The notes under the pieces were generated by a model. The model was not told where the DNA came from, searched no databases, and worked only from the letters and a program-made list of their open reading frames with translations. 57,933 nt of DNA. It comes from a virus. The DNA is taken from positions 1 to 57,933 of IMG/VR virus record IMGVR_UViG_3300028556_000002. The stretch is one strand, 5' to 3'. Positions 1-57,933 of the stretch are shown in pieces; position 1 is the stretch's first letter; each line of letters begins with the position of its first letter. Both the position numbers and the translations under genes were made by a program.

Positions 1-127
1 ACCGGCGCGGGCGCGGAGTTCAACGGCCTGCTGGCCACCATCACCGGCGACTACACCACCGCCGGCGGCCCGATCATCCAGCACGGCACCGGCACCTCCT
101 CCGGCGCGATCCTCCAGGACGCCGCAG
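1..127. repeat. Left copy of 127-bp terminal direct repeat
   Basis: Bases 1-127 are identical to 57807-57933. The reading frame of the capsid gene runs through the junction without a break, so the repeat is the overlap of a circular (or circularly permuted) assembly. It is not a biological terminal repeat that can be demonstrated here. A repeat of exactly 127 fits the largest k-mer of a common short-read assembler (inference). The unit genome is 57,806 bp. Confidence 0.95.
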
Positions 128-633
128 GCTCCCAGTTCACCGTGTCCGGCGGCGGCATCGCGCAGCTGGACTCCCTGAACACCGCCTACTACAACTCGAT
201 CTACGAGTCGCCGCAGGTGTACATGGTCAGCGCGCAGGAGGCCAACAGCCTCGGCAAGCTGATCCTCAACACCCCCGGCGCCGTCACCTACCTGACCATG
301 GACGACCCGACGGGCCGTTCCCGCGTCGTGGCCGGCGGCCGCGTCGGGTCCTACGTGAACCGGCTCACCGGCCAGCAGGTCCCGATCGAGCTGCACCCGC
401 ACATGCCGCCCGGCACGCTGGTGGCCCGCCGCGACATGGTCGACTTCCCCAACTCGAAGGTGAACCGCGTCTTCGAGATGCGCTGCCTGGACGACCTCTA
501 CAACTACGTGTACGGGTCGGACCGGGCCCACGGCGGCCCCCGCGAGGACGGCGAGTCCCGCGCCGTCGAGACGTTCATCAACCGCGCCCCGGTCGCCCAG
601 GGCGTCATCCAGTCCATCGCGGCCACCCCGTAA
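1..633 (+). CDS. Major capsid protein, C-terminal part (continues from 56934)
   Basis: This is the second part of the major capsid gene split by the linear cut. Codon 1 of the window is in frame and TAA lies at 631-633. With 56934-57806 the product is 501 residues. This part holds the end of the variable insert and the conserved C-terminal half (NTAYYNSIYESPQVYMVSA, then a strand-rich region ending QGVIQSIAATP), which looks like the HK97-type capsid P- and A-domain region. The protein would form the icosahedral head shell. Position between the scaffold-like gene and the connector genes agrees. The nearest downstream ATG (142) is internal and is not the start. Confidence 0.85.
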   Translation, partial: TGAGAEFNGLLATITGDYTTAGGPIIQHGTGTSSGAILQDAAGSQFTVSGGGIAQLDSLNTAYYNSIYESPQVYMVSAQEANSLGKLILNTPGAVTYLTMDDPTGRSRVVAGGRVGSYVNRLTGQQVPIELHPHMPPGTLVARRDMVDFPNSKVNRVFEMRCLDDLYNYVYGSDRAHGGPREDGESRAVETFINRAPVAQGVIQSIAATP

Positions 634-641
634 CCCCTACC

Positions 642-679
642 GGCGCCCGGCCCGCGGCCCGCAGCCCGGGCCGGGCGCC
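642..679 (+). terminator. 12-bp GC hairpin after the capsid gene
   Basis: A perfect inverted repeat (GGCGCCCGGCCC at 642-653, GGGCCGGGCGCC at 668-679, 14-nt loop) starts 8 bases after the capsid stop. There is no U-tract. It could be a leaky terminator or an mRNA-stabilising hairpin that sets capsid output above the connectors. A second hairpin precedes the capsid gene at 56876-56903. Confidence 0.6.
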
Positions 680-700
680 CCATCCCCGAGACGAGGACCC

Positions 701-1198
701 ATGCGAGTCATCCACCTGGCCGGCGCGGACACCTTCCACGACCCCGACTCCGGCGCCTCCTACAAGGCCGGCCCGGACGGCGTGTTCGAGATGCCGGAGC
801 ACGTCGGCGCCCACTACACGACCAAGCACGCCGGCATGTTCCGGCGCGAGTCCGACCACGAGGCGCTCATCGCCGCGGCGAAGGCCGAGACGCTGCGCGA
901 CCCCCGCAACACCTCCGGGACGCTGCAGGCGCTCCTGGAGCGCATGACCGCCGTGGAGGCCAAGGTCGCCCAGTGGGAGGAGTGGTTCGGCACCCCGCCC
1001 GCCGACGGCACCGACACGGTCGAGCAGGCCCCCGCCGACGACGACGGCGCGGAAGCCGGCGGACCGGAGGAGCCCGAGACCGACGCCGCGGCCGAGGACT
1101 CGGACGGCGACGCCGACGACGCCCAGGAGGCGGACGGGGGCGCGTCGCTGCGCAAGCCGACCCCGCGCAAGACGGCGGCGGCCAAGCGCCACGGCTGA
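701..1198 (+). CDS. Head-associated protein with acidic linker and basic tail
   Basis: The 165-residue product follows the capsid gene, with a good ribosome site (ACGAGGA) upstream of the ATG. Residues 1-95 form a compact domain (MRVIHLAGADTFHDP...) ending in a short helix with VEAKVAQWEEWFG. Residues 100-150 are very acidic (D/E/A-rich) and the last 15 are basic (KPTPRKTAAAKRHG). Proteins of this shape after the capsid gene of actinophages are often head decoration or connector-associated proteins, but I do not recognise a family. Structural role is inferred from position only. Confidence 0.55.
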   Translation: MRVIHLAGADTFHDPDSGASYKAGPDGVFEMPEHVGAHYTTKHAGMFRRESDHEALIAAAKAETLRDPRNTSGTLQALLERMTAVEAKVAQWEEWFGTPPADGTDTVEQAPADDDGAEAGGPEEPETDAAAEDSDGDADDAQEADGGASLRKPTPRKTAAAKRHG

Positions 1199-1274
1199 TC
1201 CCGCTCTGCACCCCGGCCCGGCACTGCCTGCCGGCCACCGCCACCGCCACAACCGAGCGACGGGGGGGTGAGCC

Positions 1275-2183
1275 GTGGCTGCTCCCGTGACAGCGCCGAC
1301 CGCGCCGTCGTACGCCACGTACACGCCCTACATCACCCCGGCCGAGTACCTGTGCGAACCGACCGGCGTCGACGTCTCCCAGCTCGTCCCGGGCGCCGGG
1401 GCCAACGCGCAGAACGCGGTTCTGACCCGCGCCATCGGCCGCGCGTCGTCCTGGGCCGACCAGTACTGCCGGAAGATCCTTGCCGCGACGTCCGACGTCC
1501 AGTCCGGGCAGTACCGGATCACCCGGAACGGCACGATCGTTGTGCCCGTCGACAACACGCCCCTGATCCAGGTCACGAACGTGGCCATGGGTCTGGTCGC
1601 GGGCCAGCTCACGGCGCTGCCGGACCTGTCCCGGCTGCGGCTGGGCAAGAAGACGGTGACGATCCCGACCTCGTCCCTGGCCTACCCGCCGTTCGCGCCG
1701 TCCGCGGCCGCGTACTCCCGCGCCGGCTACGTGTTCGCCGACGTCACCTACGTCAACGGCTGGGCCCACGCCCAGACCGCGACGGGCAGCGCCGCCGGGG
1801 CGATGGTGCTGCAGGTGACCGGCACGGGGCTGGGCATCGTGCCCGGGCTGCCGCTGACCGTGTACGACGGCACCGCGAACGGCGCCAACACCGAGCAGGT
1901 CGTCGTCGCCTCGACGTACCAGTTCGGGTCGCCGTTCGTGCCGCTGGCCGCGCCCACCCAGTACGGCCACGGGCCCGGCTGCTCGGTGAGCGCGCTGCCC
2001 GGGTTCGCCCGGGAGGCCGTGATCTGCATGACCTCGGCCCTGATCAAGACCCGCGGGTCGGACGCCTACGTGATGCCGTCCGGGCCCCGGCAGCAGATGA
2101 AAATCGAAACGCTGATGCCCGGCGCGGACGAGGACATCGACCTGGCGATGGAGCTGCTCGAGCCGCTTCGGCGGGTCTGGTGA
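1275..2183 (+). CDS. Head-tail connector (adaptor) protein
   Basis: The product has 302 residues from a GTG start preceded by a G-rich ribosome site. The N-terminal third (YITPAEYL... AVLTRAIGRASSWADQYC) and the C-terminal helix (FAREAVICMTSALIKTRG... ELLEPLRRVW) match the layout of gp6-like head-tail adaptor proteins, in which helices surround a strand-rich centre. The adaptor would sit as a ring under the portal. The insert between residues 120 and 240 makes it longer than the usual 100-200 residues. The stop overlaps the next GTG by 3 bases. Confidence 0.7.
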   Translation: MAAPVTAPTAPSYATYTPYITPAEYLCEPTGVDVSQLVPGAGANAQNAVLTRAIGRASSWADQYCRKILAATSDVQSGQYRITRNGTIVVPVDNTPLIQVTNVAMGLVAGQLTALPDLSRLRLGKKTVTIPTSSLAYPPFAPSAAAYSRAGYVFADVTYVNGWAHAQTATGSAAGAMVLQVTGTGLGIVPGLPLTVYDGTANGANTEQVVVASTYQFGSPFVPLAAPTQYGHGPGCSVSALPGFAREAVICMTSALIKTRGSDAYVMPSGPRQQMKIETLMPGADEDIDLAMELLEPLRRVW

Positions 2184-2704
2184 GCCGCACCACCGTCCGG
2201 GCGGCGATCGCCTCGTTCATATCGGGGGCGGGCATCACCGGTCTGCAGGCCGTGTACAAGGCCAAGCCGACGTTCTTCCCCGGCGAGCTGCTCAGGTTGT
2301 CCGCCGACAACGGCTCGGGCGCGTTCGCGTGGGTCGACCTCGGGCACTCCGACGAGGACCGCTGGTCGGCGCCGGCGTCCTACCCGGGCTACACCGGCGC
2401 CGGCGACAAGGGCGTCCACTACGCGGTGCAGCTGGTCGTGGAGTACCAGTACCTGATCCCGCAGCAGACGTCGGCGCCGGTGTCCCCGGACAACTGGGTC
2501 ACGGCCGAGGACGCGATCCTGCAGGCCATCAAGGACCGGATCCACTCCGACCCGCAGATGGGCACCGACGGCACGGTGGTCTTCGCCGCCGGCCAGAACC
2601 AGAACGGCCTGGCGGTCAGCCCCGACGATCCGGTGTACGAGGCCGGGAAGGTGCTGTCGATCCACGGGATCGACTTCCGCGTGACCGAGGTCATCCAGGC
2701 CTGA
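2180..2704 (+). CDS. Head closure / tail completion protein
   Basis: The product has 174 residues. The start is GTG at 2180, overlapping the previous stop (GTGA); a longer upstream open frame is the shadow of the adaptor gene. It contains strand-forming segments (FAWVDLGHSDEDRW, VQLVVEYQYLIPQ) and ends DFRVTEVIQA. Position between adaptor and tail tube, and its size, suit a minor head-tail joining or tail terminator protein. No diagnostic motif is visible, so the role is an inference from order. Confidence 0.55.
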   Translation: MSRTTVRAAIASFISGAGITGLQAVYKAKPTFFPGELLRLSADNGSGAFAWVDLGHSDEDRWSAPASYPGYTGAGDKGVHYAVQLVVEYQYLIPQQTSAPVSPDNWVTAEDAILQAIKDRIHSDPQMGTDGTVVFAAGQNQNGLAVSPDDPVYEAGKVLSIHGIDFRVTEVIQA

Positions 2705-2705
2705 C

Positions 2706-3248
2706 ATGGCTAAGCGCCCACGCCGCGCCGTCTCGGCCGCGACCCGCCGCAAGCTGTCCAAGGCCTCCCGGGGGCGCCACGCCTCGGCGAAGACCCGCGC
2801 CAAGGAGTCCAAGGCCCAGAAGGGCAAGCGCCGCACCTCGGCGCAGCGCGCGGCCCAGTCCAAGCGGCAGAAGGGCCGGCACCACCGCGGCGTGAAGCGC
2901 ACCGCCGCGCAGAAGGCCGCCGAGTCCAAGCGCCTGAAAGGCAAGCACCACAAGGGCGTCAAGAAGACCGCGGCCCAGCGTGCCGCGCAGAGCGCCCGCA
3001 TGAAGGGCAAGAAACGCCCCCACAAGGGCCACCCCACCAAGTCCGCAGGCAGGAGCCATGGCCGACGACACACCCCCAGACGCGTCCGGCACCTCCGGGA
3101 GCGCATCTACCCCAGCCGCTTCAAGCACGGCCGCAACCGGCTCCCCGCGCGCTTCAAGAAGGGCCGCGCCATCCGCGGCATCCGAAGCCCCTTCGCCCGC
3201 GGACGACACCACCTCCGCGACTGGCGAAGCCGAGGGCGCCGCCGCTGA
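2706..3248 (+). CDS. Highly basic NUMOD3-like repeat protein
   Basis: This 180-residue protein consists almost wholly of K, R, A, S, H and G. Residues 8-110 hold about five tandem units of the type (S/T)AxxR(R/A)xxSKxxKGxxH, which resemble the NUMOD3 DNA-binding repeats of homing endonucleases, here without any nuclease domain. Residues 118-180 are Arg-rich (RRHTPRRVRHLRER). It lies in the structural operon between connector and tail genes, so it may bind packaged DNA or a nucleic acid at the neck. The last 62 codons overlap the next gene in another frame; third-position GC is near-maximal in this frame there, which supports real coding to 3248. Confidence 0.65.
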   Translation: MAKRPRRAVSAATRRKLSKASRGRHASAKTRAKESKAQKGKRRTSAQRAAQSKRQKGRHHRGVKRTAAQKAAESKRLKGKHHKGVKKTAAQRAAQSARMKGKKRPHKGHPTKSAGRSHGRRHTPRRVRHLRERIYPSRFKHGRNRLPARFKKGRAIRGIRSPFARGRHHLRDWRSRGRRR

Positions 3249-3441
3249 CGCCCCACCGGCGCCCCGGCCGGGCTGGTACCGCAACTGCGGCAACACCCCG
3301 CTGACCGTCCAGCCCGACGGCTACCCCGCGGCGCTCCTGGCCCCGGGCGGGGCCGCGTGGCTGCCGGACGACCCGTGCCACGCCGACACCGAACCCTGCG
3401 ACGCCCCGGCGCCGGCCGAGGTCCAGACCGAAACGGAGTAG
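3058..3441 (+). CDS. Acidic Ala/Pro/Thr-rich structural-operon protein
   Basis: The product has 127 residues. The ATG at 3058 follows AGGAG closely and lies inside the previous gene; no later ATG, GTG or TTG exists in frame. Residues 1-65 are low-complexity (Ala, Ser, Thr, Pro, Asp), while residues 66-127 form a small domain (RPGWYRNCGNTPLTVQ... GGAAWLPDDPCHADT) with three cysteines. That tail is clearly coding by its codon bias. The low-complexity half may be a by-product of the overlapping basic frame. Function unknown; position suggests a minor head-tail protein. Confidence 0.6.
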   Translation: MADDTPPDASGTSGSASTPAASSTAATGSPRASRRAAPSAASEAPSPADDTTSATGEAEGAAADAPPAPRPGWYRNCGNTPLTVQPDGYPAALLAPGGAAWLPDDPCHADTEPCDAPAPAEVQTETE

Positions 3442-3444
3442 CCG

Positions 3445-4716
3445 ATGACCGCGCCCCCGGTGCCGCAGGTATGGCCCACAAGCAAGCAGACCGTCGGCCT
3501 GAACATCGAGACAACGCCCGGCGCGGGCGGCACCCCGAACTTCTGGCTGCCGGTCGACCACTTCAACTGGAACAACAAGCCGACGTGGCTGAAGGACATG
3601 GCCGGCCGCGGCGTCATGGGCAAGGACTCCTTCAACGTCATTAAGGGCGTGGAGATCGGCGAGCTCGACTTCGACGGCCCGTTCTACTGCGACACCGGAC
3701 CTTTCCTGGTCGCGAACGCACTCGGCGACGTCACCGCCACCGGCACCGCGACCACGCCGACCGGCACCCTGTCGGCGCCCTCGATCGTCGGCGCCACGTC
3801 GGTGTCGTCGTCGGTGTCGATCCCGAACGCCACCCTGATCCAGATCGACGTCGGCAACCTCGCCGAGATCGTCACCACCACCGGGGTGCCGACCGGCTCC
3901 TTCACGATCCCGGTCCCGGCGCTGACCAAGCCGCACGCCAACGGCGTGGCCATCACCGCGATCCAGTCCACGGGGCCGTTCGTGCACCGCATGGCGCTGA
4001 TGAACTCCGGTGCGGGCCGCGGCCAGGGCGCGGGCTCCGCGCAGCCGTCGACGCTGGCGATCTCGCAGTGGTACGGCCCGGCCGCGACGTCCGGCGCCCG
4101 GCAGTTCGTGTGCGTGGTCATCACCGAGTTCACGCTGAAGTGGAACGCCGAGACGGAGCTCGTCACCTACACCGCGAAGGCGATCGCCTGGGCCGGCACC
4201 CCCATGGCCTCGATCCCGGCGCCGTCGTACAGCGCGGCCAAGCCGCTGCCGTCGTGGGCCGCGCAGATCGGCATCGCCGGCCCGGCCTCCGGCGGGACGC
4301 TGGTGACGTTCTCGGAGTCCGCCGAGTACAACATCCACCGCGCCGCCAAGGCGTACTTCACCGGCCAGAACTCCCAGAACCCGTACCTGATCGTCCGCGG
4401 GGACGTGTCGGCGGACTGGAAGTCGACGTTCGTCGCCGCCGACGACTCGCCGGTCACGCACCTGGAGAACAACGACCAGCCGCAGTACCAGTGCGTGTTC
4501 ACCAACGGCCTGACCGGCGCGAACGCCCTGGGTCTGCAGGTGGACATGCAGCAGACCACGTGGACGGAGTCCAAGGCGACTTTCGGCAAGGAGGCCGTCG
4601 GGTTCGACTCCACCGGCGGCACCGTCTTCAACACCACGAACGCCGGCTACACCGGCGGCACGGCGCCGATCTCCATGTCCTTCACCAACGCCGTCGCGGC
4701 CGGGTCCTACACGTAG
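3445..4716 (+). CDS. Major tail (tube) protein
   Basis: The product has 423 residues, with ribosome site GGAG before ATG 3445. It begins VGLNIETTPGAGGTPNFWLPV, a layout typical of siphovirus tail-tube proteins, and contains FTLKWNAETELVTYTAKAIAWAG and a late WKSTFVAAD segment, both strand-rich. It is the first large gene before the chaperones and tape measure, as expected for the tube subunit that stacks into the tail. At 423 residues it is longer than simple tubes (150-250), so extra surface domains are likely (residues 95-170 and the Gly/Thr-rich C-terminus). Confidence 0.8.
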   Translation: MTAPPVPQVWPTSKQTVGLNIETTPGAGGTPNFWLPVDHFNWNNKPTWLKDMAGRGVMGKDSFNVIKGVEIGELDFDGPFYCDTGPFLVANALGDVTATGTATTPTGTLSAPSIVGATSVSSSVSIPNATLIQIDVGNLAEIVTTTGVPTGSFTIPVPALTKPHANGVAITAIQSTGPFVHRMALMNSGAGRGQGAGSAQPSTLAISQWYGPAATSGARQFVCVVITEFTLKWNAETELVTYTAKAIAWAGTPMASIPAPSYSAAKPLPSWAAQIGIAGPASGGTLVTFSESAEYNIHRAAKAYFTGQNSQNPYLIVRGDVSADWKSTFVAADDSPVTHLENNDQPQYQCVFTNGLTGANALGLQVDMQQTTWTESKATFGKEAVGFDSTGGTVFNTTNAGYTGGTAPISMSFTNAVAAGSYT

Positions 4717-4753
4717 GCCCGGCCCCCGGCTGCCCACCCACACCTGGAGCACC

Positions 4754-5380
4754 ATGACCCACGAGCACGAGCAGTACCCGCCGGCGGGTCCCGGACACCT
4801 GACGTTCGCCACCGGCGGCACCGTGTCCGGCGACGCCGCGGCGGTCCTGGAGCCGGGCCCGGCGCCGTTCACCGTCCCGGAGGCGGCGCTGCACAGCATG
4901 ATGCCGGAGGGCACCACCGTCGAGGTCGTGCCCGGCTCCTACGAGGAGTTCGCGCGCCACGCCGCGGCCAAGTTCCCCCTCGAGTTCGCCGCGGCCCGCG
5001 GCCGCCGGTACGAGCGCAACGCCCCCGCGGGCGCCCGCATGATGCCCTCGGGCAACTGGGTGGTCGTCAAGGACCCGCACAGCCTCACCCGCGGCGACAA
5101 GCGCGAGCTGATCCGCCGAGGCCAGACCGTCGACGAGCAGGACCCGGCCGGGCGCATCTTCCTGGTGCAGGACCTCGTGCACCAGAAGCTCATCACCGCC
5201 TGGTCCTACCCGCATCCCCTCCCGTCGCAGGACCCGGCGTCGCTGGACCTGCTGCCCGCCGAGGACGACGACGCCCTGGACGGGCTCATCGCCGAGGTCA
5301 ACGCGCTGCTGTTCCCCAAGCCCGTCTCGGTCGACGACTACGCCGACCCGAACTCCCCTACAGCGCCCTCCGGCGAGTAA
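4754..5380 (+). CDS. Tail assembly chaperone (G-type)
   Basis: The product has 208 residues between tail tube and tape measure. The N-terminus is Gly/Pro-rich; the centre (YEEFARHAAAKFPLEFAAA) is helical; the acidic C-terminus (DALDGLIAEVNALLFPKP) is helical. Position, size and an overlapping -1 open frame downstream match the lambda G/GT chaperone arrangement, in which the product coats the tape measure during tail assembly. The stop is TAA at 5378-5380. Confidence 0.7.
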   Translation: MTHEHEQYPPAGPGHLTFATGGTVSGDAAAVLEPGPAPFTVPEAALHSMMPEGTTVEVVPGSYEEFARHAAAKFPLEFAAARGRRYERNAPAGARMMPSGNWVVVKDPHSLTRGDKRELIRRGQTVDEQDPAGRIFLVQDLVHQKLITAWSYPHPLPSQDPASLDLLPAEDDDALDGLIAEVNALLFPKPVSVDDYADPNSPTAPSGE

Positions 5381-5388
5381 GGGCCGCC

Positions 5389-5568
5389 CTGGAGGGAGGA
5401 GAGGGAGCGGCCCGCATCAAGTGGCCCGACGGCGACCCGTATCTCGACGTCCTCGACTACGCCTGGTACGCCCGCCGGCACAACTGGACCCCCGAACAGG
5501 TCGATGCGCTGCCCGCGCACTTCGACGCACGGTACCCGGACGTCGCGAAGGTCTGGGACGAGCGATAG
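5389..5568 (+). CDS. Tail assembly chaperone extension (T-type, -1 frame)
   Basis: A short frame after the chaperone encodes IKWPDGDPYLDVLDYAWYAR... FDARYPDVAKVWDER and ends TAG at 5566-5568. It has no ATG, GTG or TTG start; the frame is open far upstream in the -1 phase relative to the chaperone. It is most likely expressed as a -1 frameshift fusion. Candidate slip sites are TTC CCC AAG at 5312-5320 and TCC CCT near 5354. The start given (CTG 5389) is nominal. A very purine-rich stretch (5390-5407) precedes ATC 5416, so initiation at a rare codon is an alternative. Confidence 0.6.
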   Translation: MEGGEGAARIKWPDGDPYLDVLDYAWYARRHNWTPEQVDALPAHFDARYPDVAKVWDER

Positions 5569-5579
5569 GGGGCGCTGAC

Positions 5580-6017
5580 ATGGCTGACGGCATGATCTGG
5601 CACGGGATCCCCGAGTTCAAGGCGGCCCTGGACAAGGCCGTCGCCGACGCCTACAAGGCCGGCCAGCGCGGCGCGAACAACGCCGCGGCGCTGGTCGACA
5701 AGACCGTCAAGGCGAAGCTGTCGCTGACCACCCACAAGCGCGGCACCCCGACGCCCTCGCGGCCCGGGGAGCCGCCTTCTCTCATCTCCGGGCAGATGCG
5801 GCGCAGCGTCCTGATCGTGCCCGCGGTGCCGTACGGCGCGACCGCGTGGAAGTCGCAGGTGGGCCCGACCGCGGTCCAGTCCCGCGTGCAGGAGCTCGGC
5901 GGCAGCACCGGCACAACCGTGCTCCCCGCGCGGCCGTACCTGGAGCCGTCGGTGAAGGAGCTCATCGACTCCGGGGCGCTGTGGCTGGCGTTCCGCAGCG
6001 GATACGGGTCCTTCTGA
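5580..6017 (+). CDS. HK97 gp10-like neck / tail completion protein
   Basis: The product has 145 residues from ATG 5580; the longer upstream frame is a shadow. An N-terminal helix (EFKAALDKAVADAYKAG) is followed by a strand region ending VQELGGSTGTTVLPARPYLE and a short helix. The PARPYL motif near the C-terminus is characteristic of the HK97 gp10 family, which acts at the head-tail joint. Here it lies between the chaperone and the tape measure instead of before the tube gene, an uncommon position. The stop overlaps the tape-measure ATG (TGATG). Confidence 0.7.
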   Translation: MADGMIWHGIPEFKAALDKAVADAYKAGQRGANNAAALVDKTVKAKLSLTTHKRGTPTPSRPGEPPSLISGQMRRSVLIVPAVPYGATAWKSQVGPTAVQSRVQELGGSTGTTVLPARPYLEPSVKELIDSGALWLAFRSGYGSF

Positions 6018-8815
6018 TGGCGCTCGGGGGCGGGCTGCTGCCGCCGCTGGTGGCCGAGCTCATCATGGACATCGACAAGTACTCGGCCGGCGCCCTGAAG
6101 GCGCAGGCCACGACCACGTCGCTGGCCGACACCACCAAGGCCACGATGGGCAAGGTCGGCAAGGCCGCCTCGGAGGCGATGCTCGGCATCGGCGTGGCCT
6201 CGGTGGTGATGGCGTCGAACTTCGACGCGCAGATGACCCGGCTGTACACCGCGGCCGGCGCGCCGAAGCAGGCCGTGCAGGAGGCAACGGGCCAGGTCCT
6301 GGCCCTGGGCAATGCGGTCGGGTTCTCCGGCACGCAGATCGCCGAGGCGCTGTACCACCCGGTGTCGGCGGGCCTGGAGCTGGCGACGTCGCTGCAGGCG
6401 GTGAAGTTCTCCGCCGAGGAGGCGCAGATCTCCGGCGCCTCGCTGGACGACACCACCTATGCCCTGAGCTCGGTCATGAAGGCGTTCAACCAGGACGCAT
6501 CCCAGGCCCACGACACGATGGCGCTGCTGAACTCCATCGTTGGCCAAGGCGACATGCGGTTCCAGGACTTCAACACCTCGGTGAAGAACTGGGCCCCGAC
6601 CGCGGCGCAGATGGGTATCTCGATCCAGTCGATGGGCGCGGGGCTGGCCTACCTGACCGACCGGGGCAACTCCGCCGAGGAGGCGGCGACCCGGGTCACG
6701 ATGGGCCTGTCGATGATGACGACGCCGTCAAAGCAGGCCGCGACCCTGCTGGAGGGTTTGGGCGTGGCGTCCTCGGACGTGTCGGCGTCGTCGGAGGCGA
6801 TGACGCAGGTCCTGCAGAAGACGGGCATCACCCAGAACCAGCTGGCCGCGGACCTGCAGAAGCCCGACGGTATCTACGTGGCGCTGACGCACCTGAAGGA
6901 CGCGCTGGACCAGGCGGGCGTGCACGGCACCGAGGCCGACAGCGTCCTGGCGAAGATCTTCGGGGGTGGCCGCAGCGACAAGGCGATCATGTCGCTGATG
7001 CAGAACTTGGATGGTTTGAAGACGAAGTTCGACGACATCGGCACCGGGGTCACCAAGTTCGACCAGAACTGGGCCGATACGCAGGCGACCTTCGCTTTCC
7101 GGCTCAAGCAGCTCCAGGCCGAAAGCGAGAACCTGGCCATCTCCTTCGGCAACAAGCTGATCCCCGTCATCGAGGGCGTCGTCGGCTGGTTCGCGAAGAA
7201 CCAGTGGGCCGTGGAGTCCCTGGCCGTCGTCATCGGCGGCGTCCTGACGCTGTCCGTCATCAAGTACGCACAGACCCTGACGGGGACCGTCATCACGGCC
7301 ATCGCCAAGACGGTGCTTGGCGTCAAGGCACTCGGAGACGCCTCCGAGGGGTCCGCGGCCAAGCAGGCCGCGGCGGCGGCCTCGGCCGAGTCGATGGGCA
7401 CCAAGCTCGGCAACGTCATTCCCGTCGTCGGCGCGGTCGCCGGCGGGATGGTCCTGCTCGGCCAGAAGATCAACGACTGGGTCGGCCAGGGCGACAAGGC
7501 CGGTTTCACCGCCGACCAGCTGACGGCGGCGATGCTCGGCGCGGGCGGTGCCGCGGCAGCGCTGTCGACGAACGTCAACGACGCCGGGACGAACGTTGAC
7601 CTGCTCGGCGACAAGCTGGACGCCCCGGTCAGCAAGATGGCCGACCTCGGTATCAGCCTGGCGCACGGCGGCCAGATGATAGGCAACGCCTCGATGATGA
7701 CCGGCCAGCTCGACGCCTCCCTGGCGAGCATGGTCGAGTCCGGCAACGGCGCCCAGGCCGCGGCGGTCATCAATCAGATGGCCTCGGCGACCGACGCCCA
7801 GGGCAAGAAGATCGTCAACGTTCTGGCAGCATTCCCGCAGTATCAGGCCGCGCTGGACCACCTCAAGGCCTCCGGCGCCGAGCAGGCCGCCGCTGCCGAC
7901 GGCAGCACGCAGGCCGTTGACGCCAACTCCGTGGCCATGGACGAGAACGCCAAGAGCATCGGCCAGGCGGTCGACGCGGGGAACTCCCTCACCGACGCCA
8001 TCAAGGCCGTCACCGACGCCTACACGGCCCTGTCGGACAACCTGTCCAGCTCCGGGATCCTGCTGGACTTCAAGAAGGACCTGATGTCGGTCACCGACGA
8101 GGTCAACAAGAACGGCAAGGCGTTCAACGACAACTCGCTGGCCGGCATCGCCAACATGCAGGACTTCGGCAAAGCGGCGAAGGAGATCCTTGACTACCGC
8201 GACGCCCAGATCAAAGCCGCCGGTGGCACCAACGCCAGCACGGACGCGATCAACGCCGCGAACAAGACGGCGGGCGACCAGGCCGCGCAGCTGCTGAAGG
8301 TCTGGGAGCAGGTCACCGGCAACAAGAAGGCCGTCGACGACTACGCGGCCAGCATCGGACTGGTTCCCAAGGACATGTCCACCACCGTCTCCACCCCGGG
8401 CCTGTCCTCCGCGCTGTCCGGGTTCTACCAGCTCGCCCAGGACGCCGGGAACATCGTCGGCAAGGGCGGCTCGCGGATCCAGACGAACGCCGCCGGCGGC
8501 TACATCTCCGGGGCGGGCACGTCCACGTCGGACTCGATCCTGTCGTGGCTGTCCAACGGGGAGTACGTGCTGAACGCCGCCACAGTGTCGGCGATCGGCC
8601 GGCCGGTGCTGGACGCACTGAACTCCGGCGGCCGCTCCGGCGCGCTGCCGTCCGCCGCCGGCGCCTCGTTCGCCGGCGGCGCACTCGGAACGACGGTGGT
8701 CCAGGTGATCCTGGACGGCAAGGTCGTCGCCGGGGCCGTGCAGCGCTCGACGCTGCGCCGCGACCTGCGCAACTCCGGCAACGGGCTGGCGCTGTCCGGA
8801 ACCGGCCGCCAGTGA
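6017..8815 (+). CDS. Tape measure protein (TP901-type)
   Basis: The product has 932 residues. It starts in a helical, Ala/Thr-rich region and carries the TP901-type core at about residues 60-330 (FDAQMTRLYTAAGAPKQA, YALSSVMKAFNQD, VRMG-like repeats, RVTMGLSMMTTPSKQAATLLEG). Hydrophobic segments follow near 395-440 (AVESLAVVIGGVLTLSVI). The end holds the common C-terminal motif GGYISGAGTSTSDSILSWLSNGEYV. The protein sets tail length and passes through the tube at injection. At roughly 1.5 angstrom per residue the tail would be about 140 nm (inference). ATG 6017 overlaps the preceding stop. Confidence 0.9.
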   Translation: MALGGGLLPPLVAELIMDIDKYSAGALKAQATTTSLADTTKATMGKVGKAASEAMLGIGVASVVMASNFDAQMTRLYTAAGAPKQAVQEATGQVLALGNAVGFSGTQIAEALYHPVSAGLELATSLQAVKFSAEEAQISGASLDDTTYALSSVMKAFNQDASQAHDTMALLNSIVGQGDMRFQDFNTSVKNWAPTAAQMGISIQSMGAGLAYLTDRGNSAEEAATRVTMGLSMMTTPSKQAATLLEGLGVASSDVSASSEAMTQVLQKTGITQNQLAADLQKPDGIYVALTHLKDALDQAGVHGTEADSVLAKIFGGGRSDKAIMSLMQNLDGLKTKFDDIGTGVTKFDQNWADTQATFAFRLKQLQAESENLAISFGNKLIPVIEGVVGWFAKNQWAVESLAVVIGGVLTLSVIKYAQTLTGTVITAIAKTVLGVKALGDASEGSAAKQAAAAASAESMGTKLGNVIPVVGAVAGGMVLLGQKINDWVGQGDKAGFTADQLTAAMLGAGGAAAALSTNVNDAGTNVDLLGDKLDAPVSKMADLGISLAHGGQMIGNASMMTGQLDASLASMVESGNGAQAAAVINQMASATDAQGKKIVNVLAAFPQYQAALDHLKASGAEQAAAADGSTQAVDANSVAMDENAKSIGQAVDAGNSLTDAIKAVTDAYTALSDNLSSSGILLDFKKDLMSVTDEVNKNGKAFNDNSLAGIANMQDFGKAAKEILDYRDAQIKAAGGTNASTDAINAANKTAGDQAAQLLKVWEQVTGNKKAVDDYAASIGLVPKDMSTTVSTPGLSSALSGFYQLAQDAGNIVGKGGSRIQTNAAGGYISGAGTSTSDSILSWLSNGEYVLNAATVSAIGRPVLDALNSGGRSGALPSAAGASFAGGALGTTVVQVILDGKVVAGAVQRSTLRRDLRNSGNGLALSGTGRQ

Positions 8816-11800
8816 GCGTCGCGACCATCCCGCAGGTCGTCTACGAGTTCGCGTTCAACGCCGACCCGAACCAGGCCGCGGTGCCGCCGTACTGGACGGA
8901 CCTGTCCACGCGGGTGCTGTTCGGCTGGGGCACCACGCACGGCCGCCAGTACGAGCTGGACGTGAACGAGGCCGGCGAGTGGCAGGTGGAGCTGGACAAT
9001 CGCGACGGCGCCCTGGACCCGCTGAACGCCTCCTCCCCGTTCTATCCGAACGTGCTGCCCGAGCGGGCCTGCCGGATCCGGTGCGTGCTCGGCAACAACC
9101 TGCTGCTGCCGGACCAGGCGTCCTCCGGTGAGTTCTCGCCGCTGGGCGCCGGGCCGGTACCGCCGTGGGCCGGCGTCGGATCGCTGTCGGGCTACCAGGT
9201 GTCCGTCGCGGCCACCGGGTCGTCGTTCCAGGGCACCCAGGTGTTCGCGGTGACGGTGCCCTCCGGGGCCGCCGCGCCCAAGGACGTGCTCGACGTCGCC
9301 GTGGCACAGGTGAACGCCGGGCAGGTCTACACGTTCACCGCGCAGGTGCAGGTGCGCACCTCCGGCCAGAACCCCACGGTCAACGTCGCGGTCAACTGGC
9401 TGAACACCGCGGGCGGCACGGTGTCCACCACGTCCGGGACCGGGTCGGCGCTGACCGGCGCGTCGGGGACGTGGACGCAGCTGACCATGACGGGCACGGC
9501 CCCGGCCGGGGCGGTCGCCGCGGTGCTGCGGGTCGTCACCGCGACCACGCCGGGCGCGAACACCGTGTTCTGGGTCGACGGCATGCAGCTGGAGGCGCGC
9601 TCGTATGCGACGCGCTGGCAGATGCCGTGGGGCACCGGCGTGAACCTGCTGCCGCAGAACGTCGCCACCGGCGCCGAGACCGTCAACCCGGTCAGCGACT
9701 CGGCCGGGAACTGGTTCTACCCGACCGGTGCGGCCACGGTCGCGCGCGCCACGAACCTGACGGCGACTCCGGTCGACGGCACGACCGCGGTTGCGTGGAC
9801 GGTGCCGTCGGCGGTCACCGCCGGGACGGCGCTGCTGTACGCGGGCGTCGCGCCGTCCGGCGCGCCGGCGGGCCCCGCGGCGGACTGCGTGCAGGTGGCG
9901 GCCGGATCGCAGTACACCGCCTCGGCGTACCTGTCGCGGGTGTCCACCGCGGACGCGATCCAGGTGTCGGTGTCGATCGCCTGGTACGGCGTGGCCGGCG
10001 GGGCCGCGCTGTCGACGACGGCCGGCGCCGCCTCGGCGGTGTCCGCCGGGTCCTGGACCCGCGTGTCGGCGACCGGCACGGCCCCGGCGGGGGCGGTGTG
10101 GGGCCGGATGCTGCTGACGGTCACCTCGCCGACCACCACCGTGTCGAACACGATCTACGCCGCCGCCTGGCAGATGGAGCAGGCCGGTTCGGCATCGGCG
10201 TGGGCGGATCCGGGCACGACCGCATTCCCGTTCACCGGCTACGTCGAGCGCTGGCCGCGCGGCTGGGACGAGCTGAACGGCACCTTCGGCACCTCCAAGC
10301 TGGTGTGCGTGGACGCGCTGGCGGCGCTGGCGCAGTTCACGCTGCAATCGCCGTTCGTCAACGAGATCCTGGCGATGGGCCCGAACTTTGCCTATCTGCT
10401 CAACGACCCGGCCGGATCCACAACGTGCGCGGACGCCTCCGGCAATCGCATCGCCGCGCCGGTGGAGCAGAGCCCGTACGGGGCCGGGTCGCTGACGTTC
10501 GGCAACTCCATCACCTCCACCAGCTCTTCGCTCGGGTTCATCGGCACCCCCGGGCCGGTAGCTACGTTCGTCAACAACACCTCCTCCGGGTTCCAGCTCG
10601 GCGAGACGTACGTGTCGCTGCACAAGACGACCACCGCGCCCGGGCCCCCGCCGACCTGGACCCGGCTGATGGCCTTCCGCGCCCCGGCTGTACCCGGCGG
10701 CGGCGGAAACGTCTTCCAGATCTGGTGCGCGTCGCCCCGGCAGTTCTCGGAGAACTCGTTCTTCGAGTTCGCGATCCTTACCGGCGGCCAGATCTTCATC
10801 AACTTCATCGACCAGGCCGGGACCGGCGGCGTCAGCTGGACCAGCCCGGCCTCGGTGTGCGACGGGAACTGGCACCTGGCCGCCGCCGGCGTCGACTTCA
10901 CCTCCGGCACCTCCACCGCCTGGTTCGACGGGGTGCAGGTGGCCACGGTCGGATCGACCGGCTCCGCCTTCGACATTTACAGCGACGTCCTGGGCTGCTA
11001 CGTACAGTCCGACATCGCGGTGTACAAGTCCGGGTTCAAGGGCGACGCGGCGTTCGCCGTGGAGTTCCCGTTCCTGATCACCGGCGCCCAGATGGCCAAC
11101 CTGTACAACTCCTTCCGGACGGCGTCCTCCGGGGACATCTCGGGGGCCCGGTACCGCAGGATCCTCACCTGGTGCGGCTGGACCGGCCCTACTGCGATCG
11201 ATACCGGCTCGACGCAGTCGATGGGGCCGGCTACCGACACCGACGGCGCCTCGGGCCTGGACGCGCTGAACAACGTGGCCCTGACCGAGAACGGCGACTC
11301 GTTCGCGTCGATGTCCGGGGCGATGACGTTCAAGGGCCGCGGGGCGCTGTACAACTCCCGCACGCCGGCGTTCGTGTTCGGCGAGGGCTCGCCGGTCGGG
11401 AACTTCGGCGAGTGGCCGTGCGAGATCGGCAGCATCGACTTCGACCCGGCGCACCTGGCGAACGCCGTCCAGGCCCAGCAGTACACCGGCCCGACGTTCC
11501 AGCGCCTGGACGCCACCTCGCGGCGCCGGTTCTTCCCGCGGCTGTACCAGCGCTCGATCAACTCCACGTCGGCCGCCGAGGTTCAGGACGCAGCCACGTA
11601 CCTGCTGGGGCAGCTGAAGGACCCGAAGCAGCGCGCCGACGTCATCCGCCTGCACCCCTCGGCGATCCCGGGCCTGTTCGCGGTGTGCCTGCAGCTGGAG
11701 AAGGGCGTCCGGATCCGGCTGTATCAGCGGCCGCCCGGCGGGGCCCCGCCGACGGTGCTCGACCTGTTCGTGCAGAAGGTCGACTGGAACTGGACCGGCG

Positions 11801-12516
11801 ACGTCAACGACGTGTTCGTGGACGTGCAGGGCTCCCCGGCGGACCTGCAGGCCTACGGGGTGCTGGCCGCGCTGCACACCACACTGAACGTGCAGGCCGC
11901 CTCCGGGCAGAACAAGGCCACGATCAACGGGCTCGCGGACGCGGCGACGAACCAGCTGGTGCAGTCGCTGCCCTCGGGGTACAGCCTGCGGTTCGAGCCG
12001 GGGACGCCGCGCGACGAGACGCTGACGCTCGCCGCGGGCGGGATCCCGGCCACGACGGTGCCGTGGACCACGGCGCAGCTGACGTTCACCACCAACTTCC
12101 AGTTCACCCACGGCGCGAACACCACGGTGTGCGAGCCGCTCCCGGCCGGCTACTCCGACCCGACCGCCTGGGACGCCTCCGCGGTGTCCGGCGCGGCCTA
12201 CACCACGATCCTGTCCGGCGGCGGGTTCGGCACGAACAACGTCACCGTCGGGCCGCTGGCCGATGCCGCGTACAACGCCCTGGGCTCGACGTGGAACGGC
12301 GGCGACACCGTGACGCTGTCCCCGGGCACCCCGAATGCCGAGACCGTGACGATCAAGTCGGTGTCGGCGACGCTGCCCGGCTACACCTCCTGCACCCTTA
12401 CGTTCACCGCCAACCTGGCCCACTCCCACACCGCCGGCGACTACGTGTGCGACGTGCTGCCCGGCGGCGTCACCAACCCGACCGCGCTGGCTCCGACCCT
12501 GCGATTGGCGTACTGA
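8812..12516 (+). CDS. Minor tail protein with carbohydrate-binding and LamG-type domains
   Basis: The product has 1234 residues from GTG 8812, overlapping the tape-measure stop. Residues 1-85 look like a baseplate domain (WTDLSTRVLFGWGTTHGR, ELDNRDGALDPL). Two tandem CBM4/9-like jelly-roll domains follow at about 120-265 and 290-460 (each with a SGTWTQLTMTGTAPAGA-type motif). A baseplate-like segment (GYVERWPRGWDE) comes next, then a LamG/concanavalin-like domain at about 600-760 (CDGNWHLAAAGVDF, TAWFDGVQVATVG). The C-terminal third returns to a baseplate-like fold. It would be a distal tail or host-surface binding component. Confidence 0.8.
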   Translation: MSVATIPQVVYEFAFNADPNQAAVPPYWTDLSTRVLFGWGTTHGRQYELDVNEAGEWQVELDNRDGALDPLNASSPFYPNVLPERACRIRCVLGNNLLLPDQASSGEFSPLGAGPVPPWAGVGSLSGYQVSVAATGSSFQGTQVFAVTVPSGAAAPKDVLDVAVAQVNAGQVYTFTAQVQVRTSGQNPTVNVAVNWLNTAGGTVSTTSGTGSALTGASGTWTQLTMTGTAPAGAVAAVLRVVTATTPGANTVFWVDGMQLEARSYATRWQMPWGTGVNLLPQNVATGAETVNPVSDSAGNWFYPTGAATVARATNLTATPVDGTTAVAWTVPSAVTAGTALLYAGVAPSGAPAGPAADCVQVAAGSQYTASAYLSRVSTADAIQVSVSIAWYGVAGGAALSTTAGAASAVSAGSWTRVSATGTAPAGAVWGRMLLTVTSPTTTVSNTIYAAAWQMEQAGSASAWADPGTTAFPFTGYVERWPRGWDELNGTFGTSKLVCVDALAALAQFTLQSPFVNEILAMGPNFAYLLNDPAGSTTCADASGNRIAAPVEQSPYGAGSLTFGNSITSTSSSLGFIGTPGPVATFVNNTSSGFQLGETYVSLHKTTTAPGPPPTWTRLMAFRAPAVPGGGGNVFQIWCASPRQFSENSFFEFAILTGGQIFINFIDQAGTGGVSWTSPASVCDGNWHLAAAGVDFTSGTSTAWFDGVQVATVGSTGSAFDIYSDVLGCYVQSDIAVYKSGFKGDAAFAVEFPFLITGAQMANLYNSFRTASSGDISGARYRRILTWCGWTGPTAIDTGSTQSMGPATDTDGASGLDALNNVALTENGDSFASMSGAMTFKGRGALYNSRTPAFVFGEGSPVGNFGEWPCEIGSIDFDPAHLANAVQAQQYTGPTFQRLDATSRRRFFPRLYQRSINSTSAAEVQDAATYLLGQLKDPKQRADVIRLHPSAIPGLFAVCLQLEKGVRIRLYQRPPGGAPPTVLDLFVQKVDWNWTGDVNDVFVDVQGSPADLQAYGVLAALHTTLNVQAASGQNKATINGLADAATNQLVQSLPSGYSLRFEPGTPRDETLTLAAGGIPATTVPWTTAQLTFTTNFQFTHGANTTVCEPLPAGYSDPTAWDASAVSGAAYTTILSGGGFGTNNVTVGPLADAAYNALGSTWNGGDTVTLSPGTPNAETVTIKSVSATLPGYTSCTLTFTANLAHSHTAGDYVCDVLPGGVTNPTALAPTLRLAY

Positions 12517-13052
12517 TGGCCAACCTTCCGGTGCCGAGCCCGCGCACGTTCGGCGTCACCGAGATCGAGGTCGCGTCCTATTTCAACAGCTTGCGCGACG
12601 CGCTGCTGTTCCTGCTGAACCCGCCGATGGCCTCGGTGTTCCAGAACACGATCCAGTCCATCCCGAGCGCGACCTGGACCGACCTGACGATGGACTCGAC
12701 CGTCGTCGACTCCTACGGCGCCCACTCGAACGTCACGAACAATGCCCGCATCACCGCGGTGGTGTCCGGCTGGTACTGGCCCGCCGGCGGCAGCAGCCTC
12801 GTGGCGAACGCCACCGGGGCCAGAGGCGCGAAGTTCGCCAAGAACGGCACCAGCGTCCAGGGCACCGCGGGCCTGTTCGGCAACGCCGGCTCCGCGATCC
12901 CCAGCGCCCCGGCGGCGATCTCGCTGCCGGTGTTCCTCAACGCCGGCGACTACGTGACGATCCAGACCTACCAGACCTCCGGCGGCGCCCTGAACACCCA
13001 GCTCGGCGGCGACGACAACCCGGCCTTCGCCCTGTTCTGGATGCACGCCTGA
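12516..13052 (+). CDS. Minor tail protein, C1q/TNF-like domain
   Basis: The product has 178 residues from ATG 12516, overlapping the previous stop. A short N-terminal adaptor (FGVTEIEVASYFNSLRDALLFLLNPP) precedes a single strand-rich domain (TWTDLTMDSTVVDSYGA, ITAVVSGWYWPAG, GDYVTIQTYQTSG, FALFWMHA). This is the layout of the C1q-like jelly rolls used as tail tip or fibre heads in actinophages. It is probably a receptor-binding or accessory tip protein acting with its neighbours. Confidence 0.65.
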   Translation: MANLPVPSPRTFGVTEIEVASYFNSLRDALLFLLNPPMASVFQNTIQSIPSATWTDLTMDSTVVDSYGAHSNVTNNARITAVVSGWYWPAGGSSLVANATGARGAKFAKNGTSVQGTAGLFGNAGSAIPSAPAAISLPVFLNAGDYVTIQTYQTSGGALNTQLGGDDNPAFALFWMHA

Positions 13053-13074
13053 TGCGAAAGGAAGGGAACCGGCC

Positions 13075-14439
13075 GTGACGCTGCCCGCCGACCTGAACCT
13101 CATCACCGTCACCGGCTTCTACGTCGACGTGCTCGGCACCCCGCTGTCGGGCTCGGTGACGTTCGTCCTCGGCCAGCCCGAGACCGACGCCGTCGGCAAG
13201 GTCACGATCGCGGGCGGCCCCTACGTCGCGCCGGTCGTCGGCGGCGCGTTCTCGATCACCGTGCCGTGCACCGACAACGCGCTGAACCCGGCGGACTTCG
13301 CCTACACCGTCACCGAGCTCGTCGGCGGCGTCGCCCGGCAGAACACCTTCCAGCTGCCGCACACCCTCGGCGCGGCCGTGGACATCAGCACCCTGGTGCC
13401 GGTGGCCCCGCCGACGCCGTACTCCACCGTCTACGGCGTGCTGGCGAACCCCCAGACGTGGACCGGGGTCAACACCTTCACCCAGCCCGTGGGCGTCGGG
13501 ACCCCGGTCGCCTCGGGCGATGCTGCGACGAAGGCCTACGTCGACGGGCACGGCAGCGGCTCGCCGTCCGGCCCCGCTGGCGGCGTCCTGTCCGGGACGT
13601 ACCCGAACCCGGGCGCGAACGCCGGCACCCCGGGGTCCTCCGCGGTCGGCGACACCGCGTCGGCCGGGACCGCGGCGTCGCTGGCGCTGTCCGACCACCG
13701 ACACGGCCGAGAGGTCTACGGCGGCCCCGGCTCCTCGGCGGTCGGCGACACGTCCTCGGCCGGGGTGGCCACGAGCAGCGCCCGCTCGGACCACCGCCAC
13801 GGCCGCGAGTCCTTCGGCGGCGTGACCGCGCAGACCGCGTTCGGCGCGGGATCGGCCGCCGGCTCGGCGGCCACCCCGTCGCGGTCGGACCACACCCACG
13901 GCACGCCGTCGCTGATCGACCTGCACGCCCGCAAGCTGGGACTGATCGCCGAGCCGTTCCCGCTGGAGACCGTGAACCACATGGACCTCGGGGCCAGCCC
14001 CGGGTTCCTGATCCTGGCGCTGATCCGACCCGGCGCCGGCACCATCAACAACCTGGGCCTGTTCCTTGGAACCGCCGGCGTTACCCCCAACGGCGTGAAC
14101 GCAATGGCGCTGTTCGACGAGACCGGCGCCCAGCAGGCCATCACCGGCGACATGTCGACCGCGCTGTCCACGGTCGGGAACAACGGCACGTACGTCGAGG
14201 CCGCGCTCGGCAGTGCGTTCACCACGGCGGACGCCACGAACTACCACGTGGGGCTGCTGTGCCACATGGGCACCAACCCGCTGATCGGCGGGGTATTCAA
14301 CGGCTCGGGCCTGTCGCTGCCGACCGTGAAGGGGCACAGGCCGCAGCTGGAGGTGTCGGGCCAGTCGAGTATGCCGTCCAGCTTCAACGTGTCTGTCGCG
14401 TCTGCCTCGCCGGCGGCGTTCTGGTTGGTCGCATCCTGA
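13075..14439 (+). CDS. Tail fibre with His-x-His repeats
   Basis: The product has 454 residues from GTG 13075, with ribosome site AAGGAAGGGAA. Residues 1-125 form a strand-rich attachment domain. Residues 140-165 (NPQTWTGVNTFTQPV... ATKAYVDGH) are a typical fibre shaft start. Residues 195-285 hold three similar repeats, each ending (S)DH(R/T)HG, that is HxH motifs like the iron-binding shaft of T4-type fibres. Residues 285-454 are the receptor-side domain (FLILALIRPGAGTINNLGLFLG). The protein probably trimerises around metal ions and contacts the host. Confidence 0.75.
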   Translation: MTLPADLNLITVTGFYVDVLGTPLSGSVTFVLGQPETDAVGKVTIAGGPYVAPVVGGAFSITVPCTDNALNPADFAYTVTELVGGVARQNTFQLPHTLGAAVDISTLVPVAPPTPYSTVYGVLANPQTWTGVNTFTQPVGVGTPVASGDAATKAYVDGHGSGSPSGPAGGVLSGTYPNPGANAGTPGSSAVGDTASAGTAASLALSDHRHGREVYGGPGSSAVGDTSSAGVATSSARSDHRHGRESFGGVTAQTAFGAGSAAGSAATPSRSDHTHGTPSLIDLHARKLGLIAEPFPLETVNHMDLGASPGFLILALIRPGAGTINNLGLFLGTAGVTPNGVNAMALFDETGAQQAITGDMSTALSTVGNNGTYVEAALGSAFTTADATNYHVGLLCHMGTNPLIGGVFNGSGLSLPTVKGHRPQLEVSGQSSMPSSFNVSVASASPAAFWLVAS

Positions 14440-14449
14440 GGAGGGCACC

Positions 14450-15550
14450 TTGACTGTTTTCGGATCGGACCTCTCCAGCTTCGAGGCCGGGCTGGATCTG
14501 TCCCGCCTGGCCGACGCCTCGTTCGTCTTCGCCAAGACGACCGAGGGCACCTACTACACGGATCCGGACTACCAGGGCTGGCGGGCCCAGGCTGCGCAGC
14601 TTGGCAAGGTGTTCGCCTGGTATCACTTCCTGACCACCGAGGACGTCCATGCGCAGGTCGCGCACCTGCTGGACCACGTTGGCGACATGGGCCTACCGGG
14701 GATGCTCGATGTCGAGCCGCAGACACAGACCGGGTCCCGGCCGACGCTGGAGCAGGTGCTGGCGTTTGATGATGCTGCGCACACTGCTGGCCTGAAGCTG
14801 CGGCTGATTTACCTGCCGCAGTGGTACTGGGCCGAGCTTGGATCGCCGGACCTGACCGCCCTGGGCGCCCGCGGGCTGTACCTGGTGTCGTCGCAGTACC
14901 CGGGTGGCACCGGGAATCCGGAGGCGCTGTATCCGGGTGACTCGGCGTCCGGCTGGCAGGCCTACGGCAACGCGAAGCCACTGATCTGGCAGTACACCGA
15001 CAAGGCGAGTGACGGCGGCAAGAGCGAGGACTTCAACGCGTTCCGGGGGTCTGTGCAGCAGCTGCAGGCCTACCTCGGGACGTCCGCTTCAACAGGAGGG
15101 ACCGACGACGTGACACCCCAGGACATCCAGGCCATCGCCGCGGCGGTGTACGCCTACGGCAAGGAGGACGTGAACCTGCCGACCGGCGTGATGCACAACG
15201 TGCCGCTGGGGAACCTTGCCCACGGTGCGTGGGTGGCGCTGCTCGACCCGAAGACCGGCCTCGTGACGCTGCTGACCGACCCGCAGACCGGCGTCGCGGC
15301 CCAGCTGGCGCAGATCAAGACCGCGGTCACGCAGCAGCCGATGACGGCCTCAGCGCTGGCGCAGGCTCTCGCGCCGGTCCTGGCGCCGCTGCTGCCCGCC
15401 GCGGGCGCGGTCGACCCGGCACCGATCGCAACGGCGGCCGCGGCGGCCGTGGTGGCGGCGCTGGAGCAGCACAACTTCGCCGGCCTGGACGCGCAGCACC
15501 TGGCCGCCGCGCTGGAAGCGGAAGTCGCGACGCTGCGGGCCGGCGCATGA
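14450..15550 (+). CDS. Endolysin, GH25-type muramidase
   Basis: The product has 366 residues from a TTG start preceded by GAGGAGGG. The N-terminal 210 residues look like a GH25 lysozyme: D7 in FGSDLSSFE, FVFAKTTEG, AWYHFL, the catalytic D87-x-E89 in MLDVEPQ, LIWQYTD and DFNAFRG. It would cut the glycan backbone of host peptidoglycan. Residues 220-366 are Ala/Leu-rich and helical (VTPQDIQAIAAAVYAYG...), without a recognised wall-binding repeat. There is no signal peptide, so export depends on the holin. Two membrane proteins follow directly. Confidence 0.85.
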   Translation: MTVFGSDLSSFEAGLDLSRLADASFVFAKTTEGTYYTDPDYQGWRAQAAQLGKVFAWYHFLTTEDVHAQVAHLLDHVGDMGLPGMLDVEPQTQTGSRPTLEQVLAFDDAAHTAGLKLRLIYLPQWYWAELGSPDLTALGARGLYLVSSQYPGGTGNPEALYPGDSASGWQAYGNAKPLIWQYTDKASDGGKSEDFNAFRGSVQQLQAYLGTSASTGGTDDVTPQDIQAIAAAVYAYGKEDVNLPTGVMHNVPLGNLAHGAWVALLDPKTGLVTLLTDPQTGVAAQLAQIKTAVTQQPMTASALAQALAPVLAPLLPAAGAVDPAPIATAAAAAVVAALEQHNFAGLDAQHLAAALEAEVATLRAGA

Positions 15551-15930
15551 TGTCCGAGCACGCGAAGGCGCAAGTGCTGCGGTTCCTGCGGGTCCTCGGC
15601 TACGCCCTGGCGGTGCAGGCCGCCGGGCTGCAGCACTGGCCGGGCTGGGCCGGGCTGTGGGCGCTGGCGCCGGCGGCCGGGGAGACGGTGCTGCGGGAGC
15701 TGCTGCCGGTGCGACCGCTGCCGGCGATCTCCTCGGTACTGGCCCCCGCGGCCGGCCCGGGCCTGGGGCTGCCGGAGATCCCGGCAGGCACCATCGTGTC
15801 CTGGCCGCAAACCGCCCCGGGCACGCCGGGCGGTACGCCGTTGCAGGGGATTGACGTGCCGCGCAACGCCGACGGCACGTTCGGGCCGGCCACGATCGGC
15901 AGCCCGCCGCCGGGCGCCGGCGAGAAGTGA
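15547..15930 (+). CDS. Small membrane protein, possible holin
   Basis: The product has 127 residues and starts at ATG 15547 or the adjacent ATG 15550, overlapping the endolysin stop. Residues 10-45 contain hydrophobic stretches (VLGYALAVQAAGLQHWPGWAGLWALA) that could span the membrane once or twice. Residues 70-127 are Gly/Pro-rich. Position between endolysin and a coiled-coil membrane protein supports a role in lysis, but holins are too diverse to confirm by sight. Confidence 0.5.
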   Translation: MMSEHAKAQVLRFLRVLGYALAVQAAGLQHWPGWAGLWALAPAAGETVLRELLPVRPLPAISSVLAPAAGPGLGLPEIPAGTIVSWPQTAPGTPGGTPLQGIDVPRNADGTFGPATIGSPPPGAGEK

Positions 15931-15961
15931 GGCGTACCTGAACACCCGGAACGGAGGCGCG

Positions 15962-16270
15962 GTGGATGAGTGGGCGACGATCCGCGAGGTCGACCAGCGC
16001 TTTGCGGAGATGGGGCGCCGTATCGACGGCATCGACGGGCGCCTCACGAACCTGGCCAAGGACGCGGTAATGGCCGACGTCTGGGCGCGGGAGAACGAGC
16101 ACTTCAAAGAGCGGCACGAGGAGATCCTGAAGGCGGTCGAGGCCGTGCAGACCAGCATTACGCGCAAGTCGGAGTGGACGTGGTCCCGGGCTCTGGCCAT
16201 CGCGGGCATTACCGCCACGGTGGCCGTCGGCTGGGTCACGGTGGTCCTGACGACGAGGGGTATCAAGTGA
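15962..16270 (+). CDS. XhlA-like holin-type membrane protein
   Basis: The product has 102 residues from GTG 15962, with ribosome site CGGAGG. Residues 5-70 form an amphipathic helix / coiled coil ([20 protein letters not shown]... [15 protein letters not shown]), followed by one C-terminal membrane helix ([20 protein letters not shown]) and a short basic tail. This architecture resembles haemolysin XhlA-type proteins of lysis cassettes. The stop overlaps the GTG of the next gene. Confidence 0.65.
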
Positions 16271-17022
16271 GGGCGGGGCCGCGTCTGTGGTCGGTGCTGC
16301 TGGGTCTGTTGGCGGCCTCCGCGGTCGCGCTCGGGTTGTTCCTGATGGTGAAGGTGTCGTCGGCGAGTTCGCAGCTGGATGCGCTTCGGACGCAGCAGTC
16401 GGCGCAGTCGCAGGTGATCGGCGACCTGTCGTCGGGCCTGTCGACGGCAGAGTCGCAGCTGAAGGACCACGGCATCAAGCCGCTCGCGCCGCCTCCGCAG
16501 CAGATCATCGAGAAGGGTCAGGCCGGCCCGGCCGGTGTGCAGGGCGCGCAGGGTCCTGCCGGGCTCCCCGGCCCTCCGGGGCTGTCGGGCGTGCCGGGTT
16601 CCGCAGGTCCGTCCGGGCCGTCCGGCCCGCCGGGGCCGTCCGGAGCGTCCGGCGCTCCGGGTGCGGACGGTGCCGCCGGCCCGCCGGGGCCCGCCGGCCC
16701 GCCTGGTGCGCCCGGCGCGAACGGCAGTCCCGGGCCCGCGTGCCCGACGGGCTACACGCCCCAGCCGGAGACGATCAACGGGCATCAGGCGGTGGTGTGC
16801 GAGGAGCCGCCGAGCCCGTCCTCGTCGCCGTCCGACTCGCCGCCGCTGCCCTCGGCGTCGCCGGTGGCCGTGCGTACCACGGGGCGCGTCTCTCGTGGAA
16901 GCGCGCCGGTGTTGACATCTGAAAGTTCAACACGGGTGCCGGCTCCGCCGTCCGCGCCGCGGTCCGGGCTTGTCCTGGCGCTGCTGAGCCTGGTGAAGCT
17001 GCCGCGGGACCGGTGGCTGTAG
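16267..17022 (+). CDS. Collagen-like membrane-anchored protein
   Basis: The product has 251 residues from GTG 16267. Residues 8-29 are an N-terminal membrane helix ([20 protein letters not shown]); 30-70 form a short coiled coil that could trimerise; residues 84-158 are 25 uninterrupted Gly-X-Y triplets rich in Pro. A two-cysteine segment (ACPTGYTP... VVCEE) and a Ser/Pro-rich tail follow, then a hydrophobic C-terminal segment ([13 protein letters not shown]). It is the last gene of the late operon. The triple helix would project outside the membrane. It may help lysis, alter the infected cell surface or be a virion-associated fibre. Confidence 0.75.
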
Positions 17023-17046
17023 GCTGGGAGTCGAGGCAACCCACTG

Positions 17047-17083
17047 AGCGGCCCCACCCCTCTTCAACGGGGGTGGGGCCGCT
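17047..17083. terminator. Strong terminator at end of late operon (probably bidirectional)
   Basis: A perfect 14-bp stem (AGCGGCCCCACCCC at 17047-17060, GGGGTGGGGCCGCT at 17070-17083) with a 9-nt loop lies between the end of the rightward late operon (17022) and the end of the leftward gene at 17100. It would serve both convergent units. It has no long U-tract, which is common in high-GC actinobacteria. Confidence 0.85.
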
Positions 17084-17099
17084 TCGTCGTGTCCGGCGG

Positions 17100-17333
17100 C
17101 TACCGGTCCGGGATGGGCTGAACAGCCCGTTCGGTCGTCTGCACGGTGCCGGCTGGCAACGGCGTGTCGGCCACGGTGCCCCAGGTGTATGTGGGCCTGG
17201 CCGTCCCGGGCGCGTGGCTTATGAACCAGGAGGCCATGCCGATCGTGAGGCCTGCGACGGCCGCGCTGATGTAGATCGTGCGGCTGCCGGCGCCGCGCCG
17301 GCGCGCGTACCGGCCGGCTCCTCGAGCTGTCAC
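17100..17333 (-). CDS. Small membrane protein
   Basis: The product has 77 residues. The start chosen is GTG (complement of 17331-17333) because a strong GAGGGGGG ribosome site lies just upstream. A basic N-terminus (RGAGRYARRRGAGSR) is followed by one membrane helix (TIYISAAVAGLTIGMASWFI) and a polar tail, so the C-terminus is probably outside. It is transcribed leftward towards the late terminator. Function unknown; single-helix proteins in lysogeny regions are sometimes superinfection-exclusion factors. Confidence 0.6.
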   Translation of the reverse strand: MTARGAGRYARRRGAGSRTIYISAAVAGLTIGMASWFISHAPGTARPTYTWGTVADTPLPAGTVQTTERAVQPIPDR

Positions 17334-17498
17334 GAGTTCCCCCCTCGTAGCTGAGAGTACCGAGGGTACGCGGTTGCGGTGCGCGATCGGTAGCGAACGG
17401 GCATGCGGACGCCCCGCCGGGGCTTTCCCTGCACCTCGGGACGCCACCGCCGGCCCACAGTAGCCTCCCGGCGTCAGCAACGTCGGGAGGGGACTTGG

Positions 17499-17933
17499 AT
17501 GAGCGAGACGGCACCGAAGGCAAAGAAGCAGGGCGGCCAGTCGAGCGGCTGCGTCGTGATGCTCGCGGTGATCATCGCCGTGGCCGTGGTGGTGTTCAAG
17601 GGGTGCGGCAGCAGCAGCAACGGCGGCGGGGGCCAGTCGGACATCGCCACCGGGATCCAGGTGCTGCAGCAGTTCGACCGGGACCACGGCAACGGGAGCG
17701 CCGACTCGTCGGCATACCAGGCGGCGCTCTCCATGGCGTCGGCGAAGTGCACGAACCCCGTGAAGGACGTGGCCAGGTTCGTCGAGAACTCCTACACCGA
17801 CCTGGTGAGCAACGGCGTCGAGGACGAGACTGCACTATCGGTGCTGCAGCACTTGAACGCCTCGATCCCGGACGGATCCCGGATGGACTGTCAGGGCGTG
17901 CTCGCGGCGTATCTAGCGCTGCGGGAGGGCTGA
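17499..17933 (+). CDS. Membrane-anchored or secreted protein
   Basis: The product has 144 residues from ATG 17499, with ribosome site GGGAGGGG. Residues 18-36 are a membrane helix (CVVMLAVIIAVAVVVFKGC), followed by a Ser/Gly linker and an outside helical domain with a pair of cysteines (AKCTNP... RMDCQGVL) that could form a disulphide. It is the only rightward gene in this small cluster and converges on the leftward peptide genes. A hairpin (GCCCCGCCGGGGC near 17412) sits in its leader. Superinfection exclusion or a lysogenic-conversion role is possible but not shown. Confidence 0.6.
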   Translation: MSETAPKAKKQGGQSSGCVVMLAVIIAVAVVVFKGCGSSSNGGGGQSDIATGIQVLQQFDRDHGNGSADSSAYQAALSMASAKCTNPVKDVARFVENSYTDLVSNGVEDETALSVLQHLNASIPDGSRMDCQGVLAAYLALREG

Positions 17934-17949
17934 CGCGGCAGCGGTGCCG

Positions 17950-18099
17950 CTAATTCGCCGAGTCGAACGCCGCGACCTGCGGCGGCTTTACCGTGCGCTT
18001 CGGGACGACGCGTCTGAGCGCGGCGGCGGGCACCTGGCCGAGCGGGACCGTGCGGACGTCGGTGACGGCGGCGGGGTTCTTCGTCGCGTCGGCGTTCAT
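17950..18099 (-). CDS. FxSxx-COOH (FxsA-like) RiPP precursor peptide, copy 1
   Basis: The product has 49 residues and ends AAFDSAN, i.e. Phe-x-Ser-x-x-COOH. The leader contains TDVRTVPLGQVPAAALRRV, which matches the D(L/V)R.(V)PL motif and the following Ala/Arg helix of the FxsA precursor family as I know it. In that family a radical SAM/SPASM enzyme (FxsB) cross-links the Phe ring to a nearby residue to form a cyclophane. No such enzyme is in this genome. The start is preceded by TACCGT-N6-ATG, suggesting leaderless transcription. Codon use fits its neighbours. The assignment rests on the two motifs and on the adjacent second copy. Confidence 0.75.
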   Translation of the reverse strand: MNADATKNPAAVTDVRTVPLGQVPAAALRRVVPKRTVKPPQVAAFDSAN

Positions 18100-18120
18100 G
18101 CGGCCACGGTAACGCGCGGT

Positions 18121-18276
18121 TCAGGCCGCCGACTGGAAGAACGCGGCGGGCAGCTTCCCGTCGCCCGACGTGGCGTGCCGTCCGGCATCCCGCGCCTCGC
18201 CGTCCGTGATCTCGCTGAGCGGCGTGTCGCGCAGGTCGGGCAGGTCTGTGGCGAGGTCCGTGTCCGGGGTCTCCAT
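18121..18276 (-). CDS. FxSxx-COOH (FxsA-like) RiPP precursor peptide, copy 2
   Basis: The product has 51 residues and ends AAFFQSAA, again Phe-x-Ser-x-x-COOH. The leader has LPDLRDTPLSEI, close to the FxsA leader motif and to copy 1 (TDVRTVPLGQV). It is the upstream partner of copy 1, 21 bases apart in the same direction. Its start context (TACGGTTGCCGC-ATG) is nearly identical to that of copy 1 (TACCGTGGCCGC-ATG), pointing to duplication with the promoter or start region. Outside leader and terminus the two differ strongly, so the cores would give different products if matured. Confidence 0.75.
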   Translation of the reverse strand: METPDTDLATDLPDLRDTPLSEITDGEARDAGRHATSGDGKLPAAFFQSAA

Positions 18277-18300
18277 GCGGCAACCGTAGCGCTCTCGGGG

Positions 18301-18588
18301 TCAGAGCGCGGCCCGTGCCGCCGCGGACGCGGCCTCCTGGAGCTCGTACCGCTCCTTCTGGCTCAGGCCTTCGAGCGCCGGGTGCCTGTGGATCGCCAGC
18401 ACGAGCTGCTGCTGCTCGGCTCCCAGCGCGTCGTACTCTTCCCGGTCGGCCTCGGAGATCTCGGCCTCGCCGCCGGCGATGGCCATCGAGGACGGCATGC
18501 GGGCCGCGACGTCGGACTGGAGCTTGTCTAGCTCGTAGAAACGGCGCTTGAGCTGGATCAGGTCGGTGGGGATCTCGATGTCGGCCAC
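18301..18588 (-). CDS. Helical protein of unknown function
   Basis: The product has 95 residues from a GTG start, all helix-forming (LIQLKRRFYELDKLQSDVAARM, SEADREEYDALGAEQQQLVLAI, QKERYELQEAASAAARA). It resembles small host-type actinobacterial proteins but I cannot name a family. It lies upstream of the two FxSxx peptides in the same direction, with 24 bases to copy 2, so it may be co-transcribed. No ribosome site is obvious. Confidence 0.6.
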   Translation of the reverse strand: MADIEIPTDLIQLKRRFYELDKLQSDVAARMPSSMAIAGGEAEISEADREEYDALGAEQQQLVLAIHRHPALEGLSQKERYELQEAASAAARAAL

Positions 18589-18642
18589 GCGCTGATCATC
18601 GCACGGCGACCGCCCGGCCTGGCGGACCGGGCGGGCGGAGCG

Positions 18643-18948
18643 CTACTCGCCGACGACCTCGTTCAGTTCCCGCCGGCACCAGTTCGACGCCACGGCCACC
18701 AGATACGTGTGCGGGTATGCCGAGGCGCCGATCCAGGTGGCCATCACGTCCTCGTAGCGCGGCACTTGCTCATCGCGCTCGAAGCAGTGCAGCACTTCCC
18801 ACTCGCCCATGATCATGGGGTGGGGCCAGGATCGGCAGCCGGGCCGGAGGCAGCGGCGCAGCTCGTGGTGCATGGTGAGCGGAAGCTCCGGCGGCGGGTA
18901 CGGGATCTCATCGGTGGTGAGCGTGGGGGCCGCTGCCGGGGCTCGCAT
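18643..18948 (-). CDS. Small Cys/His-containing protein
   Basis: The product has 101 residues from the ATG with AGGAGA upstream; the longer frame is not used. It contains MHHELRRCLRPGCRSWPHPM (C-x4-C with nearby His) and WEVLHCFERDE, so a structural metal is possible. The stop of the preceding leftward gene lies 8 bases upstream, which supports an operon. Function unknown. Confidence 0.6.
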   Translation of the reverse strand: MRAPAAAPTLTTDEIPYPPPELPLTMHHELRRCLRPGCRSWPHPMIMGEWEVLHCFERDEQVPRYEDVMATWIGASAYPHTYLVAVASNWCRRELNEVVGE

Positions 18949-18956
18949 GCCGTCTC

Positions 18957-19103
18957 CTAGCGCTTGGGAATCCTGCCGCTGCCGTAGCAGGTGAAGCAGT
19001 CGACCTTGCGGGTCTTGCCGTTCAGGTTCTCCTCGACCCAGCCCTTGCCGCCGCAGCCGCCGGGCGGGGGCGGGCACGGGTCGGTGTCGTCGTTCTTCGC
19101 CAT
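18957..19103 (-). CDS. Mini zinc-finger protein, DnaJ-type CxxCxGxG
   Basis: The product has 48 residues from ATG with a GGAGT site. It contains a first Cys/Gly motif (CPPPPGGCGGKG) and a second CFTCYGSG, which together resemble one zinc site of the DnaJ central domain. Four cysteines could hold one zinc. It may be a protein- or nucleic-acid-binding adaptor; such stand-alone fingers are common in actinobacterial phages and hosts. Confidence 0.6.
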   Translation of the reverse strand: MAKNDDTDPCPPPPGGCGGKGWVEENLNGKTRKVDCFTCYGSGRIPKR

Positions 19104-19135
19104 GGTTGCACTCCGTATCTGTGTTGTCTGTGGAT

Positions 19136-19339
19136 TCAGATGTTCGAGGTCTGTGTACGCCACCCATCGCCAGGGGGCGCGGCCGGCGCCCACCAGCATC
19201 GGGCACCGACCGCCGGCGACGGCGGGTGCTCGGCGACCGACGTCCACTGCGAGGTGCCTTGCGGCAGGTAGTAGCCGCCCGGCATCGCCAGGAGCTCGTC
19301 CCGCTCGAGCAGCTGCGGTCCGGCGGTCCGGCGCTTCAC
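19136..19339 (-). CDS. Small protein of unknown function
   Basis: The product has 67 residues. GTG start overlaps the preceding stop by 4 bases (GTGA), so it is translationally coupled. Contains ELLAMPGGYYLPQGTSQW and WWAPAAPPGDGW; no recognised family. The longer upstream frame overlaps the neighbour and is rejected. Confidence 0.55.
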   Translation of the reverse strand: MKRRTAGPQLLERDELLAMPGGYYLPQGTSQWTSVAEHPPSPAVGARCWWAPAAPPGDGWRTQTSNI

Positions 19340-19698
19340 GGCGCGTTCTCGGCCGTCAGCGGGGCGCCGTCGCGGTCGCAAGGCATGAGCGTGTCGAGGC
19401 CCGCAGTCCACTCCACGCCGCCGTCAACGGGCCGCAGGAAGGCCAGCTTGGAGCCTTCGTACAGCAGCGGCATGACCTCGCCGTGCCGTCCGGTCGCCGG
19501 GTCGACGGCGTAGCGCCTGGGCTTGCCGTTCCGTTCGTCCAGGACGCCGACGACGGTGCCGCAGTCGGGGCATTCATCGGTGGCCGGGGCGCCGGCCTCC
19601 GGGGGGTGCTGAAGCATCTTCCTGATCCGTTCGTCGCACGATTCGCACCCTGTCACGGATCCACGCTGCCCCAGGCGAACCATGGCGACCAGTGCCAC
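19336..19698 (-). CDS. Zinc-ribbon protein, first gene of leftward operon
   Basis: The frame allows 120 residues from GTG 19698; ATG 19683 or GTG 19653 could also be the start. Two CxxC pairs (GCESCDERI and ECPDCGTVVGVLD) would hold one zinc; the C-terminal half (RYAVDPATGRHGEVMPLLYEG) is a small strand-rich domain. It faces the HTH/TPR regulator across a 57-base divergent spacer that holds two direct operator-like repeats, so the regulator may control this operon, including the FxSxx peptides. Confidence 0.6.
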   Translation of the reverse strand: MALVAMVRLGQRGSVTGCESCDERIRKMLQHPPEAGAPATDECPDCGTVVGVLDERNGKPRRYAVDPATGRHGEVMPLLYEGSKLAFLRPVDGGVEWTAGLDTLMPCDRDGAPLTAENAP

Positions 19699-19719
19699 CG
19701 TGAGTAAGACCGTGAGTAA
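19697..19719. promoter_or_regulatory. Tandem 11-bp operator-like repeats
   Basis: ACCGTGAGTAA occurs at 19697-19707 and again at 19709-19719, a 12-bp period close to one helical turn, in the divergent spacer between the leftward operon and the HTH/TPR regulator. TAGGGT at 19729-19734 could be a -10 box for the regulator. The repeats are a likely operator (inference). Confidence 0.5.
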
Positions 19720-19755
19720 ACTTCCCAGTAGGGTTCTCTACCGGGAGGCACTGAC

Positions 19756-21222
19756 ATGCCCCGCACCGCCGCACCCGACCATCTCCCCGCGCAGATCCGC
19801 GACGACCCACGCGTGGTCCGGGCGTGCCGGGATCGCAACCTCGGCAGCATCCTGCGACTGGCCCAGCAGCTCAGCGAGGGAGCCTTCACCAACAGCCACC
19901 TCGCGCGGCGCTGCGGGCTGTCGCCGTCGCGGGTCGCCGAGTACATGACCGGCTCCCGGCTGGCCCAGCGGACGGAGATCTTCGAGCGCGTCGCAGACGG
20001 CCTGCACATCCCGGGTGCGCGGTTCGGACTGCCGGCGCGCGAGTGGGAGGCCGGCTACGCGCGGAGCGGCACCGTGGTCCTGGCGCGCGAGGCCCCTCCC
20101 GGGGTGCCCGGTACCGTCGCGGTCGAGCTGCCGCGTAGCCTGACGTACGCGTCGTCCGTGACGGCCACCCTGAACACCGTCACCGACCTGGGGAGAGCTG
20201 ACGTGCAACGCCGCTCCGTCCTGGCCACCGCCGCCTACACCCTGCCGGCCCTGGCGGTCGCGAGTCGGGACTGGCTGTTGTCGACGCTGGAGGCGATCGA
20301 GGGCGGCCGCGGCCGCCGCGTCGGCGAGGAGGACCTGGCGGCGATCCGCGAGGCGTTCGCGGCTTTCCAGGAGGCCGACGTCATCGGCGGTGGCGGGGAC
20401 GACGTCCGGCGGGCGGTCGCGGCGTACCTGACGGACTACGTGATGCCGATCGTGCGCGAGCCCCAGGCCGCGGGGATCCAGGAGGCGCTGTACGAGGTCG
20501 CCGCCGAGCAGACGTACCTGGCCGGATGGCTGGCTTTTGACGGCGGCGAGCACGCCCTGGCCGAGCGGTACCTGATTCAGTCGCTCCGACTCGCGCAGGC
20601 CTCGGGGAACGCGGTGCTGGGCGCGCACGTCCTGGCCGGTCTGTCGGACCAGGCGACGCAGCTCGGGCACCCGGCCGAAGGCCGGTCTCTGGCGCAGGCC
20701 GGGCGGCACGGGCTGCGCGGCTGGCATGCGCCGGCGGCGATGTGCGACCTGTACGTGCTGGAGGCTCGCGCGCACGCCGCGCTCGGGTCGGCGATGGCCG
20801 CGGTCCGCGCAATCGACGCCGCGGAGACCTGGTACGACCGGATCAACGTCGAGTCCGAAGCCGAGTGGGCCCGGTACATCGACGAGGGCTACGTCGCCGG
20901 GGAGATCGCGAACAGCCTGCGGGACCTGGCAGACTCCGACGCCAGCGAGCGGTTCGCCTCGCAGTCGATCGCGGCGTGCCGGGTGCAGGGCCGGGCGCGT
21001 CGAGCGTCGCTGTCGTACGCGGCGATGGCCGGGGCGCGTCTGCACGCGGGGGACGTAGACGGCGCTGCGGAGGCTGCACAGCGGTCGTTGGGACTCGCCG
21101 AGGGCGTTCCATCGATCCGATGCACGGCGGCCCTCCAGGGGCTCTCTGACGGGTTCGCGCCGCACGGCGGGCACGCGGCGGTTGCCGACTTCGTCGGGGC
21201 CCTGGCCGTCGCAGGGCGCTGA
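19756..21222 (+). CDS. HTH-TPR transcriptional regulator (Streptomyces type)
   Basis: The product has 488 residues from ATG with GGGAGG. Residues 25-80 carry a helix-turn-helix (LAQQLSEGAFTNSHLARRCGLSPSRVAEYMTG). Residues 150-488 are helical repeats of TPR type (EQTYLAGWLAFDGGEHALAE, QASGNAVLGAHVLAGLSDQA, RDLADSDASERFASQS). This fusion is common in Streptomyces chromosomes as developmental or metabolite regulators and looks host-derived. It is divergent from the leftward accessory operon. The TPR part may sense a peptide or protein partner. Confidence 0.75.
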   Translation: MPRTAAPDHLPAQIRDDPRVVRACRDRNLGSILRLAQQLSEGAFTNSHLARRCGLSPSRVAEYMTGSRLAQRTEIFERVADGLHIPGARFGLPAREWEAGYARSGTVVLAREAPPGVPGTVAVELPRSLTYASSVTATLNTVTDLGRADVQRRSVLATAAYTLPALAVASRDWLLSTLEAIEGGRGRRVGEEDLAAIREAFAAFQEADVIGGGGDDVRRAVAAYLTDYVMPIVREPQAAGIQEALYEVAAEQTYLAGWLAFDGGEHALAERYLIQSLRLAQASGNAVLGAHVLAGLSDQATQLGHPAEGRSLAQAGRHGLRGWHAPAAMCDLYVLEARAHAALGSAMAAVRAIDAAETWYDRINVESEAEWARYIDEGYVAGEIANSLRDLADSDASERFASQSIAACRVQGRARRASLSYAAMAGARLHAGDVDGAAEAAQRSLGLAEGVPSIRCTAALQGLSDGFAPHGGHAAVADFVGALAVAGR

Positions 21223-21258
21223 ATTTCCTGCTCCCGGACTTCTCGCGGGTGAACTGCG

Positions 21259-21287
21259 GAGAGTAAGTGTGTAGTTCTTACGCTCTC
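21259..21287. other. Candidate attP or integrase operator
   Basis: An imperfect inverted repeat GAGAGTAAG (21259-21267) / CTTACGCTCTC (21277-21287) lies in the only non-coding gap before the integrase. Serine integrases often have attP directly next to their gene, so this 94-base gap is the best attP candidate; it could also be an operator, since it shares GAGTAA(G) with the repeats at 19697. Confidence 0.4.
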
Positions 21288-21316
21288 GAGTGGTCAAGGA
21301 CGCGTACAGTACCCAC

Positions 21317-22792
21317 ATGGTGGGATCCCACAAGCACCCGGTCAAAGCGGTGATCTACTGCCGGATGTCCCTGGCCCGGCACGGCGACACGGTGAAGGTG
21401 AAGCGGCAGGAGAAGCTCTGCCGCCAGCTCGCAGAGCGGCTCGGCTGGGAGGTTGTGTTCGTCTTCTGCGACAACAACCAGTCCGCCTGGCAGAGGAACC
21501 GGAAGCGGCCCGGCTGGGACGAGATGCTTCGCTGGCTTCAGGACGGCCGCGCGAACGCCGTGATCTTCTACCACGGCGACCGGCTGATCCGGCAGCCGTG
21601 GGATCTGGAGGTGCTGCTGAGCCTGTCTGACGGCCGCGGTATCAAGCTGGCGTCCCCCAGCAGCATCCGGAATCTGGACGACCCCGAGGACCGCTACCGG
21701 CTGCGGCAGGACGTCGCGAAGGCGTGCGCCGAGTCGGACACTATCGGCCGGCGCGTGACGGTGATCCATGAGGAGCGGGCACGCAAGGGGAAGATCCACC
21801 GGGGCGGCCCGCGAATGTTCGGCTACAAGCGCTCCGGGAAGATCGTCGAGGCTGAGGCGCAGGAGTACCGGGCTGCGGTGGGCCGGCTGCTCGCCGGGGA
21901 GTCGCGCACCTCGGTGCTGCGGGACTGGAACCAGCGCGGCGTGCTCACGACGCAGGGGAACCAGTGGGGGTACACGGCGTTCTCGCGGATGCTGGGCCGC
22001 GCGCGGTACGCGGGCCTGCGGTCCTACCACGGGGAGGTCGTCGCGACGGGCAAGTGGACCGGGCTGATCGGTGTCGAGGAGTGGGAGGCGCTGCAGACCG
22101 TTCTGGCAGTCGGGTCGGCGCTGTACACGCACGGGGCCGGGGCGCGCCCTGCCTCGTCGAAGTACCTGCTGCCGGGGATTGCCGTGCATGCGGCGTGCGG
22201 CGCGACGGTGAAGGCCCACCTGGACACGCGGCCGGACCAGACGGCGTACGTGTGCCGGAACCCGACGTGCACGCAGGCAATGCGCCGGAAGATGTCGCAC
22301 GTCGACGCCTACGTCGTCGGCCGGGTGCTGCACCTGCTGGCGGATCCGGCGCTGTGGGAGCGGCTGGAGTCGCGCCGCGGTGATGACGGCCTGGGCGCGC
22401 AGCTGATAGCGCTGGTGGAGCGCCGGCAGGCGACGGTCGACCAGTTCGCGACCTCGACGACGATGATGCCGGCCACGCTGGACGCGGTGTTGCGGCAGAT
22501 GGACGAGCAAGCGGGGCAGATCCGGGCGCAGATCGCGCAGCGGCAGGCCGTGCACGCGCTGGACGGCTGCCGGGACATGACGCGGGCGGAGTGGGACGAG
22601 CTGCCGACGAACCGGCGCCGAGCGATCATACGGGGCCTGGTGAAGGTGGAGATGTTGCCGGCGCGCCGCGGCCGCGGATTCGATTCGGAGTCGGTGCGGG
22701 TGACCCGGTTGAACGCGGACGCCGCCGCGGGGAAGGGCGACAGCGGCGGGTTGGAGCTGGTGGCGTCTGTAGGCGGTCCCGCCCCCGAGTAG
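21317..22792 (+). CDS. int: Large serine integrase
   Basis: The product has 491 residues from ATG 21317 (a GTG at 21290 is also possible). The catalytic domain begins VKAVIYCRMSLARHGD, with nucleophile Ser18 in the Y-x-R-x-S motif; R and D residues of the resolvase fold follow (VIFYHGDRLIRQPWDLE). A recombinase domain (RGGPRMFGYKR... SVLRDWNQRGVLT), a zinc-ribbon-like region and a coiled-coil C-terminus follow. The zinc ribbon is atypical: the usual CxxC is HAAC, paired with VCRNPTC. It would insert the phage at a host attB. TACAGT-N6-ATG upstream suggests a leaderless promoter. Its presence makes the phage temperate. Confidence 0.9.
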   Translation: MVGSHKHPVKAVIYCRMSLARHGDTVKVKRQEKLCRQLAERLGWEVVFVFCDNNQSAWQRNRKRPGWDEMLRWLQDGRANAVIFYHGDRLIRQPWDLEVLLSLSDGRGIKLASPSSIRNLDDPEDRYRLRQDVAKACAESDTIGRRVTVIHEERARKGKIHRGGPRMFGYKRSGKIVEAEAQEYRAAVGRLLAGESRTSVLRDWNQRGVLTTQGNQWGYTAFSRMLGRARYAGLRSYHGEVVATGKWTGLIGVEEWEALQTVLAVGSALYTHGAGARPASSKYLLPGIAVHAACGATVKAHLDTRPDQTAYVCRNPTCTQAMRRKMSHVDAYVVGRVLHLLADPALWERLESRRGDDGLGAQLIALVERRQATVDQFATSTTMMPATLDAVLRQMDEQAGQIRAQIAQRQAVHALDGCRDMTRAEWDELPTNRRRAIIRGLVKVEMLPARRGRGFDSESVRVTRLNADAAAGKGDSGGLELVASVGGPAPE

Positions 22793-22806
22793 ACAGGACC
22801 GTCGCA

Positions 22807-23040
22807 TCAGGCGGCGCTGGGGGCCGGTGGTCCGGCTTCCAGCGAGCCGCGAGGGCGGGGGATGTTCGGGTACTGGTTGCGGCCGTAGGTGGCGGCCGCG
22901 GCGACGAGGGCTATGGCCTTGCCGCAGTTGAGGGCCTTTTCAGCCCACATGTAGCTCTCTCCGTCAGGTTCGACGTCGAGGACGAGCGCGAGCTGTTTCG
23001 GTAAGTCGCATTCCGCACGTGCATGTACCGGTGGTTCCAT
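22807..23040 (-). CDS. Small protein of unknown function
   Basis: The product has 77 residues from ATG (GGGG ribosome site five bases upstream); GTG six bases earlier is also possible. The centre (YMWAEKALNCGKAIALVAAAATYG) is a moderately hydrophobic helix. Convergent with the integrase, with 14 bases between them. Function unknown. Confidence 0.55.
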   Translation of the reverse strand: MEPPVHARAECDLPKQLALVLDVEPDGESYMWAEKALNCGKAIALVAAAATYGRNQYPNIPRPRGSLEAGPPAPSAA

Positions 23041-23071
23041 ATTCACCCCATTGACCCGTTAGACCTGGCTG

Positions 23072-23151
23072 ATCTTGTGGAATCTGCGCAGGCCAAACAC
23101 GCTGCCACAAGATTTCAAAGCCGCCAAGGGTTAAGGTCTTACCGCTTTGAA
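23072..23151. promoter_or_regulatory. Cluster of inverted repeats between two leftward genes
   Basis: Two perfect inverted repeats lie in an AT-richer gap: ATCTTGTGG (23072-23080) / CCACAAGAT (23105-23113) and TTCAAAGC (23114-23121) / GCTTTGAA (23144-23151). They may be a terminator pair for the repressor gene, operators, or part of an attachment site. The gap 23041-23170 holds nothing else I can identify. Confidence 0.5.
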
Positions 23152-23170
23152 CGGTCAAGCCGCAGGTAAA

Positions 23171-23725
23171 TCAGGCTTCTGAGTCGGTCTTCCACTCTTC
23201 AGGGTCGCCTGGCTCCCACGGCAGCGGCTTCAACCCTCGCTGCCGCCGCTTGAACTGCTCCCACTCCCGGACCGTCCGACGCAGCTCCTCGTGGTCGTGC
23301 GGCTTGCCGGGGTCCTCGGGATCGATGATCAGGAAGGTGATGATCCGGGCGCCGTTGCCGACGGTCAGGTCGTAGCGCTCAGTATCGAGAAGCTCGCCGC
23401 CCTCCACCTCCAGGCGCACACGCACGGGAATGCGGTCCTTCAGCGGAGGCAGCGGGGTCGGCGCGTCCGCGACGGTCGGTTTGTCGGCAGGAGGTGCCCC
23501 TTTCCGCCGGAGGACGCCTTCCAGGGTTCCCTGGGGCCATTCGAACGCGTGATCGATAGCCTGGAGTGGTCCGATGGGTGGTTTTTTGTACGAGTGGGCG
23601 CCTTCGAGGTTCTTGATGGTGCCCTGCGAGACGTTGGACCTCTTTGCCAGCTCGCTCTGTGACCACTTCCGGCGCGCACGTTCCACACGGATGGCTCCGG
23701 CGAGCTCGTCCCAGTCGTATGTCAC
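23171..23725 (-). CDS. HTH (XRE) repressor, immunity candidate
   Basis: The product has 184 residues from the GTG at 23725; upstream frame is rejected because the divergent operators lie there. Residues 8-58 form an XRE helix-turn-helix (LAGAIRVERARRKWSQSELAKRSNVSQGTIKNLEG). Residues 95-184 hold a strand-rich domain (RIPVRVRLEVEGGELLDTERYDL... RIITFLIID) and a basic tail, without the Ser-Lys autoproteolysis signature I would expect of a LexA-type repressor. It is divergent from a Cro-like gene, the classic immunity switch layout. Confidence 0.75.
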   Translation of the reverse strand: MTYDWDELAGAIRVERARRKWSQSELAKRSNVSQGTIKNLEGAHSYKKPPIGPLQAIDHAFEWPQGTLEGVLRRKGAPPADKPTVADAPTPLPPLKDRIPVRVRLEVEGGELLDTERYDLTVGNGARIITFLIIDPEDPGKPHDHEELRRTVREWEQFKRRQRGLKPLPWEPGDPEEWKTDSEA

Positions 23726-23920
23726 GGTTCCATGATGCCCGATCGATAGGCACCACAGAACAGCCATGACCAGCTTTTGACCAGGACGAGCAACCCCGAT
23801 TGGCGCGCAAGTGGTTCCTGTGCGCCCATCCGGCCAAACATTGCTCAATGGGAACCACCCTGGCAAGGAACTCTACTTAGAGGTCTTGCGTTCTGAGTAA
23901 CTGGTTCCTATCTTAGGAAC
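23726..23920. promoter_or_regulatory. Divergent immunity operator region
   Basis: The 195-base gap between repressor and Cro-like gene holds several GGTTCC/GGAACC half-sites: 23726-23733, 23813-23819, 23850-23856, 23865-23871, plus the full palindrome GTTCCTA-TCT-TAGGAAC at 23904-23920. GTGGTTCC (23811-23818) and GGAACCAC (23851-23858) form an 8-bp inverted pair. The full site overlaps the rightward -10 box and reaches the GTG start, so binding would block that promoter. These are the likely repressor and Cro sites. Confidence 0.75.
23886..23914 (+). promoter_or_regulatory. Rightward early promoter (leaderless)
   Basis: TTGCGT (23886-23891), 17-base spacer, TATCTT (23909-23914), then six bases and the GTG start at 23921. 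Transcription would begin at or next to the start codon, so the mRNA is leaderless. The operator palindrome overlaps the -10 box. Confidence 0.7.
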
Positions 23921-24127
23921 GTGAAGCAACAGAACGGCGCCGCCATCAGGGCGATCCGGACCGCCAAGAAGATCGGCGTCCGGGAGTTCGCACGCAACAC
24001 CGGCTGTAGCCACGGCTTCATCTGCAACGTCGAAGCCGAGCGCGCGTACGTCTCGGTGAAGAAGCTTCAGGACTTCGCGGACGAGCTGAACGTGCCCCTC
24101 GCCGCGATCATGCGGGATCCGTCATGA
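23921..24127 (+). CDS. Cro-like HTH (XRE) protein
   Basis: The product has 68 residues and consists almost only of an XRE fold (IRAIRTAKKIGVREFARNTGCSHGFICNVEAERAYVSV). The GTG start lies six bases after the -10 box and abuts the operator palindrome. Divergent from the repressor, it is the probable Cro or early antirepressor regulator. Stop overlaps the next ATG (ATGA). Confidence 0.75.
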   Translation: MKQQNGAAIRAIRTAKKIGVREFARNTGCSHGFICNVEAERAYVSVKKLQDFADELNVPLAAIMRDPS

Positions 24128-24306
24128 CTCCCGACGAGCGACGCCAAGCCGAGCTCGACCGGATCTTCCAACTCGGCTGGGACGACGGCGCCGACGACGC
24201 ACCGCTGACGGACAAGGAAATTGACTTCGTCGTGGCACTGATCGACCCGTCGATCATGCTCCGGCCGCTCACCACCACAGCTACGCCGCTGCCCGCAGCG
24301 GCCTGA
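24124..24306 (+). CDS. Small acidic protein
   Basis: The product has 60 residues, coupled to the Cro-like gene by ATGA overlap. Contains ELDRIFQLGWDDGADDAPLTDKEIDFVVALI. No family recognised. It probably belongs to the first early transcript. Confidence 0.55.
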   Translation: MTPDERRQAELDRIFQLGWDDGADDAPLTDKEIDFVVALIDPSIMLRPLTTTATPLPAAA

Positions 24307-24315
24307 CATGCAAAG

Positions 24316-24348
24316 GGGCCCGAGCCGCCGGCAGCGGACATCGGGCCC
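24316..24348 (+). terminator. Hairpin between switch and early operon
   Basis: GGGCCCGA (24316-24323) and TCGGGCCC (24341-24348) form a perfect 8-bp stem in the gap after the first two early genes. It could be an early terminator at which antitermination acts, or a leader structure for the next gene. Confidence 0.45.
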
Positions 24349-24375
24349 AACGGTCACCTGAGTGAGAGGCAACCC

Positions 24376-24957
24376 GTGAACATCTTCGCACCGCCCAAGC
24401 CCCGGGCCAAGTCCGGGCCCACCGCGGCCCCGGCCTCGCCGCCCCGCGTCCCGTCGTTCGAGGAGGTCCGCTTGACCACCCAGAAGCAGCCGGGCCGCGA
24501 GACCACCCGTACCGGCCCGGCCGCCGGCTTCGACTTCGGCTTCACGCTGCCGGAGATGACCATGGCCGAGATCGCCGCGATGCCGCCCGCCGAGTGGGAG
24601 ACCACCCGCCGGCCGATCGCCGCGATCCAGGCCGAGCTGGGCCCCGACCCGCTGTCCGCCGAGCCGATCCCGCTGACCGACTGGGCCGACGCCCTGCACG
24701 GCATCGAGGTCCACATCATGCGGCGCTACTCGCAGGCGACCGACGCCACGACGCGGCTGTTGAACCGGCACCTGAGCGAGATGCGCCTCCCGGCCATCGC
24801 GGCCAGCCAGGACCTGGAGACCGCGATCGACATGGCGTCGATGGAGGCCGACGGCATCCTGGCGGTGTACGACGCCGAGCGGGCGCAGGCCGAGGCCGAC
24901 ATGGCCGAGCCGCCGGCGATGCTCGCCGACGAGACCACGCCGGCGGTGACCCGATGA
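24376..24957 (+). CDS. Early protein of unknown function
   Basis: The product has 193 residues from GTG with GAGAGG. A Pro-rich N-terminus is followed by a helical domain (MTMAEIAAMPPAEWETTRRPIAAIQAEL, LHGIEVHIMRRYSQATDATTRLLNRHL, LETAIDMASMEADGILAVYDAERAQAEAD). First gene of the coupled early run; stop overlaps the next ATG. No family recognised. Confidence 0.6.
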   Translation: MNIFAPPKPRAKSGPTAAPASPPRVPSFEEVRLTTQKQPGRETTRTGPAAGFDFGFTLPEMTMAEIAAMPPAEWETTRRPIAAIQAELGPDPLSAEPIPLTDWADALHGIEVHIMRRYSQATDATTRLLNRHLSEMRLPAIAASQDLETAIDMASMEADGILAVYDAERAQAEADMAEPPAMLADETTPAVTR

Positions 24958-25169
24958 GCCCCCAGATCACCATCGGCAACGAGGTCGCCGTGAAGGACGG
25001 CCGCCAGGTCGGCCCGCGCTGGCCCGGTGCGCTGCCCAGCTCGCAGGGCTCGCGGTTCGTGCTCGACGTGTGCGGCGTGGCCGCGTTCATCGGGCGCGGC
25101 CCGCTGTCGCTGTTCGGCTACACCACCCCGATCTCGAACCTGCGCCGGGCGGAGGTGACGTCGCGATGA
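24954..25169 (+). CDS. Small early protein
   Basis: The product has 71 residues from ATG 24954, coupled on both sides by ATGA overlaps. It looks like a small strand-rich domain (QITIGNEVAVKDG, SRFVLDVCGVAAFIGRG). Function unknown. Confidence 0.55.
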   Translation: MSPQITIGNEVAVKDGRQVGPRWPGALPSSQGSRFVLDVCGVAAFIGRGPLSLFGYTTPISNLRRAEVTSR

Positions 25170-25948
25170 GCAACTTCGACCTGCACTGCGATGAGGGCAC
25201 GGCTCTGCTGCTGGACAAGCTCAAGGGCATCACCGACGACGCCAACGAGGCCCGCCGCCGCGAGCTCGACGCCATCAAGGCGCCGCTGCCGCCGACCATG
25301 TTCCCCGACGAGTACGCCGACCACCGCACGGAGGCCGACCGGCAGTACGCGCTGGCGTACCGCTGCGAGCAGCTGATCGAGGAGATCAACGCCACGGGGC
25401 TGTTCGACCGGCTCGACGCCGAGGACGAGGCGCTGCGGGTGGCCACCGAGCACTCCCGCAACGACATTACCGAGGCGGCAAGCCCCGAAGAGGCCACGGG
25501 CTTCGCCCTCGGCGACACGGTGAACGTCTCCAACTCCGAGCACGACCACTTCGGAGCTCGCGGCACCGTCACCGCCCTGTTTAGCGACGGCCGCGTCACG
25601 GTCAAGTTCAACGACGACGGCGACATCGCGACGCTGCGCGCGGCATCGCTGATGCCGTACACGATGTTCATCGCCCAGTCGCAGGACTGGTTCGACATGT
25701 CTGAAGCGGCCCACGTCAAGTACCTCGCCGGGATGACCACGTCCGTTCCGGGCGCCAACAACGAAACGATCGACGCCGGGGAGGAGTGGCGCCTCGCCGA
25801 GCGCAAGCACCAGAACTGGGTCGCCGCCGAGCCCGAGCACTTCGACGCGGCCGAGGCCGAGGACGTCGCCCGGATCAAGCACGAGATGGACGTCGAGGCG
25901 GGCGCGGAATGCGACCCCGAGACCTGCGTGTACTGCGGGGGTGCGTGA
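25166..25948 (+). CDS. Early protein with KOW/SH3-like domain
   Basis: The product has 260 residues. Helical N-terminus (residues 1-95), then a small barrel at about 110-160 (FALGDTVNVSNSEHDHFGARG, GRVTVKFNDDGDIATL) like the SH3/KOW fold of nucleic-acid or ribosome-binding proteins. Helical C-terminus ends in CDPETCVYCGG, a possible metal site. ATG 25166 is chosen for the ATGA overlap. Confidence 0.55.
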   Translation: MSNFDLHCDEGTALLLDKLKGITDDANEARRRELDAIKAPLPPTMFPDEYADHRTEADRQYALAYRCEQLIEEINATGLFDRLDAEDEALRVATEHSRNDITEAASPEEATGFALGDTVNVSNSEHDHFGARGTVTALFSDGRVTVKFNDDGDIATLRAASLMPYTMFIAQSQDWFDMSEAAHVKYLAGMTTSVPGANNETIDAGEEWRLAERKHQNWVAAEPEHFDAAEAEDVARIKHEMDVEAGAECDPETCVYCGGA

Positions 25949-26274
25949 TGGCTACCGGCCCCGAGCACTACCGCGAGGCCGAGCGGCTGGACGCCGCGGC
26001 CGCAGCCGCCTTCAAGGCGGTCCGACCGGAGACGGCCACCTTCATGGCCCACCGTGCGCAGGTCCACGCGACCCTCGCGCAGGCCGCCGCGACCGCCATG
26101 AGCACCGACATGGGTGAGATCGACTTCGAGGCCTGGGACGCCGTCTGCGGCGTCCAGGAGGACGAGCACGACGAGGACCAGGAGGTCGATGACCTCGCCG
26201 AGGCCGACGCCTGGAACGAGGCCGACGCGGACTACGCCGCGTCGCTGGAGCCGGGAATCGAGGCGGACCTGTGA
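25948..26274 (+). CDS. Acidic early protein
   Basis: The product has 108 residues from ATG 25948. Ala-rich helix, then a very acidic half (EDEHDEDQEVDDLAEADAW). Acidic small proteins in early phage operons sometimes mimic DNA, but nothing here proves that. Stop overlaps the next GTG. Confidence 0.55.
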   Translation: MATGPEHYREAERLDAAAAAAFKAVRPETATFMAHRAQVHATLAQAAATAMSTDMGEIDFEAWDAVCGVQEDEHDEDQEVDDLAEADAWNEADADYAASLEPGIEADL

Positions 26275-26522
26275 GCGCCATCGACTACGAGACCGGCGAG
26301 CGCGTGTACGTCGCCCAGCGCGGCACCGACGGGCCGTCCGGCAGCGCCACCGTCACCGGCACCGGCCTCGACGGCATCGGCTGCCCGATCGCCACGGTCC
26401 TGCTCGACGAGTACGTGACCAGCACCATGGGCCGGATGGCCGGCCGCGATGCCTCAGGCCGCAGTTGGCGTGAGTGGACCGTCCAGACCAGCCAGCTGCG
26501 ACTCCTGGAGCGTGCCGCATGA
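26271..26522 (+). CDS. Small strand-rich early protein
   Basis: The product has 83 residues from GTG. Begins GERVYVAQRGTDGPSGSATVTG and continues PIATVLLDEYV, suggesting a small barrel. Coupled to neighbours by GTGA and ATGA overlaps. Function unknown. Confidence 0.55.
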   Translation: MSAIDYETGERVYVAQRGTDGPSGSATVTGTGLDGIGCPIATVLLDEYVTSTMGRMAGRDASGRSWREWTVQTSQLRLLERAA

Positions 26523-26938
26523 CGACGTCGACCCTGCCCCGCGTGGCCGCCCTCGTCTGGGACGCCGGCCCGTACTATGCCGCCCGCTCGATCCTGCACG
26601 CCCCGGACGAGTCGAACATCGTGTGGCTGGCGCGACCCGTGCTGCCGCACGAGTCGTTCCGCTGGGCCGAGGACGCCGAGGTCCGCCGCGAGCACGTCAC
26701 GCTCGACGCCGGTGCCTTTGCGGAGCTGGTGTTCATCTCCGGTGCCGACCCCGACGCGCTCGACGACGACGGCGTGATGGCCGTCGCCGACGCAATGCTG
26801 CGGCGCCTGCGTTGCAACATGCGCGAGTGCGCCGCCGAGGTCGGCGAGGCGATGGGTGAGGGGCGCGAGACCACCGGCGCCCTGTTCTTCCGGTGCGTGA
26901 CGCGCACCTCGCGGCTGTTGCTCGGGGGTGCCGCATGA
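26519..26938 (+). CDS. Early protein of unknown function
   Basis: The product has 139 residues from ATG 26519. Contains AALVWDAGPYYAARSILHAP and a helical C-terminus (MAVADAMLRRLRCNMRECAAEVGEAM) with a CTRTSRLLLGG end. No family recognised. Confidence 0.55.
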   Translation: MTTSTLPRVAALVWDAGPYYAARSILHAPDESNIVWLARPVLPHESFRWAEDAEVRREHVTLDAGAFAELVFISGADPDALDDDGVMAVADAMLRRLRCNMRECAAEVGEAMGEGRETTGALFFRCVTRTSRLLLGGAA

Positions 26939-27291
26939 CGCCCCGCTGGACCGTCGCGCCCTCGGACCGGACTGCGGTTACCGTGGCCGGCCCGGGCCTG
27001 GACGACCTGGTGCACTACGTCGCCGACGCGCTCGCCGAGTCCATCCACTGCGGCGACTCCCGCGCGCAGTCCTGGACCGACTACCTGATCGCCCGCGCCA
27101 ACCTGATCAACGCCATGGACTACGGCATCGAGAGCGTCGGCCTGGAGCACCTGGAGGAGGCCGTCGCCGACGCCTGGGACGCCCTGGCGCCGGATCTGGC
27201 GTCCACGATCCAGCTCGGGATGGCCGAGGCGCGGATGCTCGCCGGGCAGCTGAACGAGGCCGCGGGGCGGATCGGGACGGTGACGGGATGA
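26935..27291 (+). CDS. Helical early protein
   Basis: The product has 118 residues from ATG 26935. After a short strand region it is helical (LDDLVHYVADALAESIHCGDS, HLEEAVADAWDALAPDLAST, AEARMLAGQLNEAAGRIG). Coupled by ATGA overlaps. Function unknown. Confidence 0.55.
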   Translation: MTPRWTVAPSDRTAVTVAGPGLDDLVHYVADALAESIHCGDSRAQSWTDYLIARANLINAMDYGIESVGLEHLEEAVADAWDALAPDLASTIQLGMAEARMLAGQLNEAAGRIGTVTG

Positions 27292-27581
27292 AGGCGACCG
27301 CGTGGGCCGACCAGCAGGCGGCCTCGATTCGACAGAATCGCGGCGGCATCCCGACCGGCGGCGCGCCGGTCGACGCCGCGGCGAGGCTGACCGACCGGTT
27401 CCCGGAGCTGACACCGCAGCAGATCGGCGCCGTCGTCATGGCGACCGGCGAGATCATGAGCGACACCTGGGATTTGCTCAGCGCGGCCGGGAACAGCGAC
27501 GAGGACATGGCGGCGCTGCTGTGCTGCCTGGTCGACACGGCCGGGGAGTACCTGTACGCACCCGAGGGCGGCCCGCGATGA
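27288..27581 (+). CDS. Helical early protein upstream of exonuclease
   Basis: The product has 97 residues from ATG 27288. Contains TDRFPELTPQQIGAVVMATGEIM and DMAALLCCLVDTAGEYL. Directly upstream of and coupled to the YqaJ-type gene, so possibly part of the recombination unit. Function unknown. Confidence 0.55.
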   Translation: MKATAWADQQAASIRQNRGGIPTGGAPVDAAARLTDRFPELTPQQIGAVVMATGEIMSDTWDLLSAAGNSDEDMAALLCCLVDTAGEYLYAPEGGPR

Positions 27582-28495
27582 CCGGGCCCGTGTTCGTGGG
27601 CCGGTTCGAGGTCGGCTCCCCCGAGTGGCACCAGGCGCGAGCCGGTGCCCTCGGGGGCTCCGAGGTCGCCGCCGCGTGCAACCTGTCGACGTTCGAGTCC
27701 GCGTTCTCCCTGTGGCACCGCAAGGCCGGGATGACCGGCCCGATCGAGGACAACAACGAGCTGTACTGGGGCCGGCGCCTCGAGCCGCTGCTGCGCGAGG
27801 AGTTCGCGCGCCGGCACCCCGAGTACCTCGTGGAGTCCGACCTCGGGATGTGGCGCAGCGGCGAGCACCCGTACATGCTGGCCAGCCCCGACGCGCTGCT
27901 GTACCGGCACTCCGGGCTGCCCGAGAAGCGCAGCGTCCCGGAGATCTGGGAGGGCAAGACCGCCCGGATCCGCGACAACTGGGGCCCCGACGGCAGCGAC
28001 GACGTGCCGGTGTACTACCGGGCGCAGGGCCTGTGGAACTGCATGGTCTGGGGCGCCCCCCGGGTTCACTACGGGGTGCTGTTCGCCGGCAGCGAGTACG
28101 CCGAGTTCACCGTCGAGTACGACGAGATGGAAGGGGCGATCCTGCGCGAGCGCGGGCGCCTGTTCGTCCAGTCCCTGCTTGACGGCGTCCGGCCCGAGAT
28201 CGACGGCCACGAGCGCACCTACGAGACGGTCCGCGAGCTCGCCCCCGGCATCGAGGACTACGACATCGAACTCCCCGGCGACATCGCCCTGCCGTACCTG
28301 GAGGCCGTGAAGGCCTACAAGGAGGCCAAGGCCGCCCACCGCATGCACACCGCGCGCGTCGCGGACGCCATCGGCGACGGTCGCCGCGGCTGCTGGATCG
28401 GCGACCCAATCGCCCGCCGGCAGCGCAAGGGCAACGCCGACCCCCATCTGGTCTTCATCTCCGAACCGCGCGAAAAGCAGGTGATCACGGCATGA
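27578..28495 (+). CDS. YqaJ-type (lambda exonuclease-like) recombinase nuclease
   Basis: The product has 305 residues. Motifs of the YqaJ/PD-(D/E)xK family are visible: GGSEVAAACNLS, ELYWGRRLEPLLREEF, the catalytic Asp in ASPDAL, E-x-K in EIWEGKTA, and YYRAQGLWNCMVW. It would resect double-stranded DNA ends 5' to 3' to give single strands for annealing. The next gene is a RecT-type annealing protein, coupled by ATGA, which confirms a two-gene recombination system. Confidence 0.85.
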   Translation: MTGPVFVGRFEVGSPEWHQARAGALGGSEVAAACNLSTFESAFSLWHRKAGMTGPIEDNNELYWGRRLEPLLREEFARRHPEYLVESDLGMWRSGEHPYMLASPDALLYRHSGLPEKRSVPEIWEGKTARIRDNWGPDGSDDVPVYYRAQGLWNCMVWGAPRVHYGVLFAGSEYAEFTVEYDEMEGAILRERGRLFVQSLLDGVRPEIDGHERTYETVRELAPGIEDYDIELPGDIALPYLEAVKAYKEAKAAHRMHTARVADAIGDGRRGCWIGDPIARRQRKGNADPHLVFISEPREKQVITA

Positions 28496-29430
28496 GCAAC
28501 CCCACCATCGGCGCCGCGCTGGCCACGGTCGACAGCTCCCCCCGGGGACTGGTCCAGCAGTACAAGGGCGACTTCGCCATGGTGCTGCCGTCCCACATGA
28601 GCCCCGACGCGTTCGTCCGGGTCGCTCTCGGCGTCCTGCGCCGGAACGACAGGCTGGAGAAGGCGGCCCGCAACGACCCGGGGGCGTTCCTGGCGGCGAT
28701 GCTCGACGCGGCCCGCTTGGGACTGGAGCCGGGCACCGAGCAGTACTGGCTGATCCCGCGCTTTAACAAGCAGCTGGGCAGGGAGATCGTCCACGGCCAG
28801 AAGGGCTACCAGGGCGAGATCGAGCTGATCTACCGCGCCGGGGCGACCGCGACGGTCGTGTGCATGGTCGTGCGCGAGGGCGACGTGTTCGTGTGGACCC
28901 CGGGCGCGCTCGACACCCACGTGCCGCCGCGGTGGAACGGCCCGCAGGAGCGGCCGCTGCACATCGTCGACTGGGACGACGAGGAGCGGGAGAACCGTCC
29001 GCTCAAGCGCGTCTACGCCTACGGCCTGATGAAGGCCGGCGGCACGTCCGTGGTCGTGGTGCTGACCCAATCGCAGGTCATGAAGGCCAAGGCCGTGAAC
29101 AAGACCAAGGACGGCGACGAAGCGCCGTGGGTCAAGTGGGAGGAGGCGATGTGGCTGAAGACCGCACTGCACCGCCTGTCGAAGTTCGTGCCCACGTCCG
29201 CGGAGTACATCGGCGTGAAGCCGGGATCCCAGATGGGCGCGGCACCCGTGAGGGTGATGCTGCCCGCGGGCCAGCCGACGCCGCCCATGCCGTCGAACGA
29301 CGACATGTGGTCCGGCAGCCCGGAGGAGCCGGTCGTCGGCCACGACCACGAGGACGACGACTACCACGGCGACTGCGAGGGCTGCCAGGCCGAGTCCGCG
29401 GCCCTGGACCGTGAGGCGGCACGGTCGTGA
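28492..29430 (+). CDS. recT: RecT-family single-strand annealing protein
   Basis: The product has 312 residues. RecT signatures: FVRVALGVLRRNDRL, FLAAMLDAARLGLEPG, QYWLIPRFNK, HGQKGYQGEIELIYRAG, VWTPG, AMWLKTALHRLSKFVP. It binds single-stranded DNA and anneals it, with the exonuclease upstream supplying substrate. The C-terminal 50 residues are acidic with C-x2-C (DCEGCQAES), probably a partner-binding tail. Confidence 0.9.
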   Translation: MSNPTIGAALATVDSSPRGLVQQYKGDFAMVLPSHMSPDAFVRVALGVLRRNDRLEKAARNDPGAFLAAMLDAARLGLEPGTEQYWLIPRFNKQLGREIVHGQKGYQGEIELIYRAGATATVVCMVVREGDVFVWTPGALDTHVPPRWNGPQERPLHIVDWDDEERENRPLKRVYAYGLMKAGGTSVVVVLTQSQVMKAKAVNKTKDGDEAPWVKWEEAMWLKTALHRLSKFVPTSAEYIGVKPGSQMGAAPVRVMLPAGQPTPPMPSNDDMWSGSPEEPVVGHDHEDDDYHGDCEGCQAESAALDREAARS

Positions 29431-29990
29431 GCGGGCCGCTGCTCAAGCTGCGTCTGGTTGCGGCGGTCGTGGCCTACGGCATCCCAACCACGGTCGAGGC
29501 CGGCATCGAGTACGAGCGGTACCCCGGCGCGGTCGCGCTGTCGGTGCTGCTGCTGGGCGCCGGCGCGTCCTGGGCCGGACTGATGGCCACCCGCGACGCC
29601 GCCGAGGAGACCGCGGCACTCAAGGCCCGGGCCGCGGTCCCGGACCCGGCACGGCCGGACACCGACACGGACGCGCTGATCCGCGCGGCCGCCGAGGCGG
29701 CCTACATCGAGGGCGCCGCCGCCGGCCACGGCCACGGCTACCAGGAGGGCTACGAGGCCGGGTACATCCGGGCCCTGGTGCCCTCAACGGCCCGGCACGG
29801 CACCGCCACCACCGGCGTCGGCATGGCCCCGGCCGCCGACACCGCGGTGATGGACGCCGTCGGCGAGCAGTCCGTGGAGCAGCTGGCGGCGCAGGCCGCC
29901 GAAGACGCGGAGGCGGCGGACCCGTGGGCCGGCTGGGAGGGCTGGTTCGCGGCGATCACCGACGGGCGGGGCGGCAGGGCCGCGGCATGA
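29427..29990 (+). CDS. Membrane-associated early protein
   Basis: The product has 187 residues from GTG 29427. Two hydrophobic segments in residues 5-55 (RLVAAVVAYGIPTTV, AVALSVLLLGAGASWAGLM) suggest a membrane hairpin; the rest is Ala-rich and helical with a His-rich patch (GHGHGYQEGYEAGY). Coupled to RecT. Function unknown. Confidence 0.55.
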   Translation: MSGPLLKLRLVAAVVAYGIPTTVEAGIEYERYPGAVALSVLLLGAGASWAGLMATRDAAEETAALKARAAVPDPARPDTDTDALIRAAAEAAYIEGAAAGHGHGYQEGYEAGYIRALVPSTARHGTATTGVGMAPAADTAVMDAVGEQSVEQLAAQAAEDAEAADPWAGWEGWFAAITDGRGGRAAA

Positions 29991-30241
29991 ACGCCGCCGA
30001 CCGCACCGCACTGGCCGGGCAGACGCTGGGCTCCGCGGACGTCGTGGCCGTCGAGCGGGTGCTGGCCGGACAGCCGGCCGCGCTGACCGAAGCCGACCAG
30101 GCCTACCTCGACACGTGCCTGACCGGCAGCCACGACCAGGCCGCCGACGTGGCCGCCGCTCTGGGCTGCACCCAGACTGCGGTGCTGCGCCGTTACGAGC
30201 GCTTCAAGGACCGCCAGCGGCACAGACCCGGGTCCTCGTAG
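29987..30241 (+). CDS. Small HTH-like protein
   Basis: The product has 84 residues from ATG 29987. Residues 45-75 (SHDQAADVAAALGCTQTAVLRRYERFKDR) look like a helix-turn-helix that could bind DNA. It ends the first early gene block, before a 282-base non-coding gap with strong hairpins. Confidence 0.55.
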   Translation: MNAADRTALAGQTLGSADVVAVERVLAGQPAALTEADQAYLDTCLTGSHDQAADVAAALGCTQTAVLRRYERFKDRQRHRPGSS

Positions 30242-30342
30242 ACCCCGGCGGCGAGTGGTCCCCTCCCTCGTCGCCGGAACCCCGCCGGGATGTTCCCCCC
30301 CCCAAGGCCGCGCCGCCCCCGGGCGCGGGTTCCCGGCGGTCC

Positions 30343-30467
30343 GGCCGCCCACCGCTTCCACCGGCGGTGGGCGGCCCCTAGACCGGCCGCCGGGCCGTCG
30401 CGGGAACCGTCCGGCGGCCGCCGATCCGGCCCCGCCGCCCGTACCGATGCGGGCGGGCGGCGGGGCC
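30343..30467 (+). terminator. Two strong hairpins in a 282-base gap
   Basis: The gap 30242-30523 has no gene. It contains a 13-bp stem (30343-30355 / 30364-30376, 8-nt loop) and a 14-bp stem (30428-30441 / 30454-30467, 12-nt loop), both perfect and almost wholly G/C, plus a run of nine C at 30295-30303. They divide the early region and may be tandem terminators or a structured leader for the gene at 30524. Confidence 0.65.
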
Positions 30468-30523
30468 GCACCACAGACCACACACCCGGCCCCGGGCCGG
30501 TACAGACCTCACAGAGGACACGC

Positions 30524-30856
30524 ATGTCAGGGATCAAGATGGCCGGGGCGCTGCCCCCCGGCCGTGCCAACGGCCTGGGTCCGATCGCTACGGAGCTGAT
30601 CGACAACCCGCAGGGCTACAAGATTGTGCTGGCGATCGTCGACTGCAAGGAGACGAAGACCGACACCGACACCGGCGAGGTCAGCCCCACCCTCCGGATC
30701 CGCCGGATCGAGGCCATCACCGGCGGCGACCGCGCGGAGGCCCAGCGGCTGATGCGCCGGGCGCTGGAGCGCCGCTCCGGGAGCCTGATGCTGCCGCTGG
30801 AGTTCGAGACCGAGCTGGAGTCCGCGTTCACCGACGCCGAGGACGGCAGTCGCTGA
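30524..30856 (+). CDS. Early protein of unknown function
   Basis: The product has 110 residues from ATG with AGAGGA. Residues 20-70 are strand-rich (YKIVLAIVDCKETKTDTDTGE, LRIRRIEAI), then a helix (DRAEAQRLMRRALERRSG). The type is common near replication genes of actinophages, but no role is established here. Stop overlaps the next ATG. Confidence 0.55.
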   Translation: MSGIKMAGALPPGRANGLGPIATELIDNPQGYKIVLAIVDCKETKTDTDTGEVSPTLRIRRIEAITGGDRAEAQRLMRRALERRSGSLMLPLEFETELESAFTDAEDGSR

Positions 30857-31155
30857 TGTCCGCGGCCACCCGCACGGCCAAGCGCCACTATCTGATCGCC
30901 GGCGTGATCGCCCTGAACGGGCCGCTGACGATCCCCGAGCTCGCCCGGATCCTCGGGCGCACCAAGGCGGCGGTCGCGTACGACGTGGGCTGCATGGAGC
31001 ACGAACAGCAGGACCTCGTCTCCGAGTTCGGCCCGCAGGAGTTCAACAAGACGCCGAGCGTGCAGTACCGGCTGGCTAACAAAGGTGAGCGCGCGCAGAA
31101 GGCGCTTCTGCGCGAGGCCGGCGAGCTTGCGGCCGGCCCGGACGGCGCGTCGTGA
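30856..31155 (+). CDS. Winged-helix DNA-binding protein
   Basis: The product has 99 residues. LIAGVIALNGPLTIPELARILGRTKAAVAYDVGCM is a typical winged-helix core and the C-terminus (VQYRLANKGERAQKALL) fits the wing. A probable small transcription regulator of the early operon. Confidence 0.6.
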   Translation: MSAATRTAKRHYLIAGVIALNGPLTIPELARILGRTKAAVAYDVGCMEHEQQDLVSEFGPQEFNKTPSVQYRLANKGERAQKALLREAGELAAGPDGAS

Positions 31156-31598
31156 GCCGCCGGTGGCGCGGCGCCCGGCCGGTGCTGGCCGTCGTCGACG
31201 AGGTCGCCGGCTTCCGCACGCCGGACGACGTCGACGAGGACGCGGCCGTGCTGCTGGAGAAGAGCAACGCCCGCAACCGCGAGCTGTGCCAGGAGAACGA
31301 GGAGCTCCGCGCGAGGATCCAGCAGCTGAAGGACCGGCGCGACGCCGAGATGCGCCGCGCCGACGAGGCCGGGGCGGCCCTGGTCAACCAGAACGAGCTG
31401 CTGGACCACAAGGACCAGATTATTGCGGCCTTGCGCCTGGAGGTCGCCGAGCTCCACGACAACCACGGTGCCACGTGCGGAGACGCTGCGAACAGCCAGC
31501 GCTGGCGCCGCGTCGCGCACGAACTCCAGGACCGCGTCAGCCAGCTGCAGGCCGCGAACGAAGGCCACGACCGGGCGGCGCGGGGGAGGGGGAAGTGA
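31152..31598 (+). CDS. Coiled-coil protein
   Basis: The product has 148 residues. Residues 35-85 (LLEKSNARNRELCQENEELR, QQLKDRRDAEMRRADEAG) and 95-140 form long coiled coils. Probably an oligomeric scaffold or regulator; function unknown. Overlaps both neighbours by 4 bases. Confidence 0.55.
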   Translation: MSRRWRGARPVLAVVDEVAGFRTPDDVDEDAAVLLEKSNARNRELCQENEELRARIQQLKDRRDAEMRRADEAGAALVNQNELLDHKDQIIAALRLEVAELHDNHGATCGDAANSQRWRRVAHELQDRVSQLQAANEGHDRAARGRGK

Positions 31599-31978
31599 GG
31601 CGCCCGCGCACGCTGACTGACGACGATCGGGAACTGATCCGACTCGTCGCGCGCGGCCACTCCAACGAGCAGATCGCTGCCCGGTTCGGCTTTTCGACCC
31701 GCACGCTGCGCACCCGCCTGGCGGTGCTCTACCGGATCACGGGAGCGGCGGCCGGCACCGAGCGGGACACAATCCTGGTCCGGGTGCGCATGACCGCCTG
31801 GGCCTACGAGAACGGCCTCATGAACGGCGTGAAGCGCGACGCCGCGGCGACGGACATCCCGGTTGAGATCGTGGCCGAGCTGCTGGACCTGTGCCGGGCG
31901 ATCGTGGCCGACCGGCCGCGCGGGGACCTGCGGGCGCTGGCCAAGCGGGCGCTGCGGGTCGCAGAGGTACCGAAGTGA
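31595..31978 (+). CDS. LuxR-type HTH protein
   Basis: The product has 127 residues from GTG 31595. Residues 6-55 match a GerE/LuxR helix-turn-helix (LTDDDRELIRLVARGHSNEQ, then IAARFGFSTRTLRTRL). The C-terminal half is helical. A likely DNA-binding regulator; there is no receiver domain. Confidence 0.65.
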   Translation: MRRPRTLTDDDRELIRLVARGHSNEQIAARFGFSTRTLRTRLAVLYRITGAAAGTERDTILVRVRMTAWAYENGLMNGVKRDAAATDIPVEIVAELLDLCRAIVADRPRGDLRALAKRALRVAEVPK

Positions 31979-32060
31979 TCCGCCGGGCCGCGCTGGTGCT
32001 GGCGTTCCTGGACGGGGCGGCGTCAGCTCCCGACACAGACGAAGGAGAGATCACCCATGC

Positions 32061-32107
32061 TGGTCATGGCCGCCAAGCCCCCTATAACATCGCAAGCGAA
32101 CCTTGCG
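32061..32107 (+). promoter_or_regulatory. Promoter and palindrome before HTH gene
   Basis: TGGTCA (32061-32066), 16-base spacer, TATAAC (32083-32088), then the palindrome CGCAAG-CGAAC-CTTGCG (32091-32096 / 32102-32107). A related palindrome (GCAAGC 32362-32367 / GCTTGC 32378-32383) lies after the gene and overlaps the next -35 box. The pair suggests autoregulation by the enclosed HTH protein. Confidence 0.6.
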
Positions 32108-32125
32108 TTGGCGAGAGGAGGCGGC

Positions 32126-32371
32126 ATGGCGGATCTGAGCACGGCGGAGCTGGCCGCCCGGCTGGGTGTGGCCCCGGCGACCGTCAGCGCCTGGCGGAAC
32201 TTGTCGCAGCCCGGCAAGCGGTACGCGGGCCGGCCGTTCCCCGAGCCAAACTCGAAGCTGGGGAACTCGGTCGGCTGGTCGGAGGACAGGCTTCCGGAGA
32301 TCGAGGCCTGGGTGGCGGGCCGTCCGGGCTCGGGCGGGGCGCGCGCTCGGAAGGCCCGCAAGCAAGCGTAG
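32126..32371 (+). CDS. HTH_17-type (excisionase-like) DNA-binding protein
   Basis: The product has 81 residues from ATG 32126 (GAGAGGAGG upstream); an in-frame ATG at 32057 with a good site would give 104 residues but lies upstream of the TATAAC promoter. Residues 4-55 form a MerR/AlpA-type winged HTH (LSTAELAARLGVAPATVSAW), and the rest suits the wing (YAGRPFPEPNSKLGNSVGW). It is a candidate early regulator or recombination directionality factor. Confidence 0.65.
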   Translation: MADLSTAELAARLGVAPATVSAWRNLSQPGKRYAGRPFPEPNSKLGNSVGWSEDRLPEIEAWVAGRPGSGGARARKARKQA

Positions 32372-32379
32372 AGCCATGC

Positions 32380-32458
32380 TTGCGTTTGAACTTCACCAAG
32401 GCTAGGGTCGAGACAGAACAGAGCGGTCCCGCCGGGTGCGCTAACACCCGGCGGGACC
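32380..32458 (+). promoter_or_regulatory. Promoter with 14-bp hairpin in the leader
   Basis: TTGCGT (32380-32385), 17-base spacer, TAGGGT (32403-32408), followed by a perfect 14-bp stem (32425-32438 / 32445-32458) with loop CGCTAA. The hairpin lies about 10 bases after the expected transcription start and 44 bases before the next gene, so it could act as an attenuator, a 5' stabiliser or the terminator of the preceding gene. Confidence 0.6.
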
Positions 32459-32501
32459 TCAGCTCCAACCAGTCTCTTCTCACGGATACCTGGTGGAACC
32501 C

Positions 32502-32792
32502 ATGGCGCAGCCTACTACCTGCCTGCCCGCCGACGTCCCCACGTCGGCCCTGGACTACCTCGGCGCCGACTTCCGCGCCGCCCTCGACGATGGCCGTGCG
32601 GACGTCCTCGTCCACGACCTCGACACCGGCACCCACGCCGCCGCCCTGTTCAGCACGGACCTCGACCGGACCTTGTTCGTCGTCGACCGCGCCATCACCG
32701 CCGGCGACCCCGTCTCCCGCGCCGCCCTCGGCTACCTCGTCGGCATCTGGTCCGACCGGCCGACGCGGCCCGGGTTCGCCATCGCGCCCTGA
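32502..32792 (+). CDS. Small early protein
   Basis: The product has 96 residues from ATG 32502 (GGTGGA upstream); GTG 32493 is an alternative. Contains ALDYLGADFRAALDDGRADVLVHDLDTG and ALFSTDLDRTLFVVDRAI, a mixed alpha/beta fold. No family recognised. It has its own promoter and is followed by a hairpin, so it may be a separate transcript. Confidence 0.55.
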   Translation: MAQPTTCLPADVPTSALDYLGADFRAALDDGRADVLVHDLDTGTHAAALFSTDLDRTLFVVDRAITAGDPVSRAALGYLVGIWSDRPTRPGFAIAP

Positions 32793-32810
32793 CACCAGCC
32801 GAAGACCCCA

Positions 32811-32835
32811 GGCGCCGCGCGCACCGCGCGGCGCC
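32811..32835 (+). terminator. 11-bp hairpin before the replication gene
   Basis: GGCGCCGCGCG (32811-32821) and CGCGCGGCGCC (32825-32835) form a perfect stem with a 3-nt loop, 18 bases after the stop at 32792. Likely terminator. Confidence 0.65.
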
Positions 32836-32884
32836 GGTCCGGCTTACCCATAAACCCCTCGGCAGCAGGCAGAACAGGATCCTG

Positions 32885-34099
32885 GTGGCACGAATCCGCA
32901 CCATCAAACCCGAGACTTTCACCTCGGAGTCCATCGCGGCGTTGACGCTGCCCGCGCGGTGGACTTTCGTCGGGCTGTGGACCTTCGTCGACGACAAGGG
33001 CCGCTCCCCCGACAACGCAAAGATCCTTCGCGGTGCGATCTGGCCGAACGACGAGGACACCGTCAGCAGCCGTCATGTCGAGCGGCACCTGGACGAGCTC
33101 GAGAGCCACGACATGGTCTGCCGCTACGAAAGCGGCGGCCGACGCTACCTCCATGTCGTGAACTTCGAGAAGCACCAGCGGATCAACCGCCCGACCGAGA
33201 GCAAGCTGCCGCCGTGCGACTTCCACGACCTCGGAGGATGGCGTGAGGCCTTGGGCGAACTGCGTGAGGTCTCACCGCAAGGCCCTGACTCATCATCCAC
33301 GCCTCACTCACAACTCAGTGAGGGCTCGGGGAATGTTTCGAGCGGGACGAACAGTACGAATAGTCGTGCGTCAGACGGTCGTCTGACGCCATCCGGGACT
33401 TCCGAAGGGTCCGCGTCAGACGACCGTCTGACGCACGACGGGAAATTTCCTCCAAGCGGGTCCGATCCGCTCGGAGCCCCAGAACACCCTGGTCAGCACA
33501 CCTCACCCACACCTCACCCACAACTCACTGAGGACTCCCTCCGTACGCGCGGACGCGCGCACGCCGGAAGTGGAAGTGGAAGTGGAAGTGGAAGTGGAAG
33601 TGGAACTACTTCCTCGTCGGCTTCGCCTCCGAGCGAGCAATCGGCAACGCCACGCAGCCGCAAGGCGAAGGACCAACCCGAACACCCTCGCTTCGCCGAG
33701 TTCTGGGATGCCTACGGCCACAAGGTCGGCCGTCCCGATGCCAAGAAAGCCTTCAACGAGGCCATTGCCGGCGGCGCTGACCCCGACATCCTGATCGGCG
33801 CCGCCGGTCGATACGCCAGGCACTGCAAGCGCCTGCGCCTGACCCGCGACCGGATCAAGCACCCCTCCGGCTGGCTCAACGGCGAACGCTGGCTCGACGA
33901 CCTCGGGCCCGATGAGGACACGCCGCCCGGTACCGCCATCGACGCGCGCGGCCAGCCGACGCGCCCCTCCGGCGTCGCACGCGCCATGGCCGACGGCGCC
34001 GAACGCCACGACCGCATGCGCGCCCTCGACGAAGCCGCCGCAGGCCAGAACCCCCCATCGCCCTTCGACATGCTGCCGATCCCCGGGAGTCTGCGATGA
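32885..34099 (+). CDS. Replisome organiser / replication initiator
   Basis: The product has 404 residues from GTG with AGGA. Residues 1-105 form a winged-helix domain of the phage replication-initiator type (ARIRTIKPETFTSESIAALT, FVGLWTFVDDKGRSPDNAKI, YLHVVNFEKHQRINRPT). Residues 120-255 are low-complexity Ser/Thr/Pro/Gly-rich and are encoded by the repeat-rich probable origin. Residues 265-345 form a second domain (RFAEFWDAYGHKVGRPDAKK, HPSGWLNGERWLDDL) that resembles the C-terminal helicase-loader-interacting part of such proteins. It probably binds the internal repeats and recruits the host helicase, as lambda O does. Confidence 0.75.
   Translation: MARIRTIKPETFTSESIAALTLPARWTFVGLWTFVDDKGRSPDNAKILRGAIWPNDEDTVSSRHVERHLDELESHDMVCRYESGGRRYLHVVNFEKHQRINRPTESKLPPCDFHDLGGWREALGELREVSPQGPDSSSTPHSQLSEGSGNVSSGTNSTNSRASDGRLTPSGTSEGSASDDRLTHDGKFPPSGSDPLGAPEHPGQHTSPTPHPQLTEDSLRTRGRAHAGSGSGSGSGSGSGTTSSSASPPSEQSATPRSRKAKDQPEHPRFAEFWDAYGHKVGRPDAKKAFNEAIAGGADPDILIGAAGRYARHCKRLRLTRDRIKHPSGWLNGERWLDDLGPDEDTPPGTAIDARGQPTRPSGVARAMADGAERHDRMRALDEAAAGQNPPSPFDMLPIPGSLR
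33302..33607. other. Probable replication origin inside the initiator gene
   Basis: Two 24-base elements, 33366-33389 and 33413-33436, are exact reverse complements of each other, and each contains the palindrome GCGTCAGACG-NN-CGTCTGACGC. They are flanked by a 22-base direct repeat with two mismatches (33302-33323 and 33512-33533, CCTCAC.CACAACTCA.TGAGG). GGAAATTTCC (33441-33450) is a local AT-rich palindrome, and six perfect GGAAGT units follow (33566-33601). This iteron-like array within the initiator gene matches the lambdoid origin plan. Confidence 0.7.
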
Positions 34100-34638
34100 A
34101 CAACCAAGAAGCCAACATCCTGATCTCCGCCATAGCCGCCGGAGACAACCGCACTACCGACGACGAGGTCGCCGCCTACTGGGCCCGGATCCTGCACGAC
34201 GTCCGGCTGCCCGACGCCCTGGAGGCGGTCGTCCACCACCGGCGCGAATCCACCGAATACCTCCAGCCCGCACACATTCTGCGCACCGTCCGCGCCCTGC
34301 GACAGCGCCGCATCGGCGCCGCGAACATCGTTTACGAGCCCATCGGCGAGGAGACCGGCCGCCAGTTCCTTGAACGCGTCGGCGCCCTCATCCGCGCCGC
34401 CGGTGACGGACGGCTGGAGAACCGGCCCGTCCGCCTCGCGCTCGTCCCGGCCGGGCTGCCGCCGGTCGTGCCGCCCGATATCGAGGCCGCCATCGAACGG
34501 ACCCGCGCCGCCCGGGCCGCCGCGTCCGTGCGCTGCCCGCACTGCAATGCCGCCCCGGGCCAGTCGTGCGCCGTGGGCCGCGGGCACCGCGCCGGGTTCA
34601 TGCACCCCTCGCGCGTCGACGCCCGGAGCGCGTCATGA
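34096..34638 (+). CDS. Zinc-finger replication-associated protein
   Basis: The product has 180 residues, coupled to the initiator (ATGA). Helical N-terminus (ANILISAIAAGDNRTTDDEV, AAYWARILHDV, HILRTVRALRQRR), then a C-terminal finger RCPHCNAAPGQSCAVGRGHR with CxxC...C and His. Proteins of this shape follow initiators in actinophages and may help load helicase or bind DNA; that is inference from context. Confidence 0.65.
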   Translation: MNNQEANILISAIAAGDNRTTDDEVAAYWARILHDVRLPDALEAVVHHRRESTEYLQPAHILRTVRALRQRRIGAANIVYEPIGEETGRQFLERVGALIRAAGDGRLENRPVRLALVPAGLPPVVPPDIEAAIERTRAARAAASVRCPHCNAAPGQSCAVGRGHRAGFMHPSRVDARSAS

Positions 34639-35093
34639 CCACCAGCCACGACAGCCCGCTCTCGGGCCCAACCACCCCGCGCCCGGACATCCCGGACGGG
34701 TACTACGCCGTTCCGGACCCGAACGGCCATGGCCAGCTCACCGCATGGCGCGCCGTCAACGGCCACCTCAAGGCCAGCCCAGCGAACGCGCGCTATGGTC
34801 CGGCGCTGTTCAAGAGCGACCTGGCCGGCCTGTCTCCGCTGGAGCGGCAGCGGCGCGTCCACGACTGGTTCGAGACCGTCCGCTGGCCGTGGGACCGTGC
34901 CATCCGCGCCGCGATCGTTGCCGATCCCGAGGCGGCCGGTGCGCTGTACGCCAAGACCACGGTCCGCTGCCGGGACTGCGGGATCTCGCTGCGCGACCCC
35001 GTCAGCAAGCGCGAGGGGCGCGGACCGGACTGCCGGGCCAAGCTCGCCGACGCTGTCAAGGCCGCGACGAAGTACCGGGGCGAGCGGTCATGA
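34635..35093 (+). CDS. DUF6011-like zinc-finger protein
   Basis: The product has 152 residues from ATG 34635. The N-terminal part (IPDGYYAVPDPNGHGQLTAW) is strand-rich; the C-terminal part CRDCGISLRDPVSKREGRGP-DC matches the small zinc finger named DUF6011 as I recall it, common in actinophage genomes. Function not known. Confidence 0.65.
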   Translation: MTTSHDSPLSGPTTPRPDIPDGYYAVPDPNGHGQLTAWRAVNGHLKASPANARYGPALFKSDLAGLSPLERQRRVHDWFETVRWPWDRAIRAAIVADPEAAGALYAKTTVRCRDCGISLRDPVSKREGRGPDCRAKLADAVKAATKYRGERS

Positions 35094-35425
35094 CCGACGC
35101 CCTGTTCGACCTCGACGTCCCGGCGTCCGACCCCGGCGAGAAGCTGTCCGCCGGCCGTCGACTCACCCGACGCCGCGCCGCCCAGCTCGCCGCCGGCATC
35201 CACCCGCTGACCCGCGGACCGCTCCACCCCGACGCCGCACCCGCCGAGCCGCGCGACGCACCCGGACTGCGGTGCGGCGGCTGCAAGTGGCGCGTCGCCA
35301 ACCACCTCGGATACCCGAAATGCGGCCACCCACAGACCCCGGCCTCGCACGGACCGGCCACAGACGTCCGCGCGTACTTCCCGGCCTGCCCGCTGCACGA
35401 AGCCCGGCCCGACCAGGAGTCCTGA
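35090..35425 (+). CDS. Small zinc-binding protein
   Basis: The product has 111 residues, coupled on both sides. Residues 55-100 contain GLRCGGCKWRVANHLGYPKCGH and a later C-P-L-H, suggesting one zinc site. Function unknown. Confidence 0.6.
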   Translation: MTDALFDLDVPASDPGEKLSAGRRLTRRRAAQLAAGIHPLTRGPLHPDAAPAEPRDAPGLRCGGCKWRVANHLGYPKCGHPQTPASHGPATDVRAYFPACPLHEARPDQES

Positions 35426-35994
35426 TGTCCACAACCGCAACGCACGAACTCGTCCCGTTCACCGACGCCGCCACGCGCATCGCCGAGCGGATGAGGGCCC
35501 GCGACTGCTGGATTGTCACCATCCCGCCGAGCAAGTTCGCCGCCGCGGCCCAGCGCCTCGGCAGGCTCCACGGTGCCGTGGTCTACGCCGAGAACGGCAC
35601 CGACACGGTGTGCGTCGCCGCGAACCCGACCGCCTCGGCCGCGCTCGCCCTCGGCGCCGATGCCATCGGGCCGTACCTGGCGGGCGTGGCCACCGTCCCG
35701 AAGACCGTCCGCCGCAAACACCTCGCGCGGGCCTTCGGTCGGCAACTGCCCGGCGACGAAGCCCAGGACGTCCTGCTCATCGAGGGCGGACCCGACGAGG
35801 GCCGCTACGTCTGGCCGGCCGTGTTTGTCGAAGCCGTCGCCGTGGACAGCCCCGAGGACGCCGCCCTGATCCGGGCCTCAGGAACGCCCGGCACCAGGCG
35901 CTGGGCCACGCCCGCCGACGCCATGGCGGCGATGCTGGCCGCCGCCGAGCTGCTCAACGCCACCACCACTCGACCCACGAACGGAGACACCTGA
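35425..35994 (+). CDS. Early protein of unknown function
   Basis: The product has 189 residues from ATG 35425. Contains CWIVTIPPSKFAAAAQRLG, TVCVAANPTASAALALGADA and VLLIEGGPDEGRYVWPAVF, an alpha/beta pattern without a recognised active site. No family assigned. Confidence 0.55.
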   Translation: MSTTATHELVPFTDAATRIAERMRARDCWIVTIPPSKFAAAAQRLGRLHGAVVYAENGTDTVCVAANPTASAALALGADAIGPYLAGVATVPKTVRRKHLARAFGRQLPGDEAQDVLLIEGGPDEGRYVWPAVFVEAVAVDSPEDAALIRASGTPGTRRWATPADAMAAMLAAAELLNATTTRPTNGDT

Positions 35995-35995
35995 C

Positions 35996-36637
35996 ATGCC
36001 CATCCCCACGGACGCCGAGTGGGACCTCGGCGACGACAACCTCGGCCGCAACACCCTCAAGGCCCTCGTCGAGGCCGGCATCACCCCGGCCATGGCCGAC
36101 GGCATGAGCGCCGCCGAACTCGAGCGCGTGAAGGGCCTCGGACTGGCCCGGCGCGGACGGGTCACGGCCGGCCTGACGAAGATGCGCGCGCTGGCCGAAA
36201 CCGTCTCGACACCCCAGACGGCCTTGCTCGGCGAGCTCGCGCCGTCGCTGAAGCACGCCGAGCGGCACGTCGCCGACTACGACCCGCAGCGCCCCGCCGC
36301 CCACGAACTCATCGAAACCCCGGACCTCCCGCAGCTGGCCGAGGCCATCGGCGACCCCGACGCCGAGCAGGTGCTGTACCGCGTCACCTACGAGCGCGTC
36401 GGCCGCCGCGGCGGCCAGAACGGCCCGCCCCCGCCGCCGGCGCTGACCGTCTGGGCCCTGACCGCCGACGCGCTCGCCCGGGAGATCCGCACCGACGTCC
36501 GGCGCTACCTGGCCTCGAAGGACATCGAGGTTCACGTCGACCTGGAGACCGGCCGCGGCTCGATCCAGGCCGGCTGGAACAACGGCGGCGACTTCACCAT
36601 CGAGCGGGTCGCGAGCACCGAGATGGCAGGCGCCTGA
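35996..36637 (+). CDS. Early protein with helix-hairpin-helix-like N-terminus
   Basis: The product has 213 residues. Residues 18-60 (LKALVEAGITPAMADGMSAA, then LERVKGLGLARRGRVTAGL) look like a helix-hairpin-helix, which would bind DNA non-specifically. The C-terminal 90 residues are alpha/beta (VLYRVTYERVGRRGG, DVRRYLASKDIEVHVDLETG). Function unknown. Confidence 0.55.
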   Translation: MPIPTDAEWDLGDDNLGRNTLKALVEAGITPAMADGMSAAELERVKGLGLARRGRVTAGLTKMRALAETVSTPQTALLGELAPSLKHAERHVADYDPQRPAAHELIETPDLPQLAEAIGDPDAEQVLYRVTYERVGRRGGQNGPPPPPALTVWALTADALAREIRTDVRRYLASKDIEVHVDLETGRGSIQAGWNNGGDFTIERVASTEMAGA

Positions 36638-37095
36638 TGGCCAACCTGACCGCGGCCGCGCAGGCCGCCGCCGACGCTGCCGAGCGCGTGCAGGCCGTGC
36701 TCGACGCCCGGCCAGCCGAGGACGACCGCCCGTCGAGCCACATTCTGTGGACCATTCCGCATCCCGACGGGCGCGGCTGGTTGCACCTGACCGAGTCGGA
36801 CCTGCGCGCGCTCCTGGCCGACCGCCTGGGGATGCTGCGTGCGATCCGCGACCTCGCCACCCTCACCGAGGACCAGTGGACCTGCGGCGACAACAAGCCG
36901 CTGTACGGCGCCGTCCTGGCGCTGCGCAACCGGCACGCCGCCGCCATCGCCACGCTGCCCGCCGCAACCTGCGAATGCGGCTGCCAGCCGGGCCGGCCCT
37001 GCGGCTGCGGCCTGGAGGACTGCGAGTGCATCGGCGACTGCCCGGTGTGCGACGCCGACGGTGCCACCCACGTTTTGAGCGCAGGTGTCGGATGA
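36637..37095 (+). CDS. Cys-rich early protein
   Basis: The product has 152 residues from ATG 36637. The first 105 residues are helical; the C-terminal region (CECGCQPGRPCGCGLEDCEC-IGDCPVC) has nine cysteines in about 30 residues and probably binds zinc or another metal. Function unknown. A similar Cys/Gly pattern recurs at 38791-39024. Confidence 0.6.
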   Translation: MANLTAAAQAAADAAERVQAVLDARPAEDDRPSSHILWTIPHPDGRGWLHLTESDLRALLADRLGMLRAIRDLATLTEDQWTCGDNKPLYGAVLALRNRHAAAIATLPAATCECGCQPGRPCGCGLEDCECIGDCPVCDADGATHVLSAGVG

Positions 37096-37820
37096 ACGTC
37101 CACGAGACCGCCTCTTCGACGCGCATCCGCCAGCTGGTCGCCGCCGTTGACGGCCAGAAGGATCCGAGGCTCACCCTCACGGCCCGGGACGTCGGCTGCC
37201 TGAAGGTGCTGCTGGTTGACTGGGACGCCTCGGTCGAGGCAGGCGTCGAGCAGGAGCAGGAACTGCAGGAACTGCAGCGCGCCCGCGCCGAGCTCGCCGC
37301 GGTCGCCAACGCCGGCGAGTTCGGCATCGTCGCACTCCACGCCTGCGACATCCGCTCCACCTGGATCCAGGTCCACCACGTCCCGTGCGCCGAGGTCGTC
37401 TTCGGCGGCACCGACGACGCCGAGGACACCGACGCCGGCGAGCTCCTGGCCCGGATGGCCGCGCACCGGTGCGACGCCGTCGCAGAACCCCGCGACGTCA
37501 GCCAGATGATCGGCATCGACGTCGCCGGCGACGGCACGGTCACCGCGGTGGTCCACGGCTCCCGCGCGCTGGACGACCAGGAACAGGAGGCGATGGCCGA
37601 GATCCTGCGCGCCACGCGACGGATGGAGCGCGAGAAACGCCAGGAGGCGGCACGACAGCGCGACGAGGACGTGCGGGCGGTAACCGAGGTCGTCGCGGCC
37701 GCCCACGCCGGCACCCCGATGGACGTCATCCGCGCGGCCCGGCGCCTGGGCGACCGCTTCGACGACCGCATCGCCGACTTCCAGCAGCGCAACGCCGAGG
37801 GACCGGTGAGCGGCGGATGA
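37092..37820 (+). CDS. Helical early protein of unknown function
   Basis: The product has 242 residues. A coiled-coil stretch (EAGVEQEQELQELQRARAEL) is followed by an alpha/beta middle (FGIVALHACDIRSTWIQVHH, IGIDVAGDGTVTAVVHGSRA) and a basic helical C-terminus. It precedes and is coupled to the RusA gene. No family recognised. Confidence 0.55.
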   Translation: MNVHETASSTRIRQLVAAVDGQKDPRLTLTARDVGCLKVLLVDWDASVEAGVEQEQELQELQRARAELAAVANAGEFGIVALHACDIRSTWIQVHHVPCAEVVFGGTDDAEDTDAGELLARMAAHRCDAVAEPRDVSQMIGIDVAGDGTVTAVVHGSRALDDQEQEAMAEILRATRRMEREKRQEAARQRDEDVRAVTEVVAAAHAGTPMDVIRAARRLGDRFDDRIADFQQRNAEGPVSGG

Positions 37821-38794
37821 GCGAGGACGCCAGCGCGACGGTACGACTCAGTGACCTGACGGTCAGGTACCCCGAAGACGGTGGAACCCCGGTCTCCTGG
37901 GGGCTCTTCCGCGAGGTCATCGATCCCGAAGTGGTTGCCCATCTCACCATTCCTGGCGAGCCGGTCTCGAAGGCACGTGCTCGGTTCACCAAACAGGGCA
38001 GCAAGATTCGCACCTTCACCCCGGAGAAGACGCGCACCGCCGAGGAGACTGTCGCCACCCACTTCCGCCGCGCCCAGCCCGGCTGGAAGACGCCGACTGA
38101 GGGCGACTTCGGCGTGATCGCCGTCTTCTTCTGCCACACCTTTCAGCGGCGCGACGTCGACAACATGCTCAAGCTCGTCCTTGACGCCTGCAACAAGGTG
38201 GTCTGGCTCGACGACGCCCAGGTCACCGAGGTCAGCGGGCGTGTCGTTCGGGGCGTTCCCGAGGCCCGCTCTGAGATCGCCATCTACCGGACGTGGGGGG
38301 ACGGGCGCCCCGAGCGGGCGTGCAAGCACTGCGGTAAGAGGTTTCGCATCTACAGCTCCACGCAGGGACGCAACCAGCGGTTCTGCAGCAGGGACTGTAG
38401 CTACGTCAGCCGGCGGGCAAAGCGGTGCAAGACCTGCCCCGTGTGCCAGACCGAGTTCCATCCCCAGCCGGGCAAGCCACTCGAGCACTGCTCGCGCGAG
38501 TGCTACTCGGCCTCCCGGAACGTCCAGGTTTCCTGCGTCGAGTGCGGTAGCGAGTTCACCAAGCCGCAATCGCTCGTCAAGCGCGGCAACGCCTACTGCA
38601 GCGACGCGTGTAAGGCAGCGTTCTGGCGGAAGCAGCGCGCCAAGAGCGCCAGTGGGACGTGCTTGGTCTGCCAGGGACCCACCAGCAAGAAGACGTACAT
38701 GCGCTGCAACGCGTGCATGCGGGTTGGCCTGGCGAGCCCTGCCGAGGTCTTGCTCTCCGTTGAGCCCCTGGCCAGCGAGAAGAGCGATTCATGA
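37817..38794 (+). CDS. rusA: RusA-type Holliday junction resolvase fused to zinc-finger array
   Basis: The product has 325 residues, more than twice the usual RusA length. Residues 40-170 are RusA-like: LTIPGEPVSKARARFTKQG and the catalytic segment RRDVDNMLKLVLDACNKVVW, LDDAQVTEVSG. Residues 170-305 hold about four successive Cys pairs of FCS/MYM-like fingers (CKHCGKRF...FCSRDCS, CPVCQTEF...CSRECY, CVECGSEF...YCSDACK, CLVCQGP...CNACM). RusA cuts four-way junctions during late replication or packaging; the fingers may add DNA or protein binding. Confidence 0.8.
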   Translation: MSEDASATVRLSDLTVRYPEDGGTPVSWGLFREVIDPEVVAHLTIPGEPVSKARARFTKQGSKIRTFTPEKTRTAEETVATHFRRAQPGWKTPTEGDFGVIAVFFCHTFQRRDVDNMLKLVLDACNKVVWLDDAQVTEVSGRVVRGVPEARSEIAIYRTWGDGRPERACKHCGKRFRIYSSTQGRNQRFCSRDCSYVSRRAKRCKTCPVCQTEFHPQPGKPLEHCSRECYSASRNVQVSCVECGSEFTKPQSLVKRGNAYCSDACKAAFWRKQRAKSASGTCLVCQGPTSKKTYMRCNACMRVGLASPAEVLLSVEPLASEKSDS

Positions 38795-39024
38795 ATCGTG
38801 TCGGCTGCGGCTCGTGCGCCTGTACCGGCTGTCCGTACTGCGTCCGCGAGCGGTTCACCGACGAGGCCTGCGATTGCCCCGAGCAGACCGACGGCTGCGG
38901 CTACTGCGGATGCCCCGGCTGCGGCGACTGCATCGACGACGAGATCGGTCCCTGCGGATGCCACCAGGAGGCCGCCGCAGGGGCCCAGGAAGCCCGAACG
39001 GGCGTTCCGCGTCCACCGACCTAG
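38791..39024 (+). CDS. Metallothionein-like Cys-rich small protein
   Basis: The product has 77 residues with 14 cysteines, coupled to the RusA gene. The pattern is C-G-x-C-x-C..C-x2-C, later CGYCGCPGCGDC and CGCH. This density suggests a metal cluster or tightly packed zinc sites. It shares the GCG-C style with the tail of 36637-37095. Function unknown. Confidence 0.65.
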   Translation: MNRVGCGSCACTGCPYCVRERFTDEACDCPEQTDGCGYCGCPGCGDCIDDEIGPCGCHQEAAAGAQEARTGVPRPPT

Positions 39025-39028
39025 ACAA

Positions 39029-39051
39029 GCCGCTGCGAAGCCCGCAGCGGC
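39029..39051 (+). terminator. Short hairpin
   Basis: GCCGCTGCG (39029-39037) and CGCAGCGGC (39043-39051) form a perfect 9-bp stem with a 5-nt loop in the gap after the Cys-rich gene. Possible terminator or processing site. Confidence 0.5.
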
Positions 39052-39080
39052 CCCCGCAAGACGATCAGAGGACGAACAGC

Positions 39081-39602
39081 ATGACCGACGCTCTCGAACA
39101 CGCCACCACCCAGTGGCACGAGATCAACGCCCGCATCGGCGACGCCTCCGGCGGCGGCTACCCGCCCGACCCGTACCTGTACGCCGCCCTCCTGGACGCC
39201 CGCGCCGGATGGTGGGACCACCTCGGACAGCTCGCCGACCGCCCGGAGTGGTCGACGGACGCGCAGCACGACGCCCGGGGCAGGATCCGCGACGTGTACG
39301 CCATCGCCTGCTCCTACGCCGCCGAGCTCAACCGGAACGACGCCGCGGCGGTCCGGTTCCGCTACCGCATTCCGACCCTGCACCCCAAGACCGACGCGGC
39401 CCGCATCGGACTGGACAGCACCTGCCGGGAATGCGGACGGCCCATGAAGCTCGACCGCTACGCCGAACCCAACCGCTGCCCGGCATGCCCGGACCTGCTG
39501 TACGGCATCACCCCGCACAGCGCCGAACAGGCCAAGACCTACCCGCCCGGCCAGCAGTGGGTACCGGGCCCGGACCGAACGGAGGACTACGACGGTGACT
39601 GA
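39081..39602 (+). CDS. Early protein with zinc ribbon
   Basis: The product has 173 residues from ATG with AGAGGACGA. A helical domain (DPYLYAALLDARAGWWDHLG, AYAAELNRNDAAAVRFRYR) is followed by a zinc ribbon (CRECGRPMKLDRYAEPNRCP-AC). Function unknown. Confidence 0.6.
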   Translation: MTDALEHATTQWHEINARIGDASGGGYPPDPYLYAALLDARAGWWDHLGQLADRPEWSTDAQHDARGRIRDVYAIACSYAAELNRNDAAAVRFRYRIPTLHPKTDAARIGLDSTCRECGRPMKLDRYAEPNRCPACPDLLYGITPHSAEQAKTYPPGQQWVPGPDRTEDYDGD

Positions 39603-39942
39603 GCCCGCCACCAACCCGGCCGCCGCCACCCACCACGCCCAACCCCGCACCGACGAACAGCACCGCGCCCTCGCCGGCCTCCAGCTGCTCTACGGCGAAG
39701 CCCAGGACGACATTCAGCGTGCCGACCGCCTCATGCGCCGCTCGATGGAACTGCGCGCCCACCTCGTCGCCCGCATGGTCGCAGTCCTCGGCGACCAGGA
39801 CTCCGTCGCGCAGACCCTCGGCCAGCCGGCCCAGTTCGTCCGGGCCTGCGTGATGCACGCCAACGGCCACGCGCTGGGAAGGCCCGCACCGCAGGTCCCG
39901 ACCGCCCCCGCCGACGCGCAGGAAGGGGCCCGCAATGGGTGA
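39595..39942 (+). CDS. Small helical protein
   Basis: The product has 115 residues from GTG 39595. Largely one long helix (GEAQDDIQRADRLMRRSMEL, RAHLVARMVAVLGDQDSVAQ). No family recognised. Overlaps both neighbours by 8 bases. Confidence 0.5.
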   Translation: MTEPATNPAAATHHAQPRTDEQHRALAGLQLLYGEAQDDIQRADRLMRRSMELRAHLVARMVAVLGDQDSVAQTLGQPAQFVRACVMHANGHALGRPAPQVPTAPADAQEGARNG

Positions 39943-40510
39943 GACCCGGAAGCCGCGCCGCATTCACGTCGTGACACCACGGCCCCCCAAGCGTCCCGTG
40001 CCGGTCCTGTACCTCGACCTCGACGGCACCGTCCGCCAGGGCAAGGACGACGAGCTCGGACGCTTCGTGAACGGCCCCGAGGACGTTGTCGTGTTCCTCG
40101 AGGCCGTGGAGATGATGCGCCGCTGGAAGGCCGGCGGCGGCCGAATCGTCGCCGTCAGCAACCAGGGCGGTATAGCCCTCGGCATCGTGCCCTTCCGGAA
40201 AGTCGCGGCCGCGATGATCGAGACGCAGCGGCAGACCGGCCACCTCTTCGACAAGGTCACCTTCTGCCAGCACCACCCCGGAGCCGAACACCCCGAGATG
40301 GCCCGGTGCTGGTGCCGCAAGCCGTCACCCGGCCTGATCATCGAGAGCGCGCTCGCCCTGGCCGAGCAGTTCCCCGGCGAGATCTACCCGCCGTACATGG
40401 GCCTCATGGTCGGCGACCGGCCCGAGGACCAGGAGTGCGCGCGGCTGGCCGGGCTCGACTTCCAGTGGGCGGCCGACTGGCGGGCGCGGGCAGGGGCCAG
40501 CGATGGCTGA
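39935..40510 (+). CDS. HAD-family phosphatase (GmhB / polynucleotide phosphatase type)
   Basis: The product has 191 residues. Motif I is YLDLDGTV with nucleophile Asp28 and Asp30; motif II is VSNQGGIA; motif IV is MVGDRPEDQ. A zinc loop like that of GmhB/HisB-N phosphatases is present (C-x-H in FCQHHPG and C-x-C in CWCRKPSPG). It would remove a phosphate from a sugar or a nucleic-acid 3' end. Among phage genes a DNA or RNA 3'-end phosphatase is plausible, but no kinase or ligase lies beside it. The neighbours are small regulators. Confidence 0.75.
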   Translation: MGETRKPRRIHVVTPRPPKRPVPVLYLDLDGTVRQGKDDELGRFVNGPEDVVVFLEAVEMMRRWKAGGGRIVAVSNQGGIALGIVPFRKVAAAMIETQRQTGHLFDKVTFCQHHPGAEHPEMARCWCRKPSPGLIIESALALAEQFPGEIYPPYMGLMVGDRPEDQECARLAGLDFQWAADWRARAGASDG

Positions 40511-40721
40511 GCCGACGAAGGCTATGACCCTACGCCTCCCCGCCGAACTCGCCGACGACCTGGAGGTCGTCGCGTACGTCAATGAGCAGCCGATCTCCAC
40601 GGTGGTCCGCGAGGCCATTGCGGCCCACATCGAGGCCCGGACCGCCGACCCGGCGTTCCGGGCCCGGCTGGGCGCCACCATCGACCGCGCCAAGGCGCTG
40701 CTGGGAGACCACAATGGCTGA
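40503..40721 (+). CDS. Ribbon-helix-helix (CopG-like) protein
   Basis: The product has 72 residues. AMTLRLPAELADDLEVVAYV followed by ISTVVREAIAAHIEAR is the ribbon-helix-helix layout. It would bind DNA as a dimer and repress or coordinate early genes. No toxin partner is apparent, though the next gene is a small membrane protein. Confidence 0.75.
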   Translation: MAEPTKAMTLRLPAELADDLEVVAYVNEQPISTVVREAIAAHIEARTADPAFRARLGATIDRAKALLGDHNG

Positions 40722-40923
40722 GCCCCAGAACCGGCCCGGACCTCGCACCCAGGCCCTCGCCGGCGGCGCGGCCGCCGCAGGACTGGCCGGGCTCGCCACC
40801 TACAGCGTGCCGGGCACCGCCGGGCTCATAGCGTGGATCGCCGGCACGGCCGCCATCGCCGGAACGGCCGGAGCGGTACTGGCGTACCGGGACCGACGCG
40901 AGAGGCGGGGCCGCGATGCCTGA
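40714..40923 (+). CDS. Small Gly/Ala-rich membrane protein
   Basis: The product has 69 residues from ATG 40714. Two hydrophobic segments (LAGGAAAAGLAGLATYSV, LIAWIAGTAAIAGTAGAVLA) and a basic end (YRDRRERRGRDA) suggest a membrane hairpin. It follows the ribbon-helix-helix gene with an 8-base overlap, which allows a regulator/membrane-effector pair, but this is speculation. Confidence 0.55.
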   Translation: MAEPQNRPGPRTQALAGGAAAAGLAGLATYSVPGTAGLIAWIAGTAAIAGTAGAVLAYRDRRERRGRDA

Positions 40924-41524
40924 GCCGATGAGCGACGAGCGGCTGGCCGAGATCCGCGCCTGGGATGCCGAGCGCAACCCGACCACGGTGCGGAAGCGGC
41001 CGAACTCGGCCGTCGCGCACCGGCACGAGCTGCTGGCCGAGGTCGAGCGTGCGCGCGCCGAGCTGGCCGCCGCGACTGCGCGGGCCGAGACGGCCGAGGC
41101 CGCGTACCACCGCCTCGACTCCGCGCAGGCCGCCGAGGTGGCGCAGTTGCGGCTCAAGCTCGCGACTCGCGGTGATCTCATGAACGGCCTTGACGGCGAG
41201 GTGGAAGGCTTGCGTGCCCGCGCCGAGCAGGCCGAGGCAGAGCTAGCCGAGCTGCGGGAGCGGCTGGGTGGTCAACGTCGGCAGTGGGGCGTGCGCATGC
41301 GGGATACCGATGCCGCCGAGGACATCGAGGTCATGTCCAACAAAGCCCAGGCGCGCGAGTGCGCAACGGCATGGCGTGGCGAAATCCCGAATACCAACCC
41401 AACCGTCATGTACCGAACCGAGCGCCTTGTCGGGCAGTGGCGCGGTGCCGACGCCGCGCCGAGCACCGCCCTGGAGCGCGCGACCGCCGAGCAGGACGTT
41501 GGGGGAGGTGCCGGCAGTGGCTAA
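40916..41524 (+). CDS. Coiled-coil protein with conserved C-terminal domain
   Basis: The product has 202 residues. Residues 35-125 form a long coiled coil (LLAEVERARAELAAATARAE, EGLRARAEQAEAELAELRER). Residues 130-185 (GVRMRDTDAAEDIEVMSNKA) form a small domain that I have seen only as uncharacterised phage sequence. Function unknown. Confidence 0.55.
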   Translation: MPEPMSDERLAEIRAWDAERNPTTVRKRPNSAVAHRHELLAEVERARAELAAATARAETAEAAYHRLDSAQAAEVAQLRLKLATRGDLMNGLDGEVEGLRARAEQAEAELAELRERLGGQRRQWGVRMRDTDAAEDIEVMSNKAQARECATAWRGEIPNTNPTVMYRTERLVGQWRGADAAPSTALERATAEQDVGGGAGSG

Positions 41525-41765
41525 GCCCACCGGCCGCGCCGTGATCCAGCGGGTCTGCGAGCACCACCGCGGCGACCCGCCCGAAGTCCTCGTCCCCGCC
41601 ATCATGAACGCCCTCAAGGGTCACGGCCTGCACATCACCACCGACCCGACCGCGGCCGCCATTGAGTACTGCGGCGGCAGCCGCTATCGCGTCCGCCTGC
41701 AGAACGGGCGATGCCCCGTGTGCGGCTGGACGCCGAACCCCGAGAGCGAGGACGGTCATGGCTGA
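41517..41765 (+). CDS. Small protein with CxxC motif
   Basis: The product has 82 residues from GTG. Helical N-terminus, CEHHRGD, and C-terminal RCPVCGWTPN. A metal site is possible. Function unknown. Confidence 0.5.
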   Translation: MAKPTGRAVIQRVCEHHRGDPPEVLVPAIMNALKGHGLHITTDPTAAAIEYCGGSRYRVRLQNGRCPVCGWTPNPESEDGHG

Positions 41766-42057
41766 GCCGGCCGCCGATCGCGACGCATACGAGCAGGTGA
41801 AGCGCGCGCTCTCCGACCCCGACTGCCCCTGGCCCGACGTCGTCACCTGGATCGACGTCCTCATCGAACAGGCCCGGCGCAGCCCCGAATACCAGCTCGA
41901 ACGCGACTGGTACCGCACCTACCATGCCGTCGACATGGACGAGATCCTGGCCACGCCCGAAGGCCGGCGCGGGTTCCAGATCGGAACGCTGTACGCCCGC
42001 TGCCAGCAAGAATGCGGAACCGCCCGACCCGAACAGGAAGCCGCCGATGGAACCTGA
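41758..42057 (+). CDS. Small early protein
   Basis: The product has 99 residues from ATG 41758. Helical (YEQVKRALSDPDCPWPDVVT, LIEQARRSPEYQLERDWYRT). No family recognised. Overlaps both neighbours. Confidence 0.5.
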   Translation: MAEPAADRDAYEQVKRALSDPDCPWPDVVTWIDVLIEQARRSPEYQLERDWYRTYHAVDMDEILATPEGRRGFQIGTLYARCQQECGTARPEQEAADGT

Positions 42058-42397
42058 CACCACCACCCCGCAGGACACCGCCGCGGACGAGCCCGGCACC
42101 GACAACGGTGCCGCGCTCGTCACGGCCCTCGACGAAGCCGCCGTCACCACCGCGCAGCTCGCCGCCGGACTCGCCCAGCTCGCCGCAGCCGTCCAGCAGC
42201 TCGGCGGCCTCGTGGTCCAGTTGCTCAACTCCCGGATTCTGTGCCACCGCTGCCACCACGACCGCGCGGCCGCCCACCGCCGCGGCGTCCAGGCCCAGGA
42301 CCTGCCGCCGATGGCCATCGCCAACCTGATCATCGCGGGCAAGGGCGTGTGTACCAGCCACGCCGGCGGCGCCGACCTGCTCATTCCCGGGCACTGA
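42047..42397 (+). CDS. Helical protein with CHRCHH motif
   Basis: The product has 116 residues from ATG 42047. An acidic Thr/Ala-rich N-terminus, a long helix (AAGLAQLAAAVQQLGGLVVQ) and CHRCHHDRAAAH, a probable metal site. Function unknown. Confidence 0.55.
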   Translation: MEPDTTTPQDTAADEPGTDNGAALVTALDEAAVTTAQLAAGLAQLAAAVQQLGGLVVQLLNSRILCHRCHHDRAAAHRRGVQAQDLPPMAIANLIIAGKGVCTSHAGGADLLIPGH

Positions 42398-42398
42398 C

Positions 42399-42794
42399 AT
42401 GGCCGACGACGAGAACGCCGGGCGCGTCGAAGCCGTCGTGGCTGAGGCGACGGGCGTCTTCGGCCACCAACTCCTGGTCGAGATGAAGTCGCTGGCGCCG
42501 CTCTGGAGCCCCATGCGGGAGTACCCGCCCACCGACGCTGCGGAGGTTGCCGCGAGGGTCACCGCGCGGCACAAGCGCGCACAGAGCGCGCTCGCGGCCG
42601 CCGTCGCCGAGTGGAAGCAAGTGCGCGTTCGTGCCGACTCGCCGACCGTCAGCGCCGTACTGGCCATCCACTGCCCGCAGGAAGCGTACGAGCGTCCCGT
42701 GTGCGCCGAGTGCCGCGAGTCCGGTTGGGACGGTGCGGACCCTGTGTACTGGCCGTGCAACACCTACGCCGCGATCAAGGAGAGCGCCCCGTGA
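42399..42794 (+). CDS. Small protein with C-terminal zinc site
   Basis: The product has 131 residues. Helical (ARVTARHKRAQSALAAAVAE) with the C-terminal motif VCAECRESGWDG... YWPCNTY, which is common in actinophage small proteins. Function unknown. Confidence 0.55.
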   Translation: MADDENAGRVEAVVAEATGVFGHQLLVEMKSLAPLWSPMREYPPTDAAEVAARVTARHKRAQSALAAAVAEWKQVRVRADSPTVSAVLAIHCPQEAYERPVCAECRESGWDGADPVYWPCNTYAAIKESAP

Positions 42795-43201
42795 CCAGCC
42801 CCGACCTCACGGCGTTCCTGGCCGCGCGCCTCCGCGAGCTCGCCGCCATCGCCCAGGCCGCGCTCGACGCCGCCATCAACCGCGGGCAGCCGCCCCGCCG
42901 GCCCGGCGCCTGGCACACCCCCGGCGAGGACCCGGGCATGCCGTCTTCGTTCGAGCTGCACTTCGAACCCGAGGCGATCCTCCTGGACACCGCCGCCATG
43001 CAGGCGATCCTGGCCGAGCACGAGCACGTGGCCGCCGACCGGCCCGACCGGGCGGCCGGAATCGACTTCGGCTGCCGGACGTGCCACAACGACCCCGACT
43101 GCGGCGAGACCGGGGCCCACGGCTGGTGCAAGACCACCCGGCACCTGGCCGCGCCGCACGCCCACCACCCCGAGTTCAAGCCCGAATGGAGCCTGACGTG
43201 A
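42791..43201 (+). CDS. DUF6221-like protein, copy 1
   Basis: The product has 136 residues from GTG. TAFLAARLRELAAIAQAALD at the start and CKTTRHLAAPHAHHPEFKPE-W at the end match the layout of the actinobacterial family I know as DUF6221; the middle has GCRTCHNDPDCG. A second copy lies at 46754-47293. Function unknown. Confidence 0.6.
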   Translation: MTSPDLTAFLAARLRELAAIAQAALDAAINRGQPPRRPGAWHTPGEDPGMPSSFELHFEPEAILLDTAAMQAILAEHEHVAADRPDRAAGIDFGCRTCHNDPDCGETGAHGWCKTTRHLAAPHAHHPEFKPEWSLT

Positions 43202-43902
43202 CGGACCAGAACCCGTACCAGCCGGTTCCCGTGAACATCCCGGACGGCCACCCGGCCCTCGACACCAGCGGCTTCACCGACCTGCGCGCCCTGGCCGAGG
43301 CCGGTCTCTCGGCGACACAGGGCATGGCGAACGTCAGGGGCACCATGGACGCGCTCCCGTCCAGCGCCGACCTGGCCGCCGCGATGCAGACCCTGGCCGC
43401 GGCCGGGATCAGCGTGGACCACCTCACCACCCCCGACGGCATCCGGGCGGCGCTCTCGCCGGGCTCCTACAGCGGCCCCGAATTGCCGCCCGGCGTGGCG
43501 GAACTGCTCAACGGCCCCAGCGCGAACCAGCCACCGCGGCGCGGCCTGCGCCCGGTTGGCCACACGTGCCACCGGTGCGGACAGGCCGCCACCCACCAGT
43601 GGCCGCGCCGCGCCACCGACCAGGAGGCCGAGGACTGGCACGCCGCGCGCGAGCAGTGGATCCGGCAGCACAACGACGGACGCCCCGAGGCCGAGTACGT
43701 TTCGGACCGGTCGGACACGGTCACGGTGGCCGTGCACGGGTGCGACGACCACAAGCTGACGCCCGAGATCCCGGTGGACAATCCCGAGGCGGCGCAGATC
43801 GCTTTGGACGCTGGCGCTGCCCGGCGGGCGCTGGTTCACGATGCCGACTGCGGAGGCCACGGGGCGTGCGGATGCGGTGGCGGCGATGACCGAGCCGCCT
43901 GA
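43198..43902 (+). CDS. Early protein with Cys/His clusters
   Basis: The product has 234 residues from GTG 43198 (ATG 43186 also possible). Helical first half (LAAAMQTLAAAGISVDHLTT), then HTCHRCGQAATHQW and, at the end, DCGGHGACGCGGG. Metal binding is likely. Function unknown. Confidence 0.55.
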   Translation: MTDQNPYQPVPVNIPDGHPALDTSGFTDLRALAEAGLSATQGMANVRGTMDALPSSADLAAAMQTLAAAGISVDHLTTPDGIRAALSPGSYSGPELPPGVAELLNGPSANQPPRRGLRPVGHTCHRCGQAATHQWPRRATDQEAEDWHAAREQWIRQHNDGRPEAEYVSDRSDTVTVAVHGCDDHKLTPEIPVDNPEAAQIALDAGAARRALVHDADCGGHGACGCGGGDDRAA

Positions 43903-44242
43903 AGTGCGGGACGCCGCGAAGTATCTGTTGCACTGTCTGGCGCAGGGAGCTGAGCCCGTGACGATACGGCTCAACCCGAGTCCGGAGCCGACCGAGGCGC
44001 AGATCGCCGAGTGGCAGGAGCGCCTGGAGGAGGCGATGCAGGACCCCAAGTTCCACCGTCTCAGGCCTCTCGGCGTGAGCGACGAGGAGCTGGACCGCAC
44101 TGAGTGGGAGCGGGAGGTGCGGCACAAGCTGGACTCGGCGCTGTTCGCGCTGGAGAACGGCTGGAGCTACACGTGGGACCGGCCGTACGAGTATGCCGCG
44201 CTCGAACGCAGCGGGCCCGAGGAGGAGGACGATGGCGACTGA
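43886..44242 (+). CDS. Small early protein
   Basis: The product has 118 residues from ATG 43886. Helical (AKYLLHCLAQGAEPVTIRLN, QIAEWQERLEEAMQDPKFHR) with an acidic C-terminus. No family recognised. Confidence 0.5.
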   Translation: MTEPPEVRDAAKYLLHCLAQGAEPVTIRLNPSPEPTEAQIAEWQERLEEAMQDPKFHRLRPLGVSDEELDRTEWEREVRHKLDSALFALENGWSYTWDRPYEYAALERSGPEEEDDGD

Positions 44243-44456
44243 CCTGCACGCCGCGATCCGCGAGCGGCTGGAGGAAGTTCAAGGCCCGTTCCCGGATGTT
44301 TTCTCGGCGATCACGGCCCTGCTCGACTGGCACGCGCTTGGCTGGCAGTACTACGAGGAGCCCGGCAAGCTGCCGAACTGGTGTCACGCCTGCAACGACA
44401 TCGGGCCCTGCGAGACGGTCCAGATCATCGCGAGGGAACTGGGGATCGAGACGTGA
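44232..44456 (+). CDS. Small protein with CHAC motif
   Basis: The product has 74 residues from ATG 44232. LLDWHALGWQYYEEPGKLPN is followed by WCHACNDIGPCETVQ, a likely metal site. Function unknown. Confidence 0.5.
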   Translation: MATDLHAAIRERLEEVQGPFPDVFSAITALLDWHALGWQYYEEPGKLPNWCHACNDIGPCETVQIIARELGIET

Positions 44457-44569
44457 GCGAACAGATCACATATTTCGCTGGTGCGGTCATTGGAGGCCTG
44501 ATCGCCGCCGCGTTCAACTGGCTTTTCTTCGGCTGGCTCGCCCGACGCCGGGCAACGAAGGGGCGCTGA
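44453..44569 (+). CDS. Very small single-helix membrane protein
   Basis: The product has 38 residues from GTG 44453, coupled to the previous gene (GTGA). One membrane helix (YFAGAVIGGLIAAAFNWLFF) and a basic end (ARRRATKGR). Function unknown; could be a tiny membrane modulator. Confidence 0.5.
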   Translation: MSEQITYFAGAVIGGLIAAAFNWLFFGWLARRRATKGR

Positions 44570-44570
44570 C

Positions 44571-44825
44571 GTGAGCGGCGACTACGACGACCAGATCAAG
44601 TGCCAGATCCTCGGCGCCTTCGGCTTCAGCTCCGAGGACGAACTCGACCCGGACGGCAGCTACCGTGCCGCACTCGCCGAGTACCGGGCGCGCGAGGAGG
44701 CGTACCGGGCCGCGCTGCCCGGTCGGATGGAGGCGGCGGCAGCGGAGGTCAACGAGCGACTGCGCGCCTCGGGCGTCCTGCCGCCGGGGTGCGAGCTTAC
44801 GTTCGCAGTGGTTGAAGGGGGCTGA
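44571..44825 (+). CDS. Small early protein
   Basis: The product has 84 residues from GTG. Helical (YRAALAEYRAREEAYRAALP) and acidic. No family recognised. Confidence 0.5.
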   Translation: MSGDYDDQIKCQILGAFGFSSEDELDPDGSYRAALAEYRAREEAYRAALPGRMEAAAAEVNERLRASGVLPPGCELTFAVVEGG

Positions 44826-44826
44826 T

Positions 44827-45114
44827 GTGAGCTACTGCATTCTGACGCTCGGCGACATCCTGACCGCCGAGGAGCTGGCGGGCCAGCCGTTCGCGGCCGA
44901 CACCGTGCTGAACGACCCGGCGTTCATGCACTACATGCTCGGCGCGAAGTTTGCCCAGATGGGCGATGAAGAACGACGGAAGTACGTGCTGTACGCGGTC
45001 GGGTTCGCGAAGATCTACGGCGCGCCACTGCGGTACGCCATGCTCGACGCGCTGATGTACGACTCGGCACCGGTGCCCCCTCGGAGCCCCTTCTACGAAC
45101 GGGGCGGCCAGTGA
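44827..45114 (+). CDS. Small early protein
   Basis: The product has 95 residues from GTG 44827. Contains FAADTVLNDPAFMHYMLGAK and RRKYVLYAVGFAKIYGAPLR, all helical. No family recognised. Confidence 0.5.
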   Translation: MSYCILTLGDILTAEELAGQPFAADTVLNDPAFMHYMLGAKFAQMGDEERRKYVLYAVGFAKIYGAPLRYAMLDALMYDSAPVPPRSPFYERGGQ

Positions 45115-45296
45115 GACGCCGACAGCCTGAAGCGCCCCGCTGCCTGCACACCCGCCGCGAGCCAGTCCAGACCCTCGGCGGCGAGCTTGTGGCGCAGCTC
45201 TGCCTCACCTGCGACGCGGAGCTCACTGCCGACTACCGGCCCAGCCTGACCGACCTGTTTTTCAACCCGGCCCTGATCGAGCAGAGCGGCCGATGA
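45111..45296 (+). CDS. Small protein with CLTC motif
   Basis: The product has 61 residues from GTG, coupled upstream. CLHTRREPVQTLGG and QLCLTCDAEL suggest a metal site. Function unknown. Confidence 0.5.
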   Translation: MRRRQPEAPRCLHTRREPVQTLGGELVAQLCLTCDAELTADYRPSLTDLFFNPALIEQSGR

Positions 45297-45301
45297 GCGG
45301 G

Positions 45302-45526
45302 CTACCCGCGCCCCAGCGCGACCAGCCAGCACTCCGGGCAGCCGTCCGGCCCGACGGTACGCAGCGGGTGCAGCGAGCACGCCCGGACCACACCATCTGT
45401 TCGGCCCAGCAGATTCAGGGGGCCGTGCTTCATCTTGACCGGGACGGCCGCGGGCACCGTCAGATCCATCGGCTCGATATCGGCCAGGCCGAGACCGAAC
45501 GATGCGAACACGGCGGCCAGTTCCAC
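45302..45526 (-). CDS. Isolated leftward small gene
   Basis: The product has 74 residues from a GTG on the complement. The leftward frame has strong third-position GC and a sensible protein (MELAAVFASFGLGLADIEPM, then GPDGCPECWLVALGRG), whereas the rightward frame there reads poorly. It is the only leftward gene I support in 24-49 kb. It converges on the gene ending at 45296. Function unknown. Confidence 0.55.
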   Translation of the reverse strand: MELAAVFASFGLGLADIEPMDLTVPAAVPVKMKHGPLNLLGRTDGVVRACSLHPLRTVGPDGCPECWLVALGRG

Positions 45527-45558
45527 CCGAACATGATCTCACGCACCGGAGACAGGCC

Positions 45559-46428
45559 ATGACCGCCCAGATGTGCGACGCCCCCCACCGCGACAACCCG
45601 CCGACGGCCGCCGGAGGACTGCGGCTGTGCTTTGGACACCTGGCCAGCGTGCAGGACGCGCTGACCGGGCCGAGCGTGCAGGAGGACCCGACCGCCGAAG
45701 TGCAGTGGGGCGTGCACCACGGCACCCGCTACATCCGCTGCGAAAACCGGGACGCTGCCGGGCTGCTGGCTGCTGGCATCACCCGCCAGCTCTCCGAGCG
45801 GTACGAATTCTGGATCGGGCCGAAAGACGCGCCCTACGTAGCCTGCAACGACGGTACCGGCTGGACCGACCCGCGCGACTGCAAGCCCGGCGGACTCGCC
45901 CGCGACTGGACCGCGCTGGCCGGCCTGACCGGACACAAGACCGCGTCCGGCGCCTACGTCACCGGCAGCGCCGAACCGCGCCTGCCCATCAACCCGGCCG
46001 TGGCCACCCTGCGCGACCGCATCCCGGGCGTACTCGCGTCGTGGGCGCGGGTACACGTCGAGGAGCTGAACGCCACTCCGCCGTCCGGCGACAGTCCCGG
46101 CGTGCTGTGCGCGTGGCTCGCCCGCTCGATCGACTGGGCCGCCGCGCAGCCGTGGGCCGGGGAGTACGCGGCCGAGCTCGGGGAGCTGCGAGGACGGGCC
46201 AGAGCGCTGATCGACCTGCCCTCGCGGCCGCGCGCCACGATCGGGGACTGCGTCGAGCGGCACGAAGGGCAGCGCTGCCCCGGGACGCTTACCTCGGCGA
46301 TCCGCGAGGAGCACGACCCGCGCGCCAGTCTGATCGAGTGCGACACGTGCGGGGCGGCGTGGGACAGTACGCAGTGGATGCGGCTTGGGCAGCGGATCGC
46401 GACGCAGGCGAGGAGGATGGCGGCGTGA
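45559..46428 (+). CDS. Early protein with C-terminal zinc ribbon
   Basis: The product has 289 residues from ATG 45559. Residues 50-120 form an alpha/beta region (QWGVHHGTRYIRCENRDAAG, YEFWIGPKDAPYVACNDGTG); residues 150-220 are helical; the C-terminus has RCPGTLTS... LIECDTCGAAWDSTQWMRLG, a zinc-ribbon and arginine-helix end common in Streptomyces phage proteins. Function unknown. Confidence 0.6.
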   Translation: MTAQMCDAPHRDNPPTAAGGLRLCFGHLASVQDALTGPSVQEDPTAEVQWGVHHGTRYIRCENRDAAGLLAAGITRQLSERYEFWIGPKDAPYVACNDGTGWTDPRDCKPGGLARDWTALAGLTGHKTASGAYVTGSAEPRLPINPAVATLRDRIPGVLASWARVHVEELNATPPSGDSPGVLCAWLARSIDWAAAQPWAGEYAAELGELRGRARALIDLPSRPRATIGDCVERHEGQRCPGTLTSAIREEHDPRASLIECDTCGAAWDSTQWMRLGQRIATQARRMAA

Positions 46429-46757
46429 GTGACGGAGACCGGAACATGGCGGGTATTGAATACAGCGTGAGTCGTACCGTGGCCGCGAACGTCAGGAAGC
46501 TGCGGCGCGCACGCGAATGGTCGCAGGATGCGCTGGCCGAGCGGGTCGCCATGGCAGGCATGCCCAGCCTCGACAGGCAGAAGATCAGCAAGGCCGAAAG
46601 GGGCTATCGGGCCACCTTTTCTGTCGATGAGCTCGTTGCTCTTGCCGCCGCGCTTGACGTGCGCCCCGAAGAGCTCCTCACTCCCTTTGAGTGTTTGCAG
46701 TGTCGCAACACGCCCCCGGCCGGCTTCGCCTGCAAGACGTGCGGCGCATCGGCGTGA
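46425..46757 (+). CDS. XRE HTH protein with zinc ribbon
   Basis: The product has 110 residues from GTG 46425. Residues 20-85 form an XRE fold (ANVRKLRRAREWSQDALAER, KISKAERGYRATFSVDELVA), and the C-terminus is a zinc ribbon (FECLQCRNTPPAGFACKTCG). A probable regulator of late-early genes. Confidence 0.7.
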   Translation: MSDGDRNMAGIEYSVSRTVAANVRKLRRAREWSQDALAERVAMAGMPSLDRQKISKAERGYRATFSVDELVALAAALDVRPEELLTPFECLQCRNTPPAGFACKTCGASA

Positions 46758-47293
46758 CGGACATTGCCACGTGGCTTGGGCGGCAGCTCGACGAAGACGC
46801 AATGTGGGCCCGGGAGGCAAGCAGAGACCGTCACGGCGACGTCCCGACCGGATCCCACTGGCAGTGGGTCAACAACCACGACGACCGCGTACTGACACCT
46901 GACCCGGCGGCCGAGGAATGGCTCGACGAAGACAGCGAAGCCGGGCAACCGGCGCTTCGCAGCGTCGAGGAATTTGACGCCGGCAGCTACGAGCTGCCTC
47001 AGTTCCCGATCCACAATGCCGAGGAGATCCTGACCGTCGTCGCCGGGCACATCGTTCGCCACGACCCGGCCAGCGTGCTGCGCGACGTCGCAGCCAAGCG
47101 CAAGATCCTGGTCGCACACTGGGACGGACACGGCTGCCCCACCTGCCTGATCGAGATGGACGCCGACGAAGACACCGACGGCAACCAGCACCAGTACCCG
47201 GTCATGCACTGGACGACGCCGTGTCCGACGACGCGCTGGCTGGCCGCAGCCTATGACGGCCGACCCGGGTACAAGGATGAGTGGCGGCCGTGA
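46754..47293 (+). CDS. DUF6221-like protein, copy 2
   Basis: The product has 179 residues from GTG 46754. TDIATWLGRQLDEDAMWARE opens the protein; VVAGHIVRHDPASVLRDVAA, KRKIL and TTRWLAAAYDGRPGYKDEW-RP close it, all typical of the DUF6221 family. Function not known; paralogue at 42791-43201. Confidence 0.7.
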   Translation: MTDIATWLGRQLDEDAMWAREASRDRHGDVPTGSHWQWVNNHDDRVLTPDPAAEEWLDEDSEAGQPALRSVEEFDAGSYELPQFPIHNAEEILTVVAGHIVRHDPASVLRDVAAKRKILVAHWDGHGCPTCLIEMDADEDTDGNQHQYPVMHWTTPCPTTRWLAAAYDGRPGYKDEWRP

Positions 47294-47496
47294 GCGGCAG
47301 GCGCGCAATCTGCATTCCGGACTTCCTCGAAGCACTCGGCTTCGAAGGGCTTGCCGACGACATCAGAATCACGCGTAGCCTATGGGTCTCGCGCTTCGAC
47401 GACGCCGTGGCAGCAGTCGCCGGTGAAGTTCTTCGCGACGCCACACGTCTGCGCGAAGCCACCGAACCGCCCTGGTCAAAACGTCAGCTTGACTGA
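47290..47496 (+). CDS. Small early protein
   Basis: The product has 68 residues from GTG 47290 (GTG 47281 is also possible). Contains CIPDFLEALGFEGLADDIRI and a helical end. Last gene of the coupled early run. Function unknown. Confidence 0.5.
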   Translation: MSGRRAICIPDFLEALGFEGLADDIRITRSLWVSRFDDAVAAVAGEVLRDATRLREATEPPWSKRQLD

Positions 47497-47525
47497 TTGA
47501 TCGCTGGCGAGCAAAAATCTACGTA
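47497..47525 (+). promoter_or_regulatory. Promoter candidate
   Basis: TTGATC (47497-47502), 17-base spacer, TACGTA (47520-47525), in the AT-richer gap 47497-47596. It would drive the HTH gene at 47597 and perhaps the following small genes. Confidence 0.5.
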
Positions 47526-47548
47526 ACGTGCACGACGTGCGCCCCGAC

Positions 47549-47572
47549 AAGCCCCGCCACCGAGCGGGGCTT
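47549..47572 (+). terminator. Hairpin in gap before HTH gene
   Basis: AAGCCCCGC (47549-47557) and GCGGGGCTT (47564-47572) form a perfect 9-bp stem with a 6-nt loop. It may terminate the early operon or attenuate the promoter just upstream. Confidence 0.6.
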
Positions 47573-47596
47573 CGCCGTTTCCAGGGGGGTGAACGC

Positions 47597-47791
47597 ATGC
47601 CCCTGATCACCGTCGCAGACGCCGTCCAGCTCTTCCGCAAGCCGGCCGGAACCATCCGCCGCTGGATTGCCGAAGACGGCATCACCGGCCAGCGCGACCC
47701 CCGCCTCGCAGGCCTACGCGGACGCCGCATGGTCTACCCCGGTGACCGGCTCCAAGACGCCTACGACAAGCGCAGCAGCGTGACGCACTGA
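47597..47791 (+). CDS. HTH_17 / excisionase-like DNA-binding protein
   Basis: The product has 64 residues from ATG with AGGGGGG. ITVADAVQLFRKPAGTIRRW followed by VYPGDRLQDAYDKR is a MerR/AlpA-like HTH. A candidate late-gene regulator or directionality factor. It is the second such gene (compare 32126). Confidence 0.65.
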   Translation: MPLITVADAVQLFRKPAGTIRRWIAEDGITGQRDPRLAGLRGRRMVYPGDRLQDAYDKRSSVTH

Positions 47792-47825
47792 CACCACCAC
47801 CGCGACCACCACCAGGAGCACCACC

Positions 47826-48035
47826 ATGTCGAACATCGTCACCGACCTTCCGATGACCGAGTGGGTCATCCAGTACAACGGCACCGGCTCCCTTGTGGAG
47901 CAGTCAGTCAACGCCGCCTACTTCACCGCCGAGTACAACAGCGTCTTCGTCGAGTTCAAGGACGGCGCCCACAAGGTCGTTCTGGCCGTCCAGCGCGAGG
48001 CGGTGCTGTCCATCGCCCGCCAGGACGCCCAGTAG
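47826..48035 (+). CDS. Small strand-rich protein
   Basis: The product has 69 residues from ATG with CAGGAG. TEWVIQYNGTGSLVEQSVNA and SVFVEFKDGAHKVVLAVQRE suggest a small beta domain. No family recognised. Confidence 0.6.
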   Translation: MSNIVTDLPMTEWVIQYNGTGSLVEQSVNAAYFTAEYNSVFVEFKDGAHKVVLAVQREAVLSIARQDAQ

Positions 48036-48073
48036 GCGCACCCACTGACTCCCGGCCGCGTTCGTGGGTGCGC
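48036..48073 (+). terminator. 10-bp hairpin
   Basis: GCGCACCCAC (48036-48045) and GTGGGTGCGC (48064-48073) form a perfect stem directly after the stop at 48035. Likely terminator in the 141-base gap before 48177. Confidence 0.6.
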
Positions 48074-48176
48074 GAAGCCGGGCGCGGACCACAGCGTCCG
48101 CACCCCCGGCCGAGCAGGTGGCACCTCCGGCCGGGGGCCAACCCACACCACACCCGCAACCCACAAGGAGAAACCC

Positions 48177-48479
48177 ATGGACCTGCACGCCCTTATCACC
48201 GACATCGAGAACGCTCTGGCCAACCTCAAGGCCCACGTCCTCGGCGACGGCGCCGACCTCGCCAAGACCGCCGAGCGCGACGGGGAGCAGCTCGCCCACG
48301 ACGCCGAGACCGCCGCCGCGCCCGTCATCACCGAGGCCGAGAACGACGCCCGCGGCCTCGCGGCCGAAGCCGCCGCCGACCTGTCCGCCACCGTCGTCAC
48401 CGACATCCCGCCGGCGGCCGACACCACCGCGGCCCCGGCCCCGGCCCCGGCCGCCGAGCAGGACACGCCCACCGCCTGA
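48177..48479 (+). CDS. Small Ala-rich helical protein
   Basis: The product has 100 residues from ATG with AAGGAGA. An amphipathic helix (LITDIENALANLKAHVLGDG) is followed by an acidic Ala/Pro-rich tail. Function unknown; may be a small structural or scaffold accessory, as it adjoins the late region. Confidence 0.55.
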   Translation: MDLHALITDIENALANLKAHVLGDGADLAKTAERDGEQLAHDAETAAAPVITEAENDARGLAAEAAADLSATVVTDIPPAADTTAAPAPAPAAEQDTPTA

Positions 48480-49177
48480 TGGCCGACAGCGCAACGGTCG
48501 CCGTCCCGATCGAGACCAAGCACGGCGACGGCTGCACCTGCCGGTCCGTCGGCGAGATCCACCTTGACCTCGTCGCAGCCAGCCGCAGCTGCCCCGGCGA
48601 CCGCAACCCGCACCGCGCCGGAAGCCTCGCGCAGCAACTCGAGCCGTACAGAACGCCGATCCAGGGCACCGTTGTCATCACGTGGCCCGCAGCCGCCAAG
48701 CCGCCGGTCCACGGCGCCCCACTCATCCCGTGGCAGATGGAGATCCACGACCACGCGACCGGCGAGCAGATGCTCGGCGTCAGCGGCCTGCGCATGACCA
48801 TCGGCGGCGAATCGTGGAACGACGAGGTTATCTGCGTCGACCTCACCGAACTCGTCGGCGACGACGGCAAGCCGCAGCACGGCAAGCCCGTGGTCCCGGT
48901 CCGCGACCCGGACAACCCCGAGCGCGTCCGCACCGCCGTCTTCCGGTACTACGTTGCCGAGATGCGCACCACCCGGCCCAACCCGGCGTCCGTGCACTGC
49001 CACGCGTTCCCAGCCGACGACAGCGAACAGCCCGCAGGAGTCGGATCCTGCAAGTGCGGCATGACCTGGCAGCGATACCAGCAGCTCGTCACCGACGAAG
49101 CCGCCGGCATCCGCTACCTCCACGAGACAGCCCGACCCGTCGACCAGTACGGGGACGCGGCGGACTCCGCGGAGTAG
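48479..49177 (+). CDS. Protein with dispersed Cys/His motifs
   Basis: The product has 232 residues from ATG 48479, overlapping the previous stop. DGCTCRSVGEIHLDL is near the N-terminus, a strand-rich middle (WQMEIHDHATGEQMLGVSGL, ICVDLTELVG) follows, and VHCHAFPADD with SCKCGMTWQRY lies near the end. Function unknown; it directly precedes the terminase genes. Confidence 0.55.
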   Translation: MADSATVAVPIETKHGDGCTCRSVGEIHLDLVAASRSCPGDRNPHRAGSLAQQLEPYRTPIQGTVVITWPAAAKPPVHGAPLIPWQMEIHDHATGEQMLGVSGLRMTIGGESWNDEVICVDLTELVGDDGKPQHGKPVVPVRDPDNPERVRTAVFRYYVAEMRTTRPNPASVHCHAFPADDSEQPAGVGSCKCGMTWQRYQQLVTDEAAGIRYLHETARPVDQYGDAADSAE

Positions 49178-49200
49178 CGGGTATCGGAAGGCGCTGACCC

Positions 49201-49806
49201 ATGAAGCGCGAACCAGACCCCGTACCCATCAAGCAACGCTGCACCGGCCACAGCTCGCGCACCGGCGAGCCCTGCAAGCTGTGGCCGGTCAAGGGCGCGA
49301 CGGTGTGCCACAAGCACGGCGGCCGCGCCAAGCAGGTCAAGGCCAAAGCCGAGGAACGCCTCGCCGAGCAGAGGATCCGCAGAGCCATGGCGACCTACGG
49401 CGAGCCCATCGAGATCGACCCCGCCGCGGCGCTCCTGGCCGAAGTCCACCGGACCGCCGGTCACGTCGCGTGGCTCCAAGAGCAAGTTGCCCAGCTCGAC
49501 GACAAGGACGTCGGCTGGGGCAAAACGCGGGTCAAGACCGGCGGCGAGGACCACGGCACCACCGAAGAGGCCAAGCCCAACGCGTGGCTGGTCCTCTACC
49601 AGGAAGAACGCAAGCACCTGGTGCGCGTGTGCGCCGAGGCGATCCGCTGCGGCATCGAGGAGCGGCGGGTGAAGCTCGCCGAGTCGCAGGGGCAGCTCGT
49701 GGCCGGTGTCATCCGTGCGATCCTCGGCGACCTTCACCTGAGTGTTGAGCAGCAGGCGATGGTGTCCGAGGTCGTGCCGCGCCGACTGCGGGAGCTCGCG
49801 GCGTAG
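49201..49806 (+). CDS. terS: Small terminase subunit candidate
   Basis: The product has 201 residues. The N-terminus (RCTGHSSRTGEPCKLWPVKG, TVCHKHGG) is the Cys/His motif seen in many actinophage proteins encoded just before terminase. The rest is helical (AEERLAEQRIRRAMATYGEP, VAWLQEQVAQLDDKD) with a basic end. Position two genes upstream of the large subunit supports DNA recognition for packaging. No classic HTH is evident. Confidence 0.6.
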   Translation: MKREPDPVPIKQRCTGHSSRTGEPCKLWPVKGATVCHKHGGRAKQVKAKAEERLAEQRIRRAMATYGEPIEIDPAAALLAEVHRTAGHVAWLQEQVAQLDDKDVGWGKTRVKTGGEDHGTTEEAKPNAWLVLYQEERKHLVRVCAEAIRCGIEERRVKLAESQGQLVAGVIRAILGDLHLSVEQQAMVSEVVPRRLRELAA

Positions 49807-49822
49807 CCGAAGGGAGGCGACG

Positions 49823-50095
49823 GTGAGCCACGAAGACCCGACCGACCCGCCGTCGAACTGGTGCCACTGGCCCGTCACCCGGCTTACCGACCGCCTGTAC
49901 TACGGCTGGCCCGAGGGGGAGGCCAAGCCGTGGTTCTGGCACTGGTGCACCACTAACAACCGGTGGGACGGCACCGGCACCGGACGCCACGAGCTCGTCG
50001 CGCGCGAGCCGCTGCATCTGGAGCCTTCGTTGTACTGGCCCGAGTGCTGCGGGCTGCACGGCTGGGTGCGCGACGGCGCCTGGACGCCGGCCTGA
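49823..50095 (+). CDS. Small Trp/Cys-rich protein
   Basis: The product has 90 residues from GTG with AAGGGAGG. Contains WCHWPVTRLTDRLYYGWPEG, FWHWCTTNNRWDGTG and WPECCGLHGWVRDG. The pattern recurs among actinophage small proteins but has no known role. It lies between the terminase genes. Confidence 0.55.
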   Translation: MSHEDPTDPPSNWCHWPVTRLTDRLYYGWPEGEAKPWFWHWCTTNNRWDGTGTGRHELVAREPLHLEPSLYWPECCGLHGWVRDGAWTPA

Positions 50096-50112
50096 CCCGA
50101 TCGGGGTGAGCG

Positions 50113-51702
50113 GTGAGCGCCACCGTCGACTGGGTCGAGTTCGCCGCCGCCGAGTTCGAGCGGCGCAGCCCCGAGGACTACCGTGCCGACCCCGGCGCCT
50201 GGGTTGCCGACAAGCTCGGCGAGCACCTGTGGTCCAAGCAGGTTGCCATCACCGAGTCCGTGCGGGACGTCCGGCGCACCGCCGTCCAGTCCTGCCACGG
50301 CGTCGGGAAGTCGTTCGTCGCGTCCCGGCTGACCGCCTGGTGGCTCGACGTCCACCCCGCCGGCGAGGCCCGCGTCGTCACCACCGCGCCCACCGGCGAC
50401 CAGGTCAAGGCGATCCTGTGGGCCGAGATCAACGGGGCCGCGTCGAAGGCCCGGGCCCGGAAGAACCCGTTCAAGGGCATCGTCAACCAGACCGAGTGGA
50501 TGCTCGACAACCAGCTGGTGGCGTTCGGCCGCAAGCCCTCGGACTACAACCCGCACGCGTTCCAGGGCATCCACGCCAAGTACGTGCTGGTCATCATCGA
50601 CGAGGCGTGCGGCGTCCCCAAGCAGTTCTGGACCGCCGCCAACTCCATCGCCACCGGCGAGCACTGCCGGATCCTCGCGATCGGCAACCCCGACGACCCC
50701 GGCTCGTACTTCGCGCAGGTCTGCGCCGGCGGCGACTGGAACCTCATCGAGATCTCCGCGTTCGACTCGCCGAACTTCACCGGCGAGGAAGTCCCGGACG
50801 CCCTGGCCGAGATCCTCGTCGGCCGCACCTACGTCGAGGAGATCCGCCGCGACTACGGCGAGCAGTCCCCGACGTACATCAGCAAGGTCACCGGCCAGTT
50901 CCCGAAGGACGCCGCCGACGGCGTGGTGCGCCTGTCGAAGCTGCGCGCCTGCTGCCTGCCGCCGGACGCCCCGCACGCGCCCGAGGCGCTGCTGCCGGTG
51001 GAGCTCGGCGTCGACCTCGGCGCCGGCGGCGACCAGACCTGCATCCGGGAACGCCGCGGCATCCTCGTCGGCCGGGAGTGGACGACCCGCAGCAGGGACT
51101 CCGAAGAGGTCGTCGACCTCATCGTCGAAGCGGTCCACCTCACCGGCGCCACCGCCGTCAAGGTCGACGTCATTGGCATCGGCTGGGGCGTCGTCGGATC
51201 CCTGCGGCGCCGCCGCGTCAAGGGCGAACACAACGCCCTAATCATCGGCGTGAACGTCGGCGAAGCCTCCACCCGGCCCGACCGGTACCTGCGGCTGCGG
51301 TCCCAGATCTGGTGGGAGATCGGCCGCGGCCTGTCCGAGGACCGCGGCTGGGACCTGTCGCAGCTGGAAGAGGCCGACCGCGAACGCCTCGTCACCCAGC
51401 TGACCGCGCCCCGCTACGCCCACGACGCCGCACGGCGCGTCGTGGTCGAGAAGAAGGAAGACACCAAGGCCCGGCTCGGCCGCTCCCCGGACAACGCCGA
51501 CGCCCTGCTTCTCGCGTTCTTCGGCGGCGGCGGCCAGGGCGCGGCGTTCCTGACCGCGATGAAGAACCGCGCCGAAGCCGAAGGCGTCGACATCCCCACC
51601 GCATCCCGCTCCTGGCGGGACCAGGCAGCCAAGAACAGGGGGCGGCGTGGCCCGGTCGTCCCTGCCCCGGCAGATCCGCAACCCCGGCGGCGGGAGCGGT
51701 AG
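50113..51702 (+). CDS. terL: Large terminase subunit (ATPase and nuclease)
   Basis: The product has 529 residues from GTG. Walker A is SCHGVGKS (60-67); Walker B is YVLVIIDEA (Asp163, Glu164). The coupling motif region follows (ILAIGNPDDPGS). The C-terminal nuclease shows the RNase H-like acids in GVDLGAGGDQT, KVDVIGIGWG and SPDNADALL. It cuts concatemers and pumps DNA into the head. The last 56 bases overlap the portal gene. Confidence 0.9.
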   Translation: MSATVDWVEFAAAEFERRSPEDYRADPGAWVADKLGEHLWSKQVAITESVRDVRRTAVQSCHGVGKSFVASRLTAWWLDVHPAGEARVVTTAPTGDQVKAILWAEINGAASKARARKNPFKGIVNQTEWMLDNQLVAFGRKPSDYNPHAFQGIHAKYVLVIIDEACGVPKQFWTAANSIATGEHCRILAIGNPDDPGSYFAQVCAGGDWNLIEISAFDSPNFTGEEVPDALAEILVGRTYVEEIRRDYGEQSPTYISKVTGQFPKDAADGVVRLSKLRACCLPPDAPHAPEALLPVELGVDLGAGGDQTCIRERRGILVGREWTTRSRDSEEVVDLIVEAVHLTGATAVKVDVIGIGWGVVGSLRRRRVKGEHNALIIGVNVGEASTRPDRYLRLRSQIWWEIGRGLSEDRGWDLSQLEEADRERLVTQLTAPRYAHDAARRVVVEKKEDTKARLGRSPDNADALLLAFFGGGGQGAAFLTAMKNRAEAEGVDIPTASRSWRDQAAKNRGRRGPVVPAPADPQPRRRER

Positions 51703-54700
51703 CCCGGGCACCGCGCTCGCTCGCCGGCCGCAGACTGCGCCGAGGACCCCGGAGCCGGTCCGGCAGTCCCTAACCCGCCACGGCATGGACACCTCCGGGT
51801 CGTTCGGGCCTGGCGCGCCGATGAACCCGTACTTCGGGTACTCCCAGCGCACCCGCGCCATGGACTACCCGGTCGGCGTCAACATCTCCACCCGTTCCCG
51901 GGCCTCCTGGGGCCGCGTCAGCTTCGACGTCCTGAAGCAGCTCATCGACGCCTACGACGTCGCCCGCATGTGCATCAACCACAAGATCGACGAAATCCGG
52001 TCGATGCCGCTGATGTTCCAGCCCGCCGACTCCGTCGACGACGACGTCGACGAGGCCATCGACGTCGCGAAGCTGATCCTGTCCTACCCGGACCGGGAGC
52101 TGCCCTACGAGTCGTGGGTGTCGAAGTGGCTGGAGAACGCCCTCAAGTACGACTCCGCGCCGCTGTACCGGCGCCGGAACTACGACGGCGACATCATCGC
52201 CCTCGAGGTCGTCGACGGAAAGACGATCAACCCGTACATCGACGAGAACGGCCGCCGCCCCCGCGCGCCGGCCCCGGCGTTCTACCAGACCGTCCACGGC
52301 ATGGTCGCCGACTGGCTGACCGCCGAGGACATCATCTACGTGCCGTTCCGGCCGCAGGAGGACTCCCCGTTCGGGCTCGCCCCCATCGAGTCGATCCTGC
52401 TGACCGCGAACACGGACCTCCGGTTCCAGTGGCACTTCCTGCAGCTGTTCACCGACGGCTCCGTGCCCGCCGGGTTCATGGAGGTCCCGCCGGACCTGTC
52501 CAGCCCCGACCAGGTCGCCGAGTGGCAGGACTACTGGGACGCGATGGTCATGGGCGACCAGGCCAAGCTGCACCAGCTGGTCGCCGTGCCGTCCGGGTCG
52601 AACTTCGTCGAGACCAAGCCCAAGGCGTTCGACGCGACGTTCCCCGAGTACCTGATGATGCGGACCTGCGCCGCCTACGGCGTCGTCCCCCAGGACCTCG
52701 GCCTGATCAAAGACGTCAACCGGGCCAACGGTGAGACGCAGGTCGACATCCAGTTCCGCATCAACACCCTGCCGTGGGTGCGGTACGTCGAGGGCATCCT
52801 GACCCGCTACATCCAGCACGACATCGGCCTGCCGGTGAAAGTGCGCCTGGACACCGGCCGCGACAAGGAAGACCGCCTCGTCGAGGCCCAGGCCCACAAG
52901 CTGTACGTCGACATGGGCGCCGAGTCCCCCGACGAGGTCCGCGTCGACGTCCTGGGCAAGGCCGTCGACAAGGAGCGGCCCACGCCCCGCTTCTACGCCG
53001 GGGCACGCCAAGGCCCGATCACCCTGTGGGCCATCGAGGGCGCCGCCGGCAAGACCGACCCGGACACCTACGGCCCCGCCAAGGACCAGCCGGCCCTGGA
53101 CCAGCCCTACGTGCCGCCGATCCCGGTCGTCGCCGCCGCCGGCACCACCGACGACAAGGCCAGCCTCGCCGCGACCAACGCCTACCAGGTGCAGGCCCGC
53201 CGCGCCCTGGAAGGACAGGGCACCCCGAACCGGGAGACCGCCGAGCAGCGGCAGCAGCGCGGCGCCCGGCAGGCCCCGCAGACCGGCGCCGCACTGCTCA
53301 CCCCGGCACCCCAGGGCTCCCAGGCCGAACAGGACGCCGACGACCAGGACGACCCGGCGGCGGCCGTCGCCAAGGGCGCGGTCATGTCCGGCGCGGAGGC
53401 CGGGGAGCTGTCGGCTTTCCGGGTGTTCGCCAAGACCGCGCGCCGCCGCGGCGTGTGGGAGCGGGACTTCGTGTTCACCGCCGTCGCCCCGGCCGTGGGC
53501 GCCGAGCTGAACCGGGCCGGCCGGGCCGAGCTCGCCGCGATCGCCAAGGCAACCGCCGACCCGGACGGCACCGCACAGGCCGTGTACGACCAGCTCGCCG
53601 AGAACTTCCCGCCCGAGGCGATCGCCTGGGTCAAGGGCGTGCGCTGGACCGGGCCGCAGGATGTGCCTCTGGAGGAGGTCGACTTCGGCGACGAGGACTC
53701 CTGGGCAGCGAGCCACGAGCCCGGCCGCGTCGACAAAACCGTCCGGAAGATCCGCGCCGGGAAGCCCGTCAAGCCCGCGGTGCTGATTGCCCGGCCCGGC
53801 GGCGACACCCCGGCGATGGTCGCCGACGGCCACCACCGCGCCAAGGCCGCCAAGCGCGCGAACGTACCGCTGCGCGCCTACGTCGCCCACCCGGCCAAGG
53901 CCGCAGGGCCCTGGGACGAGATGCACTCCTCCCAGCAGGTCCGCAAGGCCGCGGACGCACCCGACGACGGGCTGGGGCCGAAGATGGCCGGGCTGGCGGT
54001 CCGCGCCGCCGACACCGGGCGCGTCCTGATGATCCAGCGAGGCCAGGACCCCGCCGACCCCGCCGCAGGCTTCTGGGAGTTCCCCGGTGGCCACCGCGAG
54101 GCCGGCGAGCAACCGCCGGCCGCCGCGGCCCGCGAGTGGCAGGAAGAAGTCGGCAGGCTCCTGCCGCCCGGCCGCCAGACCGGCACCTGGACCACGCCGA
54201 ACGGCGCTTACGCCGGACACGTGTGGACCGTGCCGTCCGAGGACGACGTCCGCGTCGACGGGCCCCGGGACCGCACCCTGAACCCCGACGACCCCGGCCG
54301 CGACCACGTCGAGGCCATCGCCTGGTGGGACCCCGAGCAGCTGCCCGGCAACCCGGCCGTGCGCGCCGAACTCGCCGCCGACCTGGACACCGTGCTGCCG
54401 CAGCTGACCGGCGACGACGCGGTGGCCAAGGCGGCCGGCTCCCCAAAAGCCCCGGCCCCTGAACGGGGGCTGCACACCGCCAAGCAATGGCCCGGCTGGG
54501 ACCGCGACCTGAACCTGGCCGCCGTCTACCGCGGCCGCATCCGCCAGGCCCTCACCGGGGCCGTGAACGCAGCCGTCCTGGCCGATGAGTGGCTGCACGG
54601 CCACCGCGTCGCCAAGGCCGCCTACGACGACGACACCGCCGCGACCAGGCGGTGGCTCACCGACCAGGGCGCCGCCGGGGCCGTCGACGACGCCCTGTTG

Positions 54701-55276
54701 GCCGTCCTGGGCGACGCCGCCACCGAGGGCTACGCCCTGGGCGGCCTATCCGCGCAGGCCCTGGTCTCCGGCAACGCCGTCGACTGGGGCGACTGGCACC
54801 CCGGCGACCCGGCCGCCGCCGCCCGCGTCCTCGGCGCCGACGGCCTCGGAGCCGGCCTGCAGCAGCTCCTGGACGACTCCGGCATCACCATCAAGTCCGT
54901 CGGCGAGGGCCGCATGGACGCCCTCGCCCAGGCGCTGGCCGGCGCGCTGGAGACCGGCGAGAGCGCCGACTCCCTGGCGCGGACCCTGCGCGGCGTCCTG
55001 GACGACGACCGCTGGGCGTACATGGTCGCCGTCACCGAGACCAACCGGGCCGTGTCCGCGGCGACGCTCGACGTGTACGGCACGGCCGGGATCCCGGGCA
55101 AGGAATGGCTCATCGCCGGGGACCAGCGCGTGTGCCCGACCTGCGAACTCAACGCCGGAGACGGGCCGATCGCGCTCGCCACGGCATTCACCAGCGGCGA
55201 CAACGCCCCGCCCGCGCACCCGCTGTGCCGGTGCGCCGTCGGACCCGCGGACCTGCCAGGAGGCGACCGTGACTGA
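51647..55276 (+). CDS. Portal fused to ParB/sulfiredoxin-like, NUDIX and MuF-type domains
   Basis: The product has 1209 residues from GTG 51647, in frame throughout. Residues 1-440 are a portal (FDVLKQLIDAYDVARMCINH, YVPFRPQEDSPFGLAPIESI, LGLIKDVNRANGETQV). Residues 690-740 look like a ParB/sulfiredoxin domain (VDKTVRKIRAGKPVKPAVLI, DGHHR at 727-731). Residues 783-880 are a NUDIX hydrolase; its box starts at about Gly815 (GGHREAGEQPPAAAAREWQE, then EVG). Residues 1080-1205 are a Mu gpF-like head morphogenesis domain (AVTETNRAVSAATLDVYGTA, CPTCELNAGDG, HPLCRCAVGP). Portal-MuF fusions are known; the two enzyme-like inserts are unusual. The portal would form the packaging vertex, with the other domains inside the capsid. 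Confidence 0.85.
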   Translation: MARSSLPRQIRNPGGGSGSPGTALARRPQTAPRTPEPVRQSLTRHGMDTSGSFGPGAPMNPYFGYSQRTRAMDYPVGVNISTRSRASWGRVSFDVLKQLIDAYDVARMCINHKIDEIRSMPLMFQPADSVDDDVDEAIDVAKLILSYPDRELPYESWVSKWLENALKYDSAPLYRRRNYDGDIIALEVVDGKTINPYIDENGRRPRAPAPAFYQTVHGMVADWLTAEDIIYVPFRPQEDSPFGLAPIESILLTANTDLRFQWHFLQLFTDGSVPAGFMEVPPDLSSPDQVAEWQDYWDAMVMGDQAKLHQLVAVPSGSNFVETKPKAFDATFPEYLMMRTCAAYGVVPQDLGLIKDVNRANGETQVDIQFRINTLPWVRYVEGILTRYIQHDIGLPVKVRLDTGRDKEDRLVEAQAHKLYVDMGAESPDEVRVDVLGKAVDKERPTPRFYAGARQGPITLWAIEGAAGKTDPDTYGPAKDQPALDQPYVPPIPVVAAAGTTDDKASLAATNAYQVQARRALEGQGTPNRETAEQRQQRGARQAPQTGAALLTPAPQGSQAEQDADDQDDPAAAVAKGAVMSGAEAGELSAFRVFAKTARRRGVWERDFVFTAVAPAVGAELNRAGRAELAAIAKATADPDGTAQAVYDQLAENFPPEAIAWVKGVRWTGPQDVPLEEVDFGDEDSWAASHEPGRVDKTVRKIRAGKPVKPAVLIARPGGDTPAMVADGHHRAKAAKRANVPLRAYVAHPAKAAGPWDEMHSSQQVRKAADAPDDGLGPKMAGLAVRAADTGRVLMIQRGQDPADPAAGFWEFPGGHREAGEQPPAAAAREWQEEVGRLLPPGRQTGTWTTPNGAYAGHVWTVPSEDDVRVDGPRDRTLNPDDPGRDHVEAIAWWDPEQLPGNPAVRAELAADLDTVLPQLTGDDAVAKAAGSPKAPAPERGLHTAKQWPGWDRDLNLAAVYRGRIRQALTGAVNAAVLADEWLHGHRVAKAAYDDDTAATRRWLTDQGAAGAVDDALLAVLGDAATEGYALGGLSAQALVSGNAVDWGDWHPGDPAAAARVLGADGLGAGLQQLLDDSGITIKSVGEGRMDALAQALAGALETGESADSLARTLRGVLDDDRWAYMVAVTETNRAVSAATLDVYGTAGIPGKEWLIAGDQRVCPTCELNAGDGPIALATAFTSGDNAPPAHPLCRCAVGPADLPGGDRD

Positions 55277-55655
55277 GCAGCGGTTCATCGTGGCCCTGGC
55301 CTACCAGGCCGGATACAGCCCGCAGATCCTCACGGGCCAGGACGGCCGGATCGACTACGTCAGCGCCGCCGAGCTGGAGAAGGCCGCGCACTCCTTCGCC
55401 CGCAACGGCATGGGCGGCGGCGCGTTCCACGTCGCCGGCACCGACGCCGAGTTCGAGCCCACCGAGTCCTGGATCCACCGCGGCCCCGACTGGACCGTCA
55501 CCGCACCGGACGGGTCGGTGACGGTCGTGAAGGCCGGCGACTGGCTGGTGGGCGGCTATCTGAGCCCCGCGGCCTGGGAGATGTACAAGCGCGGCAAGAT
55601 CACCGGCCTGTCGCCGCAGGGCGCCGGCCGCCGAGTTACGACCAGGAGGGTCTGA
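55269..55655 (+). CDS. XkdF-like protein (putative prohead protease)
   Basis: The product has 128 residues from GTG with CAGGAGG. It matches the XkdF domain layout: QRFIVALAYQAGYSPQ, VSAAELEKAAHSFARNG, AFHVAGTDAEFEPTESWIHR, VKAGDWLVGGYLSPAAWEMY. XkdF proteins are described as putative prohead serine proteases; here the domain is stand-alone. Position between portal and scaffold-like gene fits a maturation role. Confidence 0.75.
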   Translation: MTEQRFIVALAYQAGYSPQILTGQDGRIDYVSAAELEKAAHSFARNGMGGGAFHVAGTDAEFEPTESWIHRGPDWTVTAPDGSVTVVKAGDWLVGGYLSPAAWEMYKRGKITGLSPQGAGRRVTTRRV

Positions 55656-56860
55656 TGGCCGAGCCCACCGAGGACGCCGACGACGTCGGCGAGCTGGCCG
55701 ACCTGGACATCAAAACGGTCCACGCCGTCGGGAAGGCCGCGAACGGCACCACGATCCTGCTGGCCAAGTCCGCGGCCGCCGCCGACCAGGCCGGTCTGTT
55801 CGGCGCCGACTACGTCCGGGACCTGATCGCCAAGGGCGCCGACGGCGAGCCGCCTGCGCCGGAGGACGAGAAGCTGACGCCGGCGCAGGCGATGGCGCTG
55901 GTCCACGCGGCCAGCGTCCGCAAGGCGTCGCCGCCCGAGGTGACTGCCGCCAAGGCCGACGGCACCGATCCCGGCTCCCCGATGTGGGAGGGCCAGGACG
56001 CGACGGCCGCGCAAACGCTGATCGACCAGATCCTCGCGGTGCTGCCCGGCGTGAAAGCCCTCGCACAGCGCGAAGGCGCCGAGGTCGGCGCCGGCCACAT
56101 GGACGACCTCGCGGACGTGTGCGACCTGAACTCCGTCGCCGACGCGCTGATGTGCGCAGCCAAGACCCTTGGCGGTTTCGCCGTCTCCGAGCACGCCGAA
56201 TCCGGCGGCCCGGTCATCAAGGCGCTCCAAGCGCCGAACACCAGCGCCGCGGATGCGACGCCGACCACACAGGAGAGCACCGTGACCAGCCCCTCCGACG
56301 GCGCGCAGCCGGGCGCCGCGACCACCGACACTGCCGCCGTCGCCAAGGGCGACGCCGGCCTGTCCGAGACCGAGCTGGCCCAGTACGGCCGGCTCGCGCT
56401 CGCGAAGGCCGCGGCGAAGGCCGCGAAGAAGAAGGCCAAGGCTTCCGGCGCGGCCGCGCCGGACGACGCCCGGCTCATCCCGGGCACCCAGACCGTCCAG
56501 GCGCCCGCGCAGGGCCCGGACGACGTGATGAAGGCGCAGGCCACGCAGTTCGTGGACGCGGTCTCCCAGGCGATGGCACCCCTGGCGAAGCAGCTCGGTG
56601 AGCTGGCCGGCGTGGTGAAGGGCCAGGGCGAGCGCGTGGACACGCTGATGGCAGGCCCCGACGACCGCAAGTCCCCGCTGCTGAACGGCGCGATCGGCGT
56701 GCCGTCGCTCGCGCAGCGCGGCGACGGGCCCACGGCCACGCCGGAGTTCCGCGCGGTCCTGAAGGCGATCGAGGAGATCCCGGAGGGCCCGGCGCGGGAG
56801 CAGGCGCAGAAGGGCGTCGCCCTGGCGGCGCTCAAGGCCCGGTTCGCGCCCGGCAGCTAG
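55655..56860 (+). CDS. Scaffold-like capsid assembly protein
   Basis: The product has 401 residues from ATG with CAGGAGG. It is helical and low-complexity: a Lys/Ala-rich coil (YGRLALAKAAAKAAKKKAKA), a coiled coil (VSQAMAPLAKQLGELAGVVK) and acidic linkers. The part after residue 208 (VTSPSDGA...) begins at an internal GTG with AGGAGAGCACC upstream, so a shorter second product is possible. Immediately before the capsid gene, this is the usual place of the scaffold. Confidence 0.65.
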   Translation: MAEPTEDADDVGELADLDIKTVHAVGKAANGTTILLAKSAAAADQAGLFGADYVRDLIAKGADGEPPAPEDEKLTPAQAMALVHAASVRKASPPEVTAAKADGTDPGSPMWEGQDATAAQTLIDQILAVLPGVKALAQREGAEVGAGHMDDLADVCDLNSVADALMCAAKTLGGFAVSEHAESGGPVIKALQAPNTSAADATPTTQESTVTSPSDGAQPGAATTDTAAVAKGDAGLSETELAQYGRLALAKAAAKAAKKKAKASGAAAPDDARLIPGTQTVQAPAQGPDDVMKAQATQFVDAVSQAMAPLAKQLGELAGVVKGQGERVDTLMAGPDDRKSPLLNGAIGVPSLAQRGDGPTATPEFRAVLKAIEEIPEGPAREQAQKGVALAALKARFAPGS

Positions 56861-56875
56861 CCAACAGCTTCTTAC

Positions 56876-56903
56876 CAGCCCCTGCGCCGCGCGCACGGGG
56901 CTG
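56876..56903 (+). promoter_or_regulatory. Hairpin before the capsid gene
   Basis: CAGCCCC (56876-56882) pairs with GGGGCTG (56897-56903), extended by TGCGC/GCGCA with one bulged C. It lies 15 bases after the scaffold stop and 30 bases before the capsid ATG. With the hairpin at 642-679 it brackets the capsid gene, consistent with mRNA processing or protection. Confidence 0.5.
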
Positions 56904-56933
56904 CTCGGCATGCCCTGAAAGGGGAAGCTTTCG

Positions 56934-57933
56934 ATGAACACAGCCGAGATCACCGAGGAAACCCTCGCGATCTTCAGCAAGGCCGCGACCAGCGGCGTCA
57001 CCACCGCCACCGGCATCTTCGGCATCGACCTGTCGGACCTGATCTCCCTGGTCCCGGTCCCGGCCGTCTTCCGGGACTCCCTGGCGCGCACCGGCCCCGA
57101 CATGGGCGCCGACGTTGCGCAGTGGAAGGTCCTGATCAACGTCAACAACCAGCAGCCCAAGCCCGGCGTCGCGTTCGACGCCGCGGGCCCGCTGGCCCTG
57201 ATCTCCGAGATCAACGTGTCCGCGCCGTACGAGCCGGTCGCGATGGGCTACACCGTCACCCGCGACGCGATCGCCCGCGCCAAGGGCTACGCCGACGCCA
57301 AGTCCCTGGCGGTGTACAACTCGATCAACCAGTGGAAGATCGGCGAGGACATCCTCGCGATCGGCGCCCAGGCGTTCCCGCTGGCCCGGCCCGGCGCCCC
57401 GGTGCTGGCCGACTCCACCACCGGCGGGACCATCAACAACTCCACCGCCACCTACGTGGCCGTGGCCGTCCGGACCGGCTCCGGCTACTACTACTGCAAC
57501 GGCGACGGCACCGGCGCCGGCAACGGCAACAGCCGCGGCAACTCCGCGAACGTCACCACCTCCGGCGTCGGCTCCAACACCCACTCGGTGTCGGCGTCGA
57601 TCGCCTCGGTTCCCGGCGGCGTGGCCTACGACTGGTTTCAGTCCGCCAACGGCACCACCTGGTACTACTACACCACCACCACGATCCCGTCGGTCACGAT
57701 GACCTCGACGATCGTCGCGAACCAGACGCCGCCGTCGGCAACGCTGCCGGGCCTGTCCACGACCGTGCCGACGCTGAACCTCGCCGCCGACAACGGCTCC
57801 GCCGGCACCGGCGCGGGCGCGGAGTTCAACGGCCTGCTGGCCACCATCACCGGCGACTACACCACCGCCGGCGGCCCGATCATCCAGCACGGCACCGGCA
57901 CCTCCTCCGGCGCGATCCTCCAGGACGCCGCAG
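56934..57933 (+). CDS. Major capsid protein, N-terminal part (continues at 1)
   Basis: ATG 56934 follows AAAGGGGAAG. The frame runs to 57806 (291 codons) and continues unbroken at base 1. Residues 1-160 look like the N-arm and E-loop half of an HK97-type capsid protein (VPVPAVFRDSLARTGPDMGA, ISEINVSAPYEPVAMGYTVT). Residues about 165-265 are an insert rich in Gly, Asn, Thr and Tyr (YVAVAVRTGSGYYYCNGDGT, VAYDWFQSANGTTWYYY) that resembles a fibronectin III / Ig-like surface domain. The full product is 501 residues, against about 300-400 for a plain fold. Confidence 0.85.
   Translation, partial: MNTAEITEETLAIFSKAATSGVTTATGIFGIDLSDLISLVPVPAVFRDSLARTGPDMGADVAQWKVLINVNNQQPKPGVAFDAAGPLALISEINVSAPYEPVAMGYTVTRDAIARAKGYADAKSLAVYNSINQWKIGEDILAIGAQAFPLARPGAPVLADSTTGGTINNSTATYVAVAVRTGSGYYYCNGDGTGAGNGNSRGNSANVTTSGVGSNTHSVSASIASVPGGVAYDWFQSANGTTWYYYTTTTIPSVTMTSTIVANQTPPSATLPGLSTTVPTLNLAADNGSAGTGAGAEFNGLLATITGDYTTAGGPIIQHGTGTSSGAILQDAA
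57807..57933. repeat. Right copy of 127-bp terminal direct repeat
   Basis: Identical to bases 1-127; see the left copy. It should be removed once when the genome is circularised. Confidence 0.95.

Follow-up and report, generated by a model that had tools for sequence, protein, structure and literature searches.

Phages carry genes for FxSxx-COOH (FxsA-like) precursor peptides without the radical SAM enzyme FxsB, and these orphan precursors form a real, recurrent and, to our knowledge, previously undescribed class; no mention of FxSxx precursors in phages was found in the literature searched, in which the coverage of subscription papers was small. The window, meaning the whole virus record of 57,933 bases that was analysed here (GC content of 71%), encodes two such peptides side by side. 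It also encodes a tape measure protein, tail proteins, a GH25 endolysin, a serine integrase, RecE/RecT, a RusA/HNH protein and a large terminase. Judging from this gene content, it is a temperate actinophage, temperate since it has a large serine integrase (21290..22792, plus strand; PHROG 95 integrase, Pfam Resolvase and Recombinase).

The two precursor genes are the last of a run of some six small leftward genes, extending from 19698 to 17950 and opposed to the otherwise rightward genes of the window. Precursor peptide 1 (49 aa, MNADATKNPAAVTDVRTVPLGQVPAAALRRVVPKRTVKPPQVAAFDSAN) is encoded at 17950..18099 and precursor peptide 2 (51 aa, METPDTDLATDLPDLRDTPLSEITDGEARDAGRHATSGDGKLPAAFFQSAA) at 18121..18276, both on the minus strand. 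Upstream in the same run and on the same strand, gene calls placed a 95-aa protein (18301..18588) with no significant family in Pfam, NCBIfam or PHROG, a 101-aa protein (18643..18948) without a match in PHROG or PADLOC and, with a ribosome-binding site, a Cys-rich protein of 48 aa (18957..19103) without a PHROG family. The head of the run (19336..19698, minus strand), found in the ORF list and by gene calling, encodes at most 120 aa (93 aa from an inner ATG) with zinc-ribbon-like cysteines, for which Zn-ribbon scores were only weak. It is divergent from the gene of an HTH-TPR regulator of the NsdA family (19756..21222, plus strand; NF053720 with 298 bits, PHROG 10886), which is a candidate controller of the leftward operon and which shares 44-46% identity with its counterparts in SV1-group Streptomyces phages. 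In its TPR half, the identity to the SV1 group is about 50%, and its N-terminal DNA-binding (HTH) part is different, as in a module exchange. Ahead of the precursor genes lies a lysis cassette that starts with the GH25 endolysin gene (14450..15550, plus strand; PHROG 3084 endolysin, Pfam Glyco_hydro_25).

Several other features of the window were recorded. A protein with collagen-like Gly-X-Y repeats is encoded after the lysis cassette (16287-17022), and a tRNA-Gly call at 16524-16623 was taken as spurious since it lies inside this Gly-Pro-rich region. The product of 37931-38794 has a RusA-like resolvase part at its N-terminus and an HNH part at its C-terminus. A stretch of 28 bases (CACGAGTTCCCCCCTCGTAGCTGAGAGT) is identical in positions 17330-17370 of the window and in L325:718-804, in surrounding DNA that is about 70% identical; it sits just upstream of leftward ORFs with a GTG start and is perhaps a promoter with a ribosome-binding site. 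Around the precursor genes, a promoter and terminator scan gave nothing useful and an Rfam search gave no match, and no relatives were found using the integrase and the 95-aa neighbour as baits.

The coordinates, lengths, C-terminal ends and leader motif of the two ORFs were all as described in the initial annotation. Peptide 1 ends in VAAFDSAN, followed by a TAG stop, and peptide 2 in PAAFFQSAA, followed by a stop, with an exact FxSxx at the very end of both; their leader motifs are DVRTVPLGQV and DLRDTPLSEI. The GC3 values of the two ORFs (0.94 and 0.92) correspond to a coding-type composition. As a baseline for chance, high-GC actinobacterial loci totalling 1.53 Mb contained 22 FxSxx-ending ORFs of 30-120 aa, none of them resembling the family, so that two adjacent leader-bearing ORFs of this kind are not a chance occurrence. 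Similarly, none of the 18 matches of an FxT control pattern had a family leader. The possibility that the C-terminus is an ssrA-like degradation tag was rejected, because family members end in SSI, SSV, SAL and similar residues and because the leader is conserved.

That both peptides belong to the FxSxx-COOH family, as had been proposed from the letters alone, was verified against the curated NCBIfam model (TIGR04268, cut-off of 28 bits) for peptide 1 and by homology tests for peptide 2. Peptide 1 scored 28.5 bits (E 1.3e-6) as a whole protein and 24.0 bits in a six-frame search of the record, so that its membership is borderline, and peptide 2, which is divergent with PAAFF in place of VAAF, stayed below the cut-off with 14.4 bits (E 0.035). 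An HMM that we built from other family members, leaving out the window peptides, gave 37.7 bits (E 6e-9) for peptide 1 and 19.7 bits (E 0.0025) for peptide 2 among 49,152 ORFs, and a larger family HMM detected peptide 2 with an E of 8e-7. A leader-only HMM, made from seven host FxsB-linked precursors of which the last 8 residues were cut off, gave 21.3 bits for peptide 1 and 23.3 bits for peptide 2, compared to at most 0.7 for VAAFxTxx control ORFs, which indicates that the leader is conserved independently of the C-terminal motif. By homology, both peptides are true FxsA relatives, leader included, peptide 2 being one outside the curated membership.

Close relatives of either peptide were not found in phages, plasmids or IMG/VR by single-query searches, and a concatenated tblastn search stayed blank even at E 10, which is weak evidence of absence since its sensitivity is low for short Ala/Pro-rich queries. 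DNA patterns describing the C-terminus found relatives where tblastn had failed.

The models describing the host system are TIGR04269 (FxsB), NF040588/TIGR04276 (FxsC) and NF040586 (FxsT). In the window, neither TIGR04269 nor an HMM that we built from FxsB gave a match, confirming that the precursors are orphans as far as this radical SAM maturase is concerned, and TIGR04276 and NF040586 gave none either, with the positive-control genome G309 being detected. On host chromosomes, the anticipated tie of the family to FxsB, FxsC and FxsT was borne out. TIGR04268 had a match in 64 of 148 Streptomycetales genomes and, as tallied from the hit table, all 38 distinct chromosomal hits visibly ending in FxSxx had FxsB within 6 kb. 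A DNA pattern search for VAAFxSxx followed by a stop, which is independent of FxsB, found six places in 395 actinobacterial genomes, all six beside FxsB and most also with FxsC and FxsT, and ten further leader-bearing genes in 392 Streptomycetales genomes, nine of them no more than about 1.5 kb from FxsB. The remaining one, in genome G555, lies in a cluster with TIR-like, FxsC-like and FxsT-like genes of its own (the FxsC and FxsT labels rest on resemblance and not on a model search) and without FxsB. About 15 kb away is a complete Fxs cluster with FxsB, the two neighbouring clusters occupying G555:C113:44154-69024 (L369, L371). This arrangement suggests that FxsB may be shared in trans between the two clusters and appears to be a precedent, on the host side, for the maturation of a precursor in trans.

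The window phage is not a one-phage curiosity, since about 25 phage lineages have orphan precursors and FxsB accompanies none of them. Leader-bearing FxSxx precursors were identified by pattern scans of IMG/VR in 29 records other than the window, which represent about 24 lineages; most of the viral records are 39-202 kb in size and several are short fragments. FxsB was absent from all 30 viral records including the window (TIGR04269), an absence that means little for the short fragments, and FxsC (TIGR04276) and FxsT (NF040586) were absent from the 15 and 20 viral records searched, respectively. Since the scans required VAAFxSxx with GC-rich codons, core conservation among the collected precursors is in part a product of the search; this bias does not affect the leader result, and the VAAFxSxx pattern would have missed peptide 2. 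Among the other carrier records, phage hallmark genes were confirmed in those checked for them, in the record or beside the precursor: a portal and a large terminase around L225/L237, a terminase and a portal at L238, a portal at L235 and at L313, an endolysin at L224 and at L226, a portal and an endolysin in G527 and a terminase and an endolysin in L329/G535. For the rest, the phage status is that of the IMG/VR classification.

Other genes were also seen near FxSxx genes of phages. A vWA-like protein with a DASGS motif adjoins the gene in two cases (L229:8531-9667 and L233:8560-9696); vWA proteins are core parts of host VMAP conflict systems too. RNA-binding genes of PHROG 850, which we take to be Ro60-like, are found nearby in two different phages (L255:1040-2710 and L313:7419-9050).

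The C-terminal FxSxx is kept in a diverged relative of the window phage (G533/G535), with which the window has several early genes in common as well as the endolysin (48%, at a matching place) and the collagen-like region, the latter with a DNA identity of 74%. In G533, a leftward precursor gene (MDPQQPVDGIATEMPDVRTIPLGRLAATKRSALRRVLPDGSAPKPPVAAFDSAM) lies at the matching place beside the lysis cassette, and its product is 57.9% identical to peptide 1 over 38 aa; the G535 record stops inside the counterpart of this gene. Thus, neither of the two outcomes that the initial annotation had named as speaking against its proposal, namely no match to the FxsA models and no conservation of the motif in related phages, was what we found. 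Tandem arrays exist in three lineages, with two precursors in the window, three in G527 and two in G530/G534. In the G527 array (G527:34530-35068, L342), the third of three successive precursors ends in FNASL, with an Ala at the expected cross-link Ser. The peptides nearest to those of the window are other phage peptides and host precursors of the FxsABCT type, and several phage leaders closely resemble host ones: L188 and the host precursor L350 are identical at 37 of 57 positions, L256 and the precursor of the complete G555 cluster at 29 of 47, and L185 and the host L365 at 19 of 28. Repeated capture, followed by divergence, would fit these resemblances best.

Two phages carry the precursor gene in a context of late genes: it has a four-base overlap with the portal gene in L225 and directly precedes the large terminase gene in L238, so that the precursor is probably made during lytic growth in both. 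More generally, in several phages the gene adjoins one for a portal, a terminase or an endolysin, so that the peptide is probably made during infection. Several carry it within operons for the head or for packaging, which makes it unlikely that such peptides generally act in lysogens alone.

Compared to FxsA peptides (TIGR04268), the window pair is alike in its length, its DxRxxPL... leader, its alanine-rich core and its C-terminal Phe-x-Ser-x-x, but it is carried by a phage, consists of two divergent tandem copies and comes without FxsB, FxsC or FxsT in the same genome. On chromosomes, the phage peptides have their closest relatives in the precursors of standalone FxsABCT systems of Streptomyces and relatives (L258-L263, L350 and G555), from which the phages differ in having the precursor only. 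Proteins of these FxsABCT systems matched no FxsABCT-specific model in PADLOC. FxSxx peptides have been placed in conflict systems with TIR/AP-ATPase effectors, with a proposed role as toxin or signal (Kaur et al. 2020, PMC7159879), and the radical SAM/SPASM-type enzyme MscB forms a three-residue cyclophane, or triceptide, by joining a Phe and a Ser (PMC11002830). The Phe-x-Ser core of the window peptides has the substrate geometry described for MscB (PMC11002830), but the window encodes no maturase.

We consider it likely, with good support from the sequences, that the phage peptides are substrates or binding partners of the host's FxsB. The phage keeps a leader and a core of the host type and would leave the modification to the host radical SAM enzyme, its peptide competing with the resident FxsA for FxsB. 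Once matured, it may bind FxsC (TIR-like) or FxsT (a STAND/TPR ATPase) without triggering it, or hold the effector off, so that the phage peptides would act as substrate and product mimics that jam or retune a suspected FxsA-FxsB-FxsC-FxsT conflict system of the host. This complete reading, in which we infer the modification by FxsB, the binding to FxsC/FxsT and the inhibitory sign, is put forward tentatively, at slightly less than an even chance; the divergence of peptide 2 and its score under the curated cut-off were counted against it. The leader is the part that an FxsB-type enzyme should need, and its retention disfavours pure C-terminal mimicry, since such a mimic would need no leader. 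A broader version, in which actinophages have repeatedly acquired leader-bearing decoys for the host maturase, diversified them, in some cases into tandem banks, and disarm or reprogram TIR/STAND immunity with a cross-linked peptide ligand, is judged slightly less probable. Phages are known to carry mimics of components of host defence or toxin-antitoxin systems and, as in those cases, a look-alike of the small part that gives specificity would be carried and the effector left out; unlike those, the mimic would here be the substrate of a host radical SAM maturase, of which we know of no described case.

The same use of FxsB in trans could also serve the opposite end if peptides matured by host FxsB boosted the host Fxs system or added a specificity to it, protecting the lysogen against other phages (superinfection exclusion). 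The window genes run leftward, opposite to the lytic genes and between the lysis cassette on one side and the NsdA-type regulator and serine integrase on the other, which is a usual place for lysogeny-expressed genes and, according to a proposal of Kaur et al. (PMC7159879), processing yields a peptide that amplifies the core system. Being next to the integrase, the leftward operon of the window might just as well be active in lysogens and benefit the host. However, the gene lies in packaging operons in L225 and L238, and a lytically growing phage would harm itself by setting off a conflict system of its host, so that we regard such a protective role as unlikely.

Slightly less probable still is that the peptides act unmodified, plugging FxsB or blocking recognition by FxsC/FxsT without ever needing the cross-link. 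The lack of a maturase in every carrier record and the Ala that replaces the cross-link Ser in the third G527 peptide are consistent with it, but nearly all phage copies, that of G533 among them, retain the core Phe and Ser, even if this was partly demanded by the search pattern.

Signalling of the arbitrium (RRNPP) type, with the matured peptide read by the HTH-TPR regulator of the phage itself (19756-21222) and setting the choice between lysis and lysogeny, appears improbable. The regulator gene does adjoin the precursor operon divergently, and in phage G158 (L187) a PHROG 10886 regulator is likewise encoded less than 2 kb from the precursor, but this pairing is not conserved: SV1-group phages have the regulator without an FxSxx gene nearby, no FxSxx family gene was seen at 80 chromosomal loci that encode related regulators, and most FxSxx phages have no such regulator near the gene. 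Finally, chance ORFs or functionless, passively captured host genes, which the shortness of the genes and the sub-threshold score of peptide 2 might evoke, are hardly credible given the leader homology, the conservation at a matching place in a diverged phage, the roughly 25 lineages and the tandem expansion, all without an adjacent FxsB, which would often come along in a passive capture.

To come back to interference with the host Fxs system, about two dozen other virus lineages also carry a precursor without the modifying enzyme, which suggests that imitation peptides are supplied by viruses to what is suspected to be a defence system of the host. That FxsA-type peptides serve as toxin or signal in a conflict system has so far been a proposal only, and precursor-only phages from many lineages, sometimes with the gene in late operons, bring independent evidence for a role of FxSxx peptides in phage-host conflict. 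The phage precursors are natural ligand variants matched to recognisable host subtypes, and as such ready tools for testing what the peptide does. If they are matured by host FxsB, they would represent a class of phage gene product that is completed by a host radical SAM enzyme and, if they are indeed decoys, this would be counter-defence through the hijacking of the host's own RiPP enzyme.
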